DNA of 64,000 nucleotides from Pyruvatibacter sp. HU-CL02332. Its GTDB lineage: Bacteria; Pseudomonadota; Alphaproteobacteria; CGMCC-115125. Both the position numbers and the translations under genes were made by a program. The notes beneath the pieces are model-generated. The model ran no database searches, was not told where the DNA came from, and was given only the letters and a program-made list of their open reading frames with translations. How positions within the stretch are numbered: the stretch's first letter is position 1; every line of letters begins with the position of its first letter. Shown piece after piece: positions 1 to 64,000 of this stretch. The stretch is taken from NCBI RefSeq assembly GCF_040362765.1, contig NZ_BAABWK010000001.1:496001-560000 (forward strand), read 5' to 3'.

Positions 1-806
1 GGCGCTGTAATGAGTGCCGTATCAAGCGTGGTATCAGCGCCGGACGGGCACGCGTCGCGTTCGCGCGGAAAATCGCGCGCGAGGTGCGTCACAAGATTGA
101 CCGCATTGGCCGCATTGGCATGCATGACTTCCAGAATGTCAGAGACTTCCACCGCGTCATGTCCGGGATGCCAGCAATCAAAATCCGTCACCATGGCAAC
201 GGTCGCATAGGGAATTTCCGCCTCGCGCGCCAGTTTCGCCTCCGGCATGTTGGTCATCCCGATCACATCACACCCCCAGGTGCGATACAGGTTGCTCTCC
301 GCCAGAGATGAGAATTGCGGGCCTTCCATGCACAGATAGGTGCCGCCACGGGCGATGTTGATGCCCGCAGCCTTGGCTGCCGCTTCTGCATGGTCCTGCA
401 ATCGCGACACGACGGGATGCGCCATGGAGACATGCGCCACCAGCCCGTTGCCGAAGAATGACTTCTGGCGATCAAACGTCCGATCAATGAACTGGTCAAC
501 GAGGACGAAACTGCCCGGTGGCAAATCCTCGCGAAATGATCCGCAGGCGGAAATTGAAATGATGTCGGTGACGCCTGCCCGCTTCATGATGTCGATATTG
601 GCGCGGTAGTTGATGCCCGATGGCGACAGCCGGTGGCCACGCCCGTGCCGCGGCAGAAACACGACCTTCTGCCCTTCCAGCTCGCCGATGTTCAGGGCGT
701 CTGATGGCTGGCCCCACGGGCTCTCAAACGTGGTCCATGTCGCGTTCTTGAGGCCTGGATGGTCATAGACCCCTGACCCGCCAATGATGCCCAATACTGT
801 TTCCAT
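1..806 (-). CDS. mtnP: S-methyl-5'-thioadenosine phosphorylase, partial (3' end outside window)
   Basis: Phosphorolysis of methylthioadenosine to adenine and methylthioribose-1-phosphate, part of cytosolic methionine salvage. Reading from the ATG at 806 gives 268 codons with no stop before the window edge; the family is usually near 290 residues, so only the C-terminal tail is missing. The N-terminus has the phosphate-binding start IGGSGVYD, followed by FLPRHGRGHRLSP and NYRANI, the phosphate and substrate loops of this purine phosphorylase family. GGTYLCMEGPQFSS and a GMTNMPEAKLARE segment follow, with a late TDFDCWH that is the usual MTAP/PNP purine-site aspartate region. It lies downstream of the cytochrome bc1 genes on the same strand but behind a hairpin terminator, so it is probably transcribed separately. 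Confidence 0.93.
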   Translation of the reverse strand, partial: METVLGIIGGSGVYDHPGLKNATWTTFESPWGQPSDALNIGELEGQKVVFLPRHGRGHRLSPSGINYRANIDIMKRAGVTDIISISACGSFREDLPPGSFVLVDQFIDRTFDRQKSFFGNGLVAHVSMAHPVVSRLQDHAEAAAKAAGINIARGGTYLCMEGPQFSSLAESNLYRTWGCDVIGMTNMPEAKLAREAEIPYATVAMVTDFDCWHPGHDAVEVSDILEVMHANAANAVNLVTHLARDFPRERDACPSGADTTLDTALITA

Positions 807-860
807 GCCGCCCTGCCCCTGTTTGCGCCGGATGCCGCCAATTGCTGTGACCCGTCATGC

Positions 861-890
861 AAAAGGCCGCCCGTGAATACGGACGGCCTT
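861..890 (-). terminator. Rho-independent terminator of the petABC operon
   Basis: A 12-bp stem (863-874 with 879-890, one wobble pair) encloses the loop GAAT, read here on the plus strand. On the minus strand it ends in a short T run. It lies just after the cytochrome c1 stop codon and before mtnP. Confidence 0.75.
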
Positions 891-919
891 ATGTGTATCT
901 CGTATCTGCGGCTTACGCC

Positions 920-1717
920 TTAATGCTGGTCGGACCAGATCTTGCGCTGCGTGAAATACAGCAGCCCTGCCAGGATCACCAGGAATGTCATCACCATGAA
1001 GCCGGTGCTCTTGCGAGCTTCAAGCTTTGGTTCAGCGGCCCAGTGCAGGAACGTTGTGACGTCCTTTGCCATCTGATCAACGGTGGCTTCCGTGCCGTCC
1101 GCATACTCAACAGAGTCAGGATAGAGCGGCTGTGCCATCGCAATCTGGTGGCCGGAGAAGTACTTGTTGTAGTTCATGCCCGGCTGCATCTGCATGTCAG
1201 CAGGCGCATCTTCATATCCAAGCATCAGCGAGTAAGTGTAGTCGGCTCCACCATCGCGCGCCTTGGTCATCAAGGAGAGATCAGGTGGGTAGGCACCATT
1301 GTTGGCCAGGCGACCAAGCTGCTCGTTTTCAAACGGAGCTTTGAAAGCATCCTTTGGCTGCGCGGGGCGCTCGAACATGTCGCCCTCATCATTCGGGCCG
1401 TCCTGGACCTGATAGGCAGCAGCAATTGCTTTCACTTCGGCTTCAGAGAACCCGGGGCCACCTTCGTCACCAAGGTTACGGTATTTGAGGTATTTCAGAC
1501 CGTGACAGGCGGCACACACTTCTTTGTACACCTGAAACCCGCGCTGCAGTGAGGCGCGATCAAAAGTGCCAAACGGCCCTTCCCAGCTCCACTGCATATC
1601 AAGTGGCTTTTCGTAGTCACCGGCTGCCTGGGCAACGCTGACACCGCTGACAGCAATCGCGGCTGCAATGGCTGCACCGGCAAGTTTGCCCACAAGTCTG
1701 GATGAGAACTGGCGCAT
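920..1717 (-). CDS. petC: Cytochrome c1 subunit of the bc1 complex
   Basis: Membrane-anchored haem c subunit of ubiquinol:cytochrome c reductase; it takes electrons from the Rieske protein and passes them to soluble cytochrome c. A signal peptide (residues 1 to about 32, ending in AQA) is followed by the haem-binding motif CAACH (68-72), a proline-rich region with the distal methionine area around MQPGMNYNKYFSGHQIAM, and a C-terminal membrane anchor before a short basic tail. The chosen ATG at 1717 has GAG six bases upstream and gives a well-formed signal peptide. Earlier in-frame starts exist at 1732 and at 1744, the latter overlapping the end of cytochrome b. It is the third gene of the operon and is a separate gene rather than fused to cytochrome b. 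Confidence 0.95.
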   Translation of the reverse strand: MRQFSSRLVGKLAGAAIAAAIAVSGVSVAQAAGDYEKPLDMQWSWEGPFGTFDRASLQRGFQVYKEVCAACHGLKYLKYRNLGDEGGPGFSEAEVKAIAAAYQVQDGPNDEGDMFERPAQPKDAFKAPFENEQLGRLANNGAYPPDLSLMTKARDGGADYTYSLMLGYEDAPADMQMQPGMNYNKYFSGHQIAMAQPLYPDSVEYADGTEATVDQMAKDVTTFLHWAAEPKLEARKSTGFMVMTFLVILAGLLYFTQRKIWSDQH

Positions 1718-1736
1718 CTGCGTCTCTTTCATCTTC

Positions 1737-3059
1737 TTAAACATTACGGTCAGGTGCTGCGGTTGCTCCTGCAGGAGCACCACCACCGCCGGAACCGCCA
1801 TCACCATGGCTGCCCCCGTTTTCAGCCAGCACAGCATCCGAGATGCTGGTCGGCACGGGCTTGGGTGTCTCGATCAGGCCCAGCACAGGCATGACCACCA
1901 GGAAGAACGCAAAGTACAGTCCTGTGAAGATCTGCGCAGCGAGGATGTAGCCGCCTTCAGCAGGCTGGCCACCGAGCCACCCCAGAACGAGGCAGACACC
2001 GACGAAAATCCAGAAGAACTGCTTGTACAGCGGACGGTAGCGGGCTGACTTCACCTTGGATGTATCGAGCCAGGGAATGAAGAACAGGATCGCAATCGCC
2101 GCGAACATGGCAATCACACCGCCAAGCTTGGCCGAGATCGGCCCGATGTCGAACGTCACAGCACGCAGGATTGCGTAGAACGGCAACAGATACCACTCAG
2201 GCACAATGTGCGACGGCGTGACCAGCGGATTGGCTTCCACGTAGTTCACCGCGTGACCAAGCACGTTGGGATCGTAGAACACGAAGTAAGCAAACAGGAT
2301 CGCGAAGATCGTCAGCGCGAACGCATCCTTCATCGTGTAGTACGGATGGAATGGCACCGTGTCCTGCTCGCCCTTCACTTCAACGCCTGTCGGGTTGTTG
2401 TTACCCGGCACATGCAGCGCCCAGATGTGGAGGAACACCACACCGGCAATCATGAACGGGAACAGATAGTGAAGTGAGAAGAAGCGGTTGAGCGTTGCGT
2501 TATCAATCGCAAAGCCACCCACAAGCCAGGTCTGCAGCCCTTCACCGACAAGCGGGATGGCGCCAAACAGGCTGGTGATCACATTCGCACCCCACAGGCT
2601 CATCTGGCCCCATGGCAGGAGATAGCCAAGGAAGGCTGTTGCGGTCATCAGCAGGTAGATGATGACACCCAGAATCCACAGAACCTCACGTGGTGCCTTG
2701 TAGGAGCCGTAGTAGAGGCCACGGAACATGTGCAGATAAACAGCCAGGAAGAACATCGATGCGCCGTTTGAGTGGATGTAGCGCAGAAGCCAGCCGTAAT
2801 TCACGTCACGCATAATTTTCTCGACACTGGCAAAGGCCATGTCCACATGCGCGGTGTAGTGCATCGCAAGGATAATGCCGGTGATGATCTGCACAGCCAG
2901 GCAGAACGTCAGGATAGCGCCGAAAGTGTACCAGTAGTTGAGGTTCTTCGGGGTCGGGAAATTGATCGCCGTGTCATGGGCCACCCGCATCAGCGGAAGG
3001 CGGTCATCCATCCACTTCGCAAAGCCGTTTGACGGCTGATATGTCGATTCGTGAGCCAT
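1737..3059 (-). CDS. petB: Cytochrome b subunit of the bc1 complex
   Basis: Di-haem integral membrane subunit that carries the Qo and Qi quinol/quinone sites. At 440 residues it is a full-length bacterial cytochrome b with eight predicted membrane helices. The helix B and D haem-ligand histidines lie in segments such as [12 protein letters not shown] and LHYLFPF, and the Qo-site PEWY motif is present ([19 protein letters not shown]). The C-terminus beyond the last helix is a glycine/alanine-rich tail of about 30 residues that looks like an unstructured extension. Start ATG at 3059 is preceded by a GAGG sequence. It sits between petA and petC in the usual order. Confidence 0.97.
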
Positions 3060-3118
3060 GTATGCCTCGTCTTGAGCGTGCGTTTCGAGCGTGCTTCTAA
3101 AAGCACCCCCGGGGTGGA

Positions 3119-3697
3119 TTAGCCGATGCGGATGCGTGTGTCGGACAGGAATTCAAGCGGCGGAACCGGCAGGTTTTCCGGAGCCGGGCCGCGGCGGATA
3201 CGCCCTGCAATGTCGTAGTGCGAACCATGGCAAGGGCAGAACCAGCCACCGAAATCACCCTGGTCAGACAGCGGTACGCAACCAAGGTGCGTGCACACAC
3301 CGATCAGCACCAGCCACTTTTCAGTGTCGGATGCAGCGCGGTTGATGTCTTCAGCGTCAGCATCGGGGTCGATATTGGCGTTGCGGGCAATCGGATCAGG
3401 CAACTCATCCATGGAGACCGACTTGGCCTCTTCAATCTCTGCAGCCGTCCGGTGACGGATGAAGACGGGCTTGCCGCGCCACATGATTGTTACGCCCTGC
3501 CCCTCGGCAACACCGCTGATGTCCACTTCCGTGGAGGCCAGCGCGCGCGTTGAAGCGTCCGGGTTCATCTGGTCAACCAGCGGCCAGACGGCAAATGCGC
3601 CGCCGACAGCGGCAAAGGCGCCTGTGGCCACATACAAGAAGTCGCGACGGGTGGGCTCTTCGCCTGCCTCGGTCACTGCTGAATTAGCGTCTGCCAA
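3119..3697 (-). CDS. petA: Ubiquinol-cytochrome c reductase Rieske iron-sulfur subunit
   Basis: [2Fe-2S] Rieske protein that oxidises quinol at the Qo site. An N-terminal Tat-type segment (TRRDF near residue 16-20) leads into a single membrane anchor (about 21-41). The two cluster-binding boxes are CTHLGC (135-140) and CPCHGS (154-159), giving two Cys and two His ligands plus the disulfide pair. At 192 residues it is a normal alphaproteobacterial length. The start codon appears to be TTG at 3697: no ATG lies in frame nearby, and a strong GGAGG sits nine bases upstream. It is the first gene of the petABC operon; the leader region lies to the right, towards 4010. Confidence 0.96.
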
Positions 3698-4010
3698 CGG
3701 ATGTGTCCTCCGGACTTGGATATTCGGTCTTGGCGCCCTGGCAAGGACGACATGATGGTCTAAACCAGCAACGAAAACGACGCAGAATTGTTGGTAGGAC
3801 TCAAGTTACGCTTACTAAAAAGCTGGCGCGTCGCTTCGTTCTTTTGCCACCCGCAAAGCTAAATTGTCCACCCCCGTGGGGTTATGTGGCACGATGACGC
3901 AAGTTTTTGCCGCCAAGTGACTGATATGTCTGGAAAAAGGCCCCATGGGAACAACCCCCGTGACGCCCATCCACCCCTCAGTTCCCTGACTTTATGAGCG
4001 AGTCACGACA
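3698..4010. other. Intergenic region between petA and trmL (divergent promoters expected)
   Basis: No plausible gene. This 313-bp gap separates two divergently transcribed operons and must hold both promoters. The stretch around 3780-3870 is more AT-rich than its surroundings. A short C4/G4 dyad (ACCCC and GGGGT around 3872-3885) is the only symmetry I noticed, and I cannot assign it to a regulator. Confidence 0.5.
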
Positions 4011-4532
4011 ATGCGCCTTGCGCTCTATGAGCCGGACATTCCCCAAAACGCAGGCACGATCATGCGAATGGCGGCCTGTATGGGCGTATCCGTGGACATA
4101 ATAGAGCCGTGCGGATTCACCCTCTCAGACCGCAGGTTTCGCCGTGCCGGGATGGATTATCTCGACCACCTGGACCTGACCGTCCATGCCTCTTACAGCG
4201 CCTTTACGTCGTCCCCGGTGAGAACCGCCAGCCGCACCATCCTGCTGACCACCCGCGCGGACACCTTCCACCATGAGGTCACCTACGAACCCGGCGACAC
4301 CTTGATGCTGGGCCGCGAAAGCGCTGGTGTGCCGGATGACGTACACAATGCCGCAGACCTGCGCGTGAAAATTCCCATGGCGCCGGTGCCATCTTTGCGC
4401 TCGCTCAATGTTGCGGTGGCCGCCTCCATGGTACTTGGCGAGGCGCTGCGCCAGACGGGTCAGTTTCCTGATTCCGTCCAACCAGGCGCATCTGACATAA
4501 CAATGCCTGCCACAACTGGAGTATCCCCGTGA
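4011..4532 (+). CDS. trmL: tRNA (cytidine(34)-2'-O)-methyltransferase, SPOUT family
   Basis: Methylates the wobble ribose of tRNA-Leu isoacceptors using S-adenosylmethionine. The 173 residues cover one SPOUT (trefoil-knot) domain. The N-terminal motif PQNAGTIMR (11-19), the middle loop LGRESAGVP (100-108) and the C-terminal IPM (121-123) and SLN (131-133) blocks form the knot and cofactor site in this family. Start ATG at 4011. Its stop codon overlaps the GTG start of hemF by four bases, so the two genes are translationally coupled although their functions are unrelated. This short form is cytosolic and acts as a dimer. Confidence 0.93.
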
Positions 4533-5440
4533 GTGACGCCGCCCTCTCTGCCCCATCCAGCGCTGACTATGTAAGCGAGGATCATAAGGCCACCGCCGCT
4601 GCGTGGTTCCGCCAGCTGCGTGACGACATCTGCGCCAGCTACGAAAAGATCGAAGACGAGCTGACCGGCACCAATGCCGACATGCCCGCCGGTCGTTTTG
4701 AACGCACGCCGTGGCAGCGCGGTGATGAAAACGAAGACAAGGGCGGCGGCGAAATGTCCGTCATGAAAGGCCGCGTCTTTGAAAAAGTCGGGGTGCACAT
4801 CTCGACCGTCTATGGCGAATTCTCCGAAGAGTTCCGCAAGCAGATCCCTGGCGCCGAAGAAGACCCGCGCTTTTGGGCTGGCGGCATCTCCCTCATTGCT
4901 CACATGTGGAACCCGCACGTGCCGGCCGTTCACATGAACACCCGCCACGTGGTGACCACAAAAGGCTGGTTCGGCGGCGGGGCTGACCTGACGCCGGTTC
5001 TCAATCGCTACCGCACACAGGACTTTGAGGACTCTGTCGAGTTCCATGCCGCCATGAAAGCCTCCTGCGACGCCCACGGCGCGGACTATCATGAGCGCTT
5101 CAAGAAATGGTGCGATGAATATTTCTACCTGCCCCACCGCGACGAACCGCGCGGCATTGGCGGCATCTTCTATGACCGCCACAACACCGGCGACTGGGAC
5201 AAGGACTTTGCCTTCACCCAGGACGTCGGCCGCGCCTTCCGGGACATCTACCCAGCCTTGGTGCGCAAGCGCATGAATGATCCGTGGACGGAAGAAGAAC
5301 GCGAAGAACAGCTCGTTCGCCGCGGCCGCTACGTCGAGTTCAACCTGCTCTATGACCGCGGCACGACCTTTGGCCTCAAAACCGGCGGCAATGTGAACTC
5401 GATCCTGTCGTCCATGCCACCGGAAGTGAAGTGGCCGTAA
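4529..5440 (+). CDS. hemF: Oxygen-dependent coproporphyrinogen III oxidase
   Basis: Aerobic oxidative decarboxylation of coproporphyrinogen III to protoporphyrinogen IX in haem synthesis. The protein of 303 residues is full length. Family blocks are clear: the glycine-rich [13 protein letters not shown] region, [20 protein letters not shown] with its metal/substrate residues, the [20 protein letters not shown] block, and the C-terminal [20 protein letters not shown] followed by [11 protein letters not shown]. The start is GTG, overlapping the trmL stop; GGAG lies upstream at good spacing. A strong terminator follows. Its closeness to the bc1 operon makes sense for haem supply to respiration, though it is transcribed divergently. 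Confidence 0.97.
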
Positions 5441-5469
5441 GCGTCACGCCCTGAGGACCGGACATAACA

Positions 5470-5501
5470 AAGGGGACGGCCGGGGTGGCCGTCCCCTTTT
5501 T
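5470..5501 (+). terminator. Rho-independent terminator after hemF
   Basis: A perfect 12-bp stem (5470-5481 with 5487-5498) with loop GGGGT runs directly into T residues. It ends the trmL-hemF operon. Confidence 0.9.
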
Positions 5502-5617
5502 GCATCGATCGCCTGATCGGGGGTGTGCGCGTTGCCTTGGAGGGGGGCTCCAACGGGGTGCAACGTGCGCGGTCAGACAATCAATTGGGAACCTCCGCAA
5601 AGGAGGCCAACGCGGAT

Positions 5618-5800
5618 CTAGTCTTTGTAATCCGCACCGCGATATTTGAGATCACGGCCATGCTTGGCGTCTTCATGATGCGCCGTGTACGAGGAACCGC
5701 GATAGTTGACCTTCTCGCCTTCCTTGTACTCGTGGTGGGCATCCACTTCCGGGTTGCCACCTTTGTTTTCCGTGCCGCGATAGATTTTTTTCTCAGACAT
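5618..5800 (-). CDS. Small YRG-repeat protein of unknown function
   Basis: A 60-residue, charged, soluble protein with three spaced copies of a short motif: IYRGTE, NYRGSSY and KYRGADY. These are joined by His/Glu/Lys-rich linkers, and the last copy lies almost at the C-terminus. The YRG-x-x-Y pattern recalls the small DUF4278-type proteins, but I am not certain of that assignment. The start chosen is the ATG at 5800, with GGAG eight bases upstream; a longer frame to 5833 lacks a ribosome site. There is no signal peptide, membrane segment or cysteine. It is monocistronic, convergent with hemF, and next to an AT-rich intergenic zone. It may bind RNA, metal or protein; nothing in the context decides. 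Confidence 0.65.
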   Translation of the reverse strand: MSEKKIYRGTENKGGNPEVDAHHEYKEGEKVNYRGSSYTAHHEDAKHGRDLKYRGADYKD

Positions 5801-5891
5801 ATTTTCCACTCCGAAGTCGCGAAGCAAAGACAAACGTCCCTAAATCACGAGTTGCGAAACTGAGTGGCGATTCCGTTTGAAGTTGGAGCTG

Positions 5892-5910
5892 ATCCACATC
5901 TTTTGTGGAT
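5892..5910. promoter_or_regulatory. Inverted pair of DnaA-box-like sequences
   Basis: ATCCACA (5892-5898) and TGTGGAT (5904-5910) are a perfect 7-bp inverted repeat with a 5-bp spacer. Each arm resembles the core of a DnaA box (TTATCCACA), the left arm with eight of nine matches. One pair alone does not make an origin; it could also be an operator for another factor. Confidence 0.3.
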
Positions 5911-6003
5911 GGCACCAGGTCACGCCACCGTTGCTAAAAATCGGCCGCGCAGAAGATATTTCCCGCCCGACCGGCTCAAGCTTTTGACGCATGCCTAATG
6001 CGA

Positions 6004-6031
6004 CGAAGGACACAACAAGTGTTGACCTTCG
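6004..6031. promoter_or_regulatory. 28-bp imperfect dyad
   Basis: CGAAGG (6004-6009) and CCTTCG (6026-6031) are perfect inverted arms around a partly symmetric centre containing ACAC and GTGT. It lies upstream of the YRG-protein gene and downstream of cca, and may be an operator. The cognate regulator is unknown. Confidence 0.3.
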
Positions 6032-6255
6032 CAATCTCAATCTTGTCAGTATTAACCATGATAGCAACAGAAAAATGCAGGTTTTCTGCGGTTTTTACTG
6101 CCCATTTTGCTGCCATTTTCATCATCTGCTCAAGCATTGAACAGATGTGGCCTGTAACAAACAGACATGAAGCCATTTTTGATTAGAAAGCGTGCGGTCT
6201 AGCGATGCGCCCATTCATTGAGCACAGGATTCTAGACCCAACGCTGGATGCCGCC

Positions 6256-7500
6256 CTAGTAAACCGTGGCCTGAACAACAGCCTTCAGTCGCTCGATGAT
6301 TGAGAACTCGTCATCTGTGAAGTCAGAGTCGATCCACCACTCCTCGACCTCCGCGCGCACACGACCGATCTCAGGACCTTCAGGCACACCGGCTGCTTTG
6401 ATCATGGAACCCGACAGCGGTATTTCAGGGCGTTCCCATGTGTCCGCCATGGCGAGCAGGGCACGCCACTGGAAAGCATTGGTGGTCTTGCCATCATCTG
6501 CCCACCCGAGCATCACCCGGTCCTTGAACAGTTGAAGACCCATGCCGTAGAGCGCACGCCGCACCTCACGCATGGACAGGTAGCAGACGATCTTGGTCTG
6601 GTCCGTATGCATGGCAGTGAGCCGGTCACGATCAGCATTGGACAGCCTAAGGCGCTTGGCAGCACTTGCGGCAGCCTCTTCACCATCCACGATGGCACCA
6701 AGGCGCAACACCGGATCGCTGGTGAACAGCTGCGTCACTTCAATGTCGAGCACGCGCTCAAACCGGTCGAGGCGTGAGGCTTCCGGCAATACGTCACCCA
6801 TGATGCCGGCTGCCGCCATGGCACGCACAACGGGACCCGCATTGTCAGCCCCCAGCAGTTTCAGCAATTCAACCTGAATGCGTTCCGCAGACAGCTTTGC
6901 CAGCCCATCCCGGTTGGCCGCACAGGCCTGCAGGCTTGGCGCATCAAGGTCACCCGCGCCATAGGCCGCATGAAAACGGAAGAACCGCAGAACACGCAGA
7001 TAGTCTTCCTTGATGCGCGTCTCGGCATCACCGATGAACCGTACACGCCGGGCCTTGAGGTCGTCATACCCACCCAGCGGATCATGCACCGTGCCGTCCG
7101 CATCCGCGTAAAGTGCATTCATGGTGAAGTCGCGACGTTCAGCGTCCCCCTGCCAGTCCTGCGTAAAGGCCACATCCGCATGGCGACCATTCGTCTCCAC
7201 ATCGACCCGTAGCGTAGTGACTTCGTAACTCCGCTCTGCGCCGACCGCCATCACCGTGCCGTGGTCCGCCCCGATGGGCACAACCTTGAACCCGGCAGCT
7301 TCCAGCTTTGCCGTGGAGCGTGCTGGCTCATCACTGGTGGCAATATCAACGTCTGCAACCGGCACGCCCAGCAAGGCATTGCGCACACACCCGCCAACAA
7401 AGCGCGCCGTTGCACCCTCATTGAGAGCGGACATCACCTTTTGCGTTTCAGCATCGCGCAGCCAGATCTGATGTTTGATCGAAGGAATGTCGGCAGCCAT
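6256..7500 (-). CDS. cca: CCA tRNA nucleotidyltransferase / poly(A) polymerase family
   Basis: Adds or repairs the 3' CCA of tRNAs (class II nucleotidyltransferase fold). The N-terminal half carries the nucleotide-binding start FVGGCVRNALLG (35-45), the catalytic carboxylates D50 and D52 in ADVDIAT, and the RRDFTMNALYAD block that contacts the nucleotide. The RNA-binding helical half follows (EDYLRVLRFFRFHAAYG and ERIQVELLKLL). The length of 414 residues is usual for alphaproteobacteria; there is no C-terminal HD domain. It is the last gene of a four-gene minus-strand run DUF1285 - Nudix - DUF6111 - cca, an order I recognise from many alphaproteobacteria. Confidence 0.93.
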   Translation of the reverse strand: MAADIPSIKHQIWLRDAETQKVMSALNEGATARFVGGCVRNALLGVPVADVDIATSDEPARSTAKLEAAGFKVVPIGADHGTVMAVGAERSYEVTTLRVDVETNGRHADVAFTQDWQGDAERRDFTMNALYADADGTVHDPLGGYDDLKARRVRFIGDAETRIKEDYLRVLRFFRFHAAYGAGDLDAPSLQACAANRDGLAKLSAERIQVELLKLLGADNAGPVVRAMAAAGIMGDVLPEASRLDRFERVLDIEVTQLFTSDPVLRLGAIVDGEEAAASAAKRLRLSNADRDRLTAMHTDQTKIVCYLSMREVRRALYGMGLQLFKDRVMLGWADDGKTTNAFQWRALLAMADTWERPEIPLSGSMIKAAGVPEGPEIGRVRAEVEEWWIDSDFTDDEFSIIERLKAVVQATVY

Positions 7501-7535
7501 AAATCGGGTACTCCGGAATATCGGTCTTGAAAAAT

Positions 7536-7835
7536 CTACTCGGTCTCAACGGGCGTATTTCCCGTGGGCTCAATATGCCCGGGAATAATCTGGCCATTCT
7601 CCATGCGCGGCGGAACGTATTGCCCTTCACCTGCCGGCGTGCCGCTGAAGACCGCAAGATAGACCAGCCCCGCAGCCACCATGGCCGTGCCGGCACCCAG
7701 CAACCAGGCAATGGGCGCATCGTTGAAAGCCCCGCCGGACGCAAGGCTGCGCCGCTGCACCATCAGCACGTAAAGCGCCCACACGATGAAGGGAATGGCG
7801 AACAGCAGAAGCTGGATCAGTACAATTCTCAGCAT
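7536..7835 (-). CDS. DUF6111 family small membrane protein
   Basis: A 99-residue protein with an N-terminal membrane helix (about 1-25, LIQLLLFAIPFIVWALYVLM), a short loop, and a second helix (about 42-65, WLLGAGTAMVAAGLVYLAVF). A proline/glutamate-rich tail ends in PVETE. The conserved tail segment YVPPRMENGQIIPGHIEP is typical of the DUF6111 family, and the location between a Nudix gene and cca is the usual one. The function is unknown. It is likely an inner-membrane protein with both termini on one side. The gene lies 18 bases after the Nudix gene and about 35 before cca, consistent with one transcript. Confidence 0.8.
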   Translation of the reverse strand: MLRIVLIQLLLFAIPFIVWALYVLMVQRRSLASGGAFNDAPIAWLLGAGTAMVAAGLVYLAVFSGTPAGEGQYVPPRMENGQIIPGHIEPTGNTPVETE

Positions 7836-7853
7836 GATAAAGCGTCCTCGCGC

Positions 7854-8510
7854 TCAAGCGCCCTGCGTTAGATCAAGAGAACGGGCAAACGCACGCTCAT
7901 ACAGATTGACGATCATACCTGCCGTCGCCCCCCATATGTAATGACCATCATGGGGCATCGCATAAAAAGTGCGTTTCTTGCCCTTCCAGGTTGCCGAATG
8001 ACGCTCGTGGTTTTTAGGGTCCATCAAAAAAGCCAATGGCACCTCAAAGGCTTCATCCACTTCGCCGGGATTAAGCGTCAATTCAAAGCCCGGCTTCACA
8101 AAGCCCACGACAGGCACCACCCGAAATCGCGTACCGGTTTCATAGGCATCCAGAAACCCGACCACATCCACGAAGCTGCGATCCAGCCCGACTTCTTCCT
8201 CGGCCTCACGCAGGGCGGCATCCACGGGCCCGTCATCTTCCGGGTCGATGCGCCCGCCGGGAAAGGCCACCTGCCCCGCATGGCTGGAGAGATCGCCGGA
8301 ACGCTCGGTCAGCAGCACATGGATGCCGTCAGCGTGTTCGATCAGCGGCACCAGCACAGCGGCTTCGCGAATGGCCATGCTCTCATCAATATCGTCCGGG
8401 TCGTTCAGCTTGAAGTCGCCATTGAGCATGCCGTCAGAGTCCACAAGACCCGGAGGGTCTTTGCGAAGGCCTGCCATGAGGCTGGAACGAAATTCATCAG
8501 AGGGACGCAT
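7854..8510 (-). CDS. CoA pyrophosphatase-type Nudix hydrolase
   Basis: Probably hydrolyses CoA or acyl-CoA to phosphopantetheine and 3',5'-ADP. The residues LLTERSGDLSSHAGQVAFPGG (from about 67) match the NuCoA signature that precedes the Nudix box in this subfamily. The Nudix box itself runs from G85-G86 to L109 with the essential REAEEEVGL glutamates (102-106). The 218 residues are a normal length. It is the second gene of the DUF1285-Nudix-DUF6111-cca run, 14 bases after DUF1285. The link of a CoA-cleaving enzyme to tRNA end repair is conserved in related genomes but unexplained. Confidence 0.88.
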   Translation of the reverse strand: MRPSDEFRSSLMAGLRKDPPGLVDSDGMLNGDFKLNDPDDIDESMAIREAAVLVPLIEHADGIHVLLTERSGDLSSHAGQVAFPGGRIDPEDDGPVDAALREAEEEVGLDRSFVDVVGFLDAYETGTRFRVVPVVGFVKPGFELTLNPGEVDEAFEVPLAFLMDPKNHERHSATWKGKKRTFYAMPHDGHYIWGATAGMIVNLYERAFARSLDLTQGA

Positions 8511-8524
8511 CAGCCAGATTTTTC

Positions 8525-9139
8525 CTATTCAACACCAAGTTCAGCAGCACGTTGCATCTTGAAGAACACATTGCCACTCCAAACGCCAAACCAGTCCTCA
8601 CCCTCAACGCTATGCGTCGTGCCGAGGTCCACGAGATCATAATAGACCGCCCGGTTGATCCGCGCTTCCAGGGCACGCCCCCCTTCGCCACGGATATGCA
8701 CATACGGCGCAGGTTCATCCGTTTGCGGATCAAGCTCAAACCGCAACCCGTGATCAAGCCCCGCCACCACCACATCCCCAATGGACGTGGTGAACGCCAG
8801 CGTCTGTTGCGTCCCTTCGCCTGCCTGCTGCATGGCCACCGCAACAAACGGCACATCTTCAACGGTGATCTTTGCCTGCTCGACCGGTGTCACCAGATGA
8901 TAGCTGCCATCTTCTTCGCGAATGAGAATGGACGCGAAGAGTTTCACCAGCTTGGCACGTGAAATTTCGCCGCCCTGATAATGCCAGGACCCGTCGCGGG
9001 CGATTCGCATGTCGATGCTGTGTTTTCGCTCTGGATGCCACTTGTCCACAGGCGGCAGGCCCGACTTGGAGGCCAATTCAGCTTCTTTGAGGCCCATCAC
9101 GGCCTTTTCAACAACATCCTCGTCAGTCGTGTCACTCAT
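8525..9139 (-). CDS. DUF1285 domain protein
   Basis: A 204-residue soluble protein that matches the DUF1285 family along most of its length: PPVDKWHPE, IDMRIARDGSWHYQG, LVKLFASILIREEDGSYHLVTPVE and VEDVPFVAVAMQ are characteristic blocks. The function is unknown; the fold is thought to be two beta-rich subdomains. The start chosen is ATG 9139 (MSDTTDE); the frame extends further upstream, but that extension has no family similarity and would run into the MoxR promoter. It is the first gene of the minus-strand set ending in cca, divergent from the MoxR operon. Confidence 0.85.
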   Translation of the reverse strand: MSDTTDEDVVEKAVMGLKEAELASKSGLPPVDKWHPERKHSIDMRIARDGSWHYQGGEISRAKLVKLFASILIREEDGSYHLVTPVEQAKITVEDVPFVAVAMQQAGEGTQQTLAFTTSIGDVVVAGLDHGLRFELDPQTDEPAPYVHIRGEGGRALEARINRAVYYDLVDLGTTHSVEGEDWFGVWSGNVFFKMQRAAELGVE

Positions 9140-9270
9140 GGTGCCTGCTTTTAGGGTAGGGTCATATTCTGAACACAGGCGTTTTCGACAACTCGCCGTT
9201 GCTGCCCGCAGCAATCATCTTACCGTTCCTTAAGATGGGAATGGGTGCCTATGAGGATATATGTAGGGTC

Positions 9271-10269
9271 ATGACCTCTCTGAGTGAAGCCAACGACGAC
9301 GTAATCCGTGCGGTTGAACAAACCGGCGAACAGATCACCCGCGTCAAGGACGCCATCGGGCGGCTGGTTTTCGGCCAGGACCAGGTGATTGAGCGGGTTC
9401 TGGTAACCATCCTTGCAGGCGGCCATGGCCTGCTTGTTGGCGTGCCGGGCCTTGCCAAAACGCGTCTGGTCCACACCACCGGCATCGTGCTTGGCCTTGA
9501 TGACCGCCGCATCCAGTTCACACCTGACCTGATGCCCGGCGATATTGTCGGCTCAGAAGTGCTGGAAGAAGGCGACGGCGGCCGCCGCGCCTTCAGGTTC
9601 ATTCAGGGACCGGTGTTTTGCCAGTTGCTGATGGCAGACGAAATCAACCGCGCCAGCCCACGCACACAATCAGCTTTGCTGCAGGCCATGCAGGAGCACC
9701 ACGTGACTGTCGCAGGCCAGCGTCACGAACTGCCCCGCCCGTTCCACGTGCTCGCGACACAAAACCCGCTTGAGCAGGAAGGCACTTATCCTTTGCCTGA
9801 GGCTCAGCTTGACCGCTTCCTGATGCAGATTGACGTCAACTATCCCGACCTCGAAGCAGAGCGCCGCATGTTGCTGGAAACAACCGGCGATGCCGAAGCG
9901 AGCGCGGCAGCGGTCATGCGTCATGAAGACGTAGAAGCAGCCCAGCGCCTTGTCCGCCGCATGCCGGTGGGTGAAAGCGTGGTGGATGCCATTCTCCAGC
10001 TCGTGCGAAGCGCCCGTCCGGAAGAAACCGAACTTGAAGAAGTACGCGAGACGGTTGCCTGGGGCCCGGGCCCCCGCGCCAGTCAGGCGCTCATGCTGGC
10101 TGTGCGCGCAAAGGCACTGATGGACGGTCGCTACGCGCCAAGCGTTGACGATGTGGTGGAGCTGGCTGATCCAATCCTCCGCCACCGCATGGCTCTGTCA
10201 TTTGCCGCACGCGCAGAAGGCACAACCGTTTCCGGCGTCATCGACCGGCTGTGCCGACCGTTTCGCTAG
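9271..10269 (+). CDS. MoxR-type AAA+ ATPase
   Basis: Chaperone-like ATPase thought to act with the VWA proteins encoded next to it, in metal-ion insertion or complex maturation. With the ATG at 9271 the protein has 332 residues. Walker A GVPGLAKT is at 57-64, Walker B LLMADEIN ends at 126, sensor 1 ATQN at 162-165, and the MoxR-specific stretch EEHHVTVAGQ-like (here QEHHVTVAG) lies between. The second AAA subdomain (lid) spans about 220-332. Earlier in-frame ATGs at 9199 and 9235 would add a tail without family similarity; none of the starts has an ideal ribosome site. It is the first gene of a four-gene operon. Confidence 0.93.
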   Translation: MTSLSEANDDVIRAVEQTGEQITRVKDAIGRLVFGQDQVIERVLVTILAGGHGLLVGVPGLAKTRLVHTTGIVLGLDDRRIQFTPDLMPGDIVGSEVLEEGDGGRRAFRFIQGPVFCQLLMADEINRASPRTQSALLQAMQEHHVTVAGQRHELPRPFHVLATQNPLEQEGTYPLPEAQLDRFLMQIDVNYPDLEAERRMLLETTGDAEASAAAVMRHEDVEAAQRLVRRMPVGESVVDAILQLVRSARPEETELEEVRETVAWGPGPRASQALMLAVRAKALMDGRYAPSVDDVVELADPILRHRMALSFAARAEGTTVSGVIDRLCRPFR

Positions 10270-10310
10270 ATCATCCACGAGACCAGACGCTGGTCAGGAG
10301 TAACCCGTAG

Positions 10311-11264
10311 ATGGCCAAAGCTTCGGCCGACACAGACACATCTACTCTCGCCGGGCGCCCCGCCGGTGATGGCTCCGCCTATGGCCGCACGCCGCAACGC
10401 CGCGAAGCAGAAGAGCTGGCCGACGCGCTGCCACCTCTACTGGTGGAAGCTGAACGCATTGCAGCTACTGTTGCGCCGGGCATGCATGGCCGCAAACGTA
10501 CAGGCCCCGGCGAAACCTTCTGGCAGTTCCGGCGGTATCAGCAGGGAGACAGTGCCCACCTGGTTGACTGGCGCCAGTCCGCCCGCTCCGACCGTTTGTA
10601 TGTGCGCGAGCATGAATGGGAAGCCGCTGAGACTGTGTGGCTCTGGTGTGACCGGTCAGCCTCCATGGATTTTTCCTCAACCAAGCGCACACCCAGCAAG
10701 CTGGACCGCGCCATGGTGATCACTCTGGCAACGGCCACACTTCTCGTGCGCGCCGGTGAGCGCATTGCGGGTCTCGGGGAACCGCTGCCGCCAGCCTCAG
10801 GACGCACTGCATTGCGCCGCATGGCCCACCGGCTCAGCACGCCGGATCCAAAAGCCCAAAGCGAAATCCCGGCTGACGCTCTGCCCCGCTTTTCACGGGC
10901 CGTGCTCGTAAGCGACTTTCTGTCTGACCCTGATGACATTGCTGCCCGCATTCAAAGCCACGCCACCGCCGGCACACGCGGACATCTGCTGCAGATCCTT
11001 GATCCTGCTGAAGAAGATCTGCCCTTCAACGGTCGCACGGAATTTGAAGGCGTCGAGGAAGGTCAAAAACTGACATTCGGCCGCGCGGAAACAATCCGCA
11101 GCGCCTATCAGAAAAAACTGTTTAGCCATCGCGAGGCGCTGCGGGCAGCCACCCGCCGGTTTGGCTGGACGTTCACGACCCACCGCACCGACCGCCCTCC
11201 ACAGACAGCCGTGCTTGCCTTGCACGCGGCCCTGTCTGGCGCACCTCTTCCAAGCGAGGGCTAG
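10311..11264 (+). CDS. DUF58 domain protein with intact VWA metal site
   Basis: A 317-residue protein of the MoxR-associated DUF58 family. The family signature RRYQQGDSAHLVDW (from residue 74) followed by SARSDRLYVREHE is complete. Next comes a von Willebrand A-like strand with DRSAS (114-118), an intact DxSxS metal-ion site. There is no membrane segment, so it is likely cytosolic and a direct partner of the MoxR ATPase. The ATG at 10311 has AGGAG upstream. The gap of 41 bases after MoxR and three before the next gene supports one operon. The molecular target of these systems is not known. Confidence 0.9.
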   Translation: MAKASADTDTSTLAGRPAGDGSAYGRTPQRREAEELADALPPLLVEAERIAATVAPGMHGRKRTGPGETFWQFRRYQQGDSAHLVDWRQSARSDRLYVREHEWEAAETVWLWCDRSASMDFSSTKRTPSKLDRAMVITLATATLLVRAGERIAGLGEPLPPASGRTALRRMAHRLSTPDPKAQSEIPADALPRFSRAVLVSDFLSDPDDIAARIQSHATAGTRGHLLQILDPAEEDLPFNGRTEFEGVEEGQKLTFGRAETIRSAYQKKLFSHREALRAATRRFGWTFTTHRTDRPPQTAVLALHAALSGAPLPSEG

Positions 11265-11267
11265 AGC

Positions 11268-14075
11268 ATGCTCAGTCTTGGTCCCATCGGCTTTGCCGCA
11301 CCGCTCGCCCTCATTGGCCTTGCCGCCCTGCCGGTCATCTGGTGGCTGTTGCGCGTGACGCCGCCCGCCCCCAATCGCGTGCGCTTCCCGGCCATTCAAC
11401 TCCTGCTGGGTCTCAACGATGAAGACGAAACTCCCGCCCAGACCCCGTGGTGGCTGATGGCGCTGCGGCTGCTCGCTGCCACTTTGTTGATTCTCGCCTT
11501 TGCCGAACCCGTGGCAAATCCGACAACCGCAGAAGAAGGCTCCGGCCCGCTTCTGCTGGTGGTGGATGACAGCTGGGCCGCAGCCCCCGACTGGAACCGC
11601 CGTGCCGCAACGCTGGATGGCCTGCTGGCAAATGCCCGACGCGCCGACCGCGATGTAGTGGTTTTACCAACCACGCCACGCGCCAATGCAGCCACCCTCA
11701 ATGTCATGACCGCCGACGATGCGTCCGCCTTTGCGGCCGCGCTGGCCCCTCGGGCACTGGGCACGGACTTTGCCGCAGCCGCCACAAGATTGACGCAAGC
11801 AGCCCTCCCAAATCAGGGCGACTGGCAGGTGATCTGGCTCAGCGATGGTCTCGCTGACACAAACGGCAGCCCGATGGCGCAGGCCTTTGCTGATGACCTC
11901 GCCCGCCATGGTGACATTACACTTGTTTCGCCAGCACCCGGCGATCTGGCCCTGGCCATTCGGCCTCCGTCCCAGATTGGCCAGACACTGGATGTGACGA
12001 TTGTCCGCCCTGCCGGCAACGGCCAGCATGGCGGCAGGATTGCAGCCTTCGGGTCCGGCGATCGGCGCCTGTCGGAAGCTGAGTTTGCATTTGCTGATGG
12101 CGAGACCCAACGCACCGTCACCATCGACATGCCTCTGGAACTCCGCAATGCCATCACCCGCATCGCCATCACCGGCGAACAATCCGCTGGTGCGGTGACA
12201 CTGCTGGATGACCGCTGGCAGCGGCGCACCGTCGGCCTGGTTGCCGGTGGCGGCAAGGCAGACGATGCGCAGCCGCTCCTTTCTGACCTTTATTACCTGC
12301 GCCGTGCCACCAGCCCGTTTGCTGAAATCCGTGAGGCACGGACCGGAGACGACACGTCCGAGGTTGAAGACCTCCTGTCACGTCCCTTGTCCATGCTCAT
12401 CACCGCAGATGTCGGCCAACTTGTGGGCAACGATGCAGACCTCGTGCGCAATTGGGTAGAGACCGGCGGCACACTCGTGCGCTTTGCCGGACCGCGCCTT
12501 GCTGCCAACACTGATGATCTGATGCCGGTTGCTCTGCGCGGCGGCGGTCGGGCGCTTGGCGGGGCGCTGACATGGGCAGCCCCTCAGGGACTGGCCCCCT
12601 TTGAAGAGGCAAGCCCCTTTGCCGGCCTGCCCATTCCTGACGACGTTGAAATCAATCGGCAGGTTCTGGCTGAGCCCTCCAGCGATCTCACCAACAACAC
12701 ATGGGCACGACTGACCGACGGCACTCCCCTGGTCACCGCCGCCCAGCGTGGTGAGGGCTGGGTCGTCCTTTTCCACGTATCAGCGGACACGGACTGGTCG
12801 AACCTGCCGCTTTCAGGCCTGTATGTTGAGATGCTCCGTCGCCTGCTTGATTTGAGCCGCGGCACCGGCGCCAACGACACCGATACGGCGCAACTCCTGC
12901 CGCCCTATCAATCCCTTGATGGCAATGGTCGCTTGGTTGCGCCCGCGCCCCTGGCACAGCCAGTTGCGCAAAAGGAAATTGATGCGTTGCGGCCTTCACC
13001 GGCCCACCCCCCCGGTCTGTATGGCACGCCGGATGGCTTCCGCGCCTTGAATGTCATCGCAGCCGACACAGTGCTCACGCCGTTGGATACCTCGTTTGCC
13101 ACAACCAGGACCGCTTACGCAGGCAGCAGCGAAACAGAACTCAAGCCGTGGCTTTTGACACTCGCACTGGCCCTGCTGCTCTTCGATGGGCTTGTCGCGC
13201 TCGTCCTGTCCGGCCGCCTGAGAGTACCACCCTCACTAGCCGCCCGACTGGGCACCGGCGCGTCCGTGTTGCTGGCAGCGGCACTGCTCATAGGCCTGCC
13301 GGATCAGGCCAGCGCTCAGGAGGAAGCCAAAGCAGGAGACGATGTGGCTCTTCTGGCAACCCTTGATACGCGGCTGGCCTATGTCATCACCGGCGACGCA
13401 ACCGTCGATGAGATGAGCCGCGCTGGTCTCTCTGGTCTCAGTCAGGTTTTGCGCAGCCGTACCGCCATTGAGCCTGCGGAGCCATTGGGCGTGAATGTGG
13501 AACGCGATGAACTTGCCTTCTACCCCATGCTCTACTGGCCGGTCCTGCCCAGCCAGCCGGCTCTGTCCGCCGAGGCACTTGCCAGCGTTGACAACTACAT
13601 GAAGCGCGGCGGCACGATCCTTTTTGACACCATGGACCACCAGCGCATTGAAGCCATCGGATCATCGCCGGGAAACGACGCCCTACGCGCACTGCTGGGG
13701 AACCTCGATGTGCCACCGCTTGAGCCCGTTGGCGAAGACCATGTGCTCACCAAGGCGTTCTATCTGTTGCGGACCTTCCCCGGTCGATGGGCCGGTGGTG
13801 ACCTGTGGGTGCAAGCCCGCGGCGACGCCACGTCCAGCCCCGGCACGCTCAATCAGGATGGCGTGACGCCCCTGCTTATCGGCTCAAACGACTTTGCTGC
13901 CGCCTGGGCGATTGATGCACGTGGCCTGCCCATGGCGCAGCCCGTGCCCGGCGGCGAGCGCCAGCGCGAAATGGCCCGGCGCTTCGGCGTCAATCTCGTG
14001 ATGTATGCCCTGACCGGCAACTACAAGGCGGATCAGGTACATGTGCCTGCTCTGCTTGAAAGGCTGGGCCAGTAA
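11268..14075 (+). CDS. BatA-like / DUF4159 membrane protein
   Basis: A large inner-membrane protein (935 residues) of the MoxR operon. The N-terminus is a BatA-type module: two membrane helices (about 8-28 and 60-78) followed by a VWA-like fold beginning LLLVVDDSWA (96-104). Its metal site is degenerate, DxSxA instead of DxSxS. A central region (about 310-520) resembles a glutamine-amidotransferase-like Rossmann fold, then come a membrane helix (about 625-650) and another near 660-682. The C-terminal 230 residues match DUF4159, with YPMLYWPVLPSQP and MKRGGTILFDTMD as typical blocks. The stop codon overlaps the next ATG by one base. The periplasmic DUF4159 domain may sense or remodel envelope components; that is inference. 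Confidence 0.85.
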   Translation: MLSLGPIGFAAPLALIGLAALPVIWWLLRVTPPAPNRVRFPAIQLLLGLNDEDETPAQTPWWLMALRLLAATLLILAFAEPVANPTTAEEGSGPLLLVVDDSWAAAPDWNRRAATLDGLLANARRADRDVVVLPTTPRANAATLNVMTADDASAFAAALAPRALGTDFAAAATRLTQAALPNQGDWQVIWLSDGLADTNGSPMAQAFADDLARHGDITLVSPAPGDLALAIRPPSQIGQTLDVTIVRPAGNGQHGGRIAAFGSGDRRLSEAEFAFADGETQRTVTIDMPLELRNAITRIAITGEQSAGAVTLLDDRWQRRTVGLVAGGGKADDAQPLLSDLYYLRRATSPFAEIREARTGDDTSEVEDLLSRPLSMLITADVGQLVGNDADLVRNWVETGGTLVRFAGPRLAANTDDLMPVALRGGGRALGGALTWAAPQGLAPFEEASPFAGLPIPDDVEINRQVLAEPSSDLTNNTWARLTDGTPLVTAAQRGEGWVVLFHVSADTDWSNLPLSGLYVEMLRRLLDLSRGTGANDTDTAQLLPPYQSLDGNGRLVAPAPLAQPVAQKEIDALRPSPAHPPGLYGTPDGFRALNVIAADTVLTPLDTSFATTRTAYAGSSETELKPWLLTLALALLLFDGLVALVLSGRLRVPPSLAARLGTGASVLLAAALLIGLPDQASAQEEAKAGDDVALLATLDTRLAYVITGDATVDEMSRAGLSGLSQVLRSRTAIEPAEPLGVNVERDELAFYPMLYWPVLPSQPALSAEALASVDNYMKRGGTILFDTMDHQRIEAIGSSPGNDALRALLGNLDVPPLEPVGEDHVLTKAFYLLRTFPGRWAGGDLWVQARGDATSSPGTLNQDGVTPLLIGSNDFAAAWAIDARGLPMAQPVPGGERQREMARRFGVNLVMYALTGNYKADQVHVPALLERLGQ

Positions 14076-16156
14076 TGGACGCGACCTGGCAGATCAGTTT
14101 TTCACCCCTGATATCCGACGGTCTGCTGACCGTCGCCATCGTGCTGGCTGTCGCGCTCATTGCTGTCAGCCTGTGGCGACGCGGCGCAGGCGCGTGGTGG
14201 CGTATCATTGCCTATTCCGCTTTGGTCATTGCCCTGCTCAATCCCGCAGCCCTGCGCGAAGACCGTGAGCCGGTCACCGATGTTGCGGTGCTCGTGGTTG
14301 ATCGGTCGCAATCAAACACGCTCAAGGACCGAACATCGCTGACAGACGCAACCGCCGATGCTCTGCGCACCAGCCTTGAAGCGGAATCAGGACTGGACGT
14401 TCGCGAAGTCGACGTGACGGATGCCCTGAGCATGACGCAAACCAGCGACAGCGGCGGGACGCAGCTCTTCTCGGCCATTGAAAGCGCCATCGGCGATGTC
14501 CCGCCCGAACGCGTTGCCGGCATTATTGCCGTTACCGATGGTCAGATACATGACCTGGCACCCCGCACTCTGGCCACCACCGGCGCACCGTTCCATGCGC
14601 TACTGACCGGCAGCCCGGACGAAGCGGACCGCATCCTGACCATTGAAGACGCCCCCCGCTTTGCAATTGTCGGCGAAAGCATCACCCTCAAGCTGCGGGT
14701 GGATGATCGCGGGTCCAAGGCGGGCCCTGTTCCTGCTGACATCATCCTGCATGTTGACGGCGAACCGCTACCGCCCGTCACCGTCACCACCGGCATCACC
14801 CAGGAGATCGAAATCGATCTGGAGCATGGTGGCGAAAACGTCATCGAGATTGAAGCCGCCGCTGGTCCATCCGAGATAACACTGGAAAATAACCGCGCCG
14901 TCGCCATTGCCAATGGCATTCGTGACCGACTGCGGGTGCTGCTGGTCTCCGGCGAGCCGCATGCCGGCGAGCGCACATGGCGCAACCTGCTGAAGGCGGA
15001 CCCCGCCGTTGATCTCGTGCACTTCACTATTCTGCGCCCGCCCGAAAAACAGGACGGCACGCCAATCAATGAGCTGTCGCTGATCGCCTTCCCGACCCGT
15101 GAACTGTTCTCGGTGAAGCTGCAGGAATTCGATCTGGTGATCTTCGACCGCTATCGCCGCCGTGGCGTGCTGCCGGTGTCGTATCTGCAGAACGTTGCCA
15201 ACTACGTGGACAATGGCGGCGCATTGCTGATGGCGGCGGGCCCGGATTTTGCGTCGCCCTTCTCAATCTTCCGCACACCTCTGGCCGGCGTGCTGCCGGC
15301 CGCGCCCACCGGCGATATCATCGCGGAGGGCTACTACCCGCAGGTCACGGACATCGGCCAGCGCCATCCCGTGACATCCGGTCTGCCGGGCGCCGATCAA
15401 TCGCCGCCAAACTGGGGCCGCTGGTTCCGCCTGATTGATGCGGAACAGGCGACCGGAAACACATTGATGGAGGGCCCCGGTGAAAAACCACTGATGGTGC
15501 TGGACCGTGTCGGCGAAGGCCGCGTGGCGCAACTCCTGTCAGATCATGCATGGCTGTGGACGCGCGGCTATGAAGGCGGCGGCCCACAGGCTGAAATGCT
15601 GCGCCGCCTTGCCCATTGGCTCATGAAAGAGCCGGACCTCGAAGAAGAAAAACTGCAGGCGCGCGCACAGGGCAACACGCTTACCATCGCGCGCCAGACC
15701 ATGGGCGAGGACGTGCCACCCGTTACCGTCACTAAACCTGATGGCACCACGGAAGACGTCCGACTTGCTGAAGAAGGCCCCGGCCTCTTCACCGCGCGCA
15801 TGGAAATCGACCAGATGGGCCTCTACCGGCTCGACGATGGAACCCAGACAGCCATCACCGCTGCCGGTCCGCTCAACCCGAAAGAGTTTGCAGATGTGCG
15901 CGTTACCGACACCGAGGTGGCAGAGCTTGTGGCGGAAACAAAAGGCAGCACGCGCTACCTTGCCGACACTGACATCCCAACGATCCGCCGCATCCGACCT
16001 GGACGCAACGCGTCAGGCTCAGACTGGATCGGCCTAAATGCCAACAGCGAGTATGCGGTACGGGCGGTGAGCGAACACACGCTGATCCGTCCCGAGTTCG
16101 CGTTGCTGATTGCGCTGGGTGCTTTCATGCTGGCGTGGCGACGCGAAGGCCGCTAG
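14075..16156 (+). CDS. VWA/glutamine-amidotransferase-like membrane protein of the MoxR operon
   Basis: A 693-residue protein with two N-terminal membrane helices (about 14-33 and 43-59) and a C-terminal one (about 672-688). Between these lie a VWA-like domain opening with VDRSQS (75-80), an intact DxSxS metal site, a beta-sandwich-like region (about 190-290), and a class I glutamine-amidotransferase-like region (about 290-500, DRVGEGRVAQLLSDHAWLW near its end). I see no obvious catalytic Cys in that domain, so it is probably non-enzymatic. Its start overlaps the DUF4159 stop (TAATG), implying coupled translation. It ends the operon, three bases from a convergent GNAT gene. Confidence 0.8.
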   Translation: MDATWQISFSPLISDGLLTVAIVLAVALIAVSLWRRGAGAWWRIIAYSALVIALLNPAALREDREPVTDVAVLVVDRSQSNTLKDRTSLTDATADALRTSLEAESGLDVREVDVTDALSMTQTSDSGGTQLFSAIESAIGDVPPERVAGIIAVTDGQIHDLAPRTLATTGAPFHALLTGSPDEADRILTIEDAPRFAIVGESITLKLRVDDRGSKAGPVPADIILHVDGEPLPPVTVTTGITQEIEIDLEHGGENVIEIEAAAGPSEITLENNRAVAIANGIRDRLRVLLVSGEPHAGERTWRNLLKADPAVDLVHFTILRPPEKQDGTPINELSLIAFPTRELFSVKLQEFDLVIFDRYRRRGVLPVSYLQNVANYVDNGGALLMAAGPDFASPFSIFRTPLAGVLPAAPTGDIIAEGYYPQVTDIGQRHPVTSGLPGADQSPPNWGRWFRLIDAEQATGNTLMEGPGEKPLMVLDRVGEGRVAQLLSDHAWLWTRGYEGGGPQAEMLRRLAHWLMKEPDLEEEKLQARAQGNTLTIARQTMGEDVPPVTVTKPDGTTEDVRLAEEGPGLFTARMEIDQMGLYRLDDGTQTAITAAGPLNPKEFADVRVTDTEVAELVAETKGSTRYLADTDIPTIRRIRPGRNASGSDWIGLNANSEYAVRAVSEHTLIRPEFALLIALGAFMLAWRREGR

Positions 16157-16159
16157 AGG

Positions 16160-16741
16160 CTAAAGCACGCGCGGACGCAACATGGCGCCCGCAACACCGG
16201 CGTCCGCCCCAGGTTCAAGGGCAATCCACAAAAGGCGTTCGGGATCATAGGGCTGCGGCATCACGACCTGACCCGCTGGCACTTTTGAAAACCCGGCCCG
16301 TTGGTAATACGGCAGGTCGCCCACCAGAAACACCAGCCTGTGGCCCTGCTCTTTTGCAGCAGCCAGACTTGCCGCCATCAAAGCCAACCCGGCCCCCTTG
16401 CTTTGCAGGTCCGGGGCAACTGCAAGCGGTCCCAGCAACAGTGCGTCGGTAACCAAACCTTCCGCATTCGGCCCGATCTGAATGGGCCAGTAGCGGATGC
16501 TGCCAGCCAGCTTTTCCTCAGTGTGGCCTCTTGGTCCGGCAACATTGGTGTACTCGGCGACAAACGACAGACTATCGATGGGGTCTACGCCCTCACGCAG
16601 CCGGTAAGAGGCCTTGGCAAAACGGCCAGGCCCAAAGGCCAGGTCCAGAAGAGTATCAACGGCCTTGGCGTGGCCTTGTGTCTGGGGCCGCACGACAAAA
16701 GGTGTGGATGACGCAGGCGCAGAGGAGGAATGAGACGGCAT
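16160..16741 (-). CDS. GNAT family N-acetyltransferase
   Basis: Predicted acetyl-CoA-dependent acetyltransferase of about 193 residues. The GNAT core is recognisable: the beta4-alpha3 acetyl-CoA loop region LLGPLAVAPDLQSKGAGLALMAASLAAAKEQGH fits motif A (Q/R-x-x-G-x-G/A), followed by LVFLVGDLPYYQRAGF, the common 'YY-x-R-x-GF' motif B. The variant seen (GDLPYYQRAGFSKVP) is typical of the YhbS-like subgroup acting on small molecules or proteins. I chose the ATG at 16741; longer frames reach 16849 but without similarity. It converges on the MoxR operon. The substrate cannot be predicted. Confidence 0.85.
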   Translation of the reverse strand: MPSHSSSAPASSTPFVVRPQTQGHAKAVDTLLDLAFGPGRFAKASYRLREGVDPIDSLSFVAEYTNVAGPRGHTEEKLAGSIRYWPIQIGPNAEGLVTDALLLGPLAVAPDLQSKGAGLALMAASLAAAKEQGHRLVFLVGDLPYYQRAGFSKVPAGQVVMPQPYDPERLLWIALEPGADAGVAGAMLRPRVL

Positions 16742-17042
16742 GGGAACAAATATCCTGATCAACCGGTTTTTTGACAGCGAAACGAAACGTGCTGCCGCCC
16801 GATTGAGCCGCCTACCGGTTACGCGGCAGCTGCAGGGCGCACGAGGCACGATGCGCGCATGGATCGGCTGGCAAATGCCATAGCCGACGCAGGGCGCGTC
16901 ATGGGTCGTCGTCGCTGGCAGCGCAAAATCATTGCGTGTGGTGATCCCGGTTGGTCCCGCAAGAGCGCGGAACGTCTGAAAAGCGAGGGTCTGGTATCAC
17001 GCCAATATAGCCCCCGTAAAGCCTTGGCGGGCAGACTGCCAC
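16742..17042. other. Intergenic region, nothing recognised
   Basis: About 300 bp between the GNAT start and the end of the TetR gene. A 73-codon plus-strand frame here has no ribosome site and an arginine-rich, random-looking translation. No repeat or dyad was seen. Confidence 0.4.
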
Positions 17043-17642
17043 CTAAGAGGCAAGAATGGTGCGCGAAACGCCACGCTTAACAGCCTTGCAGGCCCGCTTG
17101 TGCGTCCAGCCACGATCAGATGTCAGCAGGTCATAGGTCTGCACCGAAGAAGAGGTCCAGATAAAGTCCGCTGCTTCTGCCTGCGTCCATCCCGCCGCAA
17201 GGGCCTTGTCTCGCGCCAGTGATTTTGCCACCTGCCGCCAAACCCCGAGCAACTCGTCCATGCGGTCCTTCCAGGCAGCAGCCACATCATCGTCAGTAGA
17301 CCGTAACCTGACGAGATCACGTGCGACCGGCATAATATCGGGGACAAATGCAAGCCAGGCATCTAGGGCCGCCTCAAGCCGGGTCGCGGGGTCCTTCTCA
17401 CTCAAGGCCGTTGCAAACATCTCGAAAATCTCCCCCCGGTCATCCGCCCGCTTGAGCAGGGCCATAAGCAGCCCCCCGCGCGAGCCAAAATGCACATAGA
17501 CACTCTGCCGTGTGATACCGGCGGCGGTCGCTATTTCAGCAATACTCGCGGACGCACCCTGCTCTGCGATCAGGTCCCAGGCAGCATCAAGGATGCTCAG
17601 CCGCGTGCGGGTTGTGCGATCAATATTTGACACGTGTAACAT
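17043..17642 (-). CDS. TetR/AcrR family transcriptional regulator
   Basis: A ligand-responsive repressor of 199 residues. The N-terminal helix-turn-helix is clear: RTRLSILDAAWDLIAEQGASASIAEIATAAGITRQSVYVHFGSRGGLLMALL (about 10-62). The remaining helices form the ligand/dimer domain, without recognisable specificity. The gene is divergent from a DUF1330-like gene. Two identical 15-bp operator-like repeats lie in the 50 bp between the coding regions, one of them covering its own first codons, so it very likely represses itself and the divergent gene. A GTG four codons downstream is an alternative start. Confidence 0.9.
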   Translation of the reverse strand: MLHVSNIDRTTRTRLSILDAAWDLIAEQGASASIAEIATAAGITRQSVYVHFGSRGGLLMALLKRADDRGEIFEMFATALSEKDPATRLEAALDAWLAFVPDIMPVARDLVRLRSTDDDVAAAWKDRMDELLGVWRQVAKSLARDKALAAGWTQAEAADFIWTSSSVQTYDLLTSDRGWTHKRACKAVKRGVSRTILAS

Positions 17643-17665
17643 TCACTCCTATTTGACACGTGTAA
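17625..17665. promoter_or_regulatory. Twin TetR operator sites
   Basis: ATTTGACACGTGTAA occurs twice, at 17625-17639 and 17651-17665, with a 26-bp period. Each contains the palindrome ACACGTGT (17630-17637 and 17656-17663). The first overlaps the TetR start codon; the second ends eight bases before the AGGAG ribosome site of the divergent gene. Confidence 0.75.
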
Positions 17666-17685
17666 ATTATCCAGGAGCCACTCTC

Positions 17686-18147
17686 ATGCCAAGCCAAATC
17701 ACACACCCGGTCGAAGACCGCATTGCCCGCATCATGGCGGCCTATGCTGATCATCCCGAAGGATCAGTGCCGACGAAAGCGCAGTGGGACATGCTCGCAG
17801 GCCTGCCAGACACCGCTACCGTTGCCCTTATCAATCACTTCCGGTTTCGCGAGCGCGCCCTATACCCGGATGGACGGGCCACCGAACTAAACGGCCATGA
17901 GGCTTTTGGCCTCTACACTGCCGTCAGCGGTGACGCTCTTACCCGTGCAGGAGGACATTTTTTGATGATGAGCCTGCCAGCAGGCACCTTGATTGGTGAG
18001 GATGCTCAGTGGGACCTTGTGGCCATCGGCCAGTATCAAAATCCGCAGGGTATTTTTGCGATTTTCGAAGACCCAGAATATCGCGACTGCTTCATCCACA
18101 GAACCGCAGCCTTGGCAGATCAGCGCGTCAGTCTTTGCACGATGTAG
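17686..18147 (+). CDS. DUF1330-like protein
   Basis: A 153-residue soluble protein. The segment VALINHFRFRERALYPDGR with a following EAFGLYTAV and a late GIFAIFEDPEYRDCFIHRTAAL is like the dimeric alpha/beta-barrel DUF1330 family (strand 'LN-x-x-x-F', 'YPDG', then 'F-x-D-x-E-Y'). The function is unknown; relatives are small ferredoxin-like dimers that may bind small organic molecules. The ATG at 17686 has AGGAG eight bases upstream, just after the twin TetR sites, so it is the likely target of the divergent regulator. The longer frame upstream would cross the operator and is rejected. Confidence 0.75.
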   Translation: MPSQITHPVEDRIARIMAAYADHPEGSVPTKAQWDMLAGLPDTATVALINHFRFRERALYPDGRATELNGHEAFGLYTAVSGDALTRAGGHFLMMSLPAGTLIGEDAQWDLVAIGQYQNPQGIFAIFEDPEYRDCFIHRTAALADQRVSLCTM

Positions 18148-18241
18148 GTACCCCGCGCCCAAACACCCTTTGATCCTGACCCAGTTCCCGCTAGCTTGCC
18201 CGTCAACACGCTCTTCAAAACACGTATGGGAGAAAACGCAG

Positions 18242-19153
18242 ATGGGTGTTCTTGACGGAAAAGTGGTTCTGGTTACAGGCGCTGCCCGTGGCATCGGCAA
18301 GGAATGCGCCGTACTGGCGGCACGTGCAGGCGCAAAGGTCGTGATCAACGATCTGGGCGGCAGCGTTGCTGGTGGTGACGCAGGTGATTCCAGCCCGGCA
18401 CAGGACGTAGCCGACGAAATCAAGGCGGCCGGCGGTGAAGCCGTTGCCAACTCTGACAGCGTCAGCGACCGCAAGGGTGCCGACCACATGTTCCAGCAGG
18501 CCATGGACGAGTTCGGCGGCCTCAACGTGGTCATCAACCCGGCAGGCATTCTGCGCGACAAGATGTTCCACAAGATGGACGATGAAGACTGGGACGCGGT
18601 CATCAATGTGCATCTCAATGGCGCGTACAATGTCACCCGCGCCACCATCAATCACTTCCGCGAGCAGCAGGACGGCGCCTATGTGCTGTTCACCTCCACG
18701 TCCGGCATCATCGGCAATGTGGGTCAGGCGAACTATGCTGCCGCCAAGATGGGCGTCGCGGGTCTGTCGCGCATCATTGCCATGGAAGGGGCCATGAAGA
18801 ATGTGCGTTCCAACATCATCGCACCCTTTGCATGGACACGGATGATCGCGACCATTCCCGTGAAGGACGAAGAAAGCCAGAAGCGCGTTGAGCGCATGAA
18901 AAACGCCATGCGTGCTGACCAGGTGGCACAGCTTGCCATTGGCCTGTCCGCACCATCTGACGTATCCGGTCAGATCTTCGTGGCCCGCGGCAATGAAGTC
19001 TTCCTCATGAGCCAGTCACGTCCTCTGCGCGGCATGACACGCATGGAAGGCTGGTCGCCGGAAACACTGCTCGAGCATGGCTTCCCGGCCATGAAGGCGG
19101 ACATGCTGGACCTGGGCAACACCGGCAGCGTGTTTACCTGGGAACCGGTCTAG
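18242..19153 (+). CDS. Short-chain dehydrogenase/reductase, 3-hydroxyacyl-CoA dehydrogenase type
   Basis: NAD(P)-dependent oxidoreductase of about 303 residues. Cofactor motif TGAARGIG (12-19) and the active-site set S152, Y165 and K169 (TSTSGIIG and QANYAAAKMG) are intact. The long insertion after the first strand (NDLGGSVAGGDAGDSSPAQDV) is typical of the peroxisomal MFE-2 / 3-hydroxyacyl-CoA branch of the SDRs. The usual NNAG structural motif reads NPAG (99-102). The extended C-terminus (MSQSRPLRGMTRMEGWSPETL) also fits that branch. Start ATG 18242 with GGGAG upstream. It follows the DUF1330-like gene by 94 bases and may share its TetR control. A bidirectional terminator follows. Confidence 0.88.
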   Translation: MGVLDGKVVLVTGAARGIGKECAVLAARAGAKVVINDLGGSVAGGDAGDSSPAQDVADEIKAAGGEAVANSDSVSDRKGADHMFQQAMDEFGGLNVVINPAGILRDKMFHKMDDEDWDAVINVHLNGAYNVTRATINHFREQQDGAYVLFTSTSGIIGNVGQANYAAAKMGVAGLSRIIAMEGAMKNVRSNIIAPFAWTRMIATIPVKDEESQKRVERMKNAMRADQVAQLAIGLSAPSDVSGQIFVARGNEVFLMSQSRPLRGMTRMEGWSPETLLEHGFPAMKADMLDLGNTGSVFTWEPV

Positions 19154-19180
19154 GCCGGCACCGTCAAACATCTGAATGCA

Positions 19181-19209
19181 AAAGGGCGGCTCCTCGGAGC
19201 CGCCCTTTT
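19181..19209. terminator. Bidirectional rho-independent terminator
   Basis: A 12-bp perfect stem (19181-19192 with 19197-19208) with a CTCG loop and A/T runs on both sides lies between the convergent SDR gene and the small exported protein. Confidence 0.9.
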
Positions 19210-19212
19210 GTT

Positions 19213-19620
19213 TCAGTGAAGCTCGGACGCCGCCGCATGTCGGCGCGCCACCGTGCGCCAGATAGACTGCGGCCGACGGTCATCATACCGGGCCTGCGAT
19301 GGCAAAGCTGCGTCATAGGCCGTCAGCTGCGGATCATCGGCAAGCTCCACACCATGAACAACACCGCTGATCACGCAGGGATTGACGATGATACCGCGCT
19401 GCTTGATCTGGCTGGAATTGCACTGACGAATGGCCGTGCGCACGATCCGGCGGTGCTGGTGCTCAAGCGACCGCAACGCATCACTGTCTGACGGCAACGC
19501 CACCGCACTCACCGGGGTTGATGCCGATGCAGGCGTTCCCGTGTCAGCCATGGCGGGAACAGCAAATCCAGCCAGCGCCAGACCAGCGCCAGCAACAGCC
19601 TGCTTCAAAAACATATTCAT
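19213..19620 (-). CDS. Exported protein of unknown function
   Basis: A 135-residue protein with a clear Sec signal peptide (about 1-25: FLKQAVAGAGLALAGFAVPAMA). The mature part is basic and has two cysteines about 15 residues apart (RQCNSS and VNPCVIS), which could form a disulfide. I do not recognise a family. The start is the ATG at 19620 (MNMF), with AAGGAG eight bases upstream; the frame extends about 40 codons further but without a signal peptide. It shares a bidirectional terminator with the SDR gene and is divergent from the pirin gene. Likely periplasmic. Confidence 0.6.
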   Translation of the reverse strand: MNMFLKQAVAGAGLALAGFAVPAMADTGTPASASTPVSAVALPSDSDALRSLEHQHRRIVRTAIRQCNSSQIKQRGIIVNPCVISGVVHGVELADDPQLTAYDAALPSQARYDDRRPQSIWRTVARRHAAASELH

Positions 19621-19860
19621 CCAATTCGCTCCTTGATGAATGTTCGCCCCACACAGCCATGGTCGCCGAACACCGACGGAAACACCAATCAAACAAAGCA
19701 GGTCACGGTCACATATTCGGGAGACCTGCCAATCCACCATTGTTTCCCAGCCAGAAAAATTGTTGTGCCGCCTGCACCCGTTATCCAGCGCCGAAACCTC
19801 TCCATATTGAGACCAACATCAGGCGCAGGTCTTCTGCGTCCTCAAAAACTGGAGGCTCAC

Positions 19861-20565
19861 ATGGTTGATATCCGCAAATTTGACGATCACCCACACACCC
19901 GCCTTCCCTGGCTGGATGCCTATCATCACTTCAATTTCGGACCCCACCGCCATGTGGGCCGAAACGGATGGGGCAGCCTGCTGGTCTGGAACGATGACAC
20001 CATTGATCCGCACACCGGCTTTGATCTGCATGGCCATCGCGATATGGAAATCATCACCTATGTGCGTGACGGCGCCATCACCCACAAGGACCATCTGGGA
20101 AACGAAGGTCGTACAGAAGCAGGAGATGTTCAGGTGATGTCTGCCGGCAATGGCATTCAGCACGCGGAACACAATCGCGAAGACGAAGCGACCCGCATTT
20201 TCCAGATCTGGATTGCGCCTTCTCAGGCCGGCGGAACGCCCCAGTGGGACCAGGCACGCTTCCCCAAGGAAGACAGGTCTGGCGGACTCGTGGCGCTTGC
20301 ATCCGGTCAGGGCCATGAAGGTGCCCTGCCCATCCGTGCTGATGCGTCGGTATATGGCGCAACGCTGAAAGCGGGCGAAAGCATCACCCATACGTTGGGT
20401 GAAGGACGCTATGCGTATCTGGTGCCAGCCAAGGGCGACGTTCTCGTCAACGGCGAACCCGTCAGCGCCCGTGAAGGTGCTGCGTTGAAAGATGTCTCTG
20501 AAATCAGGGTCGAGGTCGCAGGCGATACGGCGGCTGAAATCCTGTTGGCGGATGTTCCCGCCTAA
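19861..20565 (+). CDS. Pirin family protein (YhhW-like cupin)
   Basis: A 234-residue bicupin. The N-terminal cupin holds the metal-binding histidines FDLHGHRDMEI and, later, QHAEHN, the usual pirin positions; the C-terminal cupin is degenerate, as in bacterial YhhW. Some bacterial pirins act as quercetin 2,3-dioxygenases; others bind metabolic enzymes. Start ATG at 19861 has GGAGG five bases upstream; upstream sequence in frame has no similarity and is rejected. Monocistronic, followed by a hairpin shared with the convergent acidic protein gene. Confidence 0.88.
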   Translation: MVDIRKFDDHPHTRLPWLDAYHHFNFGPHRHVGRNGWGSLLVWNDDTIDPHTGFDLHGHRDMEIITYVRDGAITHKDHLGNEGRTEAGDVQVMSAGNGIQHAEHNREDEATRIFQIWIAPSQAGGTPQWDQARFPKEDRSGGLVALASGQGHEGALPIRADASVYGATLKAGESITHTLGEGRYAYLVPAKGDVLVNGEPVSAREGAALKDVSEIRVEVAGDTAAEILLADVPA

Positions 20566-20585
20566 GGCACAGCAGGCAACAACAA

Positions 20586-20618
20586 GCAGGCCCCGCCATG
20601 TTCAGTGGCGGGGCCTGC
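20586..20618. terminator. Convergent terminator hairpin
   Basis: A 13-bp perfect stem (20586-20598 with 20606-20618) with loop TGTTCAG lies between the pirin gene and the acidic exported protein. Only a weak T run follows. Confidence 0.65.
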
Positions 20619-20644
20619 AATCGTTTCAGGCAATCGGGTTGGGC

Positions 20645-21010
20645 TTACTCAAGCCGCGTACCGTCGTTGAGCAGAACGTCGTCGTCGGATTTGTCATCAT
20701 CCAACTCTTCCACTTCACCGGTACTGCCATACGGATCATCATAGGTTCCAGGATCGGCATCACCCTGGGCACCGGGATCAACGTCATCCGGTGACGTTTT
20801 GGTGGCATCGTCCGTGGCTTCAGTCTCAGCCTCGTCGTCGCCCCAGATGCTGGCGATTGTTTCCGGTGACGCAAATTCATGTTTGCCAGACGCACTCTCG
20901 TCGCCATCCGGAGAGGCTGCGTAGGCAGCGCCTCCAAGAGCCAGTCCACCGATGATGGCAACTGAAGCGATGATTGATGTGTGCGTGGCACCCTTGCTGC
21001 ACAAACTCAT
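20645..21010 (-). CDS. Exported acidic protein of unknown function
   Basis: A 121-residue protein with an N-terminal signal peptide (about 1-31, IIASVAIIGGLALGGAAYA-A). The mature chain is very acidic, with many Asp/Glu and no cysteine (for example GDDEAETEATDD and VEELDDDKSDDD), and is probably disordered. No family is recognised. Such acidic periplasmic proteins sometimes bind calcium, which is of interest because the next gene on the same strand is a Ca2+/Na+ exchanger; that link is speculative. Start ATG 21010 with GGAG upstream. Confidence 0.6.
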   Translation of the reverse strand: MSLCSKGATHTSIIASVAIIGGLALGGAAYAASPDGDESASGKHEFASPETIASIWGDDEAETEATDDATKTSPDDVDPGAQGDADPGTYDDPYGSTGEVEELDDDKSDDDVLLNDGTRLE

Positions 21011-21135
21011 TACTGTGTCTCCTACTAGGTAGGACCCCCTTCGCAGCGAGAGAACTCTCCCATCGCTTCCGGGCAGAAATGCGGCGCGTACTTGGCCTTT
21101 TGTGGGCTGTCACGCGGCGCGGGGAAACTGCCGCG

Positions 21136-22125
21136 TCAGGCGTACAGCACACTCATGATCATGGCAGGCACGCCGGTGAACAACGACACGATGTACAGGA
21201 CATAGGCTGCAAGAAATGCCACCCCTTCACCACGGCTGATCCGCATGCCACTGACCATGACCGGCACCATGATTGCCGTGGCCGCGACCATGATCCACAC
21301 ATCGTAGCGCGCAATCTGTTCCGCCACGGGGGCACCACCAATTACGGCTGTGGTGCCCAGAATGAGCAGCAGATTGGAAATGTTGGACCCGATGACATTG
21401 CCGACCGCAACACCTGCGTGACCGCGAAAGGCGGCAAGCGCCGATACGGCCAATTCTGGCAGTGACGTGCCCACAGCCACCAGCGACAGGCCAATGACAG
21501 CTTCCGACACTCCAGCAGCACGGGCGATATCTGATGCACCCTCGACCAGAAAATCAGCCCCGAAAATCACACCGACGAGACCAGCCAGAATGGCGGGGAT
21601 CGCATAAATGAATTTCGGAGGAATGCCGTCATATTCTTCCACTTCAGCCTGACGACGCTCAGCTGAAGGCGCCTTGCGGACGACTTCCGACCAATAGCTA
21701 TACGCCAGATAGAGCACGAGCAGCACAAGCATGGCCCCACCCTGCCCGACTGTAATGGCACCCGTGAGGGCAACCATCGCAATACCAAAGCTGATGGCAA
21801 GTAGGAACATGCCATCACGGAAAACCATGCGCGGTTCACAGACGATCGGTTGGATGAGGGCCGTAACCGCCAGCACCAAAAATATGTTGGAAATGTTGGA
21901 GCCGATAACGCTGCCAATGGCGATGTCCGGTGTGCCTGCGAGTGATGCATTGATGGCCACGGTCAGTTCTGGCGCCGACGTACCAAGGGCAACCACGGTA
22001 AGTCCGACAAACACGGGAGAGATGGACAGGCGTTCCGCCAGAGCCACTGCCCCACGGATCAAAGCTTCACCACCAACCGCCAACAACACCAGTCCGCCAA
22101 GAACCAGCACGTAACTCATAAACAT
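21136..22125 (-). CDS. Calcium/sodium antiporter, CaCA family (YrbG-like)
   Basis: Inner-membrane cation exchanger of 329 residues with about ten membrane helices. The two inverted alpha-repeats that form the ion path are clear: GTSAPELTVAINASLAG with IGSVIGSNISN (about 48-82), and VGTSLPELAVSALAAF with VGNVIGSNISN (about 213-250). Each has the conserved GTS-x-PE and G-x-GSN motifs and the essential glutamate. A cytosolic loop (about 145-165) is charged. Start ATG at 22125; a second ATG two codons later is equally possible. The upstream neighbour in transcription is unknown; it appears monocistronic. Confidence 0.92.
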   Translation of the reverse strand: MFMSYVLVLGGLVLLAVGGEALIRGAVALAERLSISPVFVGLTVVALGTSAPELTVAINASLAGTPDIAIGSVIGSNISNIFLVLAVTALIQPIVCEPRMVFRDGMFLLAISFGIAMVALTGAITVGQGGAMLVLLVLYLAYSYWSEVVRKAPSAERRQAEVEEYDGIPPKFIYAIPAILAGLVGVIFGADFLVEGASDIARAAGVSEAVIGLSLVAVGTSLPELAVSALAAFRGHAGVAVGNVIGSNISNLLLILGTTAVIGGAPVAEQIARYDVWIMVAATAIMVPVMVSGMRISRGEGVAFLAAYVLYIVSLFTGVPAMIMSVLYA

Positions 22126-22268
22126 ATTCTACCTAGCCTGCCGTCATTTACTGACCAATCACCAACCTGCCTGAAAGGCATTGATGTGCGGTTACCGTGA
22201 CTCATACCAAAATGTGCCGGTAAGATGCGCCCAAGCAGCAATTCATAGCAATGCGGGGAGAGAATTTT

Positions 22269-23708
22269 ATGACGGGCTTCAAGGAATATGACGACTATGA
22301 CGCTTTGGGTCTGGCGGAGCTTGTCGCAAAGAAGGAAGTCACCTCCACAGAATTGCTGGATGAGGCCATCTCGCGGCTGGAAAAAGTCGACGGCGCCCTC
22401 AATTCCGTGCCCCTCAAGCACTATGACGAAGCCCGCGCCGCCATCGATGCCGGACTGCCGGACGGCCCCTTCAAAGGCGTGCCCTTCTTGCTCAAGGACC
22501 TGCACCTGCTGATGACAGGCACCGTGACGAGCTTTGGCTCCGGTGCTTTCAAGGACAATGTGGCAGACCATGATTCAACCCTGACAGAGCGGTACAAGGA
22601 CGCGGGCCTTGTCATCTTTGGCAAGACCAACTCCCCCGAGTTCGGTCTGGCCGGCACAACAGAACCACGCCTATACGGGCCAACCCACAATCCCTGGAAC
22701 ACGGATCATTCGCCCGGCGGCTCATCCGGCGGTGCAGCAGCAGCCGTGGCAGCAGGCGTGCTGCCTTTGGCCAATGCATCGGATGGCGGTGGGTCCATCC
22801 GCATTCCCGCATCTGCCTGCGGCCTCTTCGGCATGAAGCCGTCGCGCGCGCGCACACCGCTGGGTCCTGATCGCGGTGAAGGTTGGGGCGGCATGTCCGC
22901 AAGTCACGCCGTCAGCCGCACTGTGCGCGACAACGCAGCCCTTCTGGATGCCACCGCCGGCCCCGCACCCGGAGATCCCTATTCCTGCCCGGAGCCCAAG
23001 CGGCCCTTCCTGGACGAAGTCGGCATCGAGCCACGCCCGCTGCGCATTGCAGTCACCGACACAGGCCCCAATGGCAATAGCGCCGATGCAGCCGTCAGCG
23101 CTGGTCTTGAAGCAACCGTCAAACTGCTTGAGTCCCTCGGCCACACCGTGACACAGGCCGCACCTGCCATTGACCCCAATGAAATGACCGTTGCACAGAT
23201 TGGCCTGATCGCCAGCAGCACGGCCCTGGCGCTGGACATGCGCGGTGAGGCACTGGGACGTCCGATCGCTCAGCAGGAAGTTGAAAACATCACCTGGGCC
23301 ATCGCTGAAAACGGCCGCAGCCTGAGTGGCACGGATGTCGCGCGCGGCACTTTGCTTATCCACCAGTTCAGCCGTCAGGTTGCAGCCTTCATGAATGACT
23401 ATGATGTGCTGCTGTCGCCGACCCTTGCCCTGCCGCCCGTACCGCTTGGCACCGTCAACATGGATGGGGACGACATTGGTGCCTATATCGACATCAATGC
23501 CCGTTACATGCCGTTTGCCGGTCTGTTCAACATGACCGGCCAGCCATCCATGTCCGTGCCGATGCATTGGACCGATGACGGACTGCCGGTCGGCATGATG
23601 TTCACGGGCCCCTTTGGCGATGAAGCAACATTGTTCCAGCTCGCAGGCCAGCTTGAACGGGCACAGCCATGGGCCCATCGCCGTCCGCCGGTGCATGCCT
23701 CCAACTAG
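22269..23708 (+). CDS. Amidase (amidase signature family)
   Basis: Hydrolyses C-N amide bonds; the natural substrate is unclear. The Ser-cisSer-Lys triad is complete: K76 in PFLLKDL, the GGSSGG loop (150-155) with the cis-Ser, and the nucleophile S176 in [10 protein letters not shown]. The 479 residues match aryl/fatty-amide type amidases rather than GatA, since there is no gatB/gatC nearby. Start ATG 22269 has GGGGAGAG upstream. It is divergent from the exchanger and converges on a Nudix gene six bases after its end. Confidence 0.93.
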
Positions 23709-23714
23709 GGTACG

Positions 23715-24221
23715 CTACCAATAGGTCGTGGGTCGGCGGTTGGAGAAGTACTCATCCAACCGCTGACGCGTGCCCGGCGTCGTGCCTTCCGGCAGGGCAT
23801 CTGGCGGAAAGAAACCTGCTTCGGCAATTTCAAAATCCGCGTGCGGTGCATCGCCCACTTCTTCCCACTCAGGCACTTCATAGACGATGACGTGGTCGGA
23901 CTTGAGCTGTAGGAAGTTCGCATAGGCGCCCACAAGGTTCATGTCGCCCACCGCGCGGATGCCTGCTTCTTCATAAAGTTCGCGGGCGGTTGCCGCTTCC
24001 AGAGTTTCATCGCGTCCAACGCCGCCGCCGGGCATGAACCAGCCCGGTGCATAGGTATGGCGGATCAACAACACATGGCCCTGATCGTTCAACACCAGCG
24101 CCCGCACCCCAAGCGTCACCGGTCGAAAAATGGCGGCGTAGAACTTCCATCCGGCATAGGCCAGCTTCAACGCAACATGGACGACAGGCCGTACAAACCG
24201 GTTCTTCACTAAGCCCGCCAA
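23715..24221 (-). CDS. Nudix hydrolase domain protein
   Basis: A 168-residue protein. The Nudix box GGGVGRDETLEAATARELYEEAGI (from about residue 65) is complete with its RE-x-x-EE metal-binding glutamates. The N-terminal 35 residues are hydrophobic/aromatic (VHVALKLAYAGWKFYAAIFRPV) and may associate with the membrane. The substrate is unknown: sugar-nucleotide or NDP-alcohol type is possible. It is convergent with the amidase gene and divergent from the flagellin-like gene. Confidence 0.88.
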   Translation of the reverse strand: MAGLVKNRFVRPVVHVALKLAYAGWKFYAAIFRPVTLGVRALVLNDQGHVLLIRHTYAPGWFMPGGGVGRDETLEAATARELYEEAGIRAVGDMNLVGAYANFLQLKSDHVIVYEVPEWEEVGDAPHADFEIAEAGFFPPDALPEGTTPGTRQRLDEYFSNRRPTTYW

Positions 24222-24290
24222 CGCTCCACCCCGCTGCCATCGGGCCCCTTATGGGAAAAGGCGCCCAACATGATTCAAATATGATCGATA

Positions 24291-24302
24291 ATTCGATCGA
24301 AT
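24291..24302. promoter_or_regulatory. Perfect 12-bp palindrome between divergent genes
   Basis: ATTCGATCGAAT lies in the 130-bp gap between the Nudix gene (minus) and the flagellin-like gene (plus). It may be an operator; no regulator gene is adjacent. Confidence 0.3.
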
Positions 24303-24354
24303 GTATCCAAGCAGCTTAGCAGGGCCCTAATAGGGCGGTCATAGGCTAATCCAC

Positions 24355-25062
24355 ATGATTGCTCTTGAACGCTCCCCGACCGGCCTTGCTCGAACAGCCT
24401 TCGAAGCGCTGGAAGAATTCGCCAACCCCAAGGCAGCTTACCGGCGACGCAAGGCTGATCGCAGCGTCGCTCTGTCCAAAGGGCGCAAGGCCCTGGTTCG
24501 CCTTAAATCCACACCCCATGATCAAAAAGTCCGCGCCCCTCATCTCGCTGCGGCCATTGCAGCGATTGAAACACTTGAAGCCGCCGTCCTGTCATTGGAC
24601 GCCATCACCCATCGGCTGACAGACGCCCAGGAATTGCTGGATGCAGCTGACGCCCCCATGACCGACGACATGGCGGGCGAAACGGACGAGGAAAGCGGCA
24701 CCCGGGCCTTGCTGGCAGAACGCTACGACGAACTGCGTGAAGACATCACACGCATCGCCAGCACCGCTTATGCCGGGCGGACCAATCTGCTGGACGGTCT
24801 GGGAGGCCAGCTCGAAGTGCCCCTGGATGGGACGGGCCGCGCCAAGGCGATCATCCCCGGGGTCAACGCGTCCGTGTCCTCCGCCGACAGCCCGGATGGT
24901 ATTGATCTGCCACCCCCGGAAATGGCGTTTGCGACGGCGCAGGAACGCGAAGTCATTGCCCGCGCCCTGTCGGCTGCGATCCAGCAAACAAGCGCCTTTG
25001 CAGCGCGCTTCGAGGTGGATGCCGCCCTTATGGCCGCCAGAGTGCAACCCCCAAAACGCTAG
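24355..25062 (+). CDS. Flagellin-like / FlgL-like helical protein
   Basis: A 235-residue soluble, helix-rich protein. The middle, IETLEAAVLSLDAITHRLTDAQELLDAAD then ALLAERYDELREDITRIASTAYAGRTNLLDG (about 115-148), follows the flagellin D1 pattern ('RYDELLxxIxxIAxxAxYxGxNLLDG'). The C-terminal helix (FATAQEREVIARALSAAIQQTSAFAARFEVDAALMAAR) is like the flagellin C-terminal coil. It is shorter than flagellins and lacks their N-terminal start. No other flagellar gene is in the window. Its neighbours are a CheY-like regulator and an Hpt-like protein, so it may be a signalling or assembly protein derived from flagellin rather than a filament subunit. The ribosome site is weak. Confidence 0.65.
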   Translation: MIALERSPTGLARTAFEALEEFANPKAAYRRRKADRSVALSKGRKALVRLKSTPHDQKVRAPHLAAAIAAIETLEAAVLSLDAITHRLTDAQELLDAADAPMTDDMAGETDEESGTRALLAERYDELREDITRIASTAYAGRTNLLDGLGGQLEVPLDGTGRAKAIIPGVNASVSSADSPDGIDLPPPEMAFATAQEREVIARALSAAIQQTSAFAARFEVDAALMAARVQPPKR

Positions 25063-25187
25063 ACGTAAGGTTTTCGGACAATTATAGCCTGAAAACCCCT
25101 ATACTCTACCTAATACACTTTTAACGAGTGTTTTGTAGGTTAGATACAACTGGACCTGAAACTGTTCGCCCGGGGGGGCCGACACCC

Positions 25188-25832
25188 ATGTCTGAATTGC
25201 GTTTTGACCGAATTCATCTCCTCATCGTCGAGGACAATCTGTTCATGCGCAATCTCTACAGCGCCATCCTGCGCGCCATGGAGTTTGAGCAGATACAGAT
25301 GGCTGCGGACGGCTCGGAAGCATTTGAATTGATGCGCGACTTTCCACCGGACATCATCATCACCGACGCCGCGATGCAGCCCCTCGATGGTTTTGATTTC
25401 GTGCACCTTGTCAGGACGGCGGCAGACAGCCCAAATCCGCTGGTTCCCATCATCATGGTCACGGGCTACCACAACCGCGCCAGTGTCGAACGCGCCCGTG
25501 ACGTGGGGGTGAACGAGTATCTCGCAAAACCGGTGACACCCGCCGGCCTCTACTCCCGGATCAATCAGGTCATTTCAAAACCAAGACCCTTTGTCCGCAC
25601 ACCGTCCTATTTCGGCCCAAACCGACGTCGCCGCGCGAGCCCTAATTTCACAGGCCCCTATCGCCGCAAGTCCGACCAGCGGATTGGCCCACCCACATTT
25701 ATGGAGTCGGGAAACATGGGTCAGCAGCGCAAGGCCCAGCGCCACTCTCTGGCTGACTATCAGCAGTCTGCGGGTGTCTTGGACATGACCGGCAGAACTG
25801 CCCAAAACAGCAAACAGATGGGGAGCATGTAA
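25188..25832 (+). CDS. CheY-like response regulator with basic tail
   Basis: A 214-residue protein: receiver domain (about 8-128) followed by a basic, proline-rich tail with no DNA-binding domain. Receiver residues are complete: E15 and D16, phosphoacceptor D60 (ITDAAM), T92 (MVTG) and K114 (LAKPV). The tail contains FGPNRRRR and GPYRRKSDQR, a pair of 'GP-x-RR' motifs seen in alphaproteobacterial stand-alone regulators. ATG at 25188 was chosen because the receiver begins there. Its stop overlaps the start of the Hpt-like gene (TAATG), implying coupled expression in a phosphorelay. Output is probably by protein interaction. Confidence 0.88.
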   Translation: MSELRFDRIHLLIVEDNLFMRNLYSAILRAMEFEQIQMAADGSEAFELMRDFPPDIIITDAAMQPLDGFDFVHLVRTAADSPNPLVPIIMVTGYHNRASVERARDVGVNEYLAKPVTPAGLYSRINQVISKPRPFVRTPSYFGPNRRRRASPNFTGPYRRKSDQRIGPPTFMESGNMGQQRKAQRHSLADYQQSAGVLDMTGRTAQNSKQMGSM

Positions 25833-26350
25833 TGTCCGTGGAGTTTATCAAACCAAGCAATCGGCTTGCACGGCTGGTTGGCGGAAAAATGCCAAATCGT
25901 TTGAGCGCAAACATGGCCAACCGAGTAGCAAACGCCACTGCCACTGCCATCAACGACGCACAAATCGGCATCCGCGATGCCGTCGAGCAGCTCTGGTTTA
26001 GAGTTGACGGCCACAACGAGTACTCAGACGCCGACTTGAATGACATCTACTTCCAGGCCCACGACCTGCGCGGATTGTGTGGATCATGTGAGGAAACAGT
26101 ACAGGCTGGAATTGCCGACGCACTTTGCACCTATATCGAGGAAATCCGGACTGCCGGACTGGCTCCCCGCGCAAATATCATCTGGCTTCATGCATCATCA
26201 TTGCGACGGGCCTCTCAGGATGGCGGCGAAAACGAAGCCCTGGGCCAGTATCTGATTGAAAGCCTGTGTGCGCTTCGCAAGAAGGAGCTGACCGCCAGCC
26301 AGTCCAACTCCGGAGAGAGCGATGCTTCACCGAAGGAGGTTCGGCTCTGA
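25832..26350 (+). CDS. Hpt-like phosphotransfer protein
   Basis: A 172-residue helical protein. DIYFQAHDLRGLCGSCEE (71-88) fits the Hpt signature H-x-L-(K/R)-G with H77 as the candidate phospho-histidine, in the middle of a four-helix bundle region (about 35-150). Two cysteines (C83, C86) follow the site in a CGSC arrangement, which is unusual and could make phosphotransfer redox-sensitive. It is translationally coupled to the preceding receiver, with no histidine kinase in the window. The C-terminal 20 residues are polar and probably disordered. Confidence 0.7.
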   Translation: MSVEFIKPSNRLARLVGGKMPNRLSANMANRVANATATAINDAQIGIRDAVEQLWFRVDGHNEYSDADLNDIYFQAHDLRGLCGSCEETVQAGIADALCTYIEEIRTAGLAPRANIIWLHASSLRRASQDGGENEALGQYLIESLCALRKKELTASQSNSGESDASPKEVRL

Positions 26351-26510
26351 AGCCCTGCATTTCCGCCATATATGACGCTGCGTCATCTTCTTCACAAATC
26401 CCTCGTAGCTGCGTAAGCTCATACCCATGTGAAAAAGAGGGACTGCTTGAACGGTCCCCGTGACGCTGCGCTGGCGCAGTTCGCCAGCTTTGCCCTTGGA
26501 GGACAAACGA

Positions 26511-27647
26511 GTGAGCAATTCTGCCAACGACCAGACGAAGTTCACCGTCGATGCGGCCTATGAAGCCGTCGCGCCGGATGATTTCGCTGCCATGATCGAA
26601 GTGGATCGCTATGGCAGCCGGTCTGATGCTTTCGACAAGATTATTTCCGCGACCCACGATCATTTCTGGGACCCGATGGACACGCGCTACATCGATTTTT
26701 CGGCACCGTTCGACATGGAAAAAGAGTTCCTGTTCGATCCGGAACAAAGCTTCGAGTTGCGCACCGCGATTGGCGACAAGCTGGACGAGAAGCAGAAGAT
26801 CAAACTCGTCAACCTCGACACTCAGTGGAGCCTGTCCTCCATTCTACACGGTGAAGCAGGTGCCCTTTCTCTGTCGGCATCGCTCTGCCACATCCTCAAG
26901 GATCCCGGAGCACAGGAATACGCTGCCAACCAGACCCGCGAGGAAGCCCGTCACGTCACCGGCTTTTCCAACTACATCAAAGCCCGCTGGGGCAAGCCCG
27001 TCGCCTGTGGCCCGGCTTTGCAGAACCTGCTGGTGGAACTTGTGAACTCGCCTTTGGTCTGGAAGAAGATCGTCGGCATGCAGATGATGGTTGAAGGCCT
27101 TGCCATGGGCGCCTTTGCTTCCTTCTACCGCTGGGGCCGCGACCCGCTGCTCGTAAAACTCATGCAGCTCACCATGACCGACGAAGCGTTCCACCATAAG
27201 TTCGGCAAAATCTGGGCAGACCGCACAGTGCCAAACGTGCCTGCAGCTGAACGTGACCAGATTGAAGACTGGGCATGGGAAGTGTTCCAGGTCCTGCTCT
27301 ACAATCTTGGTTCGCCTGAGCAGAAGAAGCACATCTACGCTGAAGTCGGTCTCGACTGGGAATGGGTACAGGGTGCTTTCATGGAGGCCCTTACCGATGA
27401 AAACATTCAGGAAGACATGAAAGAGCAGGAAAATATCTTCCGTGTTCTGATCAAGACACTCCTGAATGCCGGCATTATCACAGACCGTACGGCATCAAAC
27501 TATGCAACCTTTGTGAACATCAAGGAATTGCAGATGGAAGGTGACCGCATGGTTGGTGACGAAATCGCCGAAGACGGCATCAAATTCCTGCTCGGTATCA
27601 ATGGCGGCAAGTTCGTTTCACCAAATGCAACTGTAGCTGCTGAATAG
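26511..27647 (+). CDS. Ferritin-like di-iron protein of unknown function
   Basis: A 378-residue helical protein with the ligand pattern of a ferritin/RNR-R2-like di-iron carboxylate site: E115 (HGEAGAL), E145-x-x-H148 (EEARHV), E195 (MVEGLA) and E225-x-x-H228 (DEAFHH). It probably binds two irons and could be an oxygenase or oxidase; size and motif spacing resemble di-iron N-oxygenase or fatty-acid-modifying proteins, but I cannot assign a reaction. The start is taken as GTG at 26511 because GGAGGA lies upstream. It is monocistronic, ends with a strong terminator, and has no reductase gene adjacent. Confidence 0.8.
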   Translation: MSNSANDQTKFTVDAAYEAVAPDDFAAMIEVDRYGSRSDAFDKIISATHDHFWDPMDTRYIDFSAPFDMEKEFLFDPEQSFELRTAIGDKLDEKQKIKLVNLDTQWSLSSILHGEAGALSLSASLCHILKDPGAQEYAANQTREEARHVTGFSNYIKARWGKPVACGPALQNLLVELVNSPLVWKKIVGMQMMVEGLAMGAFASFYRWGRDPLLVKLMQLTMTDEAFHHKFGKIWADRTVPNVPAAERDQIEDWAWEVFQVLLYNLGSPEQKKHIYAEVGLDWEWVQGAFMEALTDENIQEDMKEQENIFRVLIKTLLNAGIITDRTASNYATFVNIKELQMEGDRMVGDEIAEDGIKFLLGINGGKFVSPNATVAAE

Positions 27648-27689
27648 CGTCATCCTGTGATGCATTGATTCCAAAGCGAAAAATCTCAG

Positions 27690-27720
27690 AAGGCGGCACC
27701 TCAATTGTGCCGCCTTTTTT
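27690..27720 (+). terminator. Rho-independent terminator
   Basis: A 10-bp stem (27690-27699 with 27707-27716) with loop CTCAATT continues into T residues after the di-iron protein gene. Confidence 0.9.
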
Positions 27721-27958
27721 GTAGACGTCAGTCCAAATTCAAAACCGTGCCTATACCGTAAAAAAAAGTGCCCGCGTGTCCTTTTAAACAACTCGAAACG
27801 GTGTAGCCTTCCGCACACTTATTAATTGAAACGGTTTTGAGGATTTAACCTTTGATTGCAAAATCTCAATTCAATATCGATTGCAGATAAGCGCGCACAT
27901 TGCTGCTTGAGTACAAAAGCAGCCTGATCGCGAAAAATGATTTTAATCGGACCACAGG
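27721..27958. other. AT-rich intergenic region with distant inverted repeat
   Basis: No gene seen. TCAAAACCGT (27739-27748) and ACGGTTTTGA (27831-27840) are a perfect 10-bp inverted repeat 82 bases apart. The region is clearly richer in AT than the window average and may hold the promoter of the small gene that follows. Confidence 0.4.
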
Positions 27959-28186
27959 ATGAGTTGTCCCAGTATGCCTGAGAAAAATATTTCAGAAGCG
28001 TCCAGAAAGGACGCGACAAAACTCAAGCGAAATTTCGAAGACTGCGAAGCTGGCCTGCGTCACATTTGTATCCAGCTGGCTGCAGTTCAACATCTGTTCA
28101 ATGACGTCGAGTTCGCCGATCTAATGCAACATGTGGATGCCCTAGAGAAGGCAATGCAAGACAAGAAGAAGTTGATTGGCGCATAG
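27959..28186 (+). CDS. Small helical protein, hypothetical
   Basis: A 75-residue frame (70 if started at the ATG at 27974). The translation is two amphipathic helices (KLKRNFEDCEAGLRHICIQLAAV and FADLMQHVDALEKAMQDKKKL) separated by a short turn, without a signal peptide or membrane segment. It looks like a real coiled-coil-type mini-protein, but the ribosome site is weak and codon use is less GC-rich at third positions than in neighbours. No family recognised. Confidence 0.45.
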   Translation: MSCPSMPEKNISEASRKDATKLKRNFEDCEAGLRHICIQLAAVQHLFNDVEFADLMQHVDALEKAMQDKKKLIGA

Positions 28187-28325
28187 CGTAATCCGGCTCT
28201 GATAGGGATAGCGCCAATTTCTGCTCCGCTATGCAAGTTGCGGGTCCGGCAACTCCGTGTCAGACTCATTGCTGACGCATGCCTGATCGCATGCAGTCTC
28301 AATCCGATTGGGCACAGGGCAACGG

Positions 28326-29375
28326 ATGAAACCGCAACACCGCGTGTTTGCAGTTTTCAGTCAGGCTAGGAAGAGCGATGCGCTCGCCGGCTCCCCCCCG
28401 GTTCGGCCTCAGGCGCGATCTGTCGCTACGTTTTTCTCCACCGCAATTTTTGCCTGCGCCACCTTTGCAACCGCAGGCCATGCGAATGTTTTTGATCGCG
28501 ATGATCGCCGTCCATTGACGTCTGAAGATGGATTTGACGCTGTGGGGCAAATCGCCTGCGCCAATTCAACCCGCCTGCCAATCGGCACCATTATTTCACA
28601 CGACGCCCTGCCCGCTGACAGGGACTATGAGTTGGTGGTGACAGTAGCCCATACCTTCAGAGGGCGCGGTGGTGTCATGGAAACCCGCTGTGACTTCCTG
28701 CCAGGCGGTGACGCTGACGCTGCGACGCCCCTGCTGCATGTTGCACTTGGAACCCTCGCCCCCGGTCGCGCATTCCATCATGACTGGGCCGTCGCCATCG
28801 TCTCCGGTCGCCTTTCGGACACCCACGGCGCCTTGCCTCTGGCGACCCTGACGGAGGATGACCTGCCGTCCCTTGACGAGGCCGGCGCGCGCTATTCACT
28901 GGTTGGCAAAAACGGCGAACGACCCCGCATGCTCATCTCGGAAAATTGCGCACCGGTGCCAAAACTGCACTGGCATCACGGCTTCTTTTCTCAAGGCGAG
29001 CTGAACCACAATTGCGACATGATCCCAGGCTGGTCCGGCGGCCCCTTGGTGATGACCCTCAATGGCAAACGCCAGATTGTCGGCATCAATGCCACGGAAC
29101 TCAACGGCATCATTCATAAGGTCGGAGATGCCTATCACCCGCGCATGTTTGCCAATACGGCCATCCGCTATGCCGGAGATTTCAAGGCCACTGTTGCACG
29201 CATGGCAGCAACGCCGTTCAACACGGATGATCTTTCGGCCAATCTGCACGAACAGGTGGCGTTCTCCGTCCTGCCTGAATCCTGCCAAGGCGAAGCAGAC
29301 ACGACGTCTGACATCATGGCACTGGCCGTGGAGATCGCTCTGGTTCCCGCAGCCGAAGCCAGGTCATTTTGCTGA
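28326..29375 (+). CDS. Exported trypsin-like serine protease
   Basis: A 349-residue protein with a hydrophobic export segment (about 33-53, FFSTAIFACATFATAGHA) after a long basic n-region. The chymotrypsin-fold triad is visible: H109 in VVTVAHTF, D153 in HHDWAVAIV and S237 in GWSGGPLV. Four or more cysteines (C78, C122, C208, C230) could form disulfides in the periplasm. The arrangement is closer to V8/glutamyl-endopeptidase-like secreted proteases than to DegP; there is no PDZ domain. ATG 28326 has AGGG upstream; a TTG six codons earlier is less likely. Its 3' end overlaps a convergent TetR gene by 12 bases. Confidence 0.8.
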   Translation: MKPQHRVFAVFSQARKSDALAGSPPVRPQARSVATFFSTAIFACATFATAGHANVFDRDDRRPLTSEDGFDAVGQIACANSTRLPIGTIISHDALPADRDYELVVTVAHTFRGRGGVMETRCDFLPGGDADAATPLLHVALGTLAPGRAFHHDWAVAIVSGRLSDTHGALPLATLTEDDLPSLDEAGARYSLVGKNGERPRMLISENCAPVPKLHWHHGFFSQGELNHNCDMIPGWSGGPLVMTLNGKRQIVGINATELNGIIHKVGDAYHPRMFANTAIRYAGDFKATVARMAATPFNTDDLSANLHEQVAFSVLPESCQGEADTTSDIMALAVEIALVPAAEARSFC

Positions 29376-29987
29376 CACTGCAGCACTTCCGGACATGATG
29401 CCTGCCACCATGGTCGAGAGCGCCTGACCATAGGCCTCACGCGCGGCCTTGGGATCAGGCGACGCCGCAATCGCCTGCCCGGCCTGGATCATCGCGCCGG
29501 ACATCACCACCGCGATCGGTTCCAAAGGCTGGGGTGCCAGCGTGCCGTCATCGAGCAGATGTTGAAGGGCATGTTCCACAAGGACACGGTTGATGGGCTC
29601 AACAAGGCCTTTCCAGGTATCAAACCCAAGGACAGCAGGCCCGTCTCGCAACAGCAGCCGCTGGATGTCCGGCTCCAAAAACGCGTCGAGCATCATCTCA
29701 AGGCCAACTGCCAAGTCTTCTCGATCATTGGTGATCCGCGCCATGGTTTCTTCAAACACACGCAGACCCAGCGCTTCTGCCAGCTCCTGGCACAGGGCCA
29801 AAAACAGATCCTGCTTGTCAGCGAACTGATAGTAGAGCGCCCCCCGGGTGACCCCGGCGCGGGCCACAATCTCTTCCGTGCCGGTTTCAGCGTAGCCCTT
29901 GGCCGTCATGATCTCGCGCGCGGCGTCTAGCAGCTTGCGGCGATTGTCCGATGGTTTCTGGGCAGGTGCTTTTTTGGGAGAACTCAT
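29364..29987 (-). CDS. TetR family transcriptional regulator
   Basis: Repressor of about 207 residues. The DNA-binding helices are clear in the N-terminus: NRRKLLDAAREIMTAKGYAETGTEEIVARAGVTRGALYYQFADKQDLFLALC (about 15-66). The C-terminal domain is ordinary TetR and gives no ligand hint. It is divergent from a ferric-reductase-like membrane gene, and three operator-like palindromes fill the gap, so self-regulation plus control of the divergent gene is very likely. Start ATG 29987; an ATG three codons earlier is possible. Its 3' end overlaps the convergent protease gene. Confidence 0.9.
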   Translation of the reverse strand: MSSPKKAPAQKPSDNRRKLLDAAREIMTAKGYAETGTEEIVARAGVTRGALYYQFADKQDLFLALCQELAEALGLRVFEETMARITNDREDLAVGLEMMLDAFLEPDIQRLLLRDGPAVLGFDTWKGLVEPINRVLVEHALQHLLDDGTLAPQPLEPIAVVMSGAMIQAGQAIAASPDPKAAREAYGQALSTMVAGIMSGSAAVSAK

Positions 29988-30000
29988 GGGGCACATCTTA

Positions 30001-30071
30001 TCATACAGTCAGTATCATACACCTTGTATGATTTTGGGTTTTGCGCTACCTGTTTCATACAGCCTGTATGA
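30001..30071. promoter_or_regulatory. Three TetR operator palindromes
   Basis: TCATACA-NNN-TGTATGA occurs perfectly at 30015-30031 (spacer CCT) and 30055-30071 (spacer GCC), 40 bp apart. An imperfect copy (TCATACA-GTC-AGTATCA) is at 30001-30017. They lie between a TetR gene and the divergent membrane protein gene. Confidence 0.8.
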
Positions 30072-30089
30072 AAAGCGAAAGTGCTCCTA

Positions 30090-30758
30090 ATGTCCGACAG
30101 CCAGCCAACCGTCCAAACTGCTGCCACTCTCCGGTCGCAAGACCGGCACCTGCCACTCGCCGCAAAGCCTGCCGTGCCACTGTTGCTGGCCGGCAGTGCG
30201 GCCATGTCAGCCATCGCCTTTGGCCTCGCAACCGGTGACACACAGCTGGAAGGCTGGCTGCTCGCCGCGCGCTATACAGCACGGGTGGCGGCTGTGTTTT
30301 TCCTGCTGGTGTTTGTTGTCGGGCCCATCTGGCGCGGTTTCAGGGCCGGCTGGATTGTGCCCTTCATGCGTAACAGGCGCTATTGGGGGCTCGGCTTTGC
30401 CCTTGCGCACATCATTCATCTGGGAGCCCTGACGACCTTTTTTGTTGTCAGTCCTGAAGACCCCTCCCTCATCACCATACTGGGGGGCGGACTGGCCTAT
30501 GTGTTGATCGTGGCCCTGGCTGCGACGTCCAACAACTGGTCGCAGCGCACCCTTGGACGCTGGTGGCACCGCCTGCACATGGGCGGCATGGTCTACATCT
30601 GGATCATTTTTGCGCAAAGCTATGCCGGTCGGCTGGAAGACCCCGAACGCATCTGGATCGGCATTGTCGGGTCCAGCCTGTTTGTGGCTGCCATGTTGCT
30701 GCGCATCGGCGTACGCCTGACCGCGCGGATGCGATCACAAACGGTGCCCCAAGGCTAA
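30090..30758 (+). CDS. Ferric-reductase-like haem membrane protein (MsrQ-like)
   Basis: A 222-residue protein with about six membrane helices. The pattern of histidines in facing helices, FALAHIIHLGAL (near 106-117) and WHRLHMGGMVYIW (near 158-170), is that of the ferric reductase-like transmembrane domain and of MsrQ-type haem b proteins. It likely carries one or two b haems and moves electrons across the inner membrane. There is no msrP molybdoenzyme beside it. Three TetR operators lie just upstream, so expression is probably inducible. Start ATG at 30090, with a GTG three codons earlier. Confidence 0.8.
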   Translation: MSDSQPTVQTAATLRSQDRHLPLAAKPAVPLLLAGSAAMSAIAFGLATGDTQLEGWLLAARYTARVAAVFFLLVFVVGPIWRGFRAGWIVPFMRNRRYWGLGFALAHIIHLGALTTFFVVSPEDPSLITILGGGLAYVLIVALAATSNNWSQRTLGRWWHRLHMGGMVYIWIIFAQSYAGRLEDPERIWIGIVGSSLFVAAMLLRIGVRLTARMRSQTVPQG

Positions 30759-30889
30759 ACCAGAGATGACGCAGGAGATTCCGGCGGTATAGTAGCTCCC
30801 GAAAAGACCATTTATCTCCCGCACAGAAAGAGAGGCACCCGCTTAACGAGGTGCGTCCGTGCGGGCTAAACATATTCAGGGAGACGACC

Positions 30890-32521
30890 ATGGCCTGGAA
30901 TTTCGGCGACATCCTCGACACCATTGCCCCGGTACTGCCGGGCGACAAACCAGCCCTCATCCATATTGCAAAAGACGGCACGGCCCAGATCAAGTCCTGG
31001 ACGGAGTTTGACGCCCGCTCAAACAACCTGGCACGTCAGCTCATCGAGCGTGGCGCCAAGCCCGGCGACAAGGTCGCGTTTTACATGCGCAACCGCTCCG
31101 AATATGCCGAGCTGCTGGCCGCCTGCTTCAAGGCCCGCCTCACCCACGTCAACGTCAACTACCGCTACCAGCCTGACGAACTGCACTACATCTTCGACAA
31201 CTCCGACGCTCAGACCATCGTCTATGGCGAAGAGTTTGCCGACAACATTGCAGAGCTAAAACCCCGCCTCGGCAAAGTCGGCACGTTCCTCGAAGTGACC
31301 GAGGGCACACCCGCCAATGATTTCGCGGAGCGATACGAAGACCTCACCCAGATCGGCAATGGTGGCGCCCTGGGCATCGAACGCTCCGGCGACGACCAGC
31401 TGTTCCTCTACACCGGCGGCACCACCGGCATGCCCAAGGGCGTGATGTGGCCGGCGGATGATCTGCGCGAAGCCCAGCTCTATGCCCTGCGTGCACTCGG
31501 TGAAGTGCCTGAGACACTTGAACAGCTCTCCGCGGCCATCAAGGAAACCGGCACCGGCGCGGGCCCGTTCATTCCCGCCTGCCCCATGATGCATGGCACC
31601 GGCCTCTTTACCGCCATCGGCAACATGATGAATGGCGGCTGCATCGTCACGCTCGATAACGAGAACCTTGATCCCCACGCCATCTGGAAGGCCGTGAACG
31701 ATTACAAGGTCGAACAGATCGCCATCGTGGGCGATACCTTCGCCAAGCCCATGCTGAAGGCCCTGGAAGATGAGCCCGGCAAATATGATCTGTCGTCACT
31801 GGTCAGCATCATTTCATCCGGCGTCATGTGGTCCCTTGAAGTGAAGCGCGACATGATTCCGCACATGCCCCAGGCCATGCTGATGGACAGCTTCGGCTCC
31901 TCTGAAGGCATCGGCTTTGGTAGTTCGATCTTCACCTCCGACGGCGAAGTCAAAACCGCCAAGTTCCAGATCGGCGAACGCTGCAAGGTGTTCGACGAAG
32001 ACGATCAGGAAGTGCAGCCGGGCTCCGGCAAGTCCGGTGTCATCGCCGTCGCCCAGCCCATTCCCCTTGGCTACTACAAGGACGAAGAAAAAACGGCCAA
32101 AACCTTCCGCACCATCAACGGCATGCGCTATTCGATCCCCGGTGATTTCTGCACTGTGGAAGAAGACGGCACGTTGACCCTGCTGGGACGCGGCTCCGTG
32201 TGCATCAACACCGGTGGTGAGAAGGTCTACCCGGAAGAAGTGGAAGAAGCGCTGAAGACGCATCCCGCCGTGGAGGATGCCCTTGTGGTCGGCCTGCCCG
32301 ACGAGAAATGGGGCCAGGCCATCACCGGCGTCATCACCATGGCGTCCGGCCAGTCCGCCGACGAAGCAACTCTGATTGCCCATGTGAAGGACAACCTTGC
32401 CCACTACAAGGCACCCAAGCGCGTGCTGGTGGCAGCAGACGCCTTCCGTGCGCCAAATGGCAAAGCGGACTACAAGGGCGCGACAAGTTTCGCAAAACAG
32501 GAGCTAGGCGTTGCCAGCTAA
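30890..32521 (+). CDS. AMP-dependent acyl-CoA synthetase
   Basis: Activates a carboxylic (probably fatty) acid to acyl-CoA through an acyl-adenylate. The 543 residues contain the P-loop YTGGTTGMPKGV (174-185), the adenylate motif DSFGSSEGIGF, the hinge region LGRGSVCINTGGEKVYPEEVE with its aspartate/glycine-rich bend, and the C-terminal catalytic lysine in PNGKADYKGA. It resembles FadD-type synthetases of the mycobacterial/alphaproteobacterial kind; chain length is not predictable. Start ATG 30890 with GGGAGA upstream. The next gene starts inside its last codons. Confidence 0.93.
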   Translation: MAWNFGDILDTIAPVLPGDKPALIHIAKDGTAQIKSWTEFDARSNNLARQLIERGAKPGDKVAFYMRNRSEYAELLAACFKARLTHVNVNYRYQPDELHYIFDNSDAQTIVYGEEFADNIAELKPRLGKVGTFLEVTEGTPANDFAERYEDLTQIGNGGALGIERSGDDQLFLYTGGTTGMPKGVMWPADDLREAQLYALRALGEVPETLEQLSAAIKETGTGAGPFIPACPMMHGTGLFTAIGNMMNGGCIVTLDNENLDPHAIWKAVNDYKVEQIAIVGDTFAKPMLKALEDEPGKYDLSSLVSIISSGVMWSLEVKRDMIPHMPQAMLMDSFGSSEGIGFGSSIFTSDGEVKTAKFQIGERCKVFDEDDQEVQPGSGKSGVIAVAQPIPLGYYKDEEKTAKTFRTINGMRYSIPGDFCTVEEDGTLTLLGRGSVCINTGGEKVYPEEVEEALKTHPAVEDALVVGLPDEKWGQAITGVITMASGQSADEATLIAHVKDNLAHYKAPKRVLVAADAFRAPNGKADYKGATSFAKQELGVAS

Positions 32522-33587
32522 CACCAAACCCGTTCTCGCCCTCACCGGATCCATGGCCACAGCCCATGCCGGTGAGGTGCGCGACCAGATTGAGAAGAAC
32601 CTGACCACCGACTGGGACATCCGGACCTGGACAGCAAGCGATGGCGAGCCCGCACTGGAAGCCCTGCTCGCCGACGCGGATGTTGTCGTACCCGGCGTCG
32701 ACACGCTTTTTGTCGGCGCGTTCTTCTCAGGCCTCAAGGCCAGTCCCAACCTGCGGATGCTGCAAATCCCTTTTGCCGGCACTGACTGGCTGTCGCCTGA
32801 CCTGCTGCCGCCTCAGGCCGTAGCCGCGGGCTGCAGCGGCCATGAAATCACCATCGCTGAATACAATATCGGCGCGATGCTGGAGTGGGAAATTCGCTTC
32901 CGCGTGATGGATCCGGATTTCCGGTCCGGCAGCTGGCATTTCTCCGGCTCGTCAAAAGACCCAACCTCGAAGCACAGCGAAATCTGGAACAAGACAGTCG
33001 GCATTGTTGGCTATGGCGGCATCGGCGAAGAGACAGCCAAACGCGCCAAAGCCTTCAGCATGCGGACCATGGGTCTGAAACGCTCTGCCATGCCCTGCCC
33101 ACCGGAACTCGACTGGCTGGGCTCAAGCGCCGACGACCCCACCGCCCTGACGACGCTGCTCAGGGAAAGCGACTACATCGTCCTTGCCTGCGACCTCAAT
33201 GACGCCACCCGCGGCATGATCGGTCCTGATGAGCTTGCCGCCATGAAGGACAGTGCCGTGGTTATCAACGTGGCCCGTGGCGAAGTCATTCAGGAAGAGC
33301 CGTTTTATCAGGCCCTGAAATCAAAACAGATCGCCGGTGCCATCATCGACACCTGGTACCGCTATCCCGCCCGTGGCCTAGCCCCTGGCGAAGCGCCGGA
33401 AGACCCGTCGCCGTCAGCGTATCCGTTTACGGAACTTGAGAACGTGATGGTGACACCCCACTGCTCCGCCCATTCAAACCAGGCAGACTACCGCCGCATG
33501 ATCTCCATCGCCTCCAATCTGGACAAGCTCGCACGCGGCGAAACGCCTGATCGGGTGATGGTGCGCGGCACGGGTGTTGCGGCTTAA
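32511..33587 (+). CDS. D-isomer specific 2-hydroxyacid dehydrogenase family protein
   Basis: NAD-binding oxidoreductase of 358 residues. The dinucleotide fold begins GIVGYGGIGEETAKRAKAF (about 163-181); the family's catalytic arginine lies in VINVARGEVIQEE and the histidine in VTPHCSAHSNQ. The substrate is unknown. The start appears to be TTG at 32511, overlapping the end of the acyl-CoA synthetase gene: it has AGGAG upstream and is needed for the first beta strand (KPVLALTGS). An ATG at 32553 would remove that strand. Coupling to the synthetase suggests a shared pathway. Confidence 0.85.
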   Translation: MPANTKPVLALTGSMATAHAGEVRDQIEKNLTTDWDIRTWTASDGEPALEALLADADVVVPGVDTLFVGAFFSGLKASPNLRMLQIPFAGTDWLSPDLLPPQAVAAGCSGHEITIAEYNIGAMLEWEIRFRVMDPDFRSGSWHFSGSSKDPTSKHSEIWNKTVGIVGYGGIGEETAKRAKAFSMRTMGLKRSAMPCPPELDWLGSSADDPTALTTLLRESDYIVLACDLNDATRGMIGPDELAAMKDSAVVINVARGEVIQEEPFYQALKSKQIAGAIIDTWYRYPARGLAPGEAPEDPSPSAYPFTELENVMVTPHCSAHSNQADYRRMISIASNLDKLARGETPDRVMVRGTGVAA

Positions 33588-33650
33588 GGCAGCCGCCTTG
33601 CGCAAATGAGGGATGTTGTTCCGCACACCACCGTGTAGCGTCGCTGCACC

Positions 33651-34490
33651 ATGAGTGACACGACCATCATCGCGATCCTGTTGCTGACAGCAATCATGCA
33701 CGCAACATGGAACGCGGCCCTCAAGACCGGCGCAGACCGCGTGCTGGATATGGCCGCCATGCGCATGTCCGGCATCGTGTTCGCAGCGATTGTCATTCCG
33801 CTTGCGCCCATGCCTGCGCCGGAAGCCTGGCCATTCCTCATCGCCAGTGCCGTGGCGCACATGTTTTACTATGCGTGCCTCATCTCTTCCTATCAGCGCG
33901 GCGATCTCAGTCAGGTCTATCCGATTGCCAGAGGGTCAGCACCGTTGCTGGTGGCCCTGGCGGCCTATCTCACCATCAACGAAACACCCACCCCCATTGG
34001 CCTTGCGGGCGTCATCGTCATCTCCATCGGCATCATCGTCGCTGGCACCGGAGCCTTTCGCGAAAACCTCCACGCCATCGGCTTTGCACTTCTGACCGGC
34101 CTGTCGATTGCATCCTACTCCTTACTTGGCGGCATCGGCGTCCGCGAGTCCGGCACGGTGCTGGGCTATGCGGCATGGCTTGAACTCCTGTCCTGTGCGC
34201 CGTTCATCGCCTTTGCTCTCGTCCGCAGGCGTCACTTCGTTGTGCCCTATGTGTCCAGCAGAGTGGCCCGCCGCAATCTCGTGCTCGGCTTCGGCAGCGT
34301 CCTGTCCTATCTCATTGTTCTGTGGGCCATGACCCTGCTCCCCATCGCCACCGTAACGGCAACCCGGGAAACCAGCGCCATTTTTGCAGCCCTGGCCGGA
34401 ACCATCCTGATGAAAGAGCCTTTTGCGGGCCGGCGCATCATCGCAGCAGGCTTCGTAACGATCGGCATCACACTGCTGGTGCTTGGCTAA
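33651..34490 (+). CDS. EamA/DMT superfamily transporter, copy 1
   Basis: An inner-membrane transporter of 279 residues with ten predicted helices in two EamA repeats. The motif SQVYPIARGSAPLLVALAA near residues 87-105 and the C-terminal ETSAIFAALAG with KEPFAGRRI are typical of this drug/metabolite exporter family. The substrate is unknown. The next gene is a near-copy: hand alignment without gaps gives 206 of 279 identical residues (74%). No clear ribosome site precedes the ATG. The stretch just upstream of each copy is also similar. Confidence 0.88.
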   Translation: MSDTTIIAILLLTAIMHATWNAALKTGADRVLDMAAMRMSGIVFAAIVIPLAPMPAPEAWPFLIASAVAHMFYYACLISSYQRGDLSQVYPIARGSAPLLVALAAYLTINETPTPIGLAGVIVISIGIIVAGTGAFRENLHAIGFALLTGLSIASYSLLGGIGVRESGTVLGYAAWLELLSCAPFIAFALVRRRHFVVPYVSSRVARRNLVLGFGSVLSYLIVLWAMTLLPIATVTATRETSAIFAALAGTILMKEPFAGRRIIAAGFVTIGITLLVLG

Positions 34491-34551
34491 ACCCTGCCCT
34501 GCCTAATTCGCAGATGTCAGTCCGCACACGGCTGTGTAACGTCGCCCCATC

Positions 34552-35391
34552 ATGGCCGACACAACCATCATCATAATCCTGCTGCTGACGGCCATCCTGC
34601 ACGCCACATGGAATGTTGCGCTCAAGACGGGCACGGACCGTGTGCTGGACATGGCAGCCATACGGGTGTCCGGCGTCCTGTTCGCCGCCATCGTCATTCC
34701 GCTGACCCCTATGCCTGCGGCTGCGTCATGGCCGCCATTGATCGCCAGCGCCATAGTGTACATGGCCTATTACGGCTTCTTGATTTCGTCCTACAAACAC
34801 GGCGACATCTCTCAGGTCTATCCCATCGCTCGGGGTTCGGCCCCCTTGCTGGTCGCCCTCGCAGCCTTTCTGTTTATCAATGAGACACCCGGCTCCATCG
34901 GGCTGGCAGGCGTCATCGTTGTCTCCATCGGCATCGTGATTGCGGGGTCCGGAGCCTTTCAGCAGAACATGCGCGCCGTCGCCTATGCACTCATCACCGG
35001 CCTGACGATTGCCGCAAACTCGTTTCTGGGCGGCATTGGGGTGCGCGATGCGGGAACCATCCTTGGATATTCAGCCTGGCTTGAACTGCTCACCTGTGTG
35101 CCGTTCATCGCCTTTGCCTGCGTGCGTCGTCGCGGTTTTGTTGCGGCCTATGCGGCCAATCCCGTGGCCAAGCGAAACGTCCTTCTGGGGTTTGGCAGCG
35201 TCTTTTCGTTCCTCATTGCCCTATGGGCAATGACCCAACTCCCCATCGCCACGGTTGCCGCCACCCGAGAAACCAGTGCGATTTTTGCAGCCCTTGCCGG
35301 GGCTGTGCTGATGAAGGAACCCTTTGCAGGCCGCCGCATTCTGGCAGCTATTCTGGTCGCCATCGGCATTGCGCTTCTGGTTGTTGGTTAG
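34552..35391 (+). CDS. EamA/DMT superfamily transporter, copy 2
   Basis: A second 279-residue EamA transporter, the tandem paralogue of the preceding gene (74% identity, no gaps). Helix count and motifs are the same (SQVYPIARGSAPLLV, ETSAIFAALAG, KEPFAGRRI). Differences cluster in the loop at 201-210 and in helix positions that would line a substrate path (141-158), which suggests a change of specificity after duplication. DMT pairs of this sort can act as heterodimers, but each copy here has a full ten-helix unit. Confidence 0.88.
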   Translation: MADTTIIIILLLTAILHATWNVALKTGTDRVLDMAAIRVSGVLFAAIVIPLTPMPAAASWPPLIASAIVYMAYYGFLISSYKHGDISQVYPIARGSAPLLVALAAFLFINETPGSIGLAGVIVVSIGIVIAGSGAFQQNMRAVAYALITGLTIAANSFLGGIGVRDAGTILGYSAWLELLTCVPFIAFACVRRRGFVAAYAANPVAKRNVLLGFGSVFSFLIALWAMTQLPIATVAATRETSAIFAALAGAVLMKEPFAGRRILAAILVAIGIALLVVG

Positions 35392-35474
35392 CCACCGACA
35401 AAGTGCGACGGATTGAAACGCCCGCCGACGTTGAAGAGCGGTAAACTACGAACTCACGGTCAAAGGCACTCAAG

Positions 35475-36554
35475 ATGAAAAGCGCATTGCGGCCCTCCAC
35501 CAGCCTCGTTCCGGCAGTCACCGCCATTCTGGTTCTCGGCATTGCCGCAACAGCCATGGCGCAGATGCGCCCTCAGGCGCGCTCCCACACAATTCTCCAA
35601 TCGGACGGCAACCTGGATCGGCAGCCGGCCACCGCCCTTCCCCCCGGCACAAGCAGCTTCACCATGCAGGTTGTGGGCGACGAGCGGATCATCAGTGCCA
35701 ACGGCATCCCTGACCATCACGTTGGTGCCTTCCCAAGTTCCGGCAACCCCAACCGCATCAGCACCCAGCGCTACGAGTTTGTGCTGGATGCAACCCCGGC
35801 AAAAGCCAGCCGTATTACGCCCGCACAGGGCATCCCCTTCGGCATTGCTGTCAGCGGTGTGGTTTTCGATCCGGGTGCTGCTGAATGGTACAAAGGCCAG
35901 CGCGGGCCATGGCAGTACGAGCCCTTGTCCGGTGCCGTGAAGCTGGGTGTGGATGCCAACAACGCGCACGTTCAACCGACCGGTGCCTATCATTATCACG
36001 GCCTTCCAACTGGCCTGATGACCCGGCTCGCCGTGGGCAGCGCCAGTCACTCTGCCATTGTCGGCTGGGCGGCGGACGGGTTTCCAATTTACGCCAAATA
36101 TGGGTACGGCAATCCAGAGGATCCGACCTCCCCCATTATCGAGCACCGCTCCAGCTACAGGCTGAAGGAAGGTTTGCGCCAACCGATGGAAAGCAATCAA
36201 CGCGGGCCCGGCGGGGGCCGGCAAGGGACGGTCGAGACACCCGGCGGCTATTATGACGGCACATTTGTTGCGGACTATGCCTATGCGGAAGGTCACGGGA
36301 CGCTTGATGAGTGCAATGGCACGTTTGCCGTAACCCCGGACTTCCCCGACGGCACCTATGCCTACTTTCTGACAGCGGACTGGCCGGTCATCCCGCGCTG
36401 TTTTGGAGGCACACCCGCTGAGAGCTTCACCAGCATGCGTCCTGGTCCCCAATCAGGCCCCGGTGGACGAGGCGGACCCGGCGGAAACCGGGGCTCACGG
36501 CCAGACGGCCCGCCAAATGGGGACCGGTTCGGACAGCCCCCGCAGCGCTTCTGA
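35475..36554 (+). CDS. YHYH domain protein, exported
   Basis: A 359-residue protein with a Sec signal peptide (about 1-29, ending AMAQ). The YHYH motif itself is present as GAYHYHGLP (about 173-181), with further conserved blocks GWAADGFPIYAKYGY and LDECNGTFAVTPDFPDGTYAYFLT. The domain is found in exported proteins of unknown function and may bind metal through the His/Tyr cluster. The C-terminal 45 residues are Gly/Pro/Arg-rich (for example GPGGRGGPGGNRGS) and probably disordered. Start ATG at 35475. It appears monocistronic. Confidence 0.85.
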   Translation: MKSALRPSTSLVPAVTAILVLGIAATAMAQMRPQARSHTILQSDGNLDRQPATALPPGTSSFTMQVVGDERIISANGIPDHHVGAFPSSGNPNRISTQRYEFVLDATPAKASRITPAQGIPFGIAVSGVVFDPGAAEWYKGQRGPWQYEPLSGAVKLGVDANNAHVQPTGAYHYHGLPTGLMTRLAVGSASHSAIVGWAADGFPIYAKYGYGNPEDPTSPIIEHRSSYRLKEGLRQPMESNQRGPGGGRQGTVETPGGYYDGTFVADYAYAEGHGTLDECNGTFAVTPDFPDGTYAYFLTADWPVIPRCFGGTPAESFTSMRPGPQSGPGGRGGPGGNRGSRPDGPPNGDRFGQPPQRF

Positions 36555-36670
36555 TTTCGGCCTTTCCAGGCAAAACAATGTTGCAGATTCAGGACTCGCC
36601 TTGTCGCGCCATCCCTTTATATTCCCTGACAGAAAATCACACATAAGCAGCCCCTGTCACGGAGAGACCC

Positions 36671-37867
36671 ATGGCCGATCTCGAAGCCTTCCGTAAAGAC
36701 GTTCAAGCCTGGCTTGAAGAAAACTGCCCCCCTTCCATGCGTACACCGATGACGGATGAAGAAGTGGTCTGGGGCGGTCGCAATGAGACCTACAAAAACC
36801 CGGACTCCAAAAAATGGCTCGATGCCATGGGCGCCAAAGGCTGGACAGCCCCCACATGGCCCGCAGCCTATGGCGGCGGCGGTCTCTCAAAAGAAGAGAA
36901 CATGGTGCTGCAGCAGGAACTGCGCCGCATCAAGGCCCGCTCACCACTGAGCTCTTTCGGCCTCTGGATGCTTGGGCCAGCACTTCTTGAGTTCGCCAGC
37001 GAAGAACAAAAGCAGCGCTTCATCCCTGAAATCGTCCGCGGTGAAATCCGCTGGTGTCAGGGCTACTCCGAACCTGGTGCCGGTTCAGACCTTGCCGGCC
37101 TGCAGACCAGCGCTGTCCTTGAGGGCGACACCTATACGGTGAACGGCCAGAAGGTATGGACATCCTACGCGGACAAAGCCGACTGGATCTTCTGCCTCGT
37201 GCGCACGGACAAAACCGTGAAGCATGATGGCATTTCCTTCCTGCTGTTCGACATGACAACACCGGGCGTCTCCACCAAGCCGATCAAGCTTATCTCCGGC
37301 TACTCGCCCTTCTGCGAAACCTTCTTTGACGACGTAAAGGTGCCCGCAGAGCAGCTCGTTGGTGAACTCAACAAGGGCTGGACCATCGCCAAGCGTCTGC
37401 TTCAGCACGAGCGGGCCATGATCTCAGGCATGGGCCTGGGCGGTGCGCTGTCCGGCGCCACCGGCCAGACACTTGCCGGTGCTGCCAAGGAATATCTCGG
37501 CGAGGACAACGGCAAGGTCGCAGACCCCATCGTCCGCCAGCACATCACCCAGCACAACATGGACTCAAAGGCTTTCGCCTTGACCATGCGCCGTGTGCAG
37601 GAAGAGGCAAAAGCTGCCAACGATGTGAGCGCCACATCTTCCGTGTTCAAATATTTCGGCACGGAACTCAACAAGCGGAAATATGAGCTGCTGATCGAAA
37701 GCATGGGCACCAAGATGCTCGGCTGGGAAACAGACGACACCTATGCCGCTGACGAGATCGACAACACCCGCTCATGGCTTCGTTCGAAAGCCAACTCCAT
37801 TGAGGGCGGCACGTCGGAAGTACAGCTCAACATCATTGCAAAGCGCGTTCTGGGTCTTCCTGATTAA
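36671..37867 (+). CDS. Acyl-CoA dehydrogenase, subunit-like 1
   Basis: FAD-dependent acyl-CoA dehydrogenase of 398 residues. FAD and substrate motifs are present: WCQGYSEPGAGSDLAGLQT, KVWTSYADKADWIFCLVRT and the C-terminal EGGTSEVQLNIIAKRVLGLP. It is long at the N-terminus (VWGGRNETYKNPDSKKW), as in the branch that acts on bulky or steroid-like side chains. Start ATG 36671 with GGAGAG. Followed at 51 bases by a second acyl-CoA dehydrogenase, so a two-subunit enzyme is possible. Confidence 0.92.
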   Translation: MADLEAFRKDVQAWLEENCPPSMRTPMTDEEVVWGGRNETYKNPDSKKWLDAMGAKGWTAPTWPAAYGGGGLSKEENMVLQQELRRIKARSPLSSFGLWMLGPALLEFASEEQKQRFIPEIVRGEIRWCQGYSEPGAGSDLAGLQTSAVLEGDTYTVNGQKVWTSYADKADWIFCLVRTDKTVKHDGISFLLFDMTTPGVSTKPIKLISGYSPFCETFFDDVKVPAEQLVGELNKGWTIAKRLLQHERAMISGMGLGGALSGATGQTLAGAAKEYLGEDNGKVADPIVRQHITQHNMDSKAFALTMRRVQEEAKAANDVSATSSVFKYFGTELNKRKYELLIESMGTKMLGWETDDTYAADEIDNTRSWLRSKANSIEGGTSEVQLNIIAKRVLGLPD

Positions 37868-37918
37868 TCAGGACCCGGATTTTTCAAGCGCCAATACATA
37901 TACCAAGGAGACAGGCCA

Positions 37919-39058
37919 ATGAGCTTTGTACTCAACGAAGAACAACAGATCCTGCGCGACAGCGCCAAGGGCTTCATTGCTGAAAAATCACCCGTCACCG
38001 AGCTGCGCCGTTTGCGCGACAGCAAGGACGACAGCGGTTTCGACACCAATCTCTGGTCACAGATGGCCGAGATGGGTTTTGCTGGCATCGTGATCCCGGA
38101 AGAATATGGTGGGGTTGGCTTTGGCTATCGCGGCCTTGGCCTCGTGCTCGAGGAAGCAGGCCGATCCCTGACCGCGTCACCGCTGGTCTCCACATCACTC
38201 CTGTGCACATCAGCGCTGCTGATCGGCGGCTCTGAAGAGCAGAAGAAGACGCTTCTTCCAGAAATCGCTGCAGGCACACTCGTCATGGCCATGGCCATGG
38301 ATGAAGGCGCCCATCATGCACCTGCCAAGATCGCCACGACAGCTGCCAAGGATGGTGACGGCTTCACCATCAACGGCACCAAGTCTTTCGTGCTTGATGG
38401 CCACATCGCCGGCAAGCTGATCGTGGCAGCCCGCACCCACTCTGAGCCCGGCGACACGACCGGCATCACGCTCTTCATTGTGGATGCAGACGCTGCCGGC
38501 ATTTCCCGCAACCGCCACACCATGGTGGACAGCCGCAATGCGGCCGAGATCACCTTCACGGATGTGAAGGTCGGTCACGACCACGTGCTGGGCAATGTAG
38601 ATGGCGGTTTTGCCATTCTCGACGAAGCACTGGACCGCGCCCGCATCGGCCTGTCCGCTGAAATGCTCGGCAGCGCGCAGGAAGCCTATGAGCGCACCAT
38701 GGACTATCTCAAGGAGCGCAAGCAGTTCGGCGTTGTCATCGGGTCCTTCCAGGGCCTGAAGCACCGTGCCGCCAAAATGTTCTGCGAGCTTGAGCTCTGC
38801 AAGTCTGTGGTTGCAGATGCGCTCAATGCCATCGACGAACGCCGCAATGACGTGCCCCAGTCAGCATCCCTGACCAAGGCCCGCGTCGGCGCGACCTTCA
38901 ACGAAGTTTCATCAGAAGCCGTGCAGATGCATGGTGGCATCGGTGTGACGGACGAATATGAGATCGGCTTCTTCATGAAGCGCGCCCGCGTGGCAGACGC
39001 CACCTTCGGCAACGTCGCCTTCCACAGCCAGCGTTACGCGGAGCTGGAAGGCTATTAA
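37919..39058 (+). CDS. Acyl-CoA dehydrogenase, subunit-like 2
   Basis: A 379-residue acyl-CoA dehydrogenase. The mid-domain is atypical (VMAMAMDEGAHHAPAKIATTAAKDGDGF replaces the usual G-x-GSD FAD loop), while the C-terminal domain has RKQFGVVIGSFQGLKHRAAKMF and QMHGGIGVTDEYEIGFFMKRARV. Loss of the standard FAD loop in one partner is what heteromeric FadE pairs show, so this may be the subunit that mainly completes the tetramer. Co-transcribed with the previous gene; a strong terminator follows. Confidence 0.9.
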   Translation: MSFVLNEEQQILRDSAKGFIAEKSPVTELRRLRDSKDDSGFDTNLWSQMAEMGFAGIVIPEEYGGVGFGYRGLGLVLEEAGRSLTASPLVSTSLLCTSALLIGGSEEQKKTLLPEIAAGTLVMAMAMDEGAHHAPAKIATTAAKDGDGFTINGTKSFVLDGHIAGKLIVAARTHSEPGDTTGITLFIVDADAAGISRNRHTMVDSRNAAEITFTDVKVGHDHVLGNVDGGFAILDEALDRARIGLSAEMLGSAQEAYERTMDYLKERKQFGVVIGSFQGLKHRAAKMFCELELCKSVVADALNAIDERRNDVPQSASLTKARVGATFNEVSSEAVQMHGGIGVTDEYEIGFFMKRARVADATFGNVAFHSQRYAELEGY

Positions 39059-39082
39059 GCCGAAGGCTTGATAGACTTCCAT

Positions 39083-39101
39083 CCTCCGGCTTGACCGGAG
39101 G
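39083..39101 (+). repeat. Palindromic repeat, ATCCA subclass
   Basis: The 19-bp core CCTCCGGCTTGACCGGAGG is followed by ATCCA. It is one of eight copies of a CCGG-N-CTTGA-N-CCGG family in this window. Confidence 0.85.
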
Positions 39102-39116
39102 ATCCAGTCAAAAAAC

Positions 39117-39154
39117 AGAAAGCCCCGGAGAGAAATCTCCGGGGCTTTCTCTTT
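39117..39154 (+). terminator. Rho-independent terminator after the acyl-CoA dehydrogenases
   Basis: A perfect 15-bp stem (39117-39131 with 39136-39150) with a GAAA tetraloop precedes CTTT. Confidence 0.9.
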
Positions 39155-39155
39155 A

Positions 39156-39246
39156 CCGTATCTCCGGACTTGATCCGGAGCCTACTCGCCTCCGCCCCAG
39201 CCCGCAGCAAATGCGAGTGGACCCCGGGTCAAGCCCGGGGATACGG
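39156..39246. repeat. Inward-facing pair of palindromic repeats without a gene
   Basis: Core 39162-39180 (plus) and core 39222-39240 (minus) face each other. Both carry the outer CCGTAT and the inner ACTCGC extension, seen as ACTCGC after the first and GCGAGT before the second. The 41 bases between the cores encode nothing. The arrangement equals that around the GIY-YIG gene at 46.4 kb. Confidence 0.8.
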
Positions 39247-39282
39247 ATGATTGGCAAAAACAAATCAAACTAAAACCGCCAT

Positions 39283-39301
39283 CCTCCGGCTTGACCGGGG
39301 G
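39283..39301 (+). repeat. Palindromic repeat, ATCCA subclass
   Basis: The core CCTCCGGCTTGACCGGGGG is followed by ATCCA, in the same orientation as the copy at 39083. It lies 18 bases beyond the stop codon of the convergent ScfR-type gene. Confidence 0.85.
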
Positions 39302-39319
39302 ATCCATGCAGCATCGGCC

Positions 39320-40834
39320 CTACACATTCTGAAACGTAAAACTCGACAGCCCACGCGCCTGCTCATCCACAATGAGTTTGCGGTTGATCGGCGGGAAGGC
39401 CCGCTCAGCGCAATCGGGCCGCTCGCACAGCCGGCAGTTGACGCCGATCGGGGTCACACCCTCTGACGCCTGCAGATCATAGGCCCGCGCATATTTAAGC
39501 CGCGACGCTTCACTGATCTCACAGCCAAGCCCCACCGCCAATTCCTGCTCCGGTGCCAGCACACCTGCGCCCGGGCGCCGTACCGTGCGGGCAATGGAAA
39601 AATAGGTTGTGTCGTCGGGCAGCTGAACAATCTGCGTGATGATCTTGCCCGGCGTGCGAAACGCATCATGCAGGTTCCAGCGCGGACACGTGCCGCCATA
39701 GCGCGAGAAGTGAAAGCCTGCCGCCGCAAACCGCTTGGAGACATTCCCCGCCCCATCCACACGAATGAGGAAGAACGGAATACCCCGCTCGCCCGCGCGC
39801 TGCAGCGTGGTCAGCCGGTGGCATGTCTGTTCAAACGACGTCCCGAAGCGACGCGCCAGCAATTCAATGTCATATCCGCTGTCTTCAGCCGCTGCATGAA
39901 ACCGCGAGTACGGCATGATGAGCGCCGCCGCGAAATAGTTCGCAAGGCTGATCCGTGCCAGACGCAACGTCTCCTCCCCTTGAAGCGAGGAGGCTTTGAC
40001 GGTCCGCTCGATCAGGTCCGCCTGTTCCAGATAGGCAATCTGATAGGCGAGTTGAAATGTCCGCGCCGGGCCGTCGAGCACTTCGGACAGGAGAATGCGG
40101 CGACTGTGCCGGTCAAACCGTCGCGTCGTCGCCCCCAGCACCTCCACGGGCATCACCTTGACGCTCAGCCCATGAGCTTCATCCAGATGCCGCCGCAGAC
40201 CGATATAAAGTTCATCCTGCGCAAACTCGCGATAGTCGTAGAGCGCTTCAGCCGCGTCATCCAACTCACCAAAATGGTTGCGGTTGGCATGGATATAATC
40301 GCGCACTTCCTCCACAGGGAACTTCATCACATCCAGATGGTCGCTCTTGTCCCGGTCCGCGATGATGTCCGTGGGCGCCACGGGCCCAAGCCCAAGGCCT
40401 TGGCCCGCAAGCTGTTCCCGGTAGGCCTGATAGAGCGACCTGATGGCATCCGCCACGCTGGGGCTGGCCGCCGCCACATCCTGCACGTCCTGCCGCGACA
40501 GCCCGGCATTCTGGAACAACGGGTCCGCAAAGACCTCATTGAGCTCCGCAAAGGCGCGGGCTTCGTCGTCACCGGAGAGTTCACGAATATCCAGGTCAAA
40601 GCTGTCTGCCAGCTTCAAAAGCAGCTGTGCGCTCACCGGACGCTGGTTGCGTTCCACCAGATTGAGGTAACTGGCGGAGATTCCCAGCTGCTCCGCCATG
40701 GCTGCCTGGGTCAGTCCCTGTTCCCGCCGAAGCCGCCGAACACGAGGGCCAGCAAAGACTTTTTGCGCCCTTTTGCTGGACTTGGACGCAGAACCATCAG
40801 GCGACGTAGCGTCAGATGTGGATTTTGTGGCCAT
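39320..40834 (-). CDS. ScfR/RamB-type regulator of short-chain fatty-acyl and glyoxylate metabolism
   Basis: A 504-residue transcription factor: an N-terminal XRE helix-turn-helix (VRRLRREQGLTQAAMAEQLGISASYLNLVERNQRP, about 32-66), a central IrrE/DUF955-like domain, and a C-terminal DUF2083 domain ending in the Cys-rich NCRLCERPDC. This architecture is that of RamB and ScfR/MccR-like regulators, which sense acyl-CoA or acetate status and control isocitrate lyase. The gene is divergent from isocitrate lyase, with a 10-bp direct repeat in its leader. The ATG at 40834 follows a G-rich ribosome site; an upstream frame to 40882 would contain the repeats and is rejected. Confidence 0.9.
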   Translation of the reverse strand: MATKSTSDATSPDGSASKSSKRAQKVFAGPRVRRLRREQGLTQAAMAEQLGISASYLNLVERNQRPVSAQLLLKLADSFDLDIRELSGDDEARAFAELNEVFADPLFQNAGLSRQDVQDVAAASPSVADAIRSLYQAYREQLAGQGLGLGPVAPTDIIADRDKSDHLDVMKFPVEEVRDYIHANRNHFGELDDAAEALYDYREFAQDELYIGLRRHLDEAHGLSVKVMPVEVLGATTRRFDRHSRRILLSEVLDGPARTFQLAYQIAYLEQADLIERTVKASSLQGEETLRLARISLANYFAAALIMPYSRFHAAAEDSGYDIELLARRFGTSFEQTCHRLTTLQRAGERGIPFFLIRVDGAGNVSKRFAAAGFHFSRYGGTCPRWNLHDAFRTPGKIITQIVQLPDDTTYFSIARTVRRPGAGVLAPEQELAVGLGCEISEASRLKYARAYDLQASEGVTPIGVNCRLCERPDCAERAFPPINRKLIVDEQARGLSSFTFQNV

Positions 40835-40847
40835 AAGGCCCCCATAC

Positions 40848-40874
40848 TTTACAAACTTAACAGATTTACAAACT
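40848..40874. promoter_or_regulatory. Direct repeat, likely ScfR/RamB-type binding site
   Basis: TTTACAAACT occurs at 40848-40857 and 40865-40874, a 17-bp period. It lies directly upstream of the regulator's start codon, in the gap to isocitrate lyase. RamB-type factors bind short A/T-rich sites with a C in the middle, so it is a plausible operator. Confidence 0.6.
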
Positions 40875-41087
40875 ATCCCCACACATCTGTCAACACGTTC
40901 ACCCGAATGTTTCCCTCAGCTTGTGGACTCTTGGGCCCCCTTTGTCATTTATGTGCGCACGAAACCGGCACCGGGGTGACGAGACCCTGAGCTTCTGCCG
41001 AACGACGAATTCCAACCGCGCATGTATGGGCTCCCTTGAGGGGGTTTGCGCCTGCGCACAACTCGAAGAAACCGAAGGATCAGTCTT

Positions 41088-42371
41088 ATGAGCAAGACCT
41101 TCTCTGACATCATTCCATCCGCCCCAAAGGGCCGCTTTGACAACGTCAAGCGCAACTACAGCGTCGAAGACGTTGAAAAGCTGCGCGGCTCTTTCCCTAT
41201 CGAGCACACACTCGCCACACGCGGCGCCAACAAGCTGTGGGACCTGATCCACACTGAAGAGCGCGTGCACTCACTGGGCGCCCTGTCCGGCAACCAGGCC
41301 ATGCAGATGGCCCGTGCTGGCCTCAAGGCCATTTACCTGTCCGGTTGGCAGGTTGCAGCGGACAACAACACCGCTGGCACAACCTACCCTGACCAGTCTC
41401 TCTACCCAGCCAACTCAGGCCCGGAACTTGCTCGCAAGATCAACCGCACCCTGAAGCGCGCTGACGAGATCGAACATTCAGAAGGTGGCGCAAAGCGCGA
41501 CTGGTTCCTGCCGATCGTTGCAGACGCAGAAGCCGGCTTCGGCGGCCCGCTCAACTGCTTCGAAATCATGAAGGCCTACATCGAAGCGGGCGCTGCTGGC
41601 GTCCACTACGAAGACCAGCTTGCTTCTGAAAAGAAGTGCGGTCACTTGGGCGGCAAGGTGCTGATCCCAACAAAGGCACACGAACGTAACCTCAACGCAG
41701 CCCGTCTCGGCGCTGACGTCATGGGCGTTCCGACCCTGATCATGGCCCGTACGGACGCTGAATCAGCAAACCTGATCACATCCGACATCGACGAACGCGA
41801 TCACGAGTTCATCGACTTCGACGCTGGCCGTACACCAGAAGGCTTCTTCCGCATCAAGGAAGGCATGGGCGTTGACCACTGCATCAAGCGTGGCCTGGCA
41901 TTTGCTCCTTACGCTGACCTGCTGTGGTGGGAAACTTCCAAGCCAAACCTCGACGATGCTCGCCGCTTTGCGGAAGCCATCAAGAAGGAATACCCAGACC
42001 AGCTTCTGGCCTACAACTGCTCACCTTCCTTCAACTGGGAAGCCAATCTCGACAAAGACACCATCGAGACCTTCCAGCAGGAAATCGCAGCGATGGGTTA
42101 CAAGTACCAGTTCGTTACGCTCGCTGGCTTCCACCAGCTCAACCACGGCATGTTCCAGCTCGCTTCCGGCTACCGGGATCGCGGCATGGGCGCCTACTCC
42201 GAGCTGCAGCAGGCTGAATTCGCCTCTGAAAAGGATGGCTACACAGCCACCCGTCACCAGCGCGAAGTTGGTACTGGCTACTTCGACATGGTTTCCATTG
42301 CAGCTGGCGGCGGCGAAAGCTCCACAACTGCTCTTGGCGACTCAACGGAAGCTGCACAGTTCAAGAAGTAA
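41088..42371 (+). CDS. aceA: Isocitrate lyase
   Basis: Cleaves isocitrate to succinate and glyoxylate, the first step of the glyoxylate shunt needed for growth on acetate or fatty acids. The 427 residues hold the catalytic KKCGHLGGK with C184, the metal-binding block [15 protein letters not shown] and [19 protein letters not shown], all complete. The size fits the short bacterial form. The start is ATG 41088. It is controlled, by context, by the divergent ScfR-type regulator. No malate synthase gene is in the window. A terminator follows. Codon use is strongly biased, as expected for a highly expressed gene. Confidence 0.98.
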
Positions 42372-42398
42372 GCCCCGCTTACTCTCGACAACGACATC

Positions 42399-42434
42399 AA
42401 AGGCCGCGGGTTCATCCCCGCGGCCTTTTTCTTT
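42399..42434 (+). terminator. Rho-independent terminator of aceA
   Basis: A 12-bp stem (42399-42410 with 42417-42428), loop TTCATC, then TT-C-TTT. Confidence 0.9.
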
Positions 42435-42493
42435 GACCGCACGCCTGAGGCCCCATAGCCTTTCCCTGAAAAAAGAAATCCAGGGAGCCCACA

Positions 42494-43627
42494 ATGTCCA
42501 TGACCATGACCGAGATCCACGGCACCTGCGCTGCAGCCTTTGAGCCGGTGCGCATACACTTTGCCGACAATTTCAAAAACGATCTCGAAATCGGCGCCTC
42601 CTTTTCTGTCATTCACAAAGGCGAACTGGTGGTTGATCTGTGGGCGGGCGACGCCGACGAAACAGGTGCCACTCCCTGGCAACACGACACCCTGGCCAAT
42701 GTCTGGTCCACCACAAAAGGTGTTGCGGCCATCTGCGTTGCGCTTCTGGTGGACCGCGGCCAGCTTTCCTATGACGACGCCGTCTCCACCCACTGGCCGG
42801 AATTTGCCGTCCACGGCAAGGGCGGCATCACGGTCGCCCAGATGCTGTCTCACCAGGCCGGCCTGTCAGGACTGCGTGAACCGACAACCCTTGAGGACTG
42901 CTACAACCATGACCTGATGGCGCAGCGCCTTGCAGCTCAGGAACCGCTGTGGGAACCCACCACCCGCTCGGGCTACCACGCCTTTACCTATGGCTACCTC
43001 GCCGGCGAATTGGTCAAGCGCATCACCGGCAAGACCATCGGCACGTTCCTCCAGGACGAAATCGGCAAGCCTCACGGCATCGACTTTTTCATCGGCCTAC
43101 CTTTGAGCGAAGAACCGCGCGTTGCTCCCCTGACCGAAGCCAAGGACATGCAGCCGCTCGCGGGCACAACTGAAGTCCAGGCGCTGACCTTCACCAACCC
43201 GGCCATTGCCCAGACGGCACCCAACGATCGCGCCTGGCGGGCCGCAGAAATTCCCGCGGCCGGCGGCTTTGGCAGCGCCTCCGCCCTCGCCAAGCTCTAC
43301 GCCCTGCTGGACGACAGCACCGCACCGGACGGCAAGGCCATCATCAAACGCGAGACCATGGACGCCCTGCGTACCGTCCGCATCGAGAACGAAGACCTCA
43401 TTCTCGGCGTCCCCGTGCGCTGGGGCTCCGGCATGGCCATGAACGGCTTTGAGATGTACGGCCCCAATCCGCAGACCTTTGGCCACACCGGCTGGGGCGG
43501 ATCCTTTGGCTGCCTGGACCCTGAAGCCGGCGTCTCCATCGGCTACGTCCTCAACAAAATGGGCGCCGCCGTTGTCGGCGACCCCCGCTCCATGGGCCTT
43601 GTCGCTGCAACTTTTGCCTGCCTCTAG
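42494..43627 (+). CDS. Serine hydrolase, class C beta-lactamase / EstB-like
   Basis: A 377-residue esterase-type serine hydrolase. The SxxK motif is STTK (72-75), the tyrosine motif is GYHAFTYGYL, and a C-terminal HTGWGGS matches the K/H-T-G element. No signal peptide is seen, so it is more likely a cytosolic esterase or lactonase than a beta-lactamase. Start ATG 42494 with AGGGAG upstream. Its stop overlaps the convergent DUF1028 gene by four bases. It may act on polyester or ester substrates feeding the neighbouring fatty-acyl pathway; that is inference. Confidence 0.9.
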   Translation: MSMTMTEIHGTCAAAFEPVRIHFADNFKNDLEIGASFSVIHKGELVVDLWAGDADETGATPWQHDTLANVWSTTKGVAAICVALLVDRGQLSYDDAVSTHWPEFAVHGKGGITVAQMLSHQAGLSGLREPTTLEDCYNHDLMAQRLAAQEPLWEPTTRSGYHAFTYGYLAGELVKRITGKTIGTFLQDEIGKPHGIDFFIGLPLSEEPRVAPLTEAKDMQPLAGTTEVQALTFTNPAIAQTAPNDRAWRAAEIPAAGGFGSASALAKLYALLDDSTAPDGKAIIKRETMDALRTVRIENEDLILGVPVRWGSGMAMNGFEMYGPNPQTFGHTGWGGSFGCLDPEAGVSIGYVLNKMGAAVVGDPRSMGLVAATFACL

Positions 43628-44454
43628 GGCACTGCGCACATTTCCACCGGCGTCATGGCATCATAGCGCGCGCGCAATTCCGCCACAGGCTCCGGTTTGT
43701 CCGGGTCCGGATGATATGGCACGACCAGATGCACCACCTCGCGCGCTATTGAAAACCGTTGCGGCGCAACTTCATTGATCGTCAGTGTGTCCGGGTCATC
43801 ACCGGGGCGTGCCACCATCAGAACCGCCGCCAGTGCCGGTGCCTCCACGGGACATCGAACATCGCCGCCTGCGTCGCGTCCGGCCTCAAGCGCAAGGAGC
43901 AGCCGATGCGCCAAAGGCATGGGGCAGGACATGTTCTGTGTCGCCTGTTCAAACGCCATGGCCGTGTCACCGACGACAGCCGCATTGCGCAACGTGTTGC
44001 CCTGCGCTGAATAGGTGTCGCCCACCACGCCGCCGGACCAATCGGGATTGCTGCCCCCGGTCACAAAACCTGCGGCAACCGGACTGTCATCGCCCGCCGC
44101 CAGCGTCGCGACGCCATATTGCAGATACGGAAAATCAATCGTCAGCCAGCCCGCATAAAGCTCGGGGTCTTTGAGCACCGCCAGAACGCGTGGGGCATCC
44201 GCCCCATCAGTCACAAGCTCGCGCGCCTTCTCCCGGCCGGTGAAGCTCGTTGCAGCCTGCGAGACAATCGCCCCCTTGCCGGGAACAAGTGCTGCGATGT
44301 GCGGGACACCTATCGAACAACTGGCCGCCGCAAGGCCGACCTCGCCGGTGTGCGGATCTACCGCAACGATGGACCATGTCGCGTGCGCCGCCGAAGCACC
44401 CAGAAAAAACACGGTCGCTGCCAGCAAAGCTACTCGTTGAAGGCGACACATCAT
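43624..44454 (-). CDS. DUF1028 family exported protein
   Basis: A 276-residue protein with a signal peptide (about 1-25, ending AHA-T). Immediately after it, TWSIVAVDPHTGEVGLAAASCSIG is the classic DUF1028 start, an Ntn-hydrolase-like fold. GSNPDWSGGVVGDTYSAQGN and AMAFEQ are further family blocks. The exact reaction is unknown; the fold suggests amidase or peptidase activity with an N-terminal nucleophile after signal cleavage. Convergent with the serine hydrolase (4-bp overlap). Confidence 0.88.
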   Translation of the reverse strand: MMCRLQRVALLAATVFFLGASAAHATWSIVAVDPHTGEVGLAAASCSIGVPHIAALVPGKGAIVSQAATSFTGREKARELVTDGADAPRVLAVLKDPELYAGWLTIDFPYLQYGVATLAAGDDSPVAAGFVTGGSNPDWSGGVVGDTYSAQGNTLRNAAVVGDTAMAFEQATQNMSCPMPLAHRLLLALEAGRDAGGDVRCPVEAPALAAVLMVARPGDDPDTLTINEVAPQRFSIAREVVHLVVPYHPDPDKPEPVAELRARYDAMTPVEMCAVP

Positions 44455-44588
44455 CTAACCCTCTCCAGTGACGAATCTACTTCAGCCCTATTCATCTCAC
44501 CCAAGGTCCATTCGCTCCACACAGCGATCCATGATCAGGCCGCATTTCTGCGGCTGCGCGTCTGGTTCGCTCTGCAAGCACCTGGGCA

Positions 44589-45053
44589 CTACGCCAGCCC
44601 CATCCGGCTTCGATAAGCCTCAATGATCGGCGTATAGTCCGCAGGCTGACCATCATAGGTGAGCGCATCTTTTGGTGGGGTGATCCAGTCTATCTTGCTG
44701 CTTTGCCAGATATGCGCCACCGGATACGCCCAGTCTTTGTCATCGAGTGTGCCGCCTCGCAGGGAGTAGATCCCCTGCTCGGGCACGCTGCCGTGGCGGA
44801 TGCGCGTACCGCAGGCCTTGCAAAACTCTCCATAGCGATGGGCTCCGCTTTCAACTGTCCAGTCGACACGCGCGAGGTCCCCCTGCGTGATCTCCATGCT
44901 GTCCTGCAGAATGGCGCAGGCAATGGCAAATGAACTGCCGGCAATCCGCTGACACTCAGTGCAATGGCAGGCATAGGCCATGATGGGAGGCGTGGTCAGC
45001 ACATAGCGCACCGCCCCGCACTGGCACCCACCTTCAAGTTTGATGTCGGACAT
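44589..45053 (-). CDS. GFA family zinc-binding protein
   Basis: A 154-residue protein of the glutathione-dependent formaldehyde-activating enzyme-like family. The zinc-binding cysteines are in GGCQCGAVRY (near 8-17), ACHCTECQ (near 36-43) and CKACGTR (near 91-97). Most members act on unknown small thiols or aldehydes; the name should not be taken as proof of formaldehyde activity. The start is ATG 45053 with GGAGAG upstream. Its 5' end faces the long noncoding region with the candidate RNA. Confidence 0.88.
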   Translation of the reverse strand: MSDIKLEGGCQCGAVRYVLTTPPIMAYACHCTECQRIAGSSFAIACAILQDSMEITQGDLARVDWTVESGAHRYGEFCKACGTRIRHGSVPEQGIYSLRGGTLDDKDWAYPVAHIWQSSKIDWITPPKDALTYDGQPADYTPIIEAYRSRMGLA

Positions 45054-45180
45054 GATGGTCTCTCCCTTTGGTGCAGCAAACATGGGAAGCATGAGCTAAA
45101 GCAACAACTACTTTGTGGGTAATGGACACGAGCACGCGCTCCGTCAGCACACAGGCTGCGGAGGGGGCGTGTCGTCACCT

Positions 45181-45690
45181 CTCCGACCAAGGGGAGTGGG
45201 AGCGCCTCAAGCCCGCCGGGCATGAAAGGCGTGATATCAGACATCTATCAAGTGGCAGCCTCAAAGGCGCTCCACACCGGATGGTCTTCGGCACCTGCCC
45301 ATCCCCATGCGCGCTTGCTATTACCCTGCAACGCATGGGGCACACCCGACGTCCGCGCGCCGCACTTTGGAACTGCGCGGAGGGCGCGGGGCCCGCGTTT
45401 TTACGGCGTGACCAGGCGCGTGACATGTGCCGCCCTTGTGGTATGCGCCCGTTACTCGCGCACCGCACCGGCAGGGTCATCCTCCACGTTCCCAAGGAGG
45501 CTTCGTCTGCCGACTTCCAGGCATCCGCCTTCCCGCACAAGACCGGACGGCCCGGTTTGCCCTTGCAGCGCGAAGGTGACGCCAATTATGCGGGCGCTCA
45601 AAGCACCGGGGATAAGTTTTTGAAAAAAGTCGAAAACGAGTATGTGCAGCGCATCTACACGCACACTCTCCTAATGCGTGTTTTTGGTTG
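45181..45690 (+). ncRNA. Candidate large structured RNA, unidentified
   Basis: The 690 bp between the GFA gene and the DUF2799 gene hold no convincing protein, although frames are open on both strands. Instead there are nested, mostly perfect stems: 45196-45207 with 45265-45275, enclosing two hairpins (45211-45221 and 45232-45250); 45303-45311 with 45332-45340, extended inside by 45315-45318 with 45328-45331; 45352-45358 with 45375-45381; 45415-45419 with 45445-45449, enclosing 45430-45433 with 45438-45441; 45469-45474 with 45507-45512, enclosing 45481-45485 with 45496-45500; 45528-45532 with 45572-45576, enclosing 45538-45546 with 45552-45559. A terminator-like hairpin ends it. One pair needs a G-U wobble on the plus strand (A-C on the minus), favouring the plus strand. 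No RNase P, tmRNA, 6S or SRP signature is visible. Confidence 0.5.
45657..45685 (+). terminator. Terminator-like hairpin at the end of the candidate RNA
   Basis: ACACGCA (45657-45663) pairs with TGCGTGT (45675-45681), followed by TTTT. It has an 11-nt loop. Confidence 0.6.
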
Positions 45691-45745
45691 CAATGACTTT
45701 TGAACCTCGCAGACTGGGTCCATTGCCCCTGTCAGGAGACCGTTC

Positions 45746-46393
45746 ATGCGCCTGCTTTTCCTTGCTCCCGTCACAGCCGTCACCGCCGTCCTTGTGTCAC
45801 TGACAGCCTGCACCACCATGACCGCCGAACAATGTGTTGCAGCCGACTGGCAGGCGATCGGCTTCGAAGACGCGATGAAAGGCCGCGCCGCAGGCAACGT
45901 CACCCAACATGCCTCAGCCTGTGCGGACCACAGCGTGGCACCCGACATGACAGCCTACGCAACAGGTCACGCAAACGGCGCGCGCGCGTTCTGCACCCCG
46001 GACAACGGGTTCAAGCACGGCCTCTCCGGCGGCACCAACCACAACATCTGCCCGGATGATCTCAGCAACGCCTTCAGCGTGACTTATGAAGCCGGCCGCG
46101 GCCTGCGCACCCGCAAACAGGCAGTGGCCACCGCCAAAAACGACCTCACCACCATCGAGCGCCGCATGCAAAGACTGGAAAATGACTTCACCCACAATGA
46201 GAATGTCCTGGCGACGCTGAACCTCAAGCCCGCCGACCGCGCCAAGGTCCAGGCCGACGTCAACACCGCCCGCAACGAGCACCAGCGCCTGAGCAAACAA
46301 CGCAAACGCGCCCAGGAAAAACTCGTCCGCACCCAGCGCGACCACGACACATACCGCAGTGAAATAGAAGCCCGCTTCTTCACCGGCTCATGA
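45746..46393 (+). CDS. DUF2799 family lipoprotein
   Basis: A 215-residue lipoprotein. The signal peptide ends in a lipobox LTAC with C22 as the lipidated residue. The mature N-terminal half (ADWQAIGFEDAMKGR, CPDDLSNAF, FSVTYEAGRGLR) is characteristic of DUF2799; the C-terminal half (about 128-210) is a charged coiled coil (ERRMQRLENDF, NEHQRLSKQRKRAQEKLVRTQRDHD). It is likely anchored in the outer membrane with the coil in the periplasm. Start ATG 45746 with AGGAG. Just downstream of the candidate RNA terminator. Confidence 0.85.
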   Translation: MRLLFLAPVTAVTAVLVSLTACTTMTAEQCVAADWQAIGFEDAMKGRAAGNVTQHASACADHSVAPDMTAYATGHANGARAFCTPDNGFKHGLSGGTNHNICPDDLSNAFSVTYEAGRGLRTRKQAVATAKNDLTTIERRMQRLENDFTHNENVLATLNLKPADRAKVQADVNTARNEHQRLSKQRKRAQEKLVRTQRDHDTYRSEIEARFFTGS

Positions 46394-46401
46394 CAACACC
46401 C

Positions 46402-46436
46402 ACCGTGTCCCCGGGCTTGACCCGGGGCCCACTCGC
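46402..46436 (+). repeat. Palindromic repeat, ACTCGC subclass, left of the GIY-YIG gene
   Basis: CACCGTGT, the 19-bp core (46409-46427) and then CCCACTCGC. The ACTCGC end points to the GIY-YIG gene, which starts 22 bases after the core. Confidence 0.85.
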
Positions 46437-46448
46437 GGACCCACCGCC

Positions 46449-46733
46449 ATGGCGTTCTTTGTCTACATCATGACCAACCGCAAACACGGCACACTCTACA
46501 TCGGCCACACCGACGACATCCGCCGTCGCGCACACCAGCACCGCACCGGCGAAATTCCCGGCTTCACCAAAACAAACGATCTGAAACAACTGGTCCACCT
46601 GGAACCTTGCGAAAGCCGCGAAGCCGCAAGACACCGCGAACAGCAGCTCAAATACTGGCAACGGTCCTGGAAAATTCAATTGATCGAAAAGAACAACCCG
46701 GACTGGCAGGACCTCTTCGACACCTTGCTCTAA
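46449..46733 (+). CDS. GIY-YIG nuclease family protein, repeat-flanked
   Basis: A 94-residue single-domain GIY-YIG protein of the UPF0213/YhbQ-like kind. FVYIMTN (4-10) and GTLYIGHTDDIRRRAHQH (about 14-31) supply the GIY and YIG strands and catalytic arginine; a glutamate near REAARHREQQLK and the C-terminal KIQLIEKNNPDWQDLFD complete the fold. GIY-YIG nucleases cut DNA with a metal ion. The gene is bracketed by inward-facing copies of the palindromic repeat family, with its own repeat-derived start region, so it may be the mobilising or processing enzyme of these repeats. That link is inference; the domain assignment is firm. Confidence 0.88.
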   Translation: MAFFVYIMTNRKHGTLYIGHTDDIRRRAHQHRTGEIPGFTKTNDLKQLVHLEPCESREAARHREQQLKYWQRSWKIQLIEKNNPDWQDLFDTLL

Positions 46734-46754
46734 CGCCGTGCCATTCCGAGCCAA

Positions 46755-46787
46755 GAGTAGACCCCGGATCAAGTCCGGGGACGCGGG
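46755..46787 (-). repeat. Palindromic repeat, right of the GIY-YIG gene
   Basis: Core 46762-46780 is inverted relative to the left copy; the inner extension reads GAGTAGA, close to the GCGAGT form. It forms an inverted terminal pair with the copy at 46402-46436. Confidence 0.85.
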
Positions 46788-46819
46788 ATTGAGGTGTTCA
46801 ATAACAAAACCCACCAACA

Positions 46820-46855
46820 CCGTAGCCCCGGACTTGATCCGGGGCCCACTCGCAG
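46820..46855 (+). repeat. Palindromic repeat, ACTCGC subclass
   Basis: CACCGTAG, core 46826-46844, then CCCACTCGC. It lies about 45 bases beyond the previous copy, in the opposite orientation. Confidence 0.85.
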
Positions 46856-46935
46856 GTCAGCACGTAAAAGCATCAGCCATTGAGAATCGAACCGATCCAG
46901 ACGCTCAGACACAAAACCAACACAGCTTGGAGCTG

Positions 46936-48462
46936 CTACTCCGCAGCCGCCTGCACCTGCCCGGCCCCGCGCGCGACCACGGCATAGTCGTCCCAGTTCA
47001 CACGCTTGGTCATGCGCTTGTAGGTCAGCGTTGAGTTCGGCCAGTTGTTGGTGATGCGGCCATCAGCCGTTTTGTACCAACTGGTGCAGCCGGACGCGAA
47101 AACGCTTTTGGCGTTGTCTGCCTGCACGCCCCTGTCCCATTCAGCCTGGGCCGTCGCCCGCACATCTGCATAGGCCAGATTGCCATCACGCAGCTTGCGC
47201 GCGATCTGCGTCACATAAGCCGCCTGGCACTCAATCATGTAGATGATCGAGTTGTGCCCAAGGTTCGTGTTGGGCCCATACAACAGATAGAAATTCGGAT
47301 AGCCGGATACGCCAATGCCCAGATGCGCATCGGCCCCGTCTTTCCATTCCGTCCGCAGGTCACGCCCGCCAAGGCCCTTCACGTCCACCGGCCCCAGGAA
47401 GTGATTGGTGTCAAACCCCGTGCCATAGACGATGACGTCAAATGCGTGGTCGGTGCCGTCTACCGTCCGGATGCCTGTCTCGGTAATGCGCTCAATGCCC
47501 GTGGTTTCAATGTCCACATTTGAGCGCCCCATAGCGGGCCACCAGTCGTTGGAAAACAGGACCCGCTTGCAGCCCGGGTCATAGTCCGGCAGCAGCTTGG
47601 CGCGCTTTTCAGGGTCCGACACATATTCTTCGGATTCCTTCACGTGCCCCTTCTTCAGCGCCCAGCCCAGATGGCGGAAGCTCAGCAGCAGCTGCTCGCC
47701 ATTCAGCCACATGCGTGTGCGCTGGATCCACATCAGCCAGGGGAAGCGGCGATAGAGGTTCTTTTCCCACTCCTTGAAAATCCGCTCCGGGCGCGGCAGC
47801 ACCCAGCTCGCCGACCGCTGGAAAATGGTGACATTGCCCGCTTGCTTGGCAATCTCCGGCACAAACTGAATGGCGCTGGCGCCATTGCCGATCACCGCAA
47901 TGCGCTTGCCGCTGAGATCAACATCATGGTTCCACCGCGCTGAATGCCACGCGTCCCCCTTGAAGTCCTCCGTCCCCGAAATATTGGGCAACTGCGGACG
48001 GTTGAGCTGACCCGTGCCCGCGACAAGCACATTGGCGTCCACCTGCTCGCCATGTTCCGTCGTCAATTGCCAGGTGCCCGTGGCTTCATCAAAGACCGCG
48101 CTGTCCACAGCACAGTTGAGCTTGATGAACGGGCGCAGGCCGTATTTCTCAACCACACGATCAAGATAGGCCTTGATCTGCGCATGATCGGCAAACTTGT
48201 TGCGCCATTCCGGGCTCATCTCGAAAGAGTACTGATACAGATGCAGCGGCACATCACACGAGCAGCCGGGATAGGTATTGTCCCGCCACGTGCCGCCGAT
48301 GTCGTTGGCCTTCTCATAGATCGTGAACTCGATGCCCGCTTCCTGCAGCTTGATCGCCTGGCAGATGCCCGCCACCCCGGCACCGATAATGGCAACCCGC
48401 ATGGGTCCTGCATTGGCGCCTGCTGTGTCGCGATAGGTCGCAAGATCATGAACTGCCGCCAT
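46936..48462 (-). CDS. Flavin-binding Baeyer-Villiger-type monooxygenase
   Basis: NADPH/FAD-dependent monooxygenase of 508 residues. The first Rossmann motif GAGVAG (27-32) binds FAD; the second is VIGNGASA. Between them FKGDAWHSARWNHD fits the Baeyer-Villiger fingerprint F-x-G-x-x-x-H-x-x-x-W. Such enzymes oxidise ketones to esters or lactones. No esterase or alcohol dehydrogenase is directly adjacent, though a serine hydrolase is 3 kb away. Start ATG 48462 has GGGAGA upstream; an upstream ATG at 48489 is less likely. The substrate is unknown. Confidence 0.9.
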   Translation of the reverse strand: MAAVHDLATYRDTAGANAGPMRVAIIGAGVAGICQAIKLQEAGIEFTIYEKANDIGGTWRDNTYPGCSCDVPLHLYQYSFEMSPEWRNKFADHAQIKAYLDRVVEKYGLRPFIKLNCAVDSAVFDEATGTWQLTTEHGEQVDANVLVAGTGQLNRPQLPNISGTEDFKGDAWHSARWNHDVDLSGKRIAVIGNGASAIQFVPEIAKQAGNVTIFQRSASWVLPRPERIFKEWEKNLYRRFPWLMWIQRTRMWLNGEQLLLSFRHLGWALKKGHVKESEEYVSDPEKRAKLLPDYDPGCKRVLFSNDWWPAMGRSNVDIETTGIERITETGIRTVDGTDHAFDVIVYGTGFDTNHFLGPVDVKGLGGRDLRTEWKDGADAHLGIGVSGYPNFYLLYGPNTNLGHNSIIYMIECQAAYVTQIARKLRDGNLAYADVRATAQAEWDRGVQADNAKSVFASGCTSWYKTADGRITNNWPNSTLTYKRMTKRVNWDDYAVVARGAGQVQAAAE

Positions 48463-48674
48463 GAGTGTCTCCCGTTGTTTCCTCATCACAATGCAGCCGC
48501 CTCATTTGGCGGGCCGTCCGGCATCGTGAAAATCCCATATATTTTCAGGAGTTAGAATAACGCGGATTTCCTGTCCGCATAGACTCTTGTCACATGCCGA
48601 CCTATCCGGGTCTTCTGCGCCCCCCGGTGGCCGTGCTACCAAGGGCGAAACCAACCTTTCACGGGAGCAGTTCC

Positions 48675-49157
48675 ATGGCCAAGAGCCCCGCCACCACAGA
48701 CCTGTCCGACGACCACGGCGATGCCGTCCGCGTGCTGGATTCCATCTTTGCTGATTTCGGCAGCCGCGAGGCCTTCCACGGCCCCGTCAAAACCCTCAAA
48801 TGCTTCGAGGACAATGCCAAGGTGCGCGAAGCGGTGGAAAGCCCCGGCAATGGACAGGTGCTGGTTGTGGATGGCGGCGGATCGGAACGCTGCGCATTGT
48901 TCGGCGGCAATCTCGCAGAGCTTGCCGAGAAGAACGGCTGGTCCGGCGTCGTCGTCTATGGCTGCATCCGCGACATCGGCGAAATCGAAACATTTGACAT
49001 CGGTGTGAAGGCGCTCGCCCTGCACCCCAAAAAATCCGTCAAGGCCGACGGCGGCAAATACGACGTCCCCGTCACCTTCGCCGGCCACACCATCAGCCCC
49101 GGCGACTGGCTCTACGCTGATCGCGACGGCATCGTGGTGTCAGACAAGGAGCTTTAG
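48675..49157 (+). CDS. RraA family protein (RNase E inhibitor / aldolase-like)
   Basis: A 160-residue protein of the RraA fold. Blocks GNGQVLVVDGGGSERCALFGGNLAELA and GVVVYGCIRDIGEIETFDIGVKAL are typical, including the R-D pair that in related aldolases binds divalent metal. Members either inhibit RNase E or act as 4-hydroxy-4-methyl-2-oxoglutarate/oxaloacetate aldolases; sequence alone does not decide, though the short length fits the RraA form. ATG 48675 has GGGAG upstream; the longer frame upstream is rejected. Confidence 0.88.
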   Translation: MAKSPATTDLSDDHGDAVRVLDSIFADFGSREAFHGPVKTLKCFEDNAKVREAVESPGNGQVLVVDGGGSERCALFGGNLAELAEKNGWSGVVVYGCIRDIGEIETFDIGVKALALHPKKSVKADGGKYDVPVTFAGHTISPGDWLYADRDGIVVSDKEL

Positions 49158-49168
49158 GCACTGCTTCA

Positions 49169-49198
49169 CCGTATCTCCGGACTTGATCCGGGGATATG
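49169..49198 (+). repeat. Palindromic repeat copy between rraA-like and MFS genes
   Basis: CACCGTAT, core 49175-49193, then ATATGG. It lies in the gap between the two convergent genes and may serve as their shared terminator-like hairpin. Confidence 0.8.
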
Positions 49199-49209
49199 GC
49201 AGGACTGAA

Positions 49210-50592
49210 TCACACATCCAGTCGCGCTGCTCTTTGTTCCGCCAGTGCCGTCGACACTTCGCTGAATTTTTCATCCGTAAGCGAATAAAACAGCATCGCG
49301 ACCGCACCCAGCACGAACAGGACCACCGGCCCAAGCGCCACCATGAAGAGAATGCCGCCCAGGGCCTCCGGCGCCTGCGCAACATTGGGCACATAGCCCG
49401 TAAACGACAGAATGAGCGCCGCGCCCGCCCCGCCCACGGCCATCGCCATCTTCTGGAAGAAACTGGTGGCAGCATAGATTGCGCCATCTGCCCGCACGCC
49501 TGACCGCAGCTCCGCATAGTCAACCGCATCCGGCAGCATCGACCAGGCCATCACCGTCGGCCCGGCAAACATGATCGCGCCGATGCACGACACCAGGAAA
49601 ATCAACACGACCTGATCCGTCGGTGTGAAGTACAGCGCAACGCCAGACAGGCAGCCACCAAACGCCCCCAGCAGATAGGTCGCCCGCTTGCCCAGCCGCT
49701 TGCCAAACGCAGGCACAATTATGATCCCAATGAAGTTGAATACCGCGACGCTGACCATGAAGACCGGCACCAGGTCTTCTTGACCCACATTGTAGACAAA
49801 GTAGTAGATGATCGCCGCCGAGCGGACGGTGAATGCCATCATCCCCATCCAGAATGCGAAGATGAGCAATGCAAGCGGCCAGCCGCCAGCCTTCAGGGCA
49901 CGGACGATCTGCGCGACGCCGGGCACATCCTCATGGGCAAACTTGCGCTCGCGGGTGGTGAAAAACGTAACCGCCAGCAAGGCGCAGGCAATCAGACCAT
50001 AGACCACCATCGTCATCTGGAAGCCATCGGCCCCACCGCCGAACGCTGCCACAAGCGGCGTCGTCATGGCCGCAACCAGCAGCCCGCCAAGCATGGCGAA
50101 GGCCATGCGATAGGTCGAAAGCACCGTGCGCTCATGAGAGTTCTCGGTCAGGGCCGACGTAAGCGATGAATAGGGAATGCTCACCACCGTGTAGGCGATA
50201 CCGAACAGAATGTAGGTCACATAGGCATAGAGCACCTTGCCTTCAGGGCTCAGATCGGGAGCCGTGAATGTCGCCACCCCCATGACCGCCAGCAACGGGC
50301 CGCCCGCCAGAACGTAGGGACGAAACCGACCCCACCGGGTGCGGGTTCTGTCGGCAATCACGCCCATCACCGGGTCCGTCACCGCATCCACAACGCGAGC
50401 GACCAGAAAAATGGACGCCGCCGTGGCCGCCGCAATGCCCGCAACGTCCGTATAGAAAAACAGCAAAAACAGGAGCGCCGACTGAAAGAACAAGTTCACG
50501 GCAAAATCGCCGACGCCATATCCCGCCCGTGTCGAAACGGGCAAGGCCCCGGCCGCAATCCCTGTACGAGATTGAGTTGCTTCAGCTGTCAT
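49210..50592 (-). CDS. MFS transporter, glycoside-pentoside-hexuronide:cation symporter (GPH) type
   Basis: A 460-residue inner-membrane carrier with twelve predicted helices. The start region YGVGDFAVNLFFQSALLFLLFFYTD and the segment DAVTDPVMGVIADRTRTRWGRFRPY (about 70-95) are the GPH-family signatures (sugar:Na+/H+ symporters of the MelB/LacS type). Substrate specificity is unknown. Start ATG 50592 with GGGGAAC upstream; a TTG one codon earlier is weaker. It converges on the RraA-like gene over a palindromic repeat. Confidence 0.88.
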   Translation of the reverse strand: MTAEATQSRTGIAAGALPVSTRAGYGVGDFAVNLFFQSALLFLLFFYTDVAGIAAATAASIFLVARVVDAVTDPVMGVIADRTRTRWGRFRPYVLAGGPLLAVMGVATFTAPDLSPEGKVLYAYVTYILFGIAYTVVSIPYSSLTSALTENSHERTVLSTYRMAFAMLGGLLVAAMTTPLVAAFGGGADGFQMTMVVYGLIACALLAVTFFTTRERKFAHEDVPGVAQIVRALKAGGWPLALLIFAFWMGMMAFTVRSAAIIYYFVYNVGQEDLVPVFMVSVAVFNFIGIIIVPAFGKRLGKRATYLLGAFGGCLSGVALYFTPTDQVVLIFLVSCIGAIMFAGPTVMAWSMLPDAVDYAELRSGVRADGAIYAATSFFQKMAMAVGGAGAALILSFTGYVPNVAQAPEALGGILFMVALGPVVLFVLGAVAMLFYSLTDEKFSEVSTALAEQRAARLDV

Positions 50593-50776
50593 CAAGTTCC
50601 CCTAGCAATCTGCCGCATCTGCAAGACCCGTAAATGCGAAGCAGGCCGGGACCTTAGCAGCCCCACAGCCCCCCCGCAGCCTCAAGAAACGCCATAAACC
50701 GCAATTCTTACTTGAGAATGCCTCGCAATAACTATTAAGTGAGCGTCCTTTCAACCCACTTTATTCGCGAGTCGTC

Positions 50777-51259
50777 ATGCGCCAGTTTCCGTCCCCGCCC
50801 GCCTCCAGCACATCCGCCACCTGCCCAACGGCTGTGGACCTTGAACCGGCCTGCATGGACACCCTGTCCTTTGCGCCCCGGCTCATTATCTGGGCCGCAC
50901 GCCAGTGGTGGGAGGATCGCGGCGCTGTCACCGGCAGCCGCGCGATGATTGCCCAGGCCTTTACCCTGGCCCGGTGCGGCGGCAGCGATGAGGCGTTTGA
51001 CGAGCTGATGTTGATGGCCCTGCACGGCGCCTGCCGCCACCTCAATTTCGGCAGCCATCACCGCCATCTGGGCACCGATGAACTGGCCCTGCTGCGGGTG
51101 ATCTCAGCTTTTCAGGATGACGCCGTGATCGGCGGTGAAACCGCGCTGGAAAGCTGGCTACCCCCGGCAACCGCCCGCCTCGCCTGCGATTCCGCCCTCA
51201 CCCTCGCCCGCCGGCTTGGCCGGGCAGGCCTCTATATGCACCCGCGCCTTCGGAACTAG
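50777..51259 (+). CDS. Hypothetical protein, soluble
   Basis: A 160-residue protein rich in Ala, Leu and His, predominantly helical. Conserved-looking stretches are SFAPRLIIWAARQWWEDRG near 31-49 and MLMALHGACRHLNFGSHHRHLGTDELALLRVI near 77-108, with a cluster of four histidines that could bind metal. No signal peptide, no membrane helix and no family I can name. The ATG at 50777 lacks a strong ribosome site. It sits upstream of metE but is separated by the AT-rich operator region. Confidence 0.55.
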   Translation: MRQFPSPPASSTSATCPTAVDLEPACMDTLSFAPRLIIWAARQWWEDRGAVTGSRAMIAQAFTLARCGGSDEAFDELMLMALHGACRHLNFGSHHRHLGTDELALLRVISAFQDDAVIGGETALESWLPPATARLACDSALTLARRLGRAGLYMHPRLRN

Positions 51260-51319
51260 GACACCGGCTACATGAAAAATCCCGGAAAACTGCCCCAAAG
51301 ACATACTTGAAGATTCGTT

Positions 51320-51339
51320 ATATAAAGATATCTTGATAT
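51320..51339. promoter_or_regulatory. Near-perfect 20-bp palindrome, likely SahR-type operator of metE
   Basis: ATATAAAGATATCTTGATAT differs from its reverse complement at a single pair. It lies in an AT-rich stretch 106 bases before metE. ArsR-family SahR regulators of methionine genes are known to bind ATATC-type palindromes of this kind; the assignment rests on recall of the motif. Confidence 0.55.
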
Positions 51340-51386
51340 TGTTATTCGACTCACTTTAGGCTGCGCGGCGTCACCAACCGCCCCGC

Positions 51387-51409
51387 CTGATGTCCGTGTG
51401 CACGGTCAG
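51387..51409 (+). promoter_or_regulatory. Leader hairpin of metE
   Basis: CTGA pairs with TCAG and CCGTG with CACGG around TG, with a 3-nt bulge (TGT). It lies between the operator and the metE ribosome site and may affect translation or mRNA stability. A second weak stem (GGCG with CGCC) precedes it. I do not recognise a SAM or cobalamin riboswitch. Confidence 0.4.
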
Positions 51410-51444
51410 CCAAGGCGTCAGGGCTTTTCAGGGAGCCGCCTGCC

Positions 51445-53769
51445 ATGACCGAACCCACGTCACCCGCGTCACCAGACGCCAAAGATCAAAAATCCGTCCG
51501 CTCCGCCGTCCTCGGCTTCCCGCGCATCGGCGCCCGCCGCGAACTCAAGTTTGCCGCCGAAGCCTTCTGGCGCGGTGACAGCGACGCTGAAACGCTGGAC
51601 GAAACCGCCGCCCAGCTGCGCACCCGCCACTGGATCGCCCAGCGGCAGCGCGGCATCGACGTCATCCCGTCCAATGATTTTTCGTTCTATGACCAGATGC
51701 TGGACATGACCGCTCTGCTTGGCGCGATCCCCCAGCGCTTCAGCTGGCAGCCCGGCACGCCTATCGACCATGCGACGTACTTCGCCTGCGCCCGCGGCAC
51801 CGACACCGCCCCGGCCATGGAGATGACCAAGTGGTTCGACACCAACTACCACTACATCGTGCCGGAGTTTGACGACGCGACACGCTTCTCCCTTGCCCGC
51901 ACCACACCGCTGGATGCCTGGCAGGAGGCCCGCGCCCTGGACATCACAACCCGTCCGGTCCTCATCGGACCGCTGACATTCCTGCTGCTTGGCAAATCCA
52001 AGAGTGAGGGGCTTGATCCTCTGTCCCTGCTGCCGCAACTGCTCGAGGTCTATGCAGACCTTCTCGCCCAGTTGAAGAAAGCAGGCGTCGACTGGGTGCA
52101 GATCGACGAACCCATCCTCGTCACAGACCTGCCCGCCGGTGCCTCTGAGGCCTTCAAACAGGCCTACGCTGCCCTCGCCCCCGTCGCGCCAAAGATCATG
52201 CTCACCACCTATTTTGGAAGCCTCGGCGACAATCAGGACCTGGCCACCAGCCTGCCCGTTGCAGGCCTGCACATGGACTGCCTGCGCGGCAGCGATGACG
52301 TTAAAGAAGTTGCGTCCGACCTCACAGCAGACCAGACCCTGTCACTGGGCCTCGTGGATGGCCGCAACATCTGGCGCACAAATCTGTCGCCAACCCTCGC
52401 GCGGGCAAAGGAGCTTGCCTCTCACCACGAGGGCGACATCGAAATTGCGTCGAGCTGCTCCCTCCTGCACACGCCGGTGGATGTCAGCCTGGAAAGCAAA
52501 CTCGATCTGGAACTCAAAAGCTGGCTCGCATTCGCCACACAAAAGCTGGATGAGATTTCAACGCTTGCCCGCGGCCTGTGGGACGGGGAAGAGACTGTGG
52601 CTGCCACCCTGCGCGCCAGCACGGAAGCCGCCGCCACCCGCGCCAACTCCAAACACACCTACAACCCGCTGGTGCGCGGCCGCATCGCCTCTCTGGATGC
52701 GTCAGCCACAGACCGTAAAAGTCCGTTTGCAGAACGCCAGAAGGCACAGGCCGACCTGGGCCTGCCGCCCCTGCCGACAACCACCATCGGCTCCTTCCCG
52801 CAGACCGTCGAAGTCCGCAAGGCCCGCGTCGCCAACAAGCGCGGCGACCTGAGCGACGCTGACTATCGGGTGTTCCTGGAGCGCGAAACCGAAGCCACCA
52901 TCCGCAAGCAGGAAGCCCTCGACATTGACGTGCTGGTGCATGGTGAGTTCGAGCGCACGGACATGGTGGAATATTTCGGCGAACAGCTCGACGGCTTCGC
53001 CTTCACGTCAAACGGCTGGGTGCAAAGCTACGGCTCGCGCTGCGTCCGCCCGCCGGTGATCTTCGGGGACGTGTCGCGACCCGGCCCCATGACCGTGGAC
53101 TGGACGAAATATGCCCAGAGCCTGACGGACCGTCCGGTCAAGGGCATGCTCACGGGCCCGGTGACGATCCTGCAATGGTCCTTCGTGCGTGATGACCAAA
53201 GCCGCGAAGACACGTGTCGGCAGATCGGCCTCGCCATCCGCGATGAAGTGGCGGACCTTGAAAAGGCCGGCATCCGCATCATCCAGATTGATGAGCCGGC
53301 TCTGCGCGAAGGCTTGCCCCTGCGCAAGGCAGACCAGGCCGACTATCTGGATTGGGCCGTGAACTGCTTCCGCCTGTCCGGTTCACCGGTGGAGGACGCA
53401 ACCCAGATCCACACCCATATGTGCTACTCGGAGTTCAACGACATCATGGAGGCAATCGCCGCCTTTGATGCGGACGTGATCTCTATTGAAACGTCACGCT
53501 CCGACATGGAACTGCTGGCAGCCTTTGGCGACTTCCACTACCCCAACGACATCGGCCCCGGCATCTGGGACATTCACGCCCCGCGCGTGCCCGATGCTGA
53601 CGAAATCGAACGCCTGATCTCGAAAGCCGCCAATGTGATTGATCCCAAACATCTGTGGATCAACCCCGATTGCGGCCTCAAGACCCGAGGCTGGCCGGAA
53701 GTGGAAACATCTCTCGCCAACATGGTGACCGCCGCCAAGGCAGCGCGCACCCGCCTCGGCGCAAGCTGA
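51445..53769 (+). CDS. metE: Cobalamin-independent methionine synthase
   Basis: Transfers a methyl group from 5-methyltetrahydropteroyltriglutamate to homocysteine. The 774 residues cover both barrel domains. Zinc ligands of the catalytic C-terminal barrel are H658 and C660 in HTHMCYSEF, and C743 in NPDCGLKTR, consistent with the E. coli enzyme at a constant offset. The family motif TIGSFPQTVEVRKAR opens the second barrel. Start ATG 51445, GGGAG upstream. The palindrome and leader hairpin upstream suggest control by homocysteine or SAH status. The vitamin-B12-independent enzyme implies an alternative to metH. Confidence 0.98.
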   Translation: MTEPTSPASPDAKDQKSVRSAVLGFPRIGARRELKFAAEAFWRGDSDAETLDETAAQLRTRHWIAQRQRGIDVIPSNDFSFYDQMLDMTALLGAIPQRFSWQPGTPIDHATYFACARGTDTAPAMEMTKWFDTNYHYIVPEFDDATRFSLARTTPLDAWQEARALDITTRPVLIGPLTFLLLGKSKSEGLDPLSLLPQLLEVYADLLAQLKKAGVDWVQIDEPILVTDLPAGASEAFKQAYAALAPVAPKIMLTTYFGSLGDNQDLATSLPVAGLHMDCLRGSDDVKEVASDLTADQTLSLGLVDGRNIWRTNLSPTLARAKELASHHEGDIEIASSCSLLHTPVDVSLESKLDLELKSWLAFATQKLDEISTLARGLWDGEETVAATLRASTEAAATRANSKHTYNPLVRGRIASLDASATDRKSPFAERQKAQADLGLPPLPTTTIGSFPQTVEVRKARVANKRGDLSDADYRVFLERETEATIRKQEALDIDVLVHGEFERTDMVEYFGEQLDGFAFTSNGWVQSYGSRCVRPPVIFGDVSRPGPMTVDWTKYAQSLTDRPVKGMLTGPVTILQWSFVRDDQSREDTCRQIGLAIRDEVADLEKAGIRIIQIDEPALREGLPLRKADQADYLDWAVNCFRLSGSPVEDATQIHTHMCYSEFNDIMEAIAAFDADVISIETSRSDMELLAAFGDFHYPNDIGPGIWDIHAPRVPDADEIERLISKAANVIDPKHLWINPDCGLKTRGWPEVETSLANMVTAAKAARTRLGAS

Positions 53770-53771
53770 TG

Positions 53772-55208
53772 TCAGGCGGCCAGGTCGGCAAGGATCGCCC
53801 TGGCCGCCCGCTCGCCGGACTGAATGGCACCATCCATGTAGGAGCGCCATTCATCCGCCGTTTCCGTCCCCGCAAAATGCAGATGCCCGAACGGCGCAAA
53901 CAGGTCCAACGCCGCCGACCAGCCGCCGATGCCCCGCCTGCTGGCATAGCCGCCAAGGCTGAACCCGTCAGCGTTCCAGTCATAAGAGCGCCCGCCAATC
54001 GCATCCGGCACATCACGGCCATAGGTCTTGGACAGGAAACGGGTGAACGCGGTGATGCGTGCGTCTTCGTCCGGCGCCTGCGCACCCAGCTCATCCGCCC
54101 GCGGCCCTGAGGTAAACGCCACCAGCAGATGGGTCGATGCGCCAGCAGGTGTGGCGTCGGAAATGCCGTGAAAGAGGCCGCCAGGATTGTCGATGGCTCC
54201 CGAGAGCTCACCCTCGCGCCACCATGGCGTCTCGAACTCGGCCAGCGTCTTGTACACGCGGCCCAGCTGGAACGTCCCCAGCGCCGCCTGTCGGTCTGCC
54301 GGCAGCACGGGCATCAGGCCAAGGTTGGGATAAAGCTGCGGCGGTATGGCAATCACAACGCGGCGCGCGCGGAACATCCCGGCACCGCTTGTAACGGTGA
54401 CACCCTCCGTATCCTGAACAATGCCGGACACCGGTGTGCCGGTGAGGATGCCCCCTTCAAGATGCGAGGCTTGGTAATCCGCCAGAACGCCCGCACCGCC
54501 ATCGATGAACCACTGTTCGGCGTTTTCGGCCCCGTCGAGCCCGCCCATGGTCTCACTCTGTTGCATCAGTTCATAGGCGGATATCTGTTCAAGGCGCATG
54601 CACAGGCCATCTGCAAAATTGCCGCTGAACAGGCGATCGAGATCCTCCCCCCACACCTTTGAGCGGATGAAGTCTGCCGCGTTGATGGCGTCCAGGTCTG
54701 CCATATCGGTAATGCTGACACCGTCCATGGCGCTGCCAAGGCGGAAATAGCTCCACAGGGCCCGCAGCTGCCCGGTAAACGACAGAGGTTCCTGCTCGGG
54801 GCCATAGCTGACGGCATCACCACTGCTGGTCACGAAAAGATAATCGCCCGGCACATCCACCGGATGCGTGGTGATCCCTACTTCCTTGCCCAGTGCCGTC
54901 ACATTCGGCTGATAGTCGCTGATGAATTGAGCGCCAAGATCGATCCGCGTTCCCGATGGCAGGGCTTCTGAATGAACGCGCCCGCCGACCCGGTCTCGCG
55001 CTTCCAGCAGCAACACCGACAGCCCCTGCTCTTTCGCCCGCCGCGCTACCGTCAGACCTGCAAGCCCACCGCCAACAACAATGACGTCATGGTCCACCGG
55101 TTGCGCCCGGGCGGCCGTCGCCGAAACCGAGATGCCAGTTGCCATCAGTGCCGATGCCCCAGCTGCCGTGCCCAGCATGCGGCGCCGGGTCCAGTCATGA
55201 GATGCCAT
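53772..55208 (-). CDS. FAD-dependent amine oxidase, Tat-exported
   Basis: A 478-residue flavin monoamine-oxidase family enzyme. The N-terminus (SHDWTRRRMLGTAAGASALM) is a twin-arginine signal with a cleavage site after SATAARA, so it is exported folded to the periplasm. The FAD fingerprint VVGGGLAGLTVARRA follows, and the C-terminus carries the second FAD motif HFAGTETADEWRSYMDGAIQSG. The ATG at 55208 has GGAG upstream. The stop lies next to metE's stop (convergent, two bases apart). It is a paralogue of the preceding gene in its transcript and probably oxidises an amine or related compound in the periplasm. Confidence 0.88.
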   Translation of the reverse strand: MASHDWTRRRMLGTAAGASALMATGISVSATAARAQPVDHDVIVVGGGLAGLTVARRAKEQGLSVLLLEARDRVGGRVHSEALPSGTRIDLGAQFISDYQPNVTALGKEVGITTHPVDVPGDYLFVTSSGDAVSYGPEQEPLSFTGQLRALWSYFRLGSAMDGVSITDMADLDAINAADFIRSKVWGEDLDRLFSGNFADGLCMRLEQISAYELMQQSETMGGLDGAENAEQWFIDGGAGVLADYQASHLEGGILTGTPVSGIVQDTEGVTVTSGAGMFRARRVVIAIPPQLYPNLGLMPVLPADRQAALGTFQLGRVYKTLAEFETPWWREGELSGAIDNPGGLFHGISDATPAGASTHLLVAFTSGPRADELGAQAPDEDARITAFTRFLSKTYGRDVPDAIGGRSYDWNADGFSLGGYASRRGIGGWSAALDLFAPFGHLHFAGTETADEWRSYMDGAIQSGERAARAILADLAA

Positions 55209-55221
55209 GGTGGTCTGCTCC

Positions 55222-56610
55222 TCACTCCGCCGCCATACGCAGGCCGCGTTGCTCTGCGATCTCCGCCGCAACACGGATACCGGATTGCAACGCCCCGTCC
55301 ATATAGCCCTGCCACTGGGTGGCGGTTTCCGTGCCCGCCCAGTGAATGCGTCCGCATGGTTCGCGCAGCGCTTCGCCAAAGGTGGTCATGACGCCAGGTG
55401 CCATATGCGCAACATAGCAGCCCTTGCTCCACTCTTCAGACATCCAGTCATTGTCCACATAATCTATCGGGTTTTTCGCTTCCGCGCCAAAGAACTGGGT
55501 GGCGGAGTCGATCACTGCCTGACGGCGCGAATTGTCGCCGGCGATCGAGTACTCGGCGGCTGCATCCGCATCGATGAAGCCAACAAGAATACCGCAAGAG
55601 GCATCCTCCGGAGACTGATCAAAAAACACATTGCAGGGCAGGAGGTCGCTGGCACCCATCCCGGACAGACCCTTGTCACGCCAGAACGGTTTGTCATAGG
55701 CCACATGCACCTTGATGACTGTGCCCATCGGCATGCGCTGCATCAGATGGTCCCGCATGACGGGCAATGAATTGGCAAAATTGATGCGGCTTGCCAGTGT
55801 CGGTGGAATGGCGATGACAGCCCTGTCCGCTGTCACGGTGCCGCGATCCGTTGCAATCTCCACATGGGTATCATGCTGGGTCACCGCCCGTGCGGGCGCT
55901 TCATAGACGACCGGTGATTTGAGCCTCGCCGCCATCTTCTCGGTGATCTGATGTGCCCCACCACGGAACTTGGCTTCCTGCGCGCCACCTTTGACGCCCA
56001 GCAGGACATCCAGCCCCTCGCCGCCGCGCACATACTCAAGAAAGTACAGGAATGAGACGTGCTTGGGTTCGCAGCACAGGAGCGACCGCGTCACCATGCG
56101 CAGAAACTCGCGTGTTTGTTCGGTCCAGACATTGGCCTGGATCCACGTCTCGAATGTCTGACCATCAAGACCTACTGCATTCTTGACGCTCCACGGCGCG
56201 GTCGCCGGAAGGGAGAAAGCCAGCGCATCGAGTTTCGACACAGTGCGTTGCAGATCAAGCAAAGACACGAACGGCATCTTGGGCACATCGCTGCGGGAGT
56301 GCGACAGCTTGCCCTTGAAATCCAGCACCGACTTGCCCTGACGGTATTGGTCAAACTTCTCAACGCCCTGGGCTTCGGCTTCCGCCAGCAGCAGCTTTTG
56401 CTGCGGGCCGACCCACTGACCGCCATTGTCGATCTTGTGGCCGGCAATGTGGCCCGGCTTCAAACGCCCGCCGACCCGGTCACGGGCTTCCAGTAGACAA
56501 ACGGTCAATCCCCGCGCCTCCAGTTCCAGTGCCGTTTTGAGACCGGCCATGCCGGCCCCGACCACTGCCACGTCAACGCGCCGATCAATGGATCCTGCTT
56601 GCTCGCTCAT
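55222..56610 (-). CDS. FAD-dependent amine oxidase, cytosolic
   Basis: A 462-residue flavin amine oxidase without a signal peptide. FAD motifs are VVGAGMAGLKTALELE (near 17-32), LLEARDRVGGRL and, at the C-terminus, HWAGTETATQWQGYMDGALQSGIR. It is paralogous to the next gene, which is Tat-exported, so this pair may act on the same type of substrate on both sides of the membrane. Start ATG 56610 has GGAGG eight bases upstream. Divergent from a TetR gene with a palindrome between them. Confidence 0.9.
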   Translation of the reverse strand: MSEQAGSIDRRVDVAVVGAGMAGLKTALELEARGLTVCLLEARDRVGGRLKPGHIAGHKIDNGGQWVGPQQKLLLAEAEAQGVEKFDQYRQGKSVLDFKGKLSHSRSDVPKMPFVSLLDLQRTVSKLDALAFSLPATAPWSVKNAVGLDGQTFETWIQANVWTEQTREFLRMVTRSLLCCEPKHVSFLYFLEYVRGGEGLDVLLGVKGGAQEAKFRGGAHQITEKMAARLKSPVVYEAPARAVTQHDTHVEIATDRGTVTADRAVIAIPPTLASRINFANSLPVMRDHLMQRMPMGTVIKVHVAYDKPFWRDKGLSGMGASDLLPCNVFFDQSPEDASCGILVGFIDADAAAEYSIAGDNSRRQAVIDSATQFFGAEAKNPIDYVDNDWMSEEWSKGCYVAHMAPGVMTTFGEALREPCGRIHWAGTETATQWQGYMDGALQSGIRVAAEIAEQRGLRMAAE

Positions 56611-56680
56611 CAACACATCCTCCCAAGGGGTGCGGGCAGGCTGAATTGGCCCACTGTTCCGCCGATGAGCGATAATTTAG

Positions 56681-56692
56681 TAAACGCGTTTA
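56681..56692. promoter_or_regulatory. TetR operator palindrome
   Basis: TAAACGCGTTTA is a perfect 12-bp palindrome in the AT-rich gap between the amine oxidase gene and the divergent TetR gene. Confidence 0.65.
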
Positions 56693-56727
56693 TTTTAATC
56701 AAGTGATTTTTGTGCTATCAGCAATCC

Positions 56728-57372
56728 ATGACCGATATTCGCCCGAAAACTGCGACCCGCGGGCGCCCCCGCCGCACCGAGTCCGACACCGCCGAGATGC
56801 GTGCCCGCATCATGCGCGCCGCCAGGGACCTGTTTGCCCGTGACGGCTATGAAGGCATGTCGATGCGCAAGCTAGCGGCAGCAGTGGGTTGTGCGCCGGC
56901 AGCGCTTTACGCCTATTTTCCCAACAAACGAGCGCTGCTACGAGTTCTGTGGCAGGACATCTTCGGCGAACTGGGTGGCGTATTATCCTACACCATCGCC
57001 ACCCCAGCGGACCCGCTCACCCACCTGCATCGCCTGCTGACGGAAACCATCCGCTTCTGGGTGCAGCGTCCGGATGACTTCCGCGCCATCTTTCTTATTC
57101 AGGATGAGCCATTGGAACCCGACGGCACCTACATGGCCGACGATGCAGGCGCACGCACTAGCCTTGGCCTGATACGCGAGGTCGCCGGGAAGGCGGTCAG
57201 TTTGGGTCTGCTGAGCATCGCCGACCCTGACCGCGCCACCAGCGTCTGCGTTGCCGCCATCAACGGCGCCGCGCTCAATCTCATCACCATTCCTGAATAT
57301 GATTGGGGAGACGACGAGACGGTCATTAGTGACATGGCGACAACAATCATCAAAGGTCTCAAAGCGTCCTGA
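56728..57372 (+). CDS. TetR family transcriptional regulator
   Basis: A 214-residue repressor. The recognition region is MRARIMRAARDLFARDGYEGMSMRKLAAAVGCAPAALYAYFPNKRALLRVLW (about 25-76), preceded by a basic tail with RGRPRR. The C-terminal domain resembles the TetR_C_33-like type with HRLLTETIRFWVQRPDDFRAIFL. It is divergent from the amine oxidase pair and the gap holds one palindrome, so it likely controls them. The ATG at 56728 was chosen; a GTG at 56710 would add six residues. Confidence 0.9.
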   Translation: MTDIRPKTATRGRPRRTESDTAEMRARIMRAARDLFARDGYEGMSMRKLAAAVGCAPAALYAYFPNKRALLRVLWQDIFGELGGVLSYTIATPADPLTHLHRLLTETIRFWVQRPDDFRAIFLIQDEPLEPDGTYMADDAGARTSLGLIREVAGKAVSLGLLSIADPDRATSVCVAAINGAALNLITIPEYDWGDDETVISDMATTIIKGLKAS

Positions 57373-57470
57373 CGCGCCACGCCCATCGACATTGCAGGCG
57401 GTTTTCGCCATACTCCGCCCGCATTCAAACCCGGATTCTGACCCGGAATTTCAAGAAGGCTTTTGACCAG

Positions 57471-57698
57471 ATGTCCGACGAAAACCTGCCCGACCGCATC
57501 ACTGTTCTGGCCAAGGAATTCACGCCTGCCGCGATGGAATTTCACCGTCGCCACATGGCTGAAAAGGGATACCGTCTTGATGGCGGCATCACGCCGCGCC
57601 AGTTTCAGGTGACCGACGGCCTCGGCGACCCGGACATCCTGTTCGACGGCGACATGTATTACGCCGCGACATTCGTCAAAAGCACCGTGGACGACTAG
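57471..57698 (+). CDS. Small conserved-looking protein, unknown
   Basis: A 75-residue acidic soluble protein. FTPAAMEFHRRHMAEKGYRLDGGITPRQFQVTDG and LFDGDMYYAATFVK read like a compact alpha/beta domain. No cysteines and no signal. The ATG at 57471 has AAGG upstream at poor spacing, but a strong terminator just downstream supports transcription of this small gene. No family recognised. Confidence 0.6.
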   Translation: MSDENLPDRITVLAKEFTPAAMEFHRRHMAEKGYRLDGGITPRQFQVTDGLGDPDILFDGDMYYAATFVKSTVDD

Positions 57699-57746
57699 GT
57701 CCCCAAGCTTCCCGGCCGACCATTTCGCCGGGTTACCCACATATCC

Positions 57747-57783
57747 AAAAAGGCAGCGACCGGATTTCGGCGCTGCCTTTTTT
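57747..57783 (+). terminator. Rho-independent terminator
   Basis: AAAAGGCAGCG pairs with CGCTGCCTTTT around a 12-nt loop, with further T residues. Confidence 0.85.
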
Positions 57784-57863
57784 CGTATCTGAAACAGAAA
57801 TTCCCCGTTTTCAGGGGTTTTAGCCGTTGCGACGGATTAACCGTGGTCATCGGAAACACTTGA

Positions 57864-57885
57864 AAATGCGAATAGCTCTCATTAT
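57864..57885 (+). promoter_or_regulatory. Weak Fur-like box upstream of bfd
   Basis: AATG and CATT arms bracket an AT-rich centre (GCGAATAGCTCTCATTATT). It sits about 40 bases before the bacterioferritin-associated ferredoxin start, where iron control is expected. The match is loose. Confidence 0.25.
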
Positions 57886-57922
57886 TGTCTCTGTATCAAC
57901 CGAGACTCGAGGGTTTCCGACG

Positions 57923-58129
57923 ATGTTTGTCTGCAGCTGCAATGCCTACCGCGATACGCAAATCGCTGATGCCGCCCGCAAGGGCGCACGCACAGCGTGC
58001 GAAGCCTATGAGGCGTTGGGCAATGGTCCCAATTGCGGCGGCTGCCTCGATACAGCGACTGAAATTGTCGAGCAGGTCCACGCAGCCCGCACCGCCTCCC
58101 ACGCCGCTTTCAGCAACGCTGCGGACTGA
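57923..58129 (+). CDS. bfd: Bacterioferritin-associated ferredoxin
   Basis: A 68-residue [2Fe-2S] protein that passes electrons to bacterioferritin for iron release. The four cysteine ligands are C4, C6, C38 and C41 (CSC and CGGC), the typical Bfd spacing. The ATG at 57923 puts the first CSC at the N-terminus as in the family; an upstream extension in the frame is not homologous. It is convergent with the bacterioferritin gene. It is rather alanine-rich at the C-terminus. Confidence 0.9.
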   Translation: MFVCSCNAYRDTQIADAARKGARTACEAYEALGNGPNCGGCLDTATEIVEQVHAARTASHAAFSNAAD

Positions 58130-58243
58130 CACCCATGTTTCTCTGGCGCGCCCAGCTTGAACGCGACACCTGCGCAAAAACGCGCCGCCGGTTGCCCGAC
58201 GACGCGCTGAAAGTCTCGCAGACCGATATGCCGGAAAAGAAGC

Positions 58244-58729
58244 CTACGCTTCTGGCCCTTTGGACTCGGTATGTAGCTGGACATAATTCTGCAGGCCCAT
58301 CTTCTCGATAAGGCTCTGCTGGGTCTCGATCCAGTCCACGTGTTCTTCTTCGCTTTCCAGAATGGACGCAAACAACTCACGGCTCACAAAGTCGCGCAGG
58401 TTTTCGCAATCCACGATCGCGTCCTTCAGATCGCCAATCGCTTCCACTTCAAGCGCAAGATCGCTGGCGATGACTTCTTCCACATTTTCACCGATGCGCA
58501 GCTGCCCAAGCGACTGAAGGTTCGGCAGCCCCTCCAGAAACAAAATGCGTTTGATGAGCTCGTCCGCGTGCTTCATCTCGTCGATGGACGCGTCGTACTC
58601 ATGCTCCCCCAGCTTTGACAGCCCCCAGTCTTCAAGCATCCGCGAATGCAGAAAGTACTGATTGATCGCGGTCAGCTCATTTCTGAGAATCTTGTTGAGG
58701 TGGTCGATGACGACCTTTTCGCCCTGCAT
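58244..58729 (-). CDS. bfr: Bacterioferritin
   Basis: Iron-storage protein; 24 subunits form a shell with b haems between dimers. The 161 residues are full length. Ferroxidase ligands E18, E51, H54, E94, E127 and H130 and the haem ligand M52 are all in place. The ATG at 58729 has AGGGAAG upstream. It converges on bfd, so iron storage and release genes sit together but are transcribed towards each other. The likely regulator is Fur or Irr; no clear box was seen upstream. Confidence 0.97.
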   Translation of the reverse strand: MQGEKVVIDHLNKILRNELTAINQYFLHSRMLEDWGLSKLGEHEYDASIDEMKHADELIKRILFLEGLPNLQSLGQLRIGENVEEVIASDLALEVEAIGDLKDAIVDCENLRDFVSRELFASILESEEEHVDWIETQQSLIEKMGLQNYVQLHTESKGPEA

Positions 58730-58797
58730 CGCAAACTTCCCTACGCATACTGTGGTGAATCGGGTTTCTGGCTTGGCGGCACCCTAGCACGGGAGCG

Positions 58798-59715
58798 TCA
58801 GGCTAGTCCGGCCCGCTTGGCAAAAATGGCAATCACTTCGTCACCCGCTTCTTCCTGCACGAAGTGCCCGGCCTGGGGGATCGTATCGAACGTGGCACCC
58901 TCAATCATCGAGGCCCACTGCTTGCCCCACTCAGCTGTAAACACCCCATCACTGTCCCCAAAGATCACATGCACCGGCTTGCCCGGGGTCTTGAGTGCCT
59001 CAAAGCACCGCTCCTGGTCCTTGCCGTTGCCCGCCTCATATTCCCAGTTGGGAATGCACCACGGAAACCGTCGCACCCCGGCCCGGCTTTCTCCGCCTTC
59101 CATATATGGTGCTTCATAAGCCGCCTTGATCGCATCAAAGTCAGCGTCAGGTCGCTGCGCTGACAGGGCAACAATGGCACCGGCCGGAAAGAAGCCATCC
59201 AGCGCACGCAGCCACAGCGGGTTGCACGCCGTATCGCGCCAGAACGTGATGCCGGGCGAATACTCATAGCCTTCATGGTGCAACCATGTATTCATGATGA
59301 CGATGCGCGCAAACCGCTCAGGCATATCCACCGCCTGCCGCAGTCCGGTCGGTCCACCCCAATCCTGCACAAAGACCGTGATGTCGGTGAGGTCCAGCGT
59401 CTCGATCAGATGCCGCAGCCGCTCGCAATGCCGCTCGGTGACATACCAGGCGTCGTCCACCGGTTTGTCAGAGCGTCCAAATCCCGCAAGGTCAGGCGCA
59501 ATCACCCGAAAGCCCAGGTCCAGCAGCGGCTGAATCATTTTCCGGGAGAGATATGCCCATGTGGGTTCTCCATGGGTCAGCAATGCCACCGGCGCATCCT
59601 TGGGCCCCTCATCAATGTGATGAACCCTCAGGCCCTCCCACTCCAGATAGTGCGGCGCATAGGGCCAGTCCGGCAGGTTCTCAAAATGTGAGTCAGGTGT
59701 ACGAACGAAATCCAT
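58798..59715 (-). CDS. Haloalkane dehalogenase-like alpha/beta-hydrolase
   Basis: A 305-residue alpha/beta hydrolase of the haloalkane dehalogenase subfamily I (DhlA-like). The oxyanion motif HGEPTWAYLSRKM (48-60), the nucleophile D118 in VQDWGG with the halide-binding W119, and the C-terminal catalytic histidine in PQAGHFVQEE are present. N-terminal VRTPDSHFENLPDWPYAPHYLE also matches this subfamily. The start at ATG 59715 fits the family and has GGAGG upstream; an ATG at 59772 would add 19 residues. Whether it removes halide from alkanes or acts on other substrates cannot be told from sequence. Confidence 0.88.
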   Translation of the reverse strand: MDFVRTPDSHFENLPDWPYAPHYLEWEGLRVHHIDEGPKDAPVALLTHGEPTWAYLSRKMIQPLLDLGFRVIAPDLAGFGRSDKPVDDAWYVTERHCERLRHLIETLDLTDITVFVQDWGGPTGLRQAVDMPERFARIVIMNTWLHHEGYEYSPGITFWRDTACNPLWLRALDGFFPAGAIVALSAQRPDADFDAIKAAYEAPYMEGGESRAGVRRFPWCIPNWEYEAGNGKDQERCFEALKTPGKPVHVIFGDSDGVFTAEWGKQWASMIEGATFDTIPQAGHFVQEEAGDEVIAIFAKRAGLA

Positions 59716-59832
59716 AATTTCAGGCCTCCCCAGCCGGGCTATTTTTCGTGTTTCGGCATAAGCTTGCACCAATTGCCTCCACGGCTTAAGCCCACAGGCA
59801 ACAAATTACTGCATTAGCCGGAGGCAAACCCA

Positions 59833-61047
59833 ATGTCCGCAAAGCCCGTCATTTTCGATGGTGTCCGCACCCCCTTTGGCCGCCATGGCGGTGCCATGTC
59901 GCGCCTGCGCACCGATGAGCTGGCTGCAGCCCCCATCCGTGAAGTGCTCAAGCGCTCCGGGCTCGATAGCGAGGCTGTGGAGGACGTGATCCTCGGCGAC
60001 ACCAATCAGGCCGGCGAAGACAGCCGCAACATTGCCCGCAACGCCTCCCTCATTGCCGGCCTGCCGCAAAAAACCGGCGGCCTCACCGTCAACCGTTTGT
60101 GCGGCTCGGGCCTTGCTGCCGTCATGGACGCAGGCCGCGCCGTCAAGTGTGACGAAGGCGACATGTTCATTGCCGGCGGCATTGAAAGCATGAGCCGCGC
60201 GCCGCTGGTCATGTCCAAGGCCACCAGCCCGTTTGACCGTGGTCAGCAGCTTGAAGATTCCACCATCGGCTGGCGCTTCCCCAACCGCGACCTGCTGCAG
60301 CGCATCGGCAATGACACCATGCCGCAAACCGCGGAGAACATTGCAGAGCGTCTGGGCATCACCCGCGCCGACTCCGATACCTTCGCGGCCGCCTCTCACC
60401 AGAAATACGAAGCGGCCCTCGCCAAAGGCTTCTTCGCTGATGAAATCATGGATCTCGAAGTGCCTGCCGCCAAGCGCAAGGCCCCGCCGGAAATCTGCAA
60501 CACCGATGAAGGCCCCCGGCCCGGCACCACAGTAGAAGGCCTTGAAAAACTCCGCCCCATCCATGGCGAAGGTGGCGTTGTCACCGCAGCCAACGCATCA
60601 GGCATCAATGACGGCGCTGCCGCCCTCATCATCGGCAGTGAAGACAAAGGCGCGAGCCTTGGCCTCAAGCCGCGCGCCCGCCTTGTCTCTGCCGCAATCG
60701 CTGGCGTTGAGCCGCGCGTCATGGGCCTTGGCCCGGTAGACGCGTCCAAGAAGGCGCTGGCCCGGGCGGGCCTCTCCCTCAAGGACATGGATGTGCTGGA
60801 ACTCAACGAAGCCTTTGCAGCCCAGGTGCTCGGCTGCCTCAAGCAGATGGACGTCGCCTTTGATGATCCGCGCGTGAACCCAAACGGCGGCGCCATCGCC
60901 ATCGGTCATCCGCTCGGCGCATCCGGTGCGCGTCTCGCCCTCACCGCCATTCGCGCCCTTGAAGACCAGGACAAGAAATACGCCCTCGTCTCCATGTGCA
61001 TCGGCATCGGCCAGGGCATTGCGGCCATCTTTGAACGCGCCGAATAA
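59833..61047 (+). CDS. Acetyl-CoA acetyltransferase (thiolase)
   Basis: A 404-residue thiolase that either forms acetoacetyl-CoA or cleaves 3-ketoacyl-CoA. The active-site set is complete: C90 (LCGSGLA), H359 (GHPLGASG) and C389 (SMCIGIGQG). NEAFAAQVLG is the usual NEAF element. The ATG at 59833 has GGAGG upstream. It is divergent from the haloalkane dehalogenase-like gene and followed closely by a flavodoxin-like gene. It fits the fatty-acid-related character of the window. Confidence 0.95.
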   Translation: MSAKPVIFDGVRTPFGRHGGAMSRLRTDELAAAPIREVLKRSGLDSEAVEDVILGDTNQAGEDSRNIARNASLIAGLPQKTGGLTVNRLCGSGLAAVMDAGRAVKCDEGDMFIAGGIESMSRAPLVMSKATSPFDRGQQLEDSTIGWRFPNRDLLQRIGNDTMPQTAENIAERLGITRADSDTFAAASHQKYEAALAKGFFADEIMDLEVPAAKRKAPPEICNTDEGPRPGTTVEGLEKLRPIHGEGGVVTAANASGINDGAAALIIGSEDKGASLGLKPRARLVSAAIAGVEPRVMGLGPVDASKKALARAGLSLKDMDVLELNEAFAAQVLGCLKQMDVAFDDPRVNPNGGAIAIGHPLGASGARLALTAIRALEDQDKKYALVSMCIGIGQGIAAIFERAE

Positions 61048-61070
61048 CCAACACTGAGTAGCTAGAGCAC

Positions 61071-61535
61071 ATGACAAAGCGCCTGCTCATCGTCGCCCAT
61101 GCGCCATCACCCAATACGGTGGCCATGCGCGACGCTGTGCTAGCGGGCGCGCGGCACCCCGACATCGCAGGCATCACACCTGACGTCCTCTCACCATTCG
61201 ATACAGCAGCTGAGGACGTGATGGCAGCCGATGGCATCATTCTGCTGACCACTGAAAATCTCGGCTACATGTCCGGCGCCATGAAGGACTTCTTCGACCG
61301 CACCTACTATCCGGTCCTGGAGGAGAAACAGGGATTGCCCTGCGCCCTCATCATCCGCGCGGGCAATGACGGCACCGGCACGAAGCGCGGCCTCGACACC
61401 ATTCTCACCGGTCTGCGCTGGAAACAGGTCTGCGATCCGCTGATCTGCAAGGGAGAATGGAACGACGCCTTTCTGCCCTCATGCGGTGAAATCGGCATGA
61501 CACTCGCCGTCGGGCTTGAGGCTGGAATTTTCTAG
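61071..61535 (+). CDS. Flavodoxin-like / NAD(P)H-dependent oxidoreductase fold protein
   Basis: A 154-residue single-domain flavoprotein-like protein. VAHAPSPNT (8-16) is the FMN phosphate-binding loop and LLTTENLGYMSGAMKDFFDRTYYPV (about 58-82) the next FMN contact and helix. It belongs to the flavodoxin family of NADPH-dependent reductases. It starts 23 bases after the thiolase stop, so it is probably in the same transcript. The role is unknown. Confidence 0.85.
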   Translation: MTKRLLIVAHAPSPNTVAMRDAVLAGARHPDIAGITPDVLSPFDTAAEDVMAADGIILLTTENLGYMSGAMKDFFDRTYYPVLEEKQGLPCALIIRAGNDGTGTKRGLDTILTGLRWKQVCDPLICKGEWNDAFLPSCGEIGMTLAVGLEAGIF

Positions 61536-61720
61536 CTCTGGTTGTGTCTCCACACCCAAAACTGCTGGAAATGCCCCACAATCCAAATGAGAACATCTAC
61601 AGATTTCATTAAACAACACCCGTTATATGTGCATTTTCGTGCACATTGATCTCGGGACAACCCCCGCGTGACTGTGCGTCTGTAGCCACTCTTCAGGGGC
61701 GTTTTTCCGGGGCATTGTCG
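61536..61720. other. Intergenic region before the PAS_5 gene
   Basis: A 185-bp gap. The part at 61590-61650 is AT-rich. The frame of the following gene is open through most of it, but no start with a ribosome site was found there. Confidence 0.4.
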
Positions 61721-62263
61721 ATGTCATCACTGGCAAGCGATATACCAGCAGCCCATGAGGCCAAAGGCGTTGTCGAAGGCGGGCAGCAAATCCGCACGCA
61801 GCTGATCATATGCGACACCGCAACAAGCGACGGCGGTCAGACCCTTCTGAGTTACTACAAGTCTCATCAGGCCCGCGGCGTCCTTCCTCAGCGTACGGAC
61901 ATGCCCAGCCGTGAGTTGCTCGGCATCATGCCTCATCTCTTCATGCTGGAACCCGTAGACGCCCCCGGAACCGACTGGCGCTTCCGCCTGGTCGGCCATG
62001 GGATTGTCGAGCATGTAGGTGTGGATGCCACAGGCCTGTGCATTTCGCAGGCCTATGACCCTGCCGATGCTGCACGAAATGCCGGCGACTATCGCGATGT
62101 CGCCATGAACGGCAACACACGCATCACCCGCGGCACGTTTCACGGGATTGATCGCGAATTCCTGGAAATGGAAATCGTTCATGTGCCTATGATTGGCTCA
62201 GACGGCACAACGCCATGGGTCCTTGGCGGGCTTTTTGTCCAGCCGGCACCCTGCTCCATCTGA
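61721..62263 (+). CDS. PAS_5 domain protein
   Basis: A 180-residue protein with a single PAS_5 (PF07310-type) domain: LLSYYKSHQARGVLPQRTDMPSRELLGIMPHLFMLEPVD and WRFRLVGHGIVEHVGVDATGLCISQAYD are characteristic. The N-terminal 40 residues are polar. These proteins are usually short, have no output domain and are of unknown function; some sense stress or redox through the PAS pocket. ATG at 61721 was chosen from the domain boundary. Convergent with the NTF2-like gene seven bases away. Confidence 0.85.
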   Translation: MSSLASDIPAAHEAKGVVEGGQQIRTQLIICDTATSDGGQTLLSYYKSHQARGVLPQRTDMPSRELLGIMPHLFMLEPVDAPGTDWRFRLVGHGIVEHVGVDATGLCISQAYDPADAARNAGDYRDVAMNGNTRITRGTFHGIDREFLEMEIVHVPMIGSDGTTPWVLGGLFVQPAPCSI

Positions 62264-62269
62264 CGTGTC

Positions 62270-62644
62270 CTACTTGGATTCTCCAAGTTCAGGAATGTCC
62301 CCGAAAAACCCATCGACCCGAACAACTTTGCCGTTGTCGTCAACTTCCGTGACATCCATCCCCGGCATCAGCGGCGTGTCGCCTGACGAGACAAGCCAGT
62401 TGTAGCGATACCGATTGTTGTGAACATTGAAGCCGCTTGTGCGCTCCGCCTTCGGGCTCTCAATATCCGCTCTGAATTTGTGCACCATCGCTTCAAACGC
62501 ATCGATGCCGACCACGTAATTGTCCGGGTCCGCAAACACCACATCTGGAGATAGCGCGGCATCAAGGTGGCCTCGGATACGCGAAGGATCACTTTCATTC
62601 CAGGCAGCCAGCATACTGTCGAGGCTGAGGGGCAATTTAGACAT
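62270..62644 (-). CDS. NTF2-like / SnoaL-like family protein
   Basis: A 124-residue protein with the cone-shaped NTF2 fold pattern: MLAAWNESDPSRIRGHLDAALSPDVVFADPDNYVVGIDAFEAMVHKFRA, then N-H-N-R-Y-R-Y strands and VTEVDDNGKVVRVDGFFG. The fold binds small hydrophobic ligands or acts as isomerase/hydrolase. No catalytic residues can be assigned with certainty. Start ATG 62644 has GGAG upstream. It is divergent from a TetR gene with a palindrome in between, so that regulator probably controls it. Confidence 0.8.
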   Translation of the reverse strand: MSKLPLSLDSMLAAWNESDPSRIRGHLDAALSPDVVFADPDNYVVGIDAFEAMVHKFRADIESPKAERTSGFNVHNNRYRYNWLVSSGDTPLMPGMDVTEVDDNGKVVRVDGFFGDIPELGESK

Positions 62645-62662
62645 GACATTTCTCCATAAATA

Positions 62663-62679
62663 AAACCGACCAGCGGTTT
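62663..62679. promoter_or_regulatory. TetR operator palindrome
   Basis: AAACCG (62663-62668) and CGGTTT (62674-62679) with a 5-bp spacer lie 18 bases before the NTF2-like start. A second CCGGTTTT half-site is near 62720, close to the TetR gene. Confidence 0.6.
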
Positions 62680-62743
62680 GTATTTGACAAATTGCTGCCT
62701 GTAAAGACTTTTGATGACAGCCGGTTTTGCGTAAAAGACCTCC

Positions 62744-63328
62744 ATGGCCCTACAGACCGAACGCCGCGAAAAGACCCGCACCGCTTTGCTCAAGCACGCA
62801 AAGCGCCTGATGCTGCGCCATGGCTATGAAGCCACCACGACGCAGATGATCCTCGAGGCAACTGGCCTCAGCAAAGGCGCCCTATATCACCACTTCACAA
62901 GCAAGGCCGAGATCGCAGAAGCCATCTACGTCGAGACATCACGGCAGTCGATTGCTGCTGCGTCGCAAAGCGTCGGTGCCACCCGCTCGCATCTTGAAAC
63001 CCTGCGCAGAGCCTCCCTCGCCTGGCTCGATCAGATCAAGCAACCGGTCACAGCCCGCATTCTCTTTGAGCTTGGCCCCCAGGCCCTTGGCTGGCAGCAG
63101 GCGAAATCCATTGAGGAGGAATACAGCCTGGCTGCCATGATGATATCTCTTGAAGCTGCGCAAAAGACCGGGGAAATTGCCCTGAACAATCCATTGGTCA
63201 CCGCGCGCATGTTAAATGCTCTTATGGCGGAAGCTGCGTTCCTGCATCTTGAGTTTGGTGACAGCACCCGCAAGGAAGTAGAGCGCACACTCACTTCCTT
63301 CCTCGATGCATTGCCGCGCCCCAAATGA
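62744..63328 (+). CDS. TetR family transcriptional regulator
   Basis: A 194-residue repressor. Helix-turn-helix region: REKTRTALLKHAKRLMLRHGYEATTTQMILEATGLSKGALYHHFTSKAEIAEAIY (about 8-62). The C-terminal part is unremarkable. Divergent from the NTF2-like gene; its stop overlaps the ATG of the pseudouridine synthase gene by four bases (ATGA), so the two are co-translated. Presumably it controls the divergent gene and itself. Confidence 0.9.
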   Translation: MALQTERREKTRTALLKHAKRLMLRHGYEATTTQMILEATGLSKGALYHHFTSKAEIAEAIYVETSRQSIAAASQSVGATRSHLETLRRASLAWLDQIKQPVTARILFELGPQALGWQQAKSIEEEYSLAAMMISLEAAQKTGEIALNNPLVTARMLNALMAEAAFLHLEFGDSTRKEVERTLTSFLDALPRPK

Positions 63329-64000
63329 ACCCATCACGCATCGACTCCAAAGCGCCCCTCCGCCCCTTCGACTATGCGCCTCCCATGGAGCCCTATCTGG
63401 ATGTGCTGCATGTGGACGACGATCTCCTGATCCTCAACAAGCAGGCCGGTATTCTCAGCGTGGCCGGTAACCGGCCCGGCCTTGAGGATTGCCTCGTGGC
63501 CCGCGCGGAAGACCAATATCCCGGCATCAAGCTCATTCACAGGCTGGACAAAGATACGTCCGGCGTTTTCATTATGGGCCGCCACCACCGCGCCCAGCGC
63601 CATCTAAGCCGCCAGTTTGAAAGCCGTCGCACCACAAAACACTACGTCGCCCGCGTTGACGGATGCGTGGACGGCGACAGCGGCACGATAGATTTGCCGC
63701 TTGGCACCGACCCGGACCAGCGCCCCAAACAAAAGGTCGACCACAAAGAGGGCCGCCCCGCCATCACACACTGGCAGGTCATGGACCGCGAAGCAGATGT
63801 CACCCGCTTGCTGCTACGCCCCGAGACCGGGCGCTCACACCAGCTGCGTGTCCATATGTGCGAATTGGGGCATCCCATCCTGGGCGATAACTTCTATGCA
63901 GATGATCGCGTGCTGGCGAAAGCCGACCGCCTGCAGTTGCACGCCCTGGGTCTCACCTTCCGCCACCCGGACGGCGGCACCCCCATGACCTATTTCGCCC
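63325..64000 (+). CDS. RluA family pseudouridine synthase, partial (3' end outside window)
   Basis: Converts uridine to pseudouridine in rRNA or tRNA. Reading from the ATG at 63325 gives 225 codons to the window edge, about the whole of a short RluA-type enzyme. The catalytic block is complete: LIHRLDKDTSGVFI, with the aspartate nucleophile. Later motifs LLLRPETGRSHQLRVHMCELGHPILGDNFY are typical. There is no S4 domain at the start, so it resembles RluA rather than RluC/D. The start overlaps the TetR stop. Confidence 0.92.
   Translation, partial: MNPSRIDSKAPLRPFDYAPPMEPYLDVLHVDDDLLILNKQAGILSVAGNRPGLEDCLVARAEDQYPGIKLIHRLDKDTSGVFIMGRHHRAQRHLSRQFESRRTTKHYVARVDGCVDGDSGTIDLPLGTDPDQRPKQKVDHKEGRPAITHWQVMDREADVTRLLLRPETGRSHQLRVHMCELGHPILGDNFYADDRVLAKADRLQLHALGLTFRHPDGGTPMTYFA

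Follow-up and report, generated by a model that had tools for sequence, protein, structure and literature searches.

Large and multi-copy structured RNAs in bacteria

The known large ornate bacterial RNAs OLE, ROOL, and GOLLD form kissing loops and RNA-only oligomers (PMC12286853). The RNA that we describe here resembles them in being a large, highly structured bacterial noncoding RNA with many conserved loop residues. It differs from them in its length of about 470 nt, in its 8 to 10 dispersed chromosomal copies, in having no Rfam match, and in its occurrence in a single alphaproteobacterial genus, where no associated partner gene was found. The OLE, ROOL, and GOLLD family models gave no match, and the comparison is one of analogy, not of membership, with oligomerization represented in the present RNA by a candidate kissing pair only.

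Other described RNAs resemble it in their genomic distribution. HEARO, the omega RNA of IscB-TnpB elements, is a structured RNA that occurs in many dispersed copies. The present family shares this dispersal; however, the HEARO model did not match it even at an E-value of 5, and no TnpB-type domain (PF07282) scored above the cut-off in the four genomes of the genus, a search that covered IscB through this TnpB-type model alone. A reverse transcriptase (PF00078) is encoded in the genome under study (C1:627289), where it adjoins no copy of the RNA, and is absent from the other three. We rejected a group II intron or retron RNA on this ground: the enzyme is found in one genome and away from all copies. 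Known RNA-guided or retro-type systems are thus unsupported. The known multi-copy trans-acting sRNA families of alphaproteobacteria, whose members are short (approximately 100 to 200 nt), are likewise intergenic and noncoding, but they are shorter than the present RNA, and no Rfam model matches it. REP/BIME repeats are also dispersed and intergenic, and REPs physically adjoin the present copies; these repeats are short, whereas the element described here is a multidomain structure of 430 to 500 nt with strand-specific covariation.

A noncoding locus

The 64,000-nucleotide stretch of Pyruvatibacter sp. HU-CL02332 DNA that we analyzed (the window) contains a 653-bp gap between two divergent genes, a GFA gene on the minus strand (44589-45092) and a DUF2799 gene on the plus strand (45746-46393). 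A sequence-only reading had noted this protein-gene-free gap, at about 690 bp, and proposed that it holds a large structured RNA on the plus strand. A small gene for a GIY-YIG domain protein (46449-46733) lies two genes away. Homology between copies places the whole element, from a promoter-like motif to a 3' tail, at approximately 45115-45614 on the minus strand; the homology starts at TATCCCC and extends some 75 nt beyond the 3' hairpin. Judging by the position of the motif and the extent of the conserved structure, the transcript would be approximately 460 to 470 nt long, with putative ends near 45120 and 45580 on the minus strand. It would lie upstream of the GFA gene and on the same strand. 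We found no clear terminator for the minus-strand RNA. The terminator-like hairpin at 45657, which on a plus-strand reading would mark the 3' end, does not belong to the element: it is located past the 5' end of the RNA as read on the minus strand. This palindrome with its plus-strand T-run (45651-45687) is kept in the relative G003, just beyond the RNA 5' end, and may be a terminator of plus-strand transcription.

Frames of 196 aa (plus strand), 133 aa (plus), and 136 aa (minus) stay open over 400 to 590 nt of the gap, which would favor a protein-coding gene in one of them. None has a Pfam match. Between the window's genome (G000) and G003, three single-base indels shift the frames, the G003 frames carry premature stops, and substitutions are spread evenly over codon positions (21/23/19), without codon bias. 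Protein coding is therefore excluded to near certainty, and the suggestion that these frames are by-products held up in this comparison, which included the check for synonymous change. Over positions 45110-45600 the element is 90.4% identical between G000 and G003, compared with 78.8% for the GFA gene and 80.3% for the DUF2799 gene; the element is under purifying selection.

A dispersed family in a single genus

This intergenic DNA has matches at five places in the genome it comes from, and others in three congeneric genomes. The genus that holds these relatives is "Candidatus Phaeomarinobacter" (Parvibaculales), and all four of its genomes carry intergenic, dispersed copies: nine in G000, eight in G003, nine plus one weak match in G001, and at least five in G002, whose fragmented assembly makes the count a lower bound (two of the relatives are complete genomes). 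Type I copies are approximately 65 to 75% identical in many pairwise comparisons, and 18 of the 19 measure 429 to 439 nt over the aligned element, the exception being G000d, which has an insertion in hairpin P6. Covariance models also revealed type II, a diverged second subfamily whose architecture is the same as that of type I. The earlier idea of a new large RNA family stands, in that the RNA is conserved, covarying, noncoding, approximately 470 to 500 nt long, and without an Rfam match; its multi-copy, dispersed nature and the second subfamily had been missed.

Beyond the genus, an exact pattern search of 84,980 species genomes found no relatives. The R1 covariance model matched the four genus genomes only among 385 genomes of the class, and the R2 model matched only the window's own genome among 398 genomes of the phylum; these broad searches used stricter filters, which weak relatives could escape. 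An origin from a plasmid, phage, or virus was rejected, as there was no match among plasmids, phages, or viral contigs. At the curated cut-off, Rfam 15 gave no match in the window, in agreement with the statement that no known RNA class is recognizable, and under permissive settings, the window copy and copies of types I and II gave only sub-cut-off, mostly microRNA-like chance matches.

Two further sequences deserve mention. In G001, the R2 model weakly matches L161 (C1:603929; 35.6 bits), which has a recognizable CCGGGCCGTCCGG hairpin core and little else; it is perhaps a remnant. In G000, L160 (C2:134902, minus strand) has the CTTATCCCCGC...GTATCCTG motif of copy G000d followed by unrelated hairpin-rich sequence, and may be a decayed copy or a different RNA.

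Covariation and strand

The hairpins listed in the sequence-only reading are present in the sequence. In single-sequence folding, the energy was barely better than that of shuffled sequences (z = -1.8 for the plus strand and -1.9 for the minus strand). Given this and the G+C content, stems alone are unconvincing, and the evidence for the predicted structure comes from comparing copies, not from the stems of a single sequence. RNAalifold on 15 copies gave a consensus of 66 pairs, in 33 of which at least one copy differs on both sides. By counting, two-sided compensatory changes occur in 34 of the 66 pairs, compared with 19.3 ± 2.4 in shuffled alignments and 8 to 13 in slid controls, where partners are shifted by one to three columns and relatedness is kept; because the structure came from the very alignment being tested, the slid control is biased in its favor. 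The number of cells with two-sided changes was 114, versus 41.9 ± 5.9 in shuffles of the 15 copies, and the covariation score was 0.403, versus 0.234 for shuffled alignments and 0.08 to 0.13 for slid structures. Two-sided changes are numerous and are spread over all 13 helices, the long-range ones included; the expected covariation was indeed seen. Most pairs are kept in every copy (52/66 to 65/66 in all but G000d, which keeps 50/61), and there are thus no obviously decayed copies. Conserved structure, compensatory changes, and long-range helices together place the family among large structured noncoding RNAs in the generic sense.

The functional strand is the minus strand of the window. The RNAalifold energy of the alignment is -61.6 kcal/mol on this strand versus -28.2 on the plus strand. 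The minus strand has 159 G-U pairs and 60 A-C mismatches, the plus strand 104 and 107; the asymmetry appeared again on an anchored realignment. G-U is tolerated and A-C avoided on the minus strand only, which a DNA function alone would not bring about. The plus-strand assignment was therefore wrong, and the CCGC/GTGG stem from which it was drawn is not a conserved helix.

Anatomy of the RNA

All features are on the minus strand and are given in window coordinates. The predicted fold begins with a 5' hairpin, P1 (45529-45578; helices 1 to 3), which has an inner CCGG..CCGG and two-sided changes in 8 of its 17 pairs. The central domain is closed by the long-range helix P2 (helix 4), formed by a 5' strand with RNA sequence GCGGATG (45522-45528) and a 3' strand with CATCCG (45278-45284); it is paired in 100% of cells across the 15 copies, with GC replaced by AU in four. 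Nested within P2 are P3, P4, P5, and P8. P3 (45481-45500; helix 6) has the loop TTGGGAACGT and covariation in 4 of 5 pairs, and had been listed earlier as a CCTCC/GGAGG stem. P4 (45442-45464; helices 7 and 8) has the conserved loop GAGTAACGG and covariation in 6 of 7 pairs. P5 (helix 9), the second long-range helix, pairs 45412-45420 with 45340-45348 (ends approximate), covaries in 5 of 7 pairs, and encloses P6 and P7.

P6 (45390-45413; GGTCACGC...GCGGGCC in the RNA) was delimited by sequence, and its arms are, by eye, wholly different yet complementary in G000e (GGCCTGCG/CGCAGGCC) and G002a (GGCTTGCTGA/TCAGCATGCC). The palindrome at 45385-45402, in which an internal terminator or a site of processing had been suspected, is the form that this hairpin takes in the window, not a terminator. 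P7 (45353-45380) has the loop GTTCCAAAG and is the candidate kissing partner of P3. P8 (45303-45340; inner stem helix 10) has a conserved GGTAAY loop and, by eye, alternative complementary arms in other copies; the CCCCATGCG/CGCATGGGG stem noted at 45303/45332 is conserved as this helix. Located 3' of P2 are P9 and the tail. P9, the 3' hairpin (45197-45278; helices 11 to 13; GTGTGGAGCGCC...GGCGCTCCCAC in the RNA), has two-sided changes in 8 of 16 pairs and further arm variants in G000e and in type II copies. The tail (45115-45196) is weakly conserved across copies and, by eye, has a short terminal hairpin.

The loops of P3 and P7 are complementary: 14 copies have GGAAC in P3 along with GTTCC in P7, 13 have neither, and at locus E, by eye, GGGAC/GTCTC replaces GGAAC/GTTCC as a compensatory alternative. 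This pattern suggests a kissing contact between the two loops, within or between molecules. On the other hand, many of the copies counted are closely related and represent few independent events, and the signal could be a coincidence of shared ancestry.

A promoter-like motif

Upstream of the RNA is a motif of fixed length and variable middle, TATCCCCGGT-N15-ATAMT (45585-45614, minus strand; CATAAT at 45585-45590 in the window). The pattern TATCCCCGGTN{14,17}ATAMT had 21 matches in three of the four genus genomes, every one of them 30 nt long; 20 of the 21 are at family copies, and the reversed-pattern control had none. In most copies of G001, the motif takes a related form with TTTCCCC that is one base longer. 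The motif resembles a promoter whose spacer sequence is variable; to our knowledge, its -35 part matches no known sigma consensus. The remaining match (G000:C1:1319465; L152 position 1501) has no RNA and lies upstream of a 170-aa open frame. Apart from this site, a wider regulon of the TTATCCCCGG motif was rejected, as the other sites are, by eye, mostly in coding sequence or 23S rRNA. In G001, a pair of TTATCCCCG sites in inverted orientation, separated by about 80 bp (C1:1968967-1969051; L165/L179), is located upstream of what is, by eye, an XRE-like regulator gene.

Homogenization and locus history

Names of neighboring genes other than Pfam hits are presumed from our own reading of the sequences. 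Several loci are common to more than one species: B (adjoining a histidine phosphatase gene), C, E (adjoining leuB), and four type II loci. Copies within a genome are often more alike than orthologues: G001 has seven near-identical copies, and the type II copies of G003 at 422k and 626k are 99.8% identical, compared with 90 to 93% for orthologous type II pairs. Locus C copies in G000 and G003 are mosaics with type I ends and a type II middle. Copies are therefore homogenized within genomes by recombination. In G001, eight of the nine copies, between 0.68 and 3.02 Mb on the chromosome, lie on one strand; G000 and G003 have copies in both orientations.

Other observations suggest that some copies have spread or moved, which a purely gene-like behavior leaves unexplained. 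At locus A, the window copy lies between monooxygenase-like and GFA genes and the G001 copy between beta-lactamase-like and isocitrate-lyase-like genes, in slots about 3 kb apart in the same syntenic block. Of 28 copies, 18 have REP palindromes in the 150 nt upstream, compared with a background of approximately 0.005 per 150 nt (369 kb of G003; whole-genome, not intergenic only). The REP-like palindromes near copies are of the types CCCCGGACTTGATCCGGGG, CCCTCCGGCTTGACCGGAGGG, and GCGACTTGATCGC; REP-like sites in the window are at 39085, 39164, 39224, 46411, 46764, 46828, and 49177.

Competing interpretations

The main rival to a conventional RNA gene family is a nonautonomous mobile or selfish RNA element whose fold serves its own spread, for example by mobilization in trans with REPs; homogenized copies would then reflect recent copying and gene conversion. 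The locus A slot change and the REP clustering, far above background, keep this interpretation alive, and variable copy number with species-specific copies (G000d and six in G001) and the near-identical G001 set fit it as well. On the other hand, many copies occupy the same position in different species (loci B, C, and E-I), all copies keep the structure, no TnpB-like match exceeded the cut-off, and the reverse transcriptase is found in one of four genomes. A target-site duplication was not found, nor was the empty site of G000d in the 369 kb of G003 searched. We regard this interpretation as a minority possibility that deserves serious attention. Somewhat more doubtful is a lineage-specific RNA that spreads and homogenizes itself as a noncoding mobile element with REPs, its copies being selected as a folded, possibly oligomerizing machine.

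The dispersed, intergenic, palindrome-rich copies adjoining REPs might also be DNA-level repeats, that is, palindromic protein-binding or recombination sites whose stems act as cruciforms or operators; the one-sided tolerance of G-U and avoidance of A-C, which a DNA function would not distinguish by strand, and the covarying long-range helices make this improbable. Slightly less probable still is a cis-acting leader or riboswitch of the downstream gene. The window RNA does precede the GFA gene on the same strand, as other copies precede leuB and the histidine phosphatase gene, but about half of the distinct loci have a downstream gene in the opposite orientation to the RNA, and no shared function links the genes that follow the copies. 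Neighboring genes differ between copies, and the family has no fixed cis neighbor.

On balance, we consider a new trans-acting family of large structured RNAs, with multiple copies maintained by gene conversion, to be the probable explanation. According to this trans-acting model, the window region would be one gene copy, on the minus strand, and each copy would probably have its own promoter and yield an approximately 470-nt transcript. The fold of this RNA would consist of a 5' hairpin, a central multibranched domain closed by the long-range helix, and a 3' hairpin. The conserved apical loops suggest protein binding, and the kissing contact may organize a compact RNP or an RNA oligomer acting in trans. 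The genome keeps 8 to 10 dispersed copies, homogenized by recombination.

Only a few RNAs as large and as structurally complex as this one are known from bacteria, mostly without a settled function. The family described here, from algae-associated marine bacteria, was previously undescribed, and what is new about it is that it is multi-copy, restricted to one genus, and homogenized within genomes. It is an example in which the origin of a large RNA family, and its persistence in many copies, can be examined.
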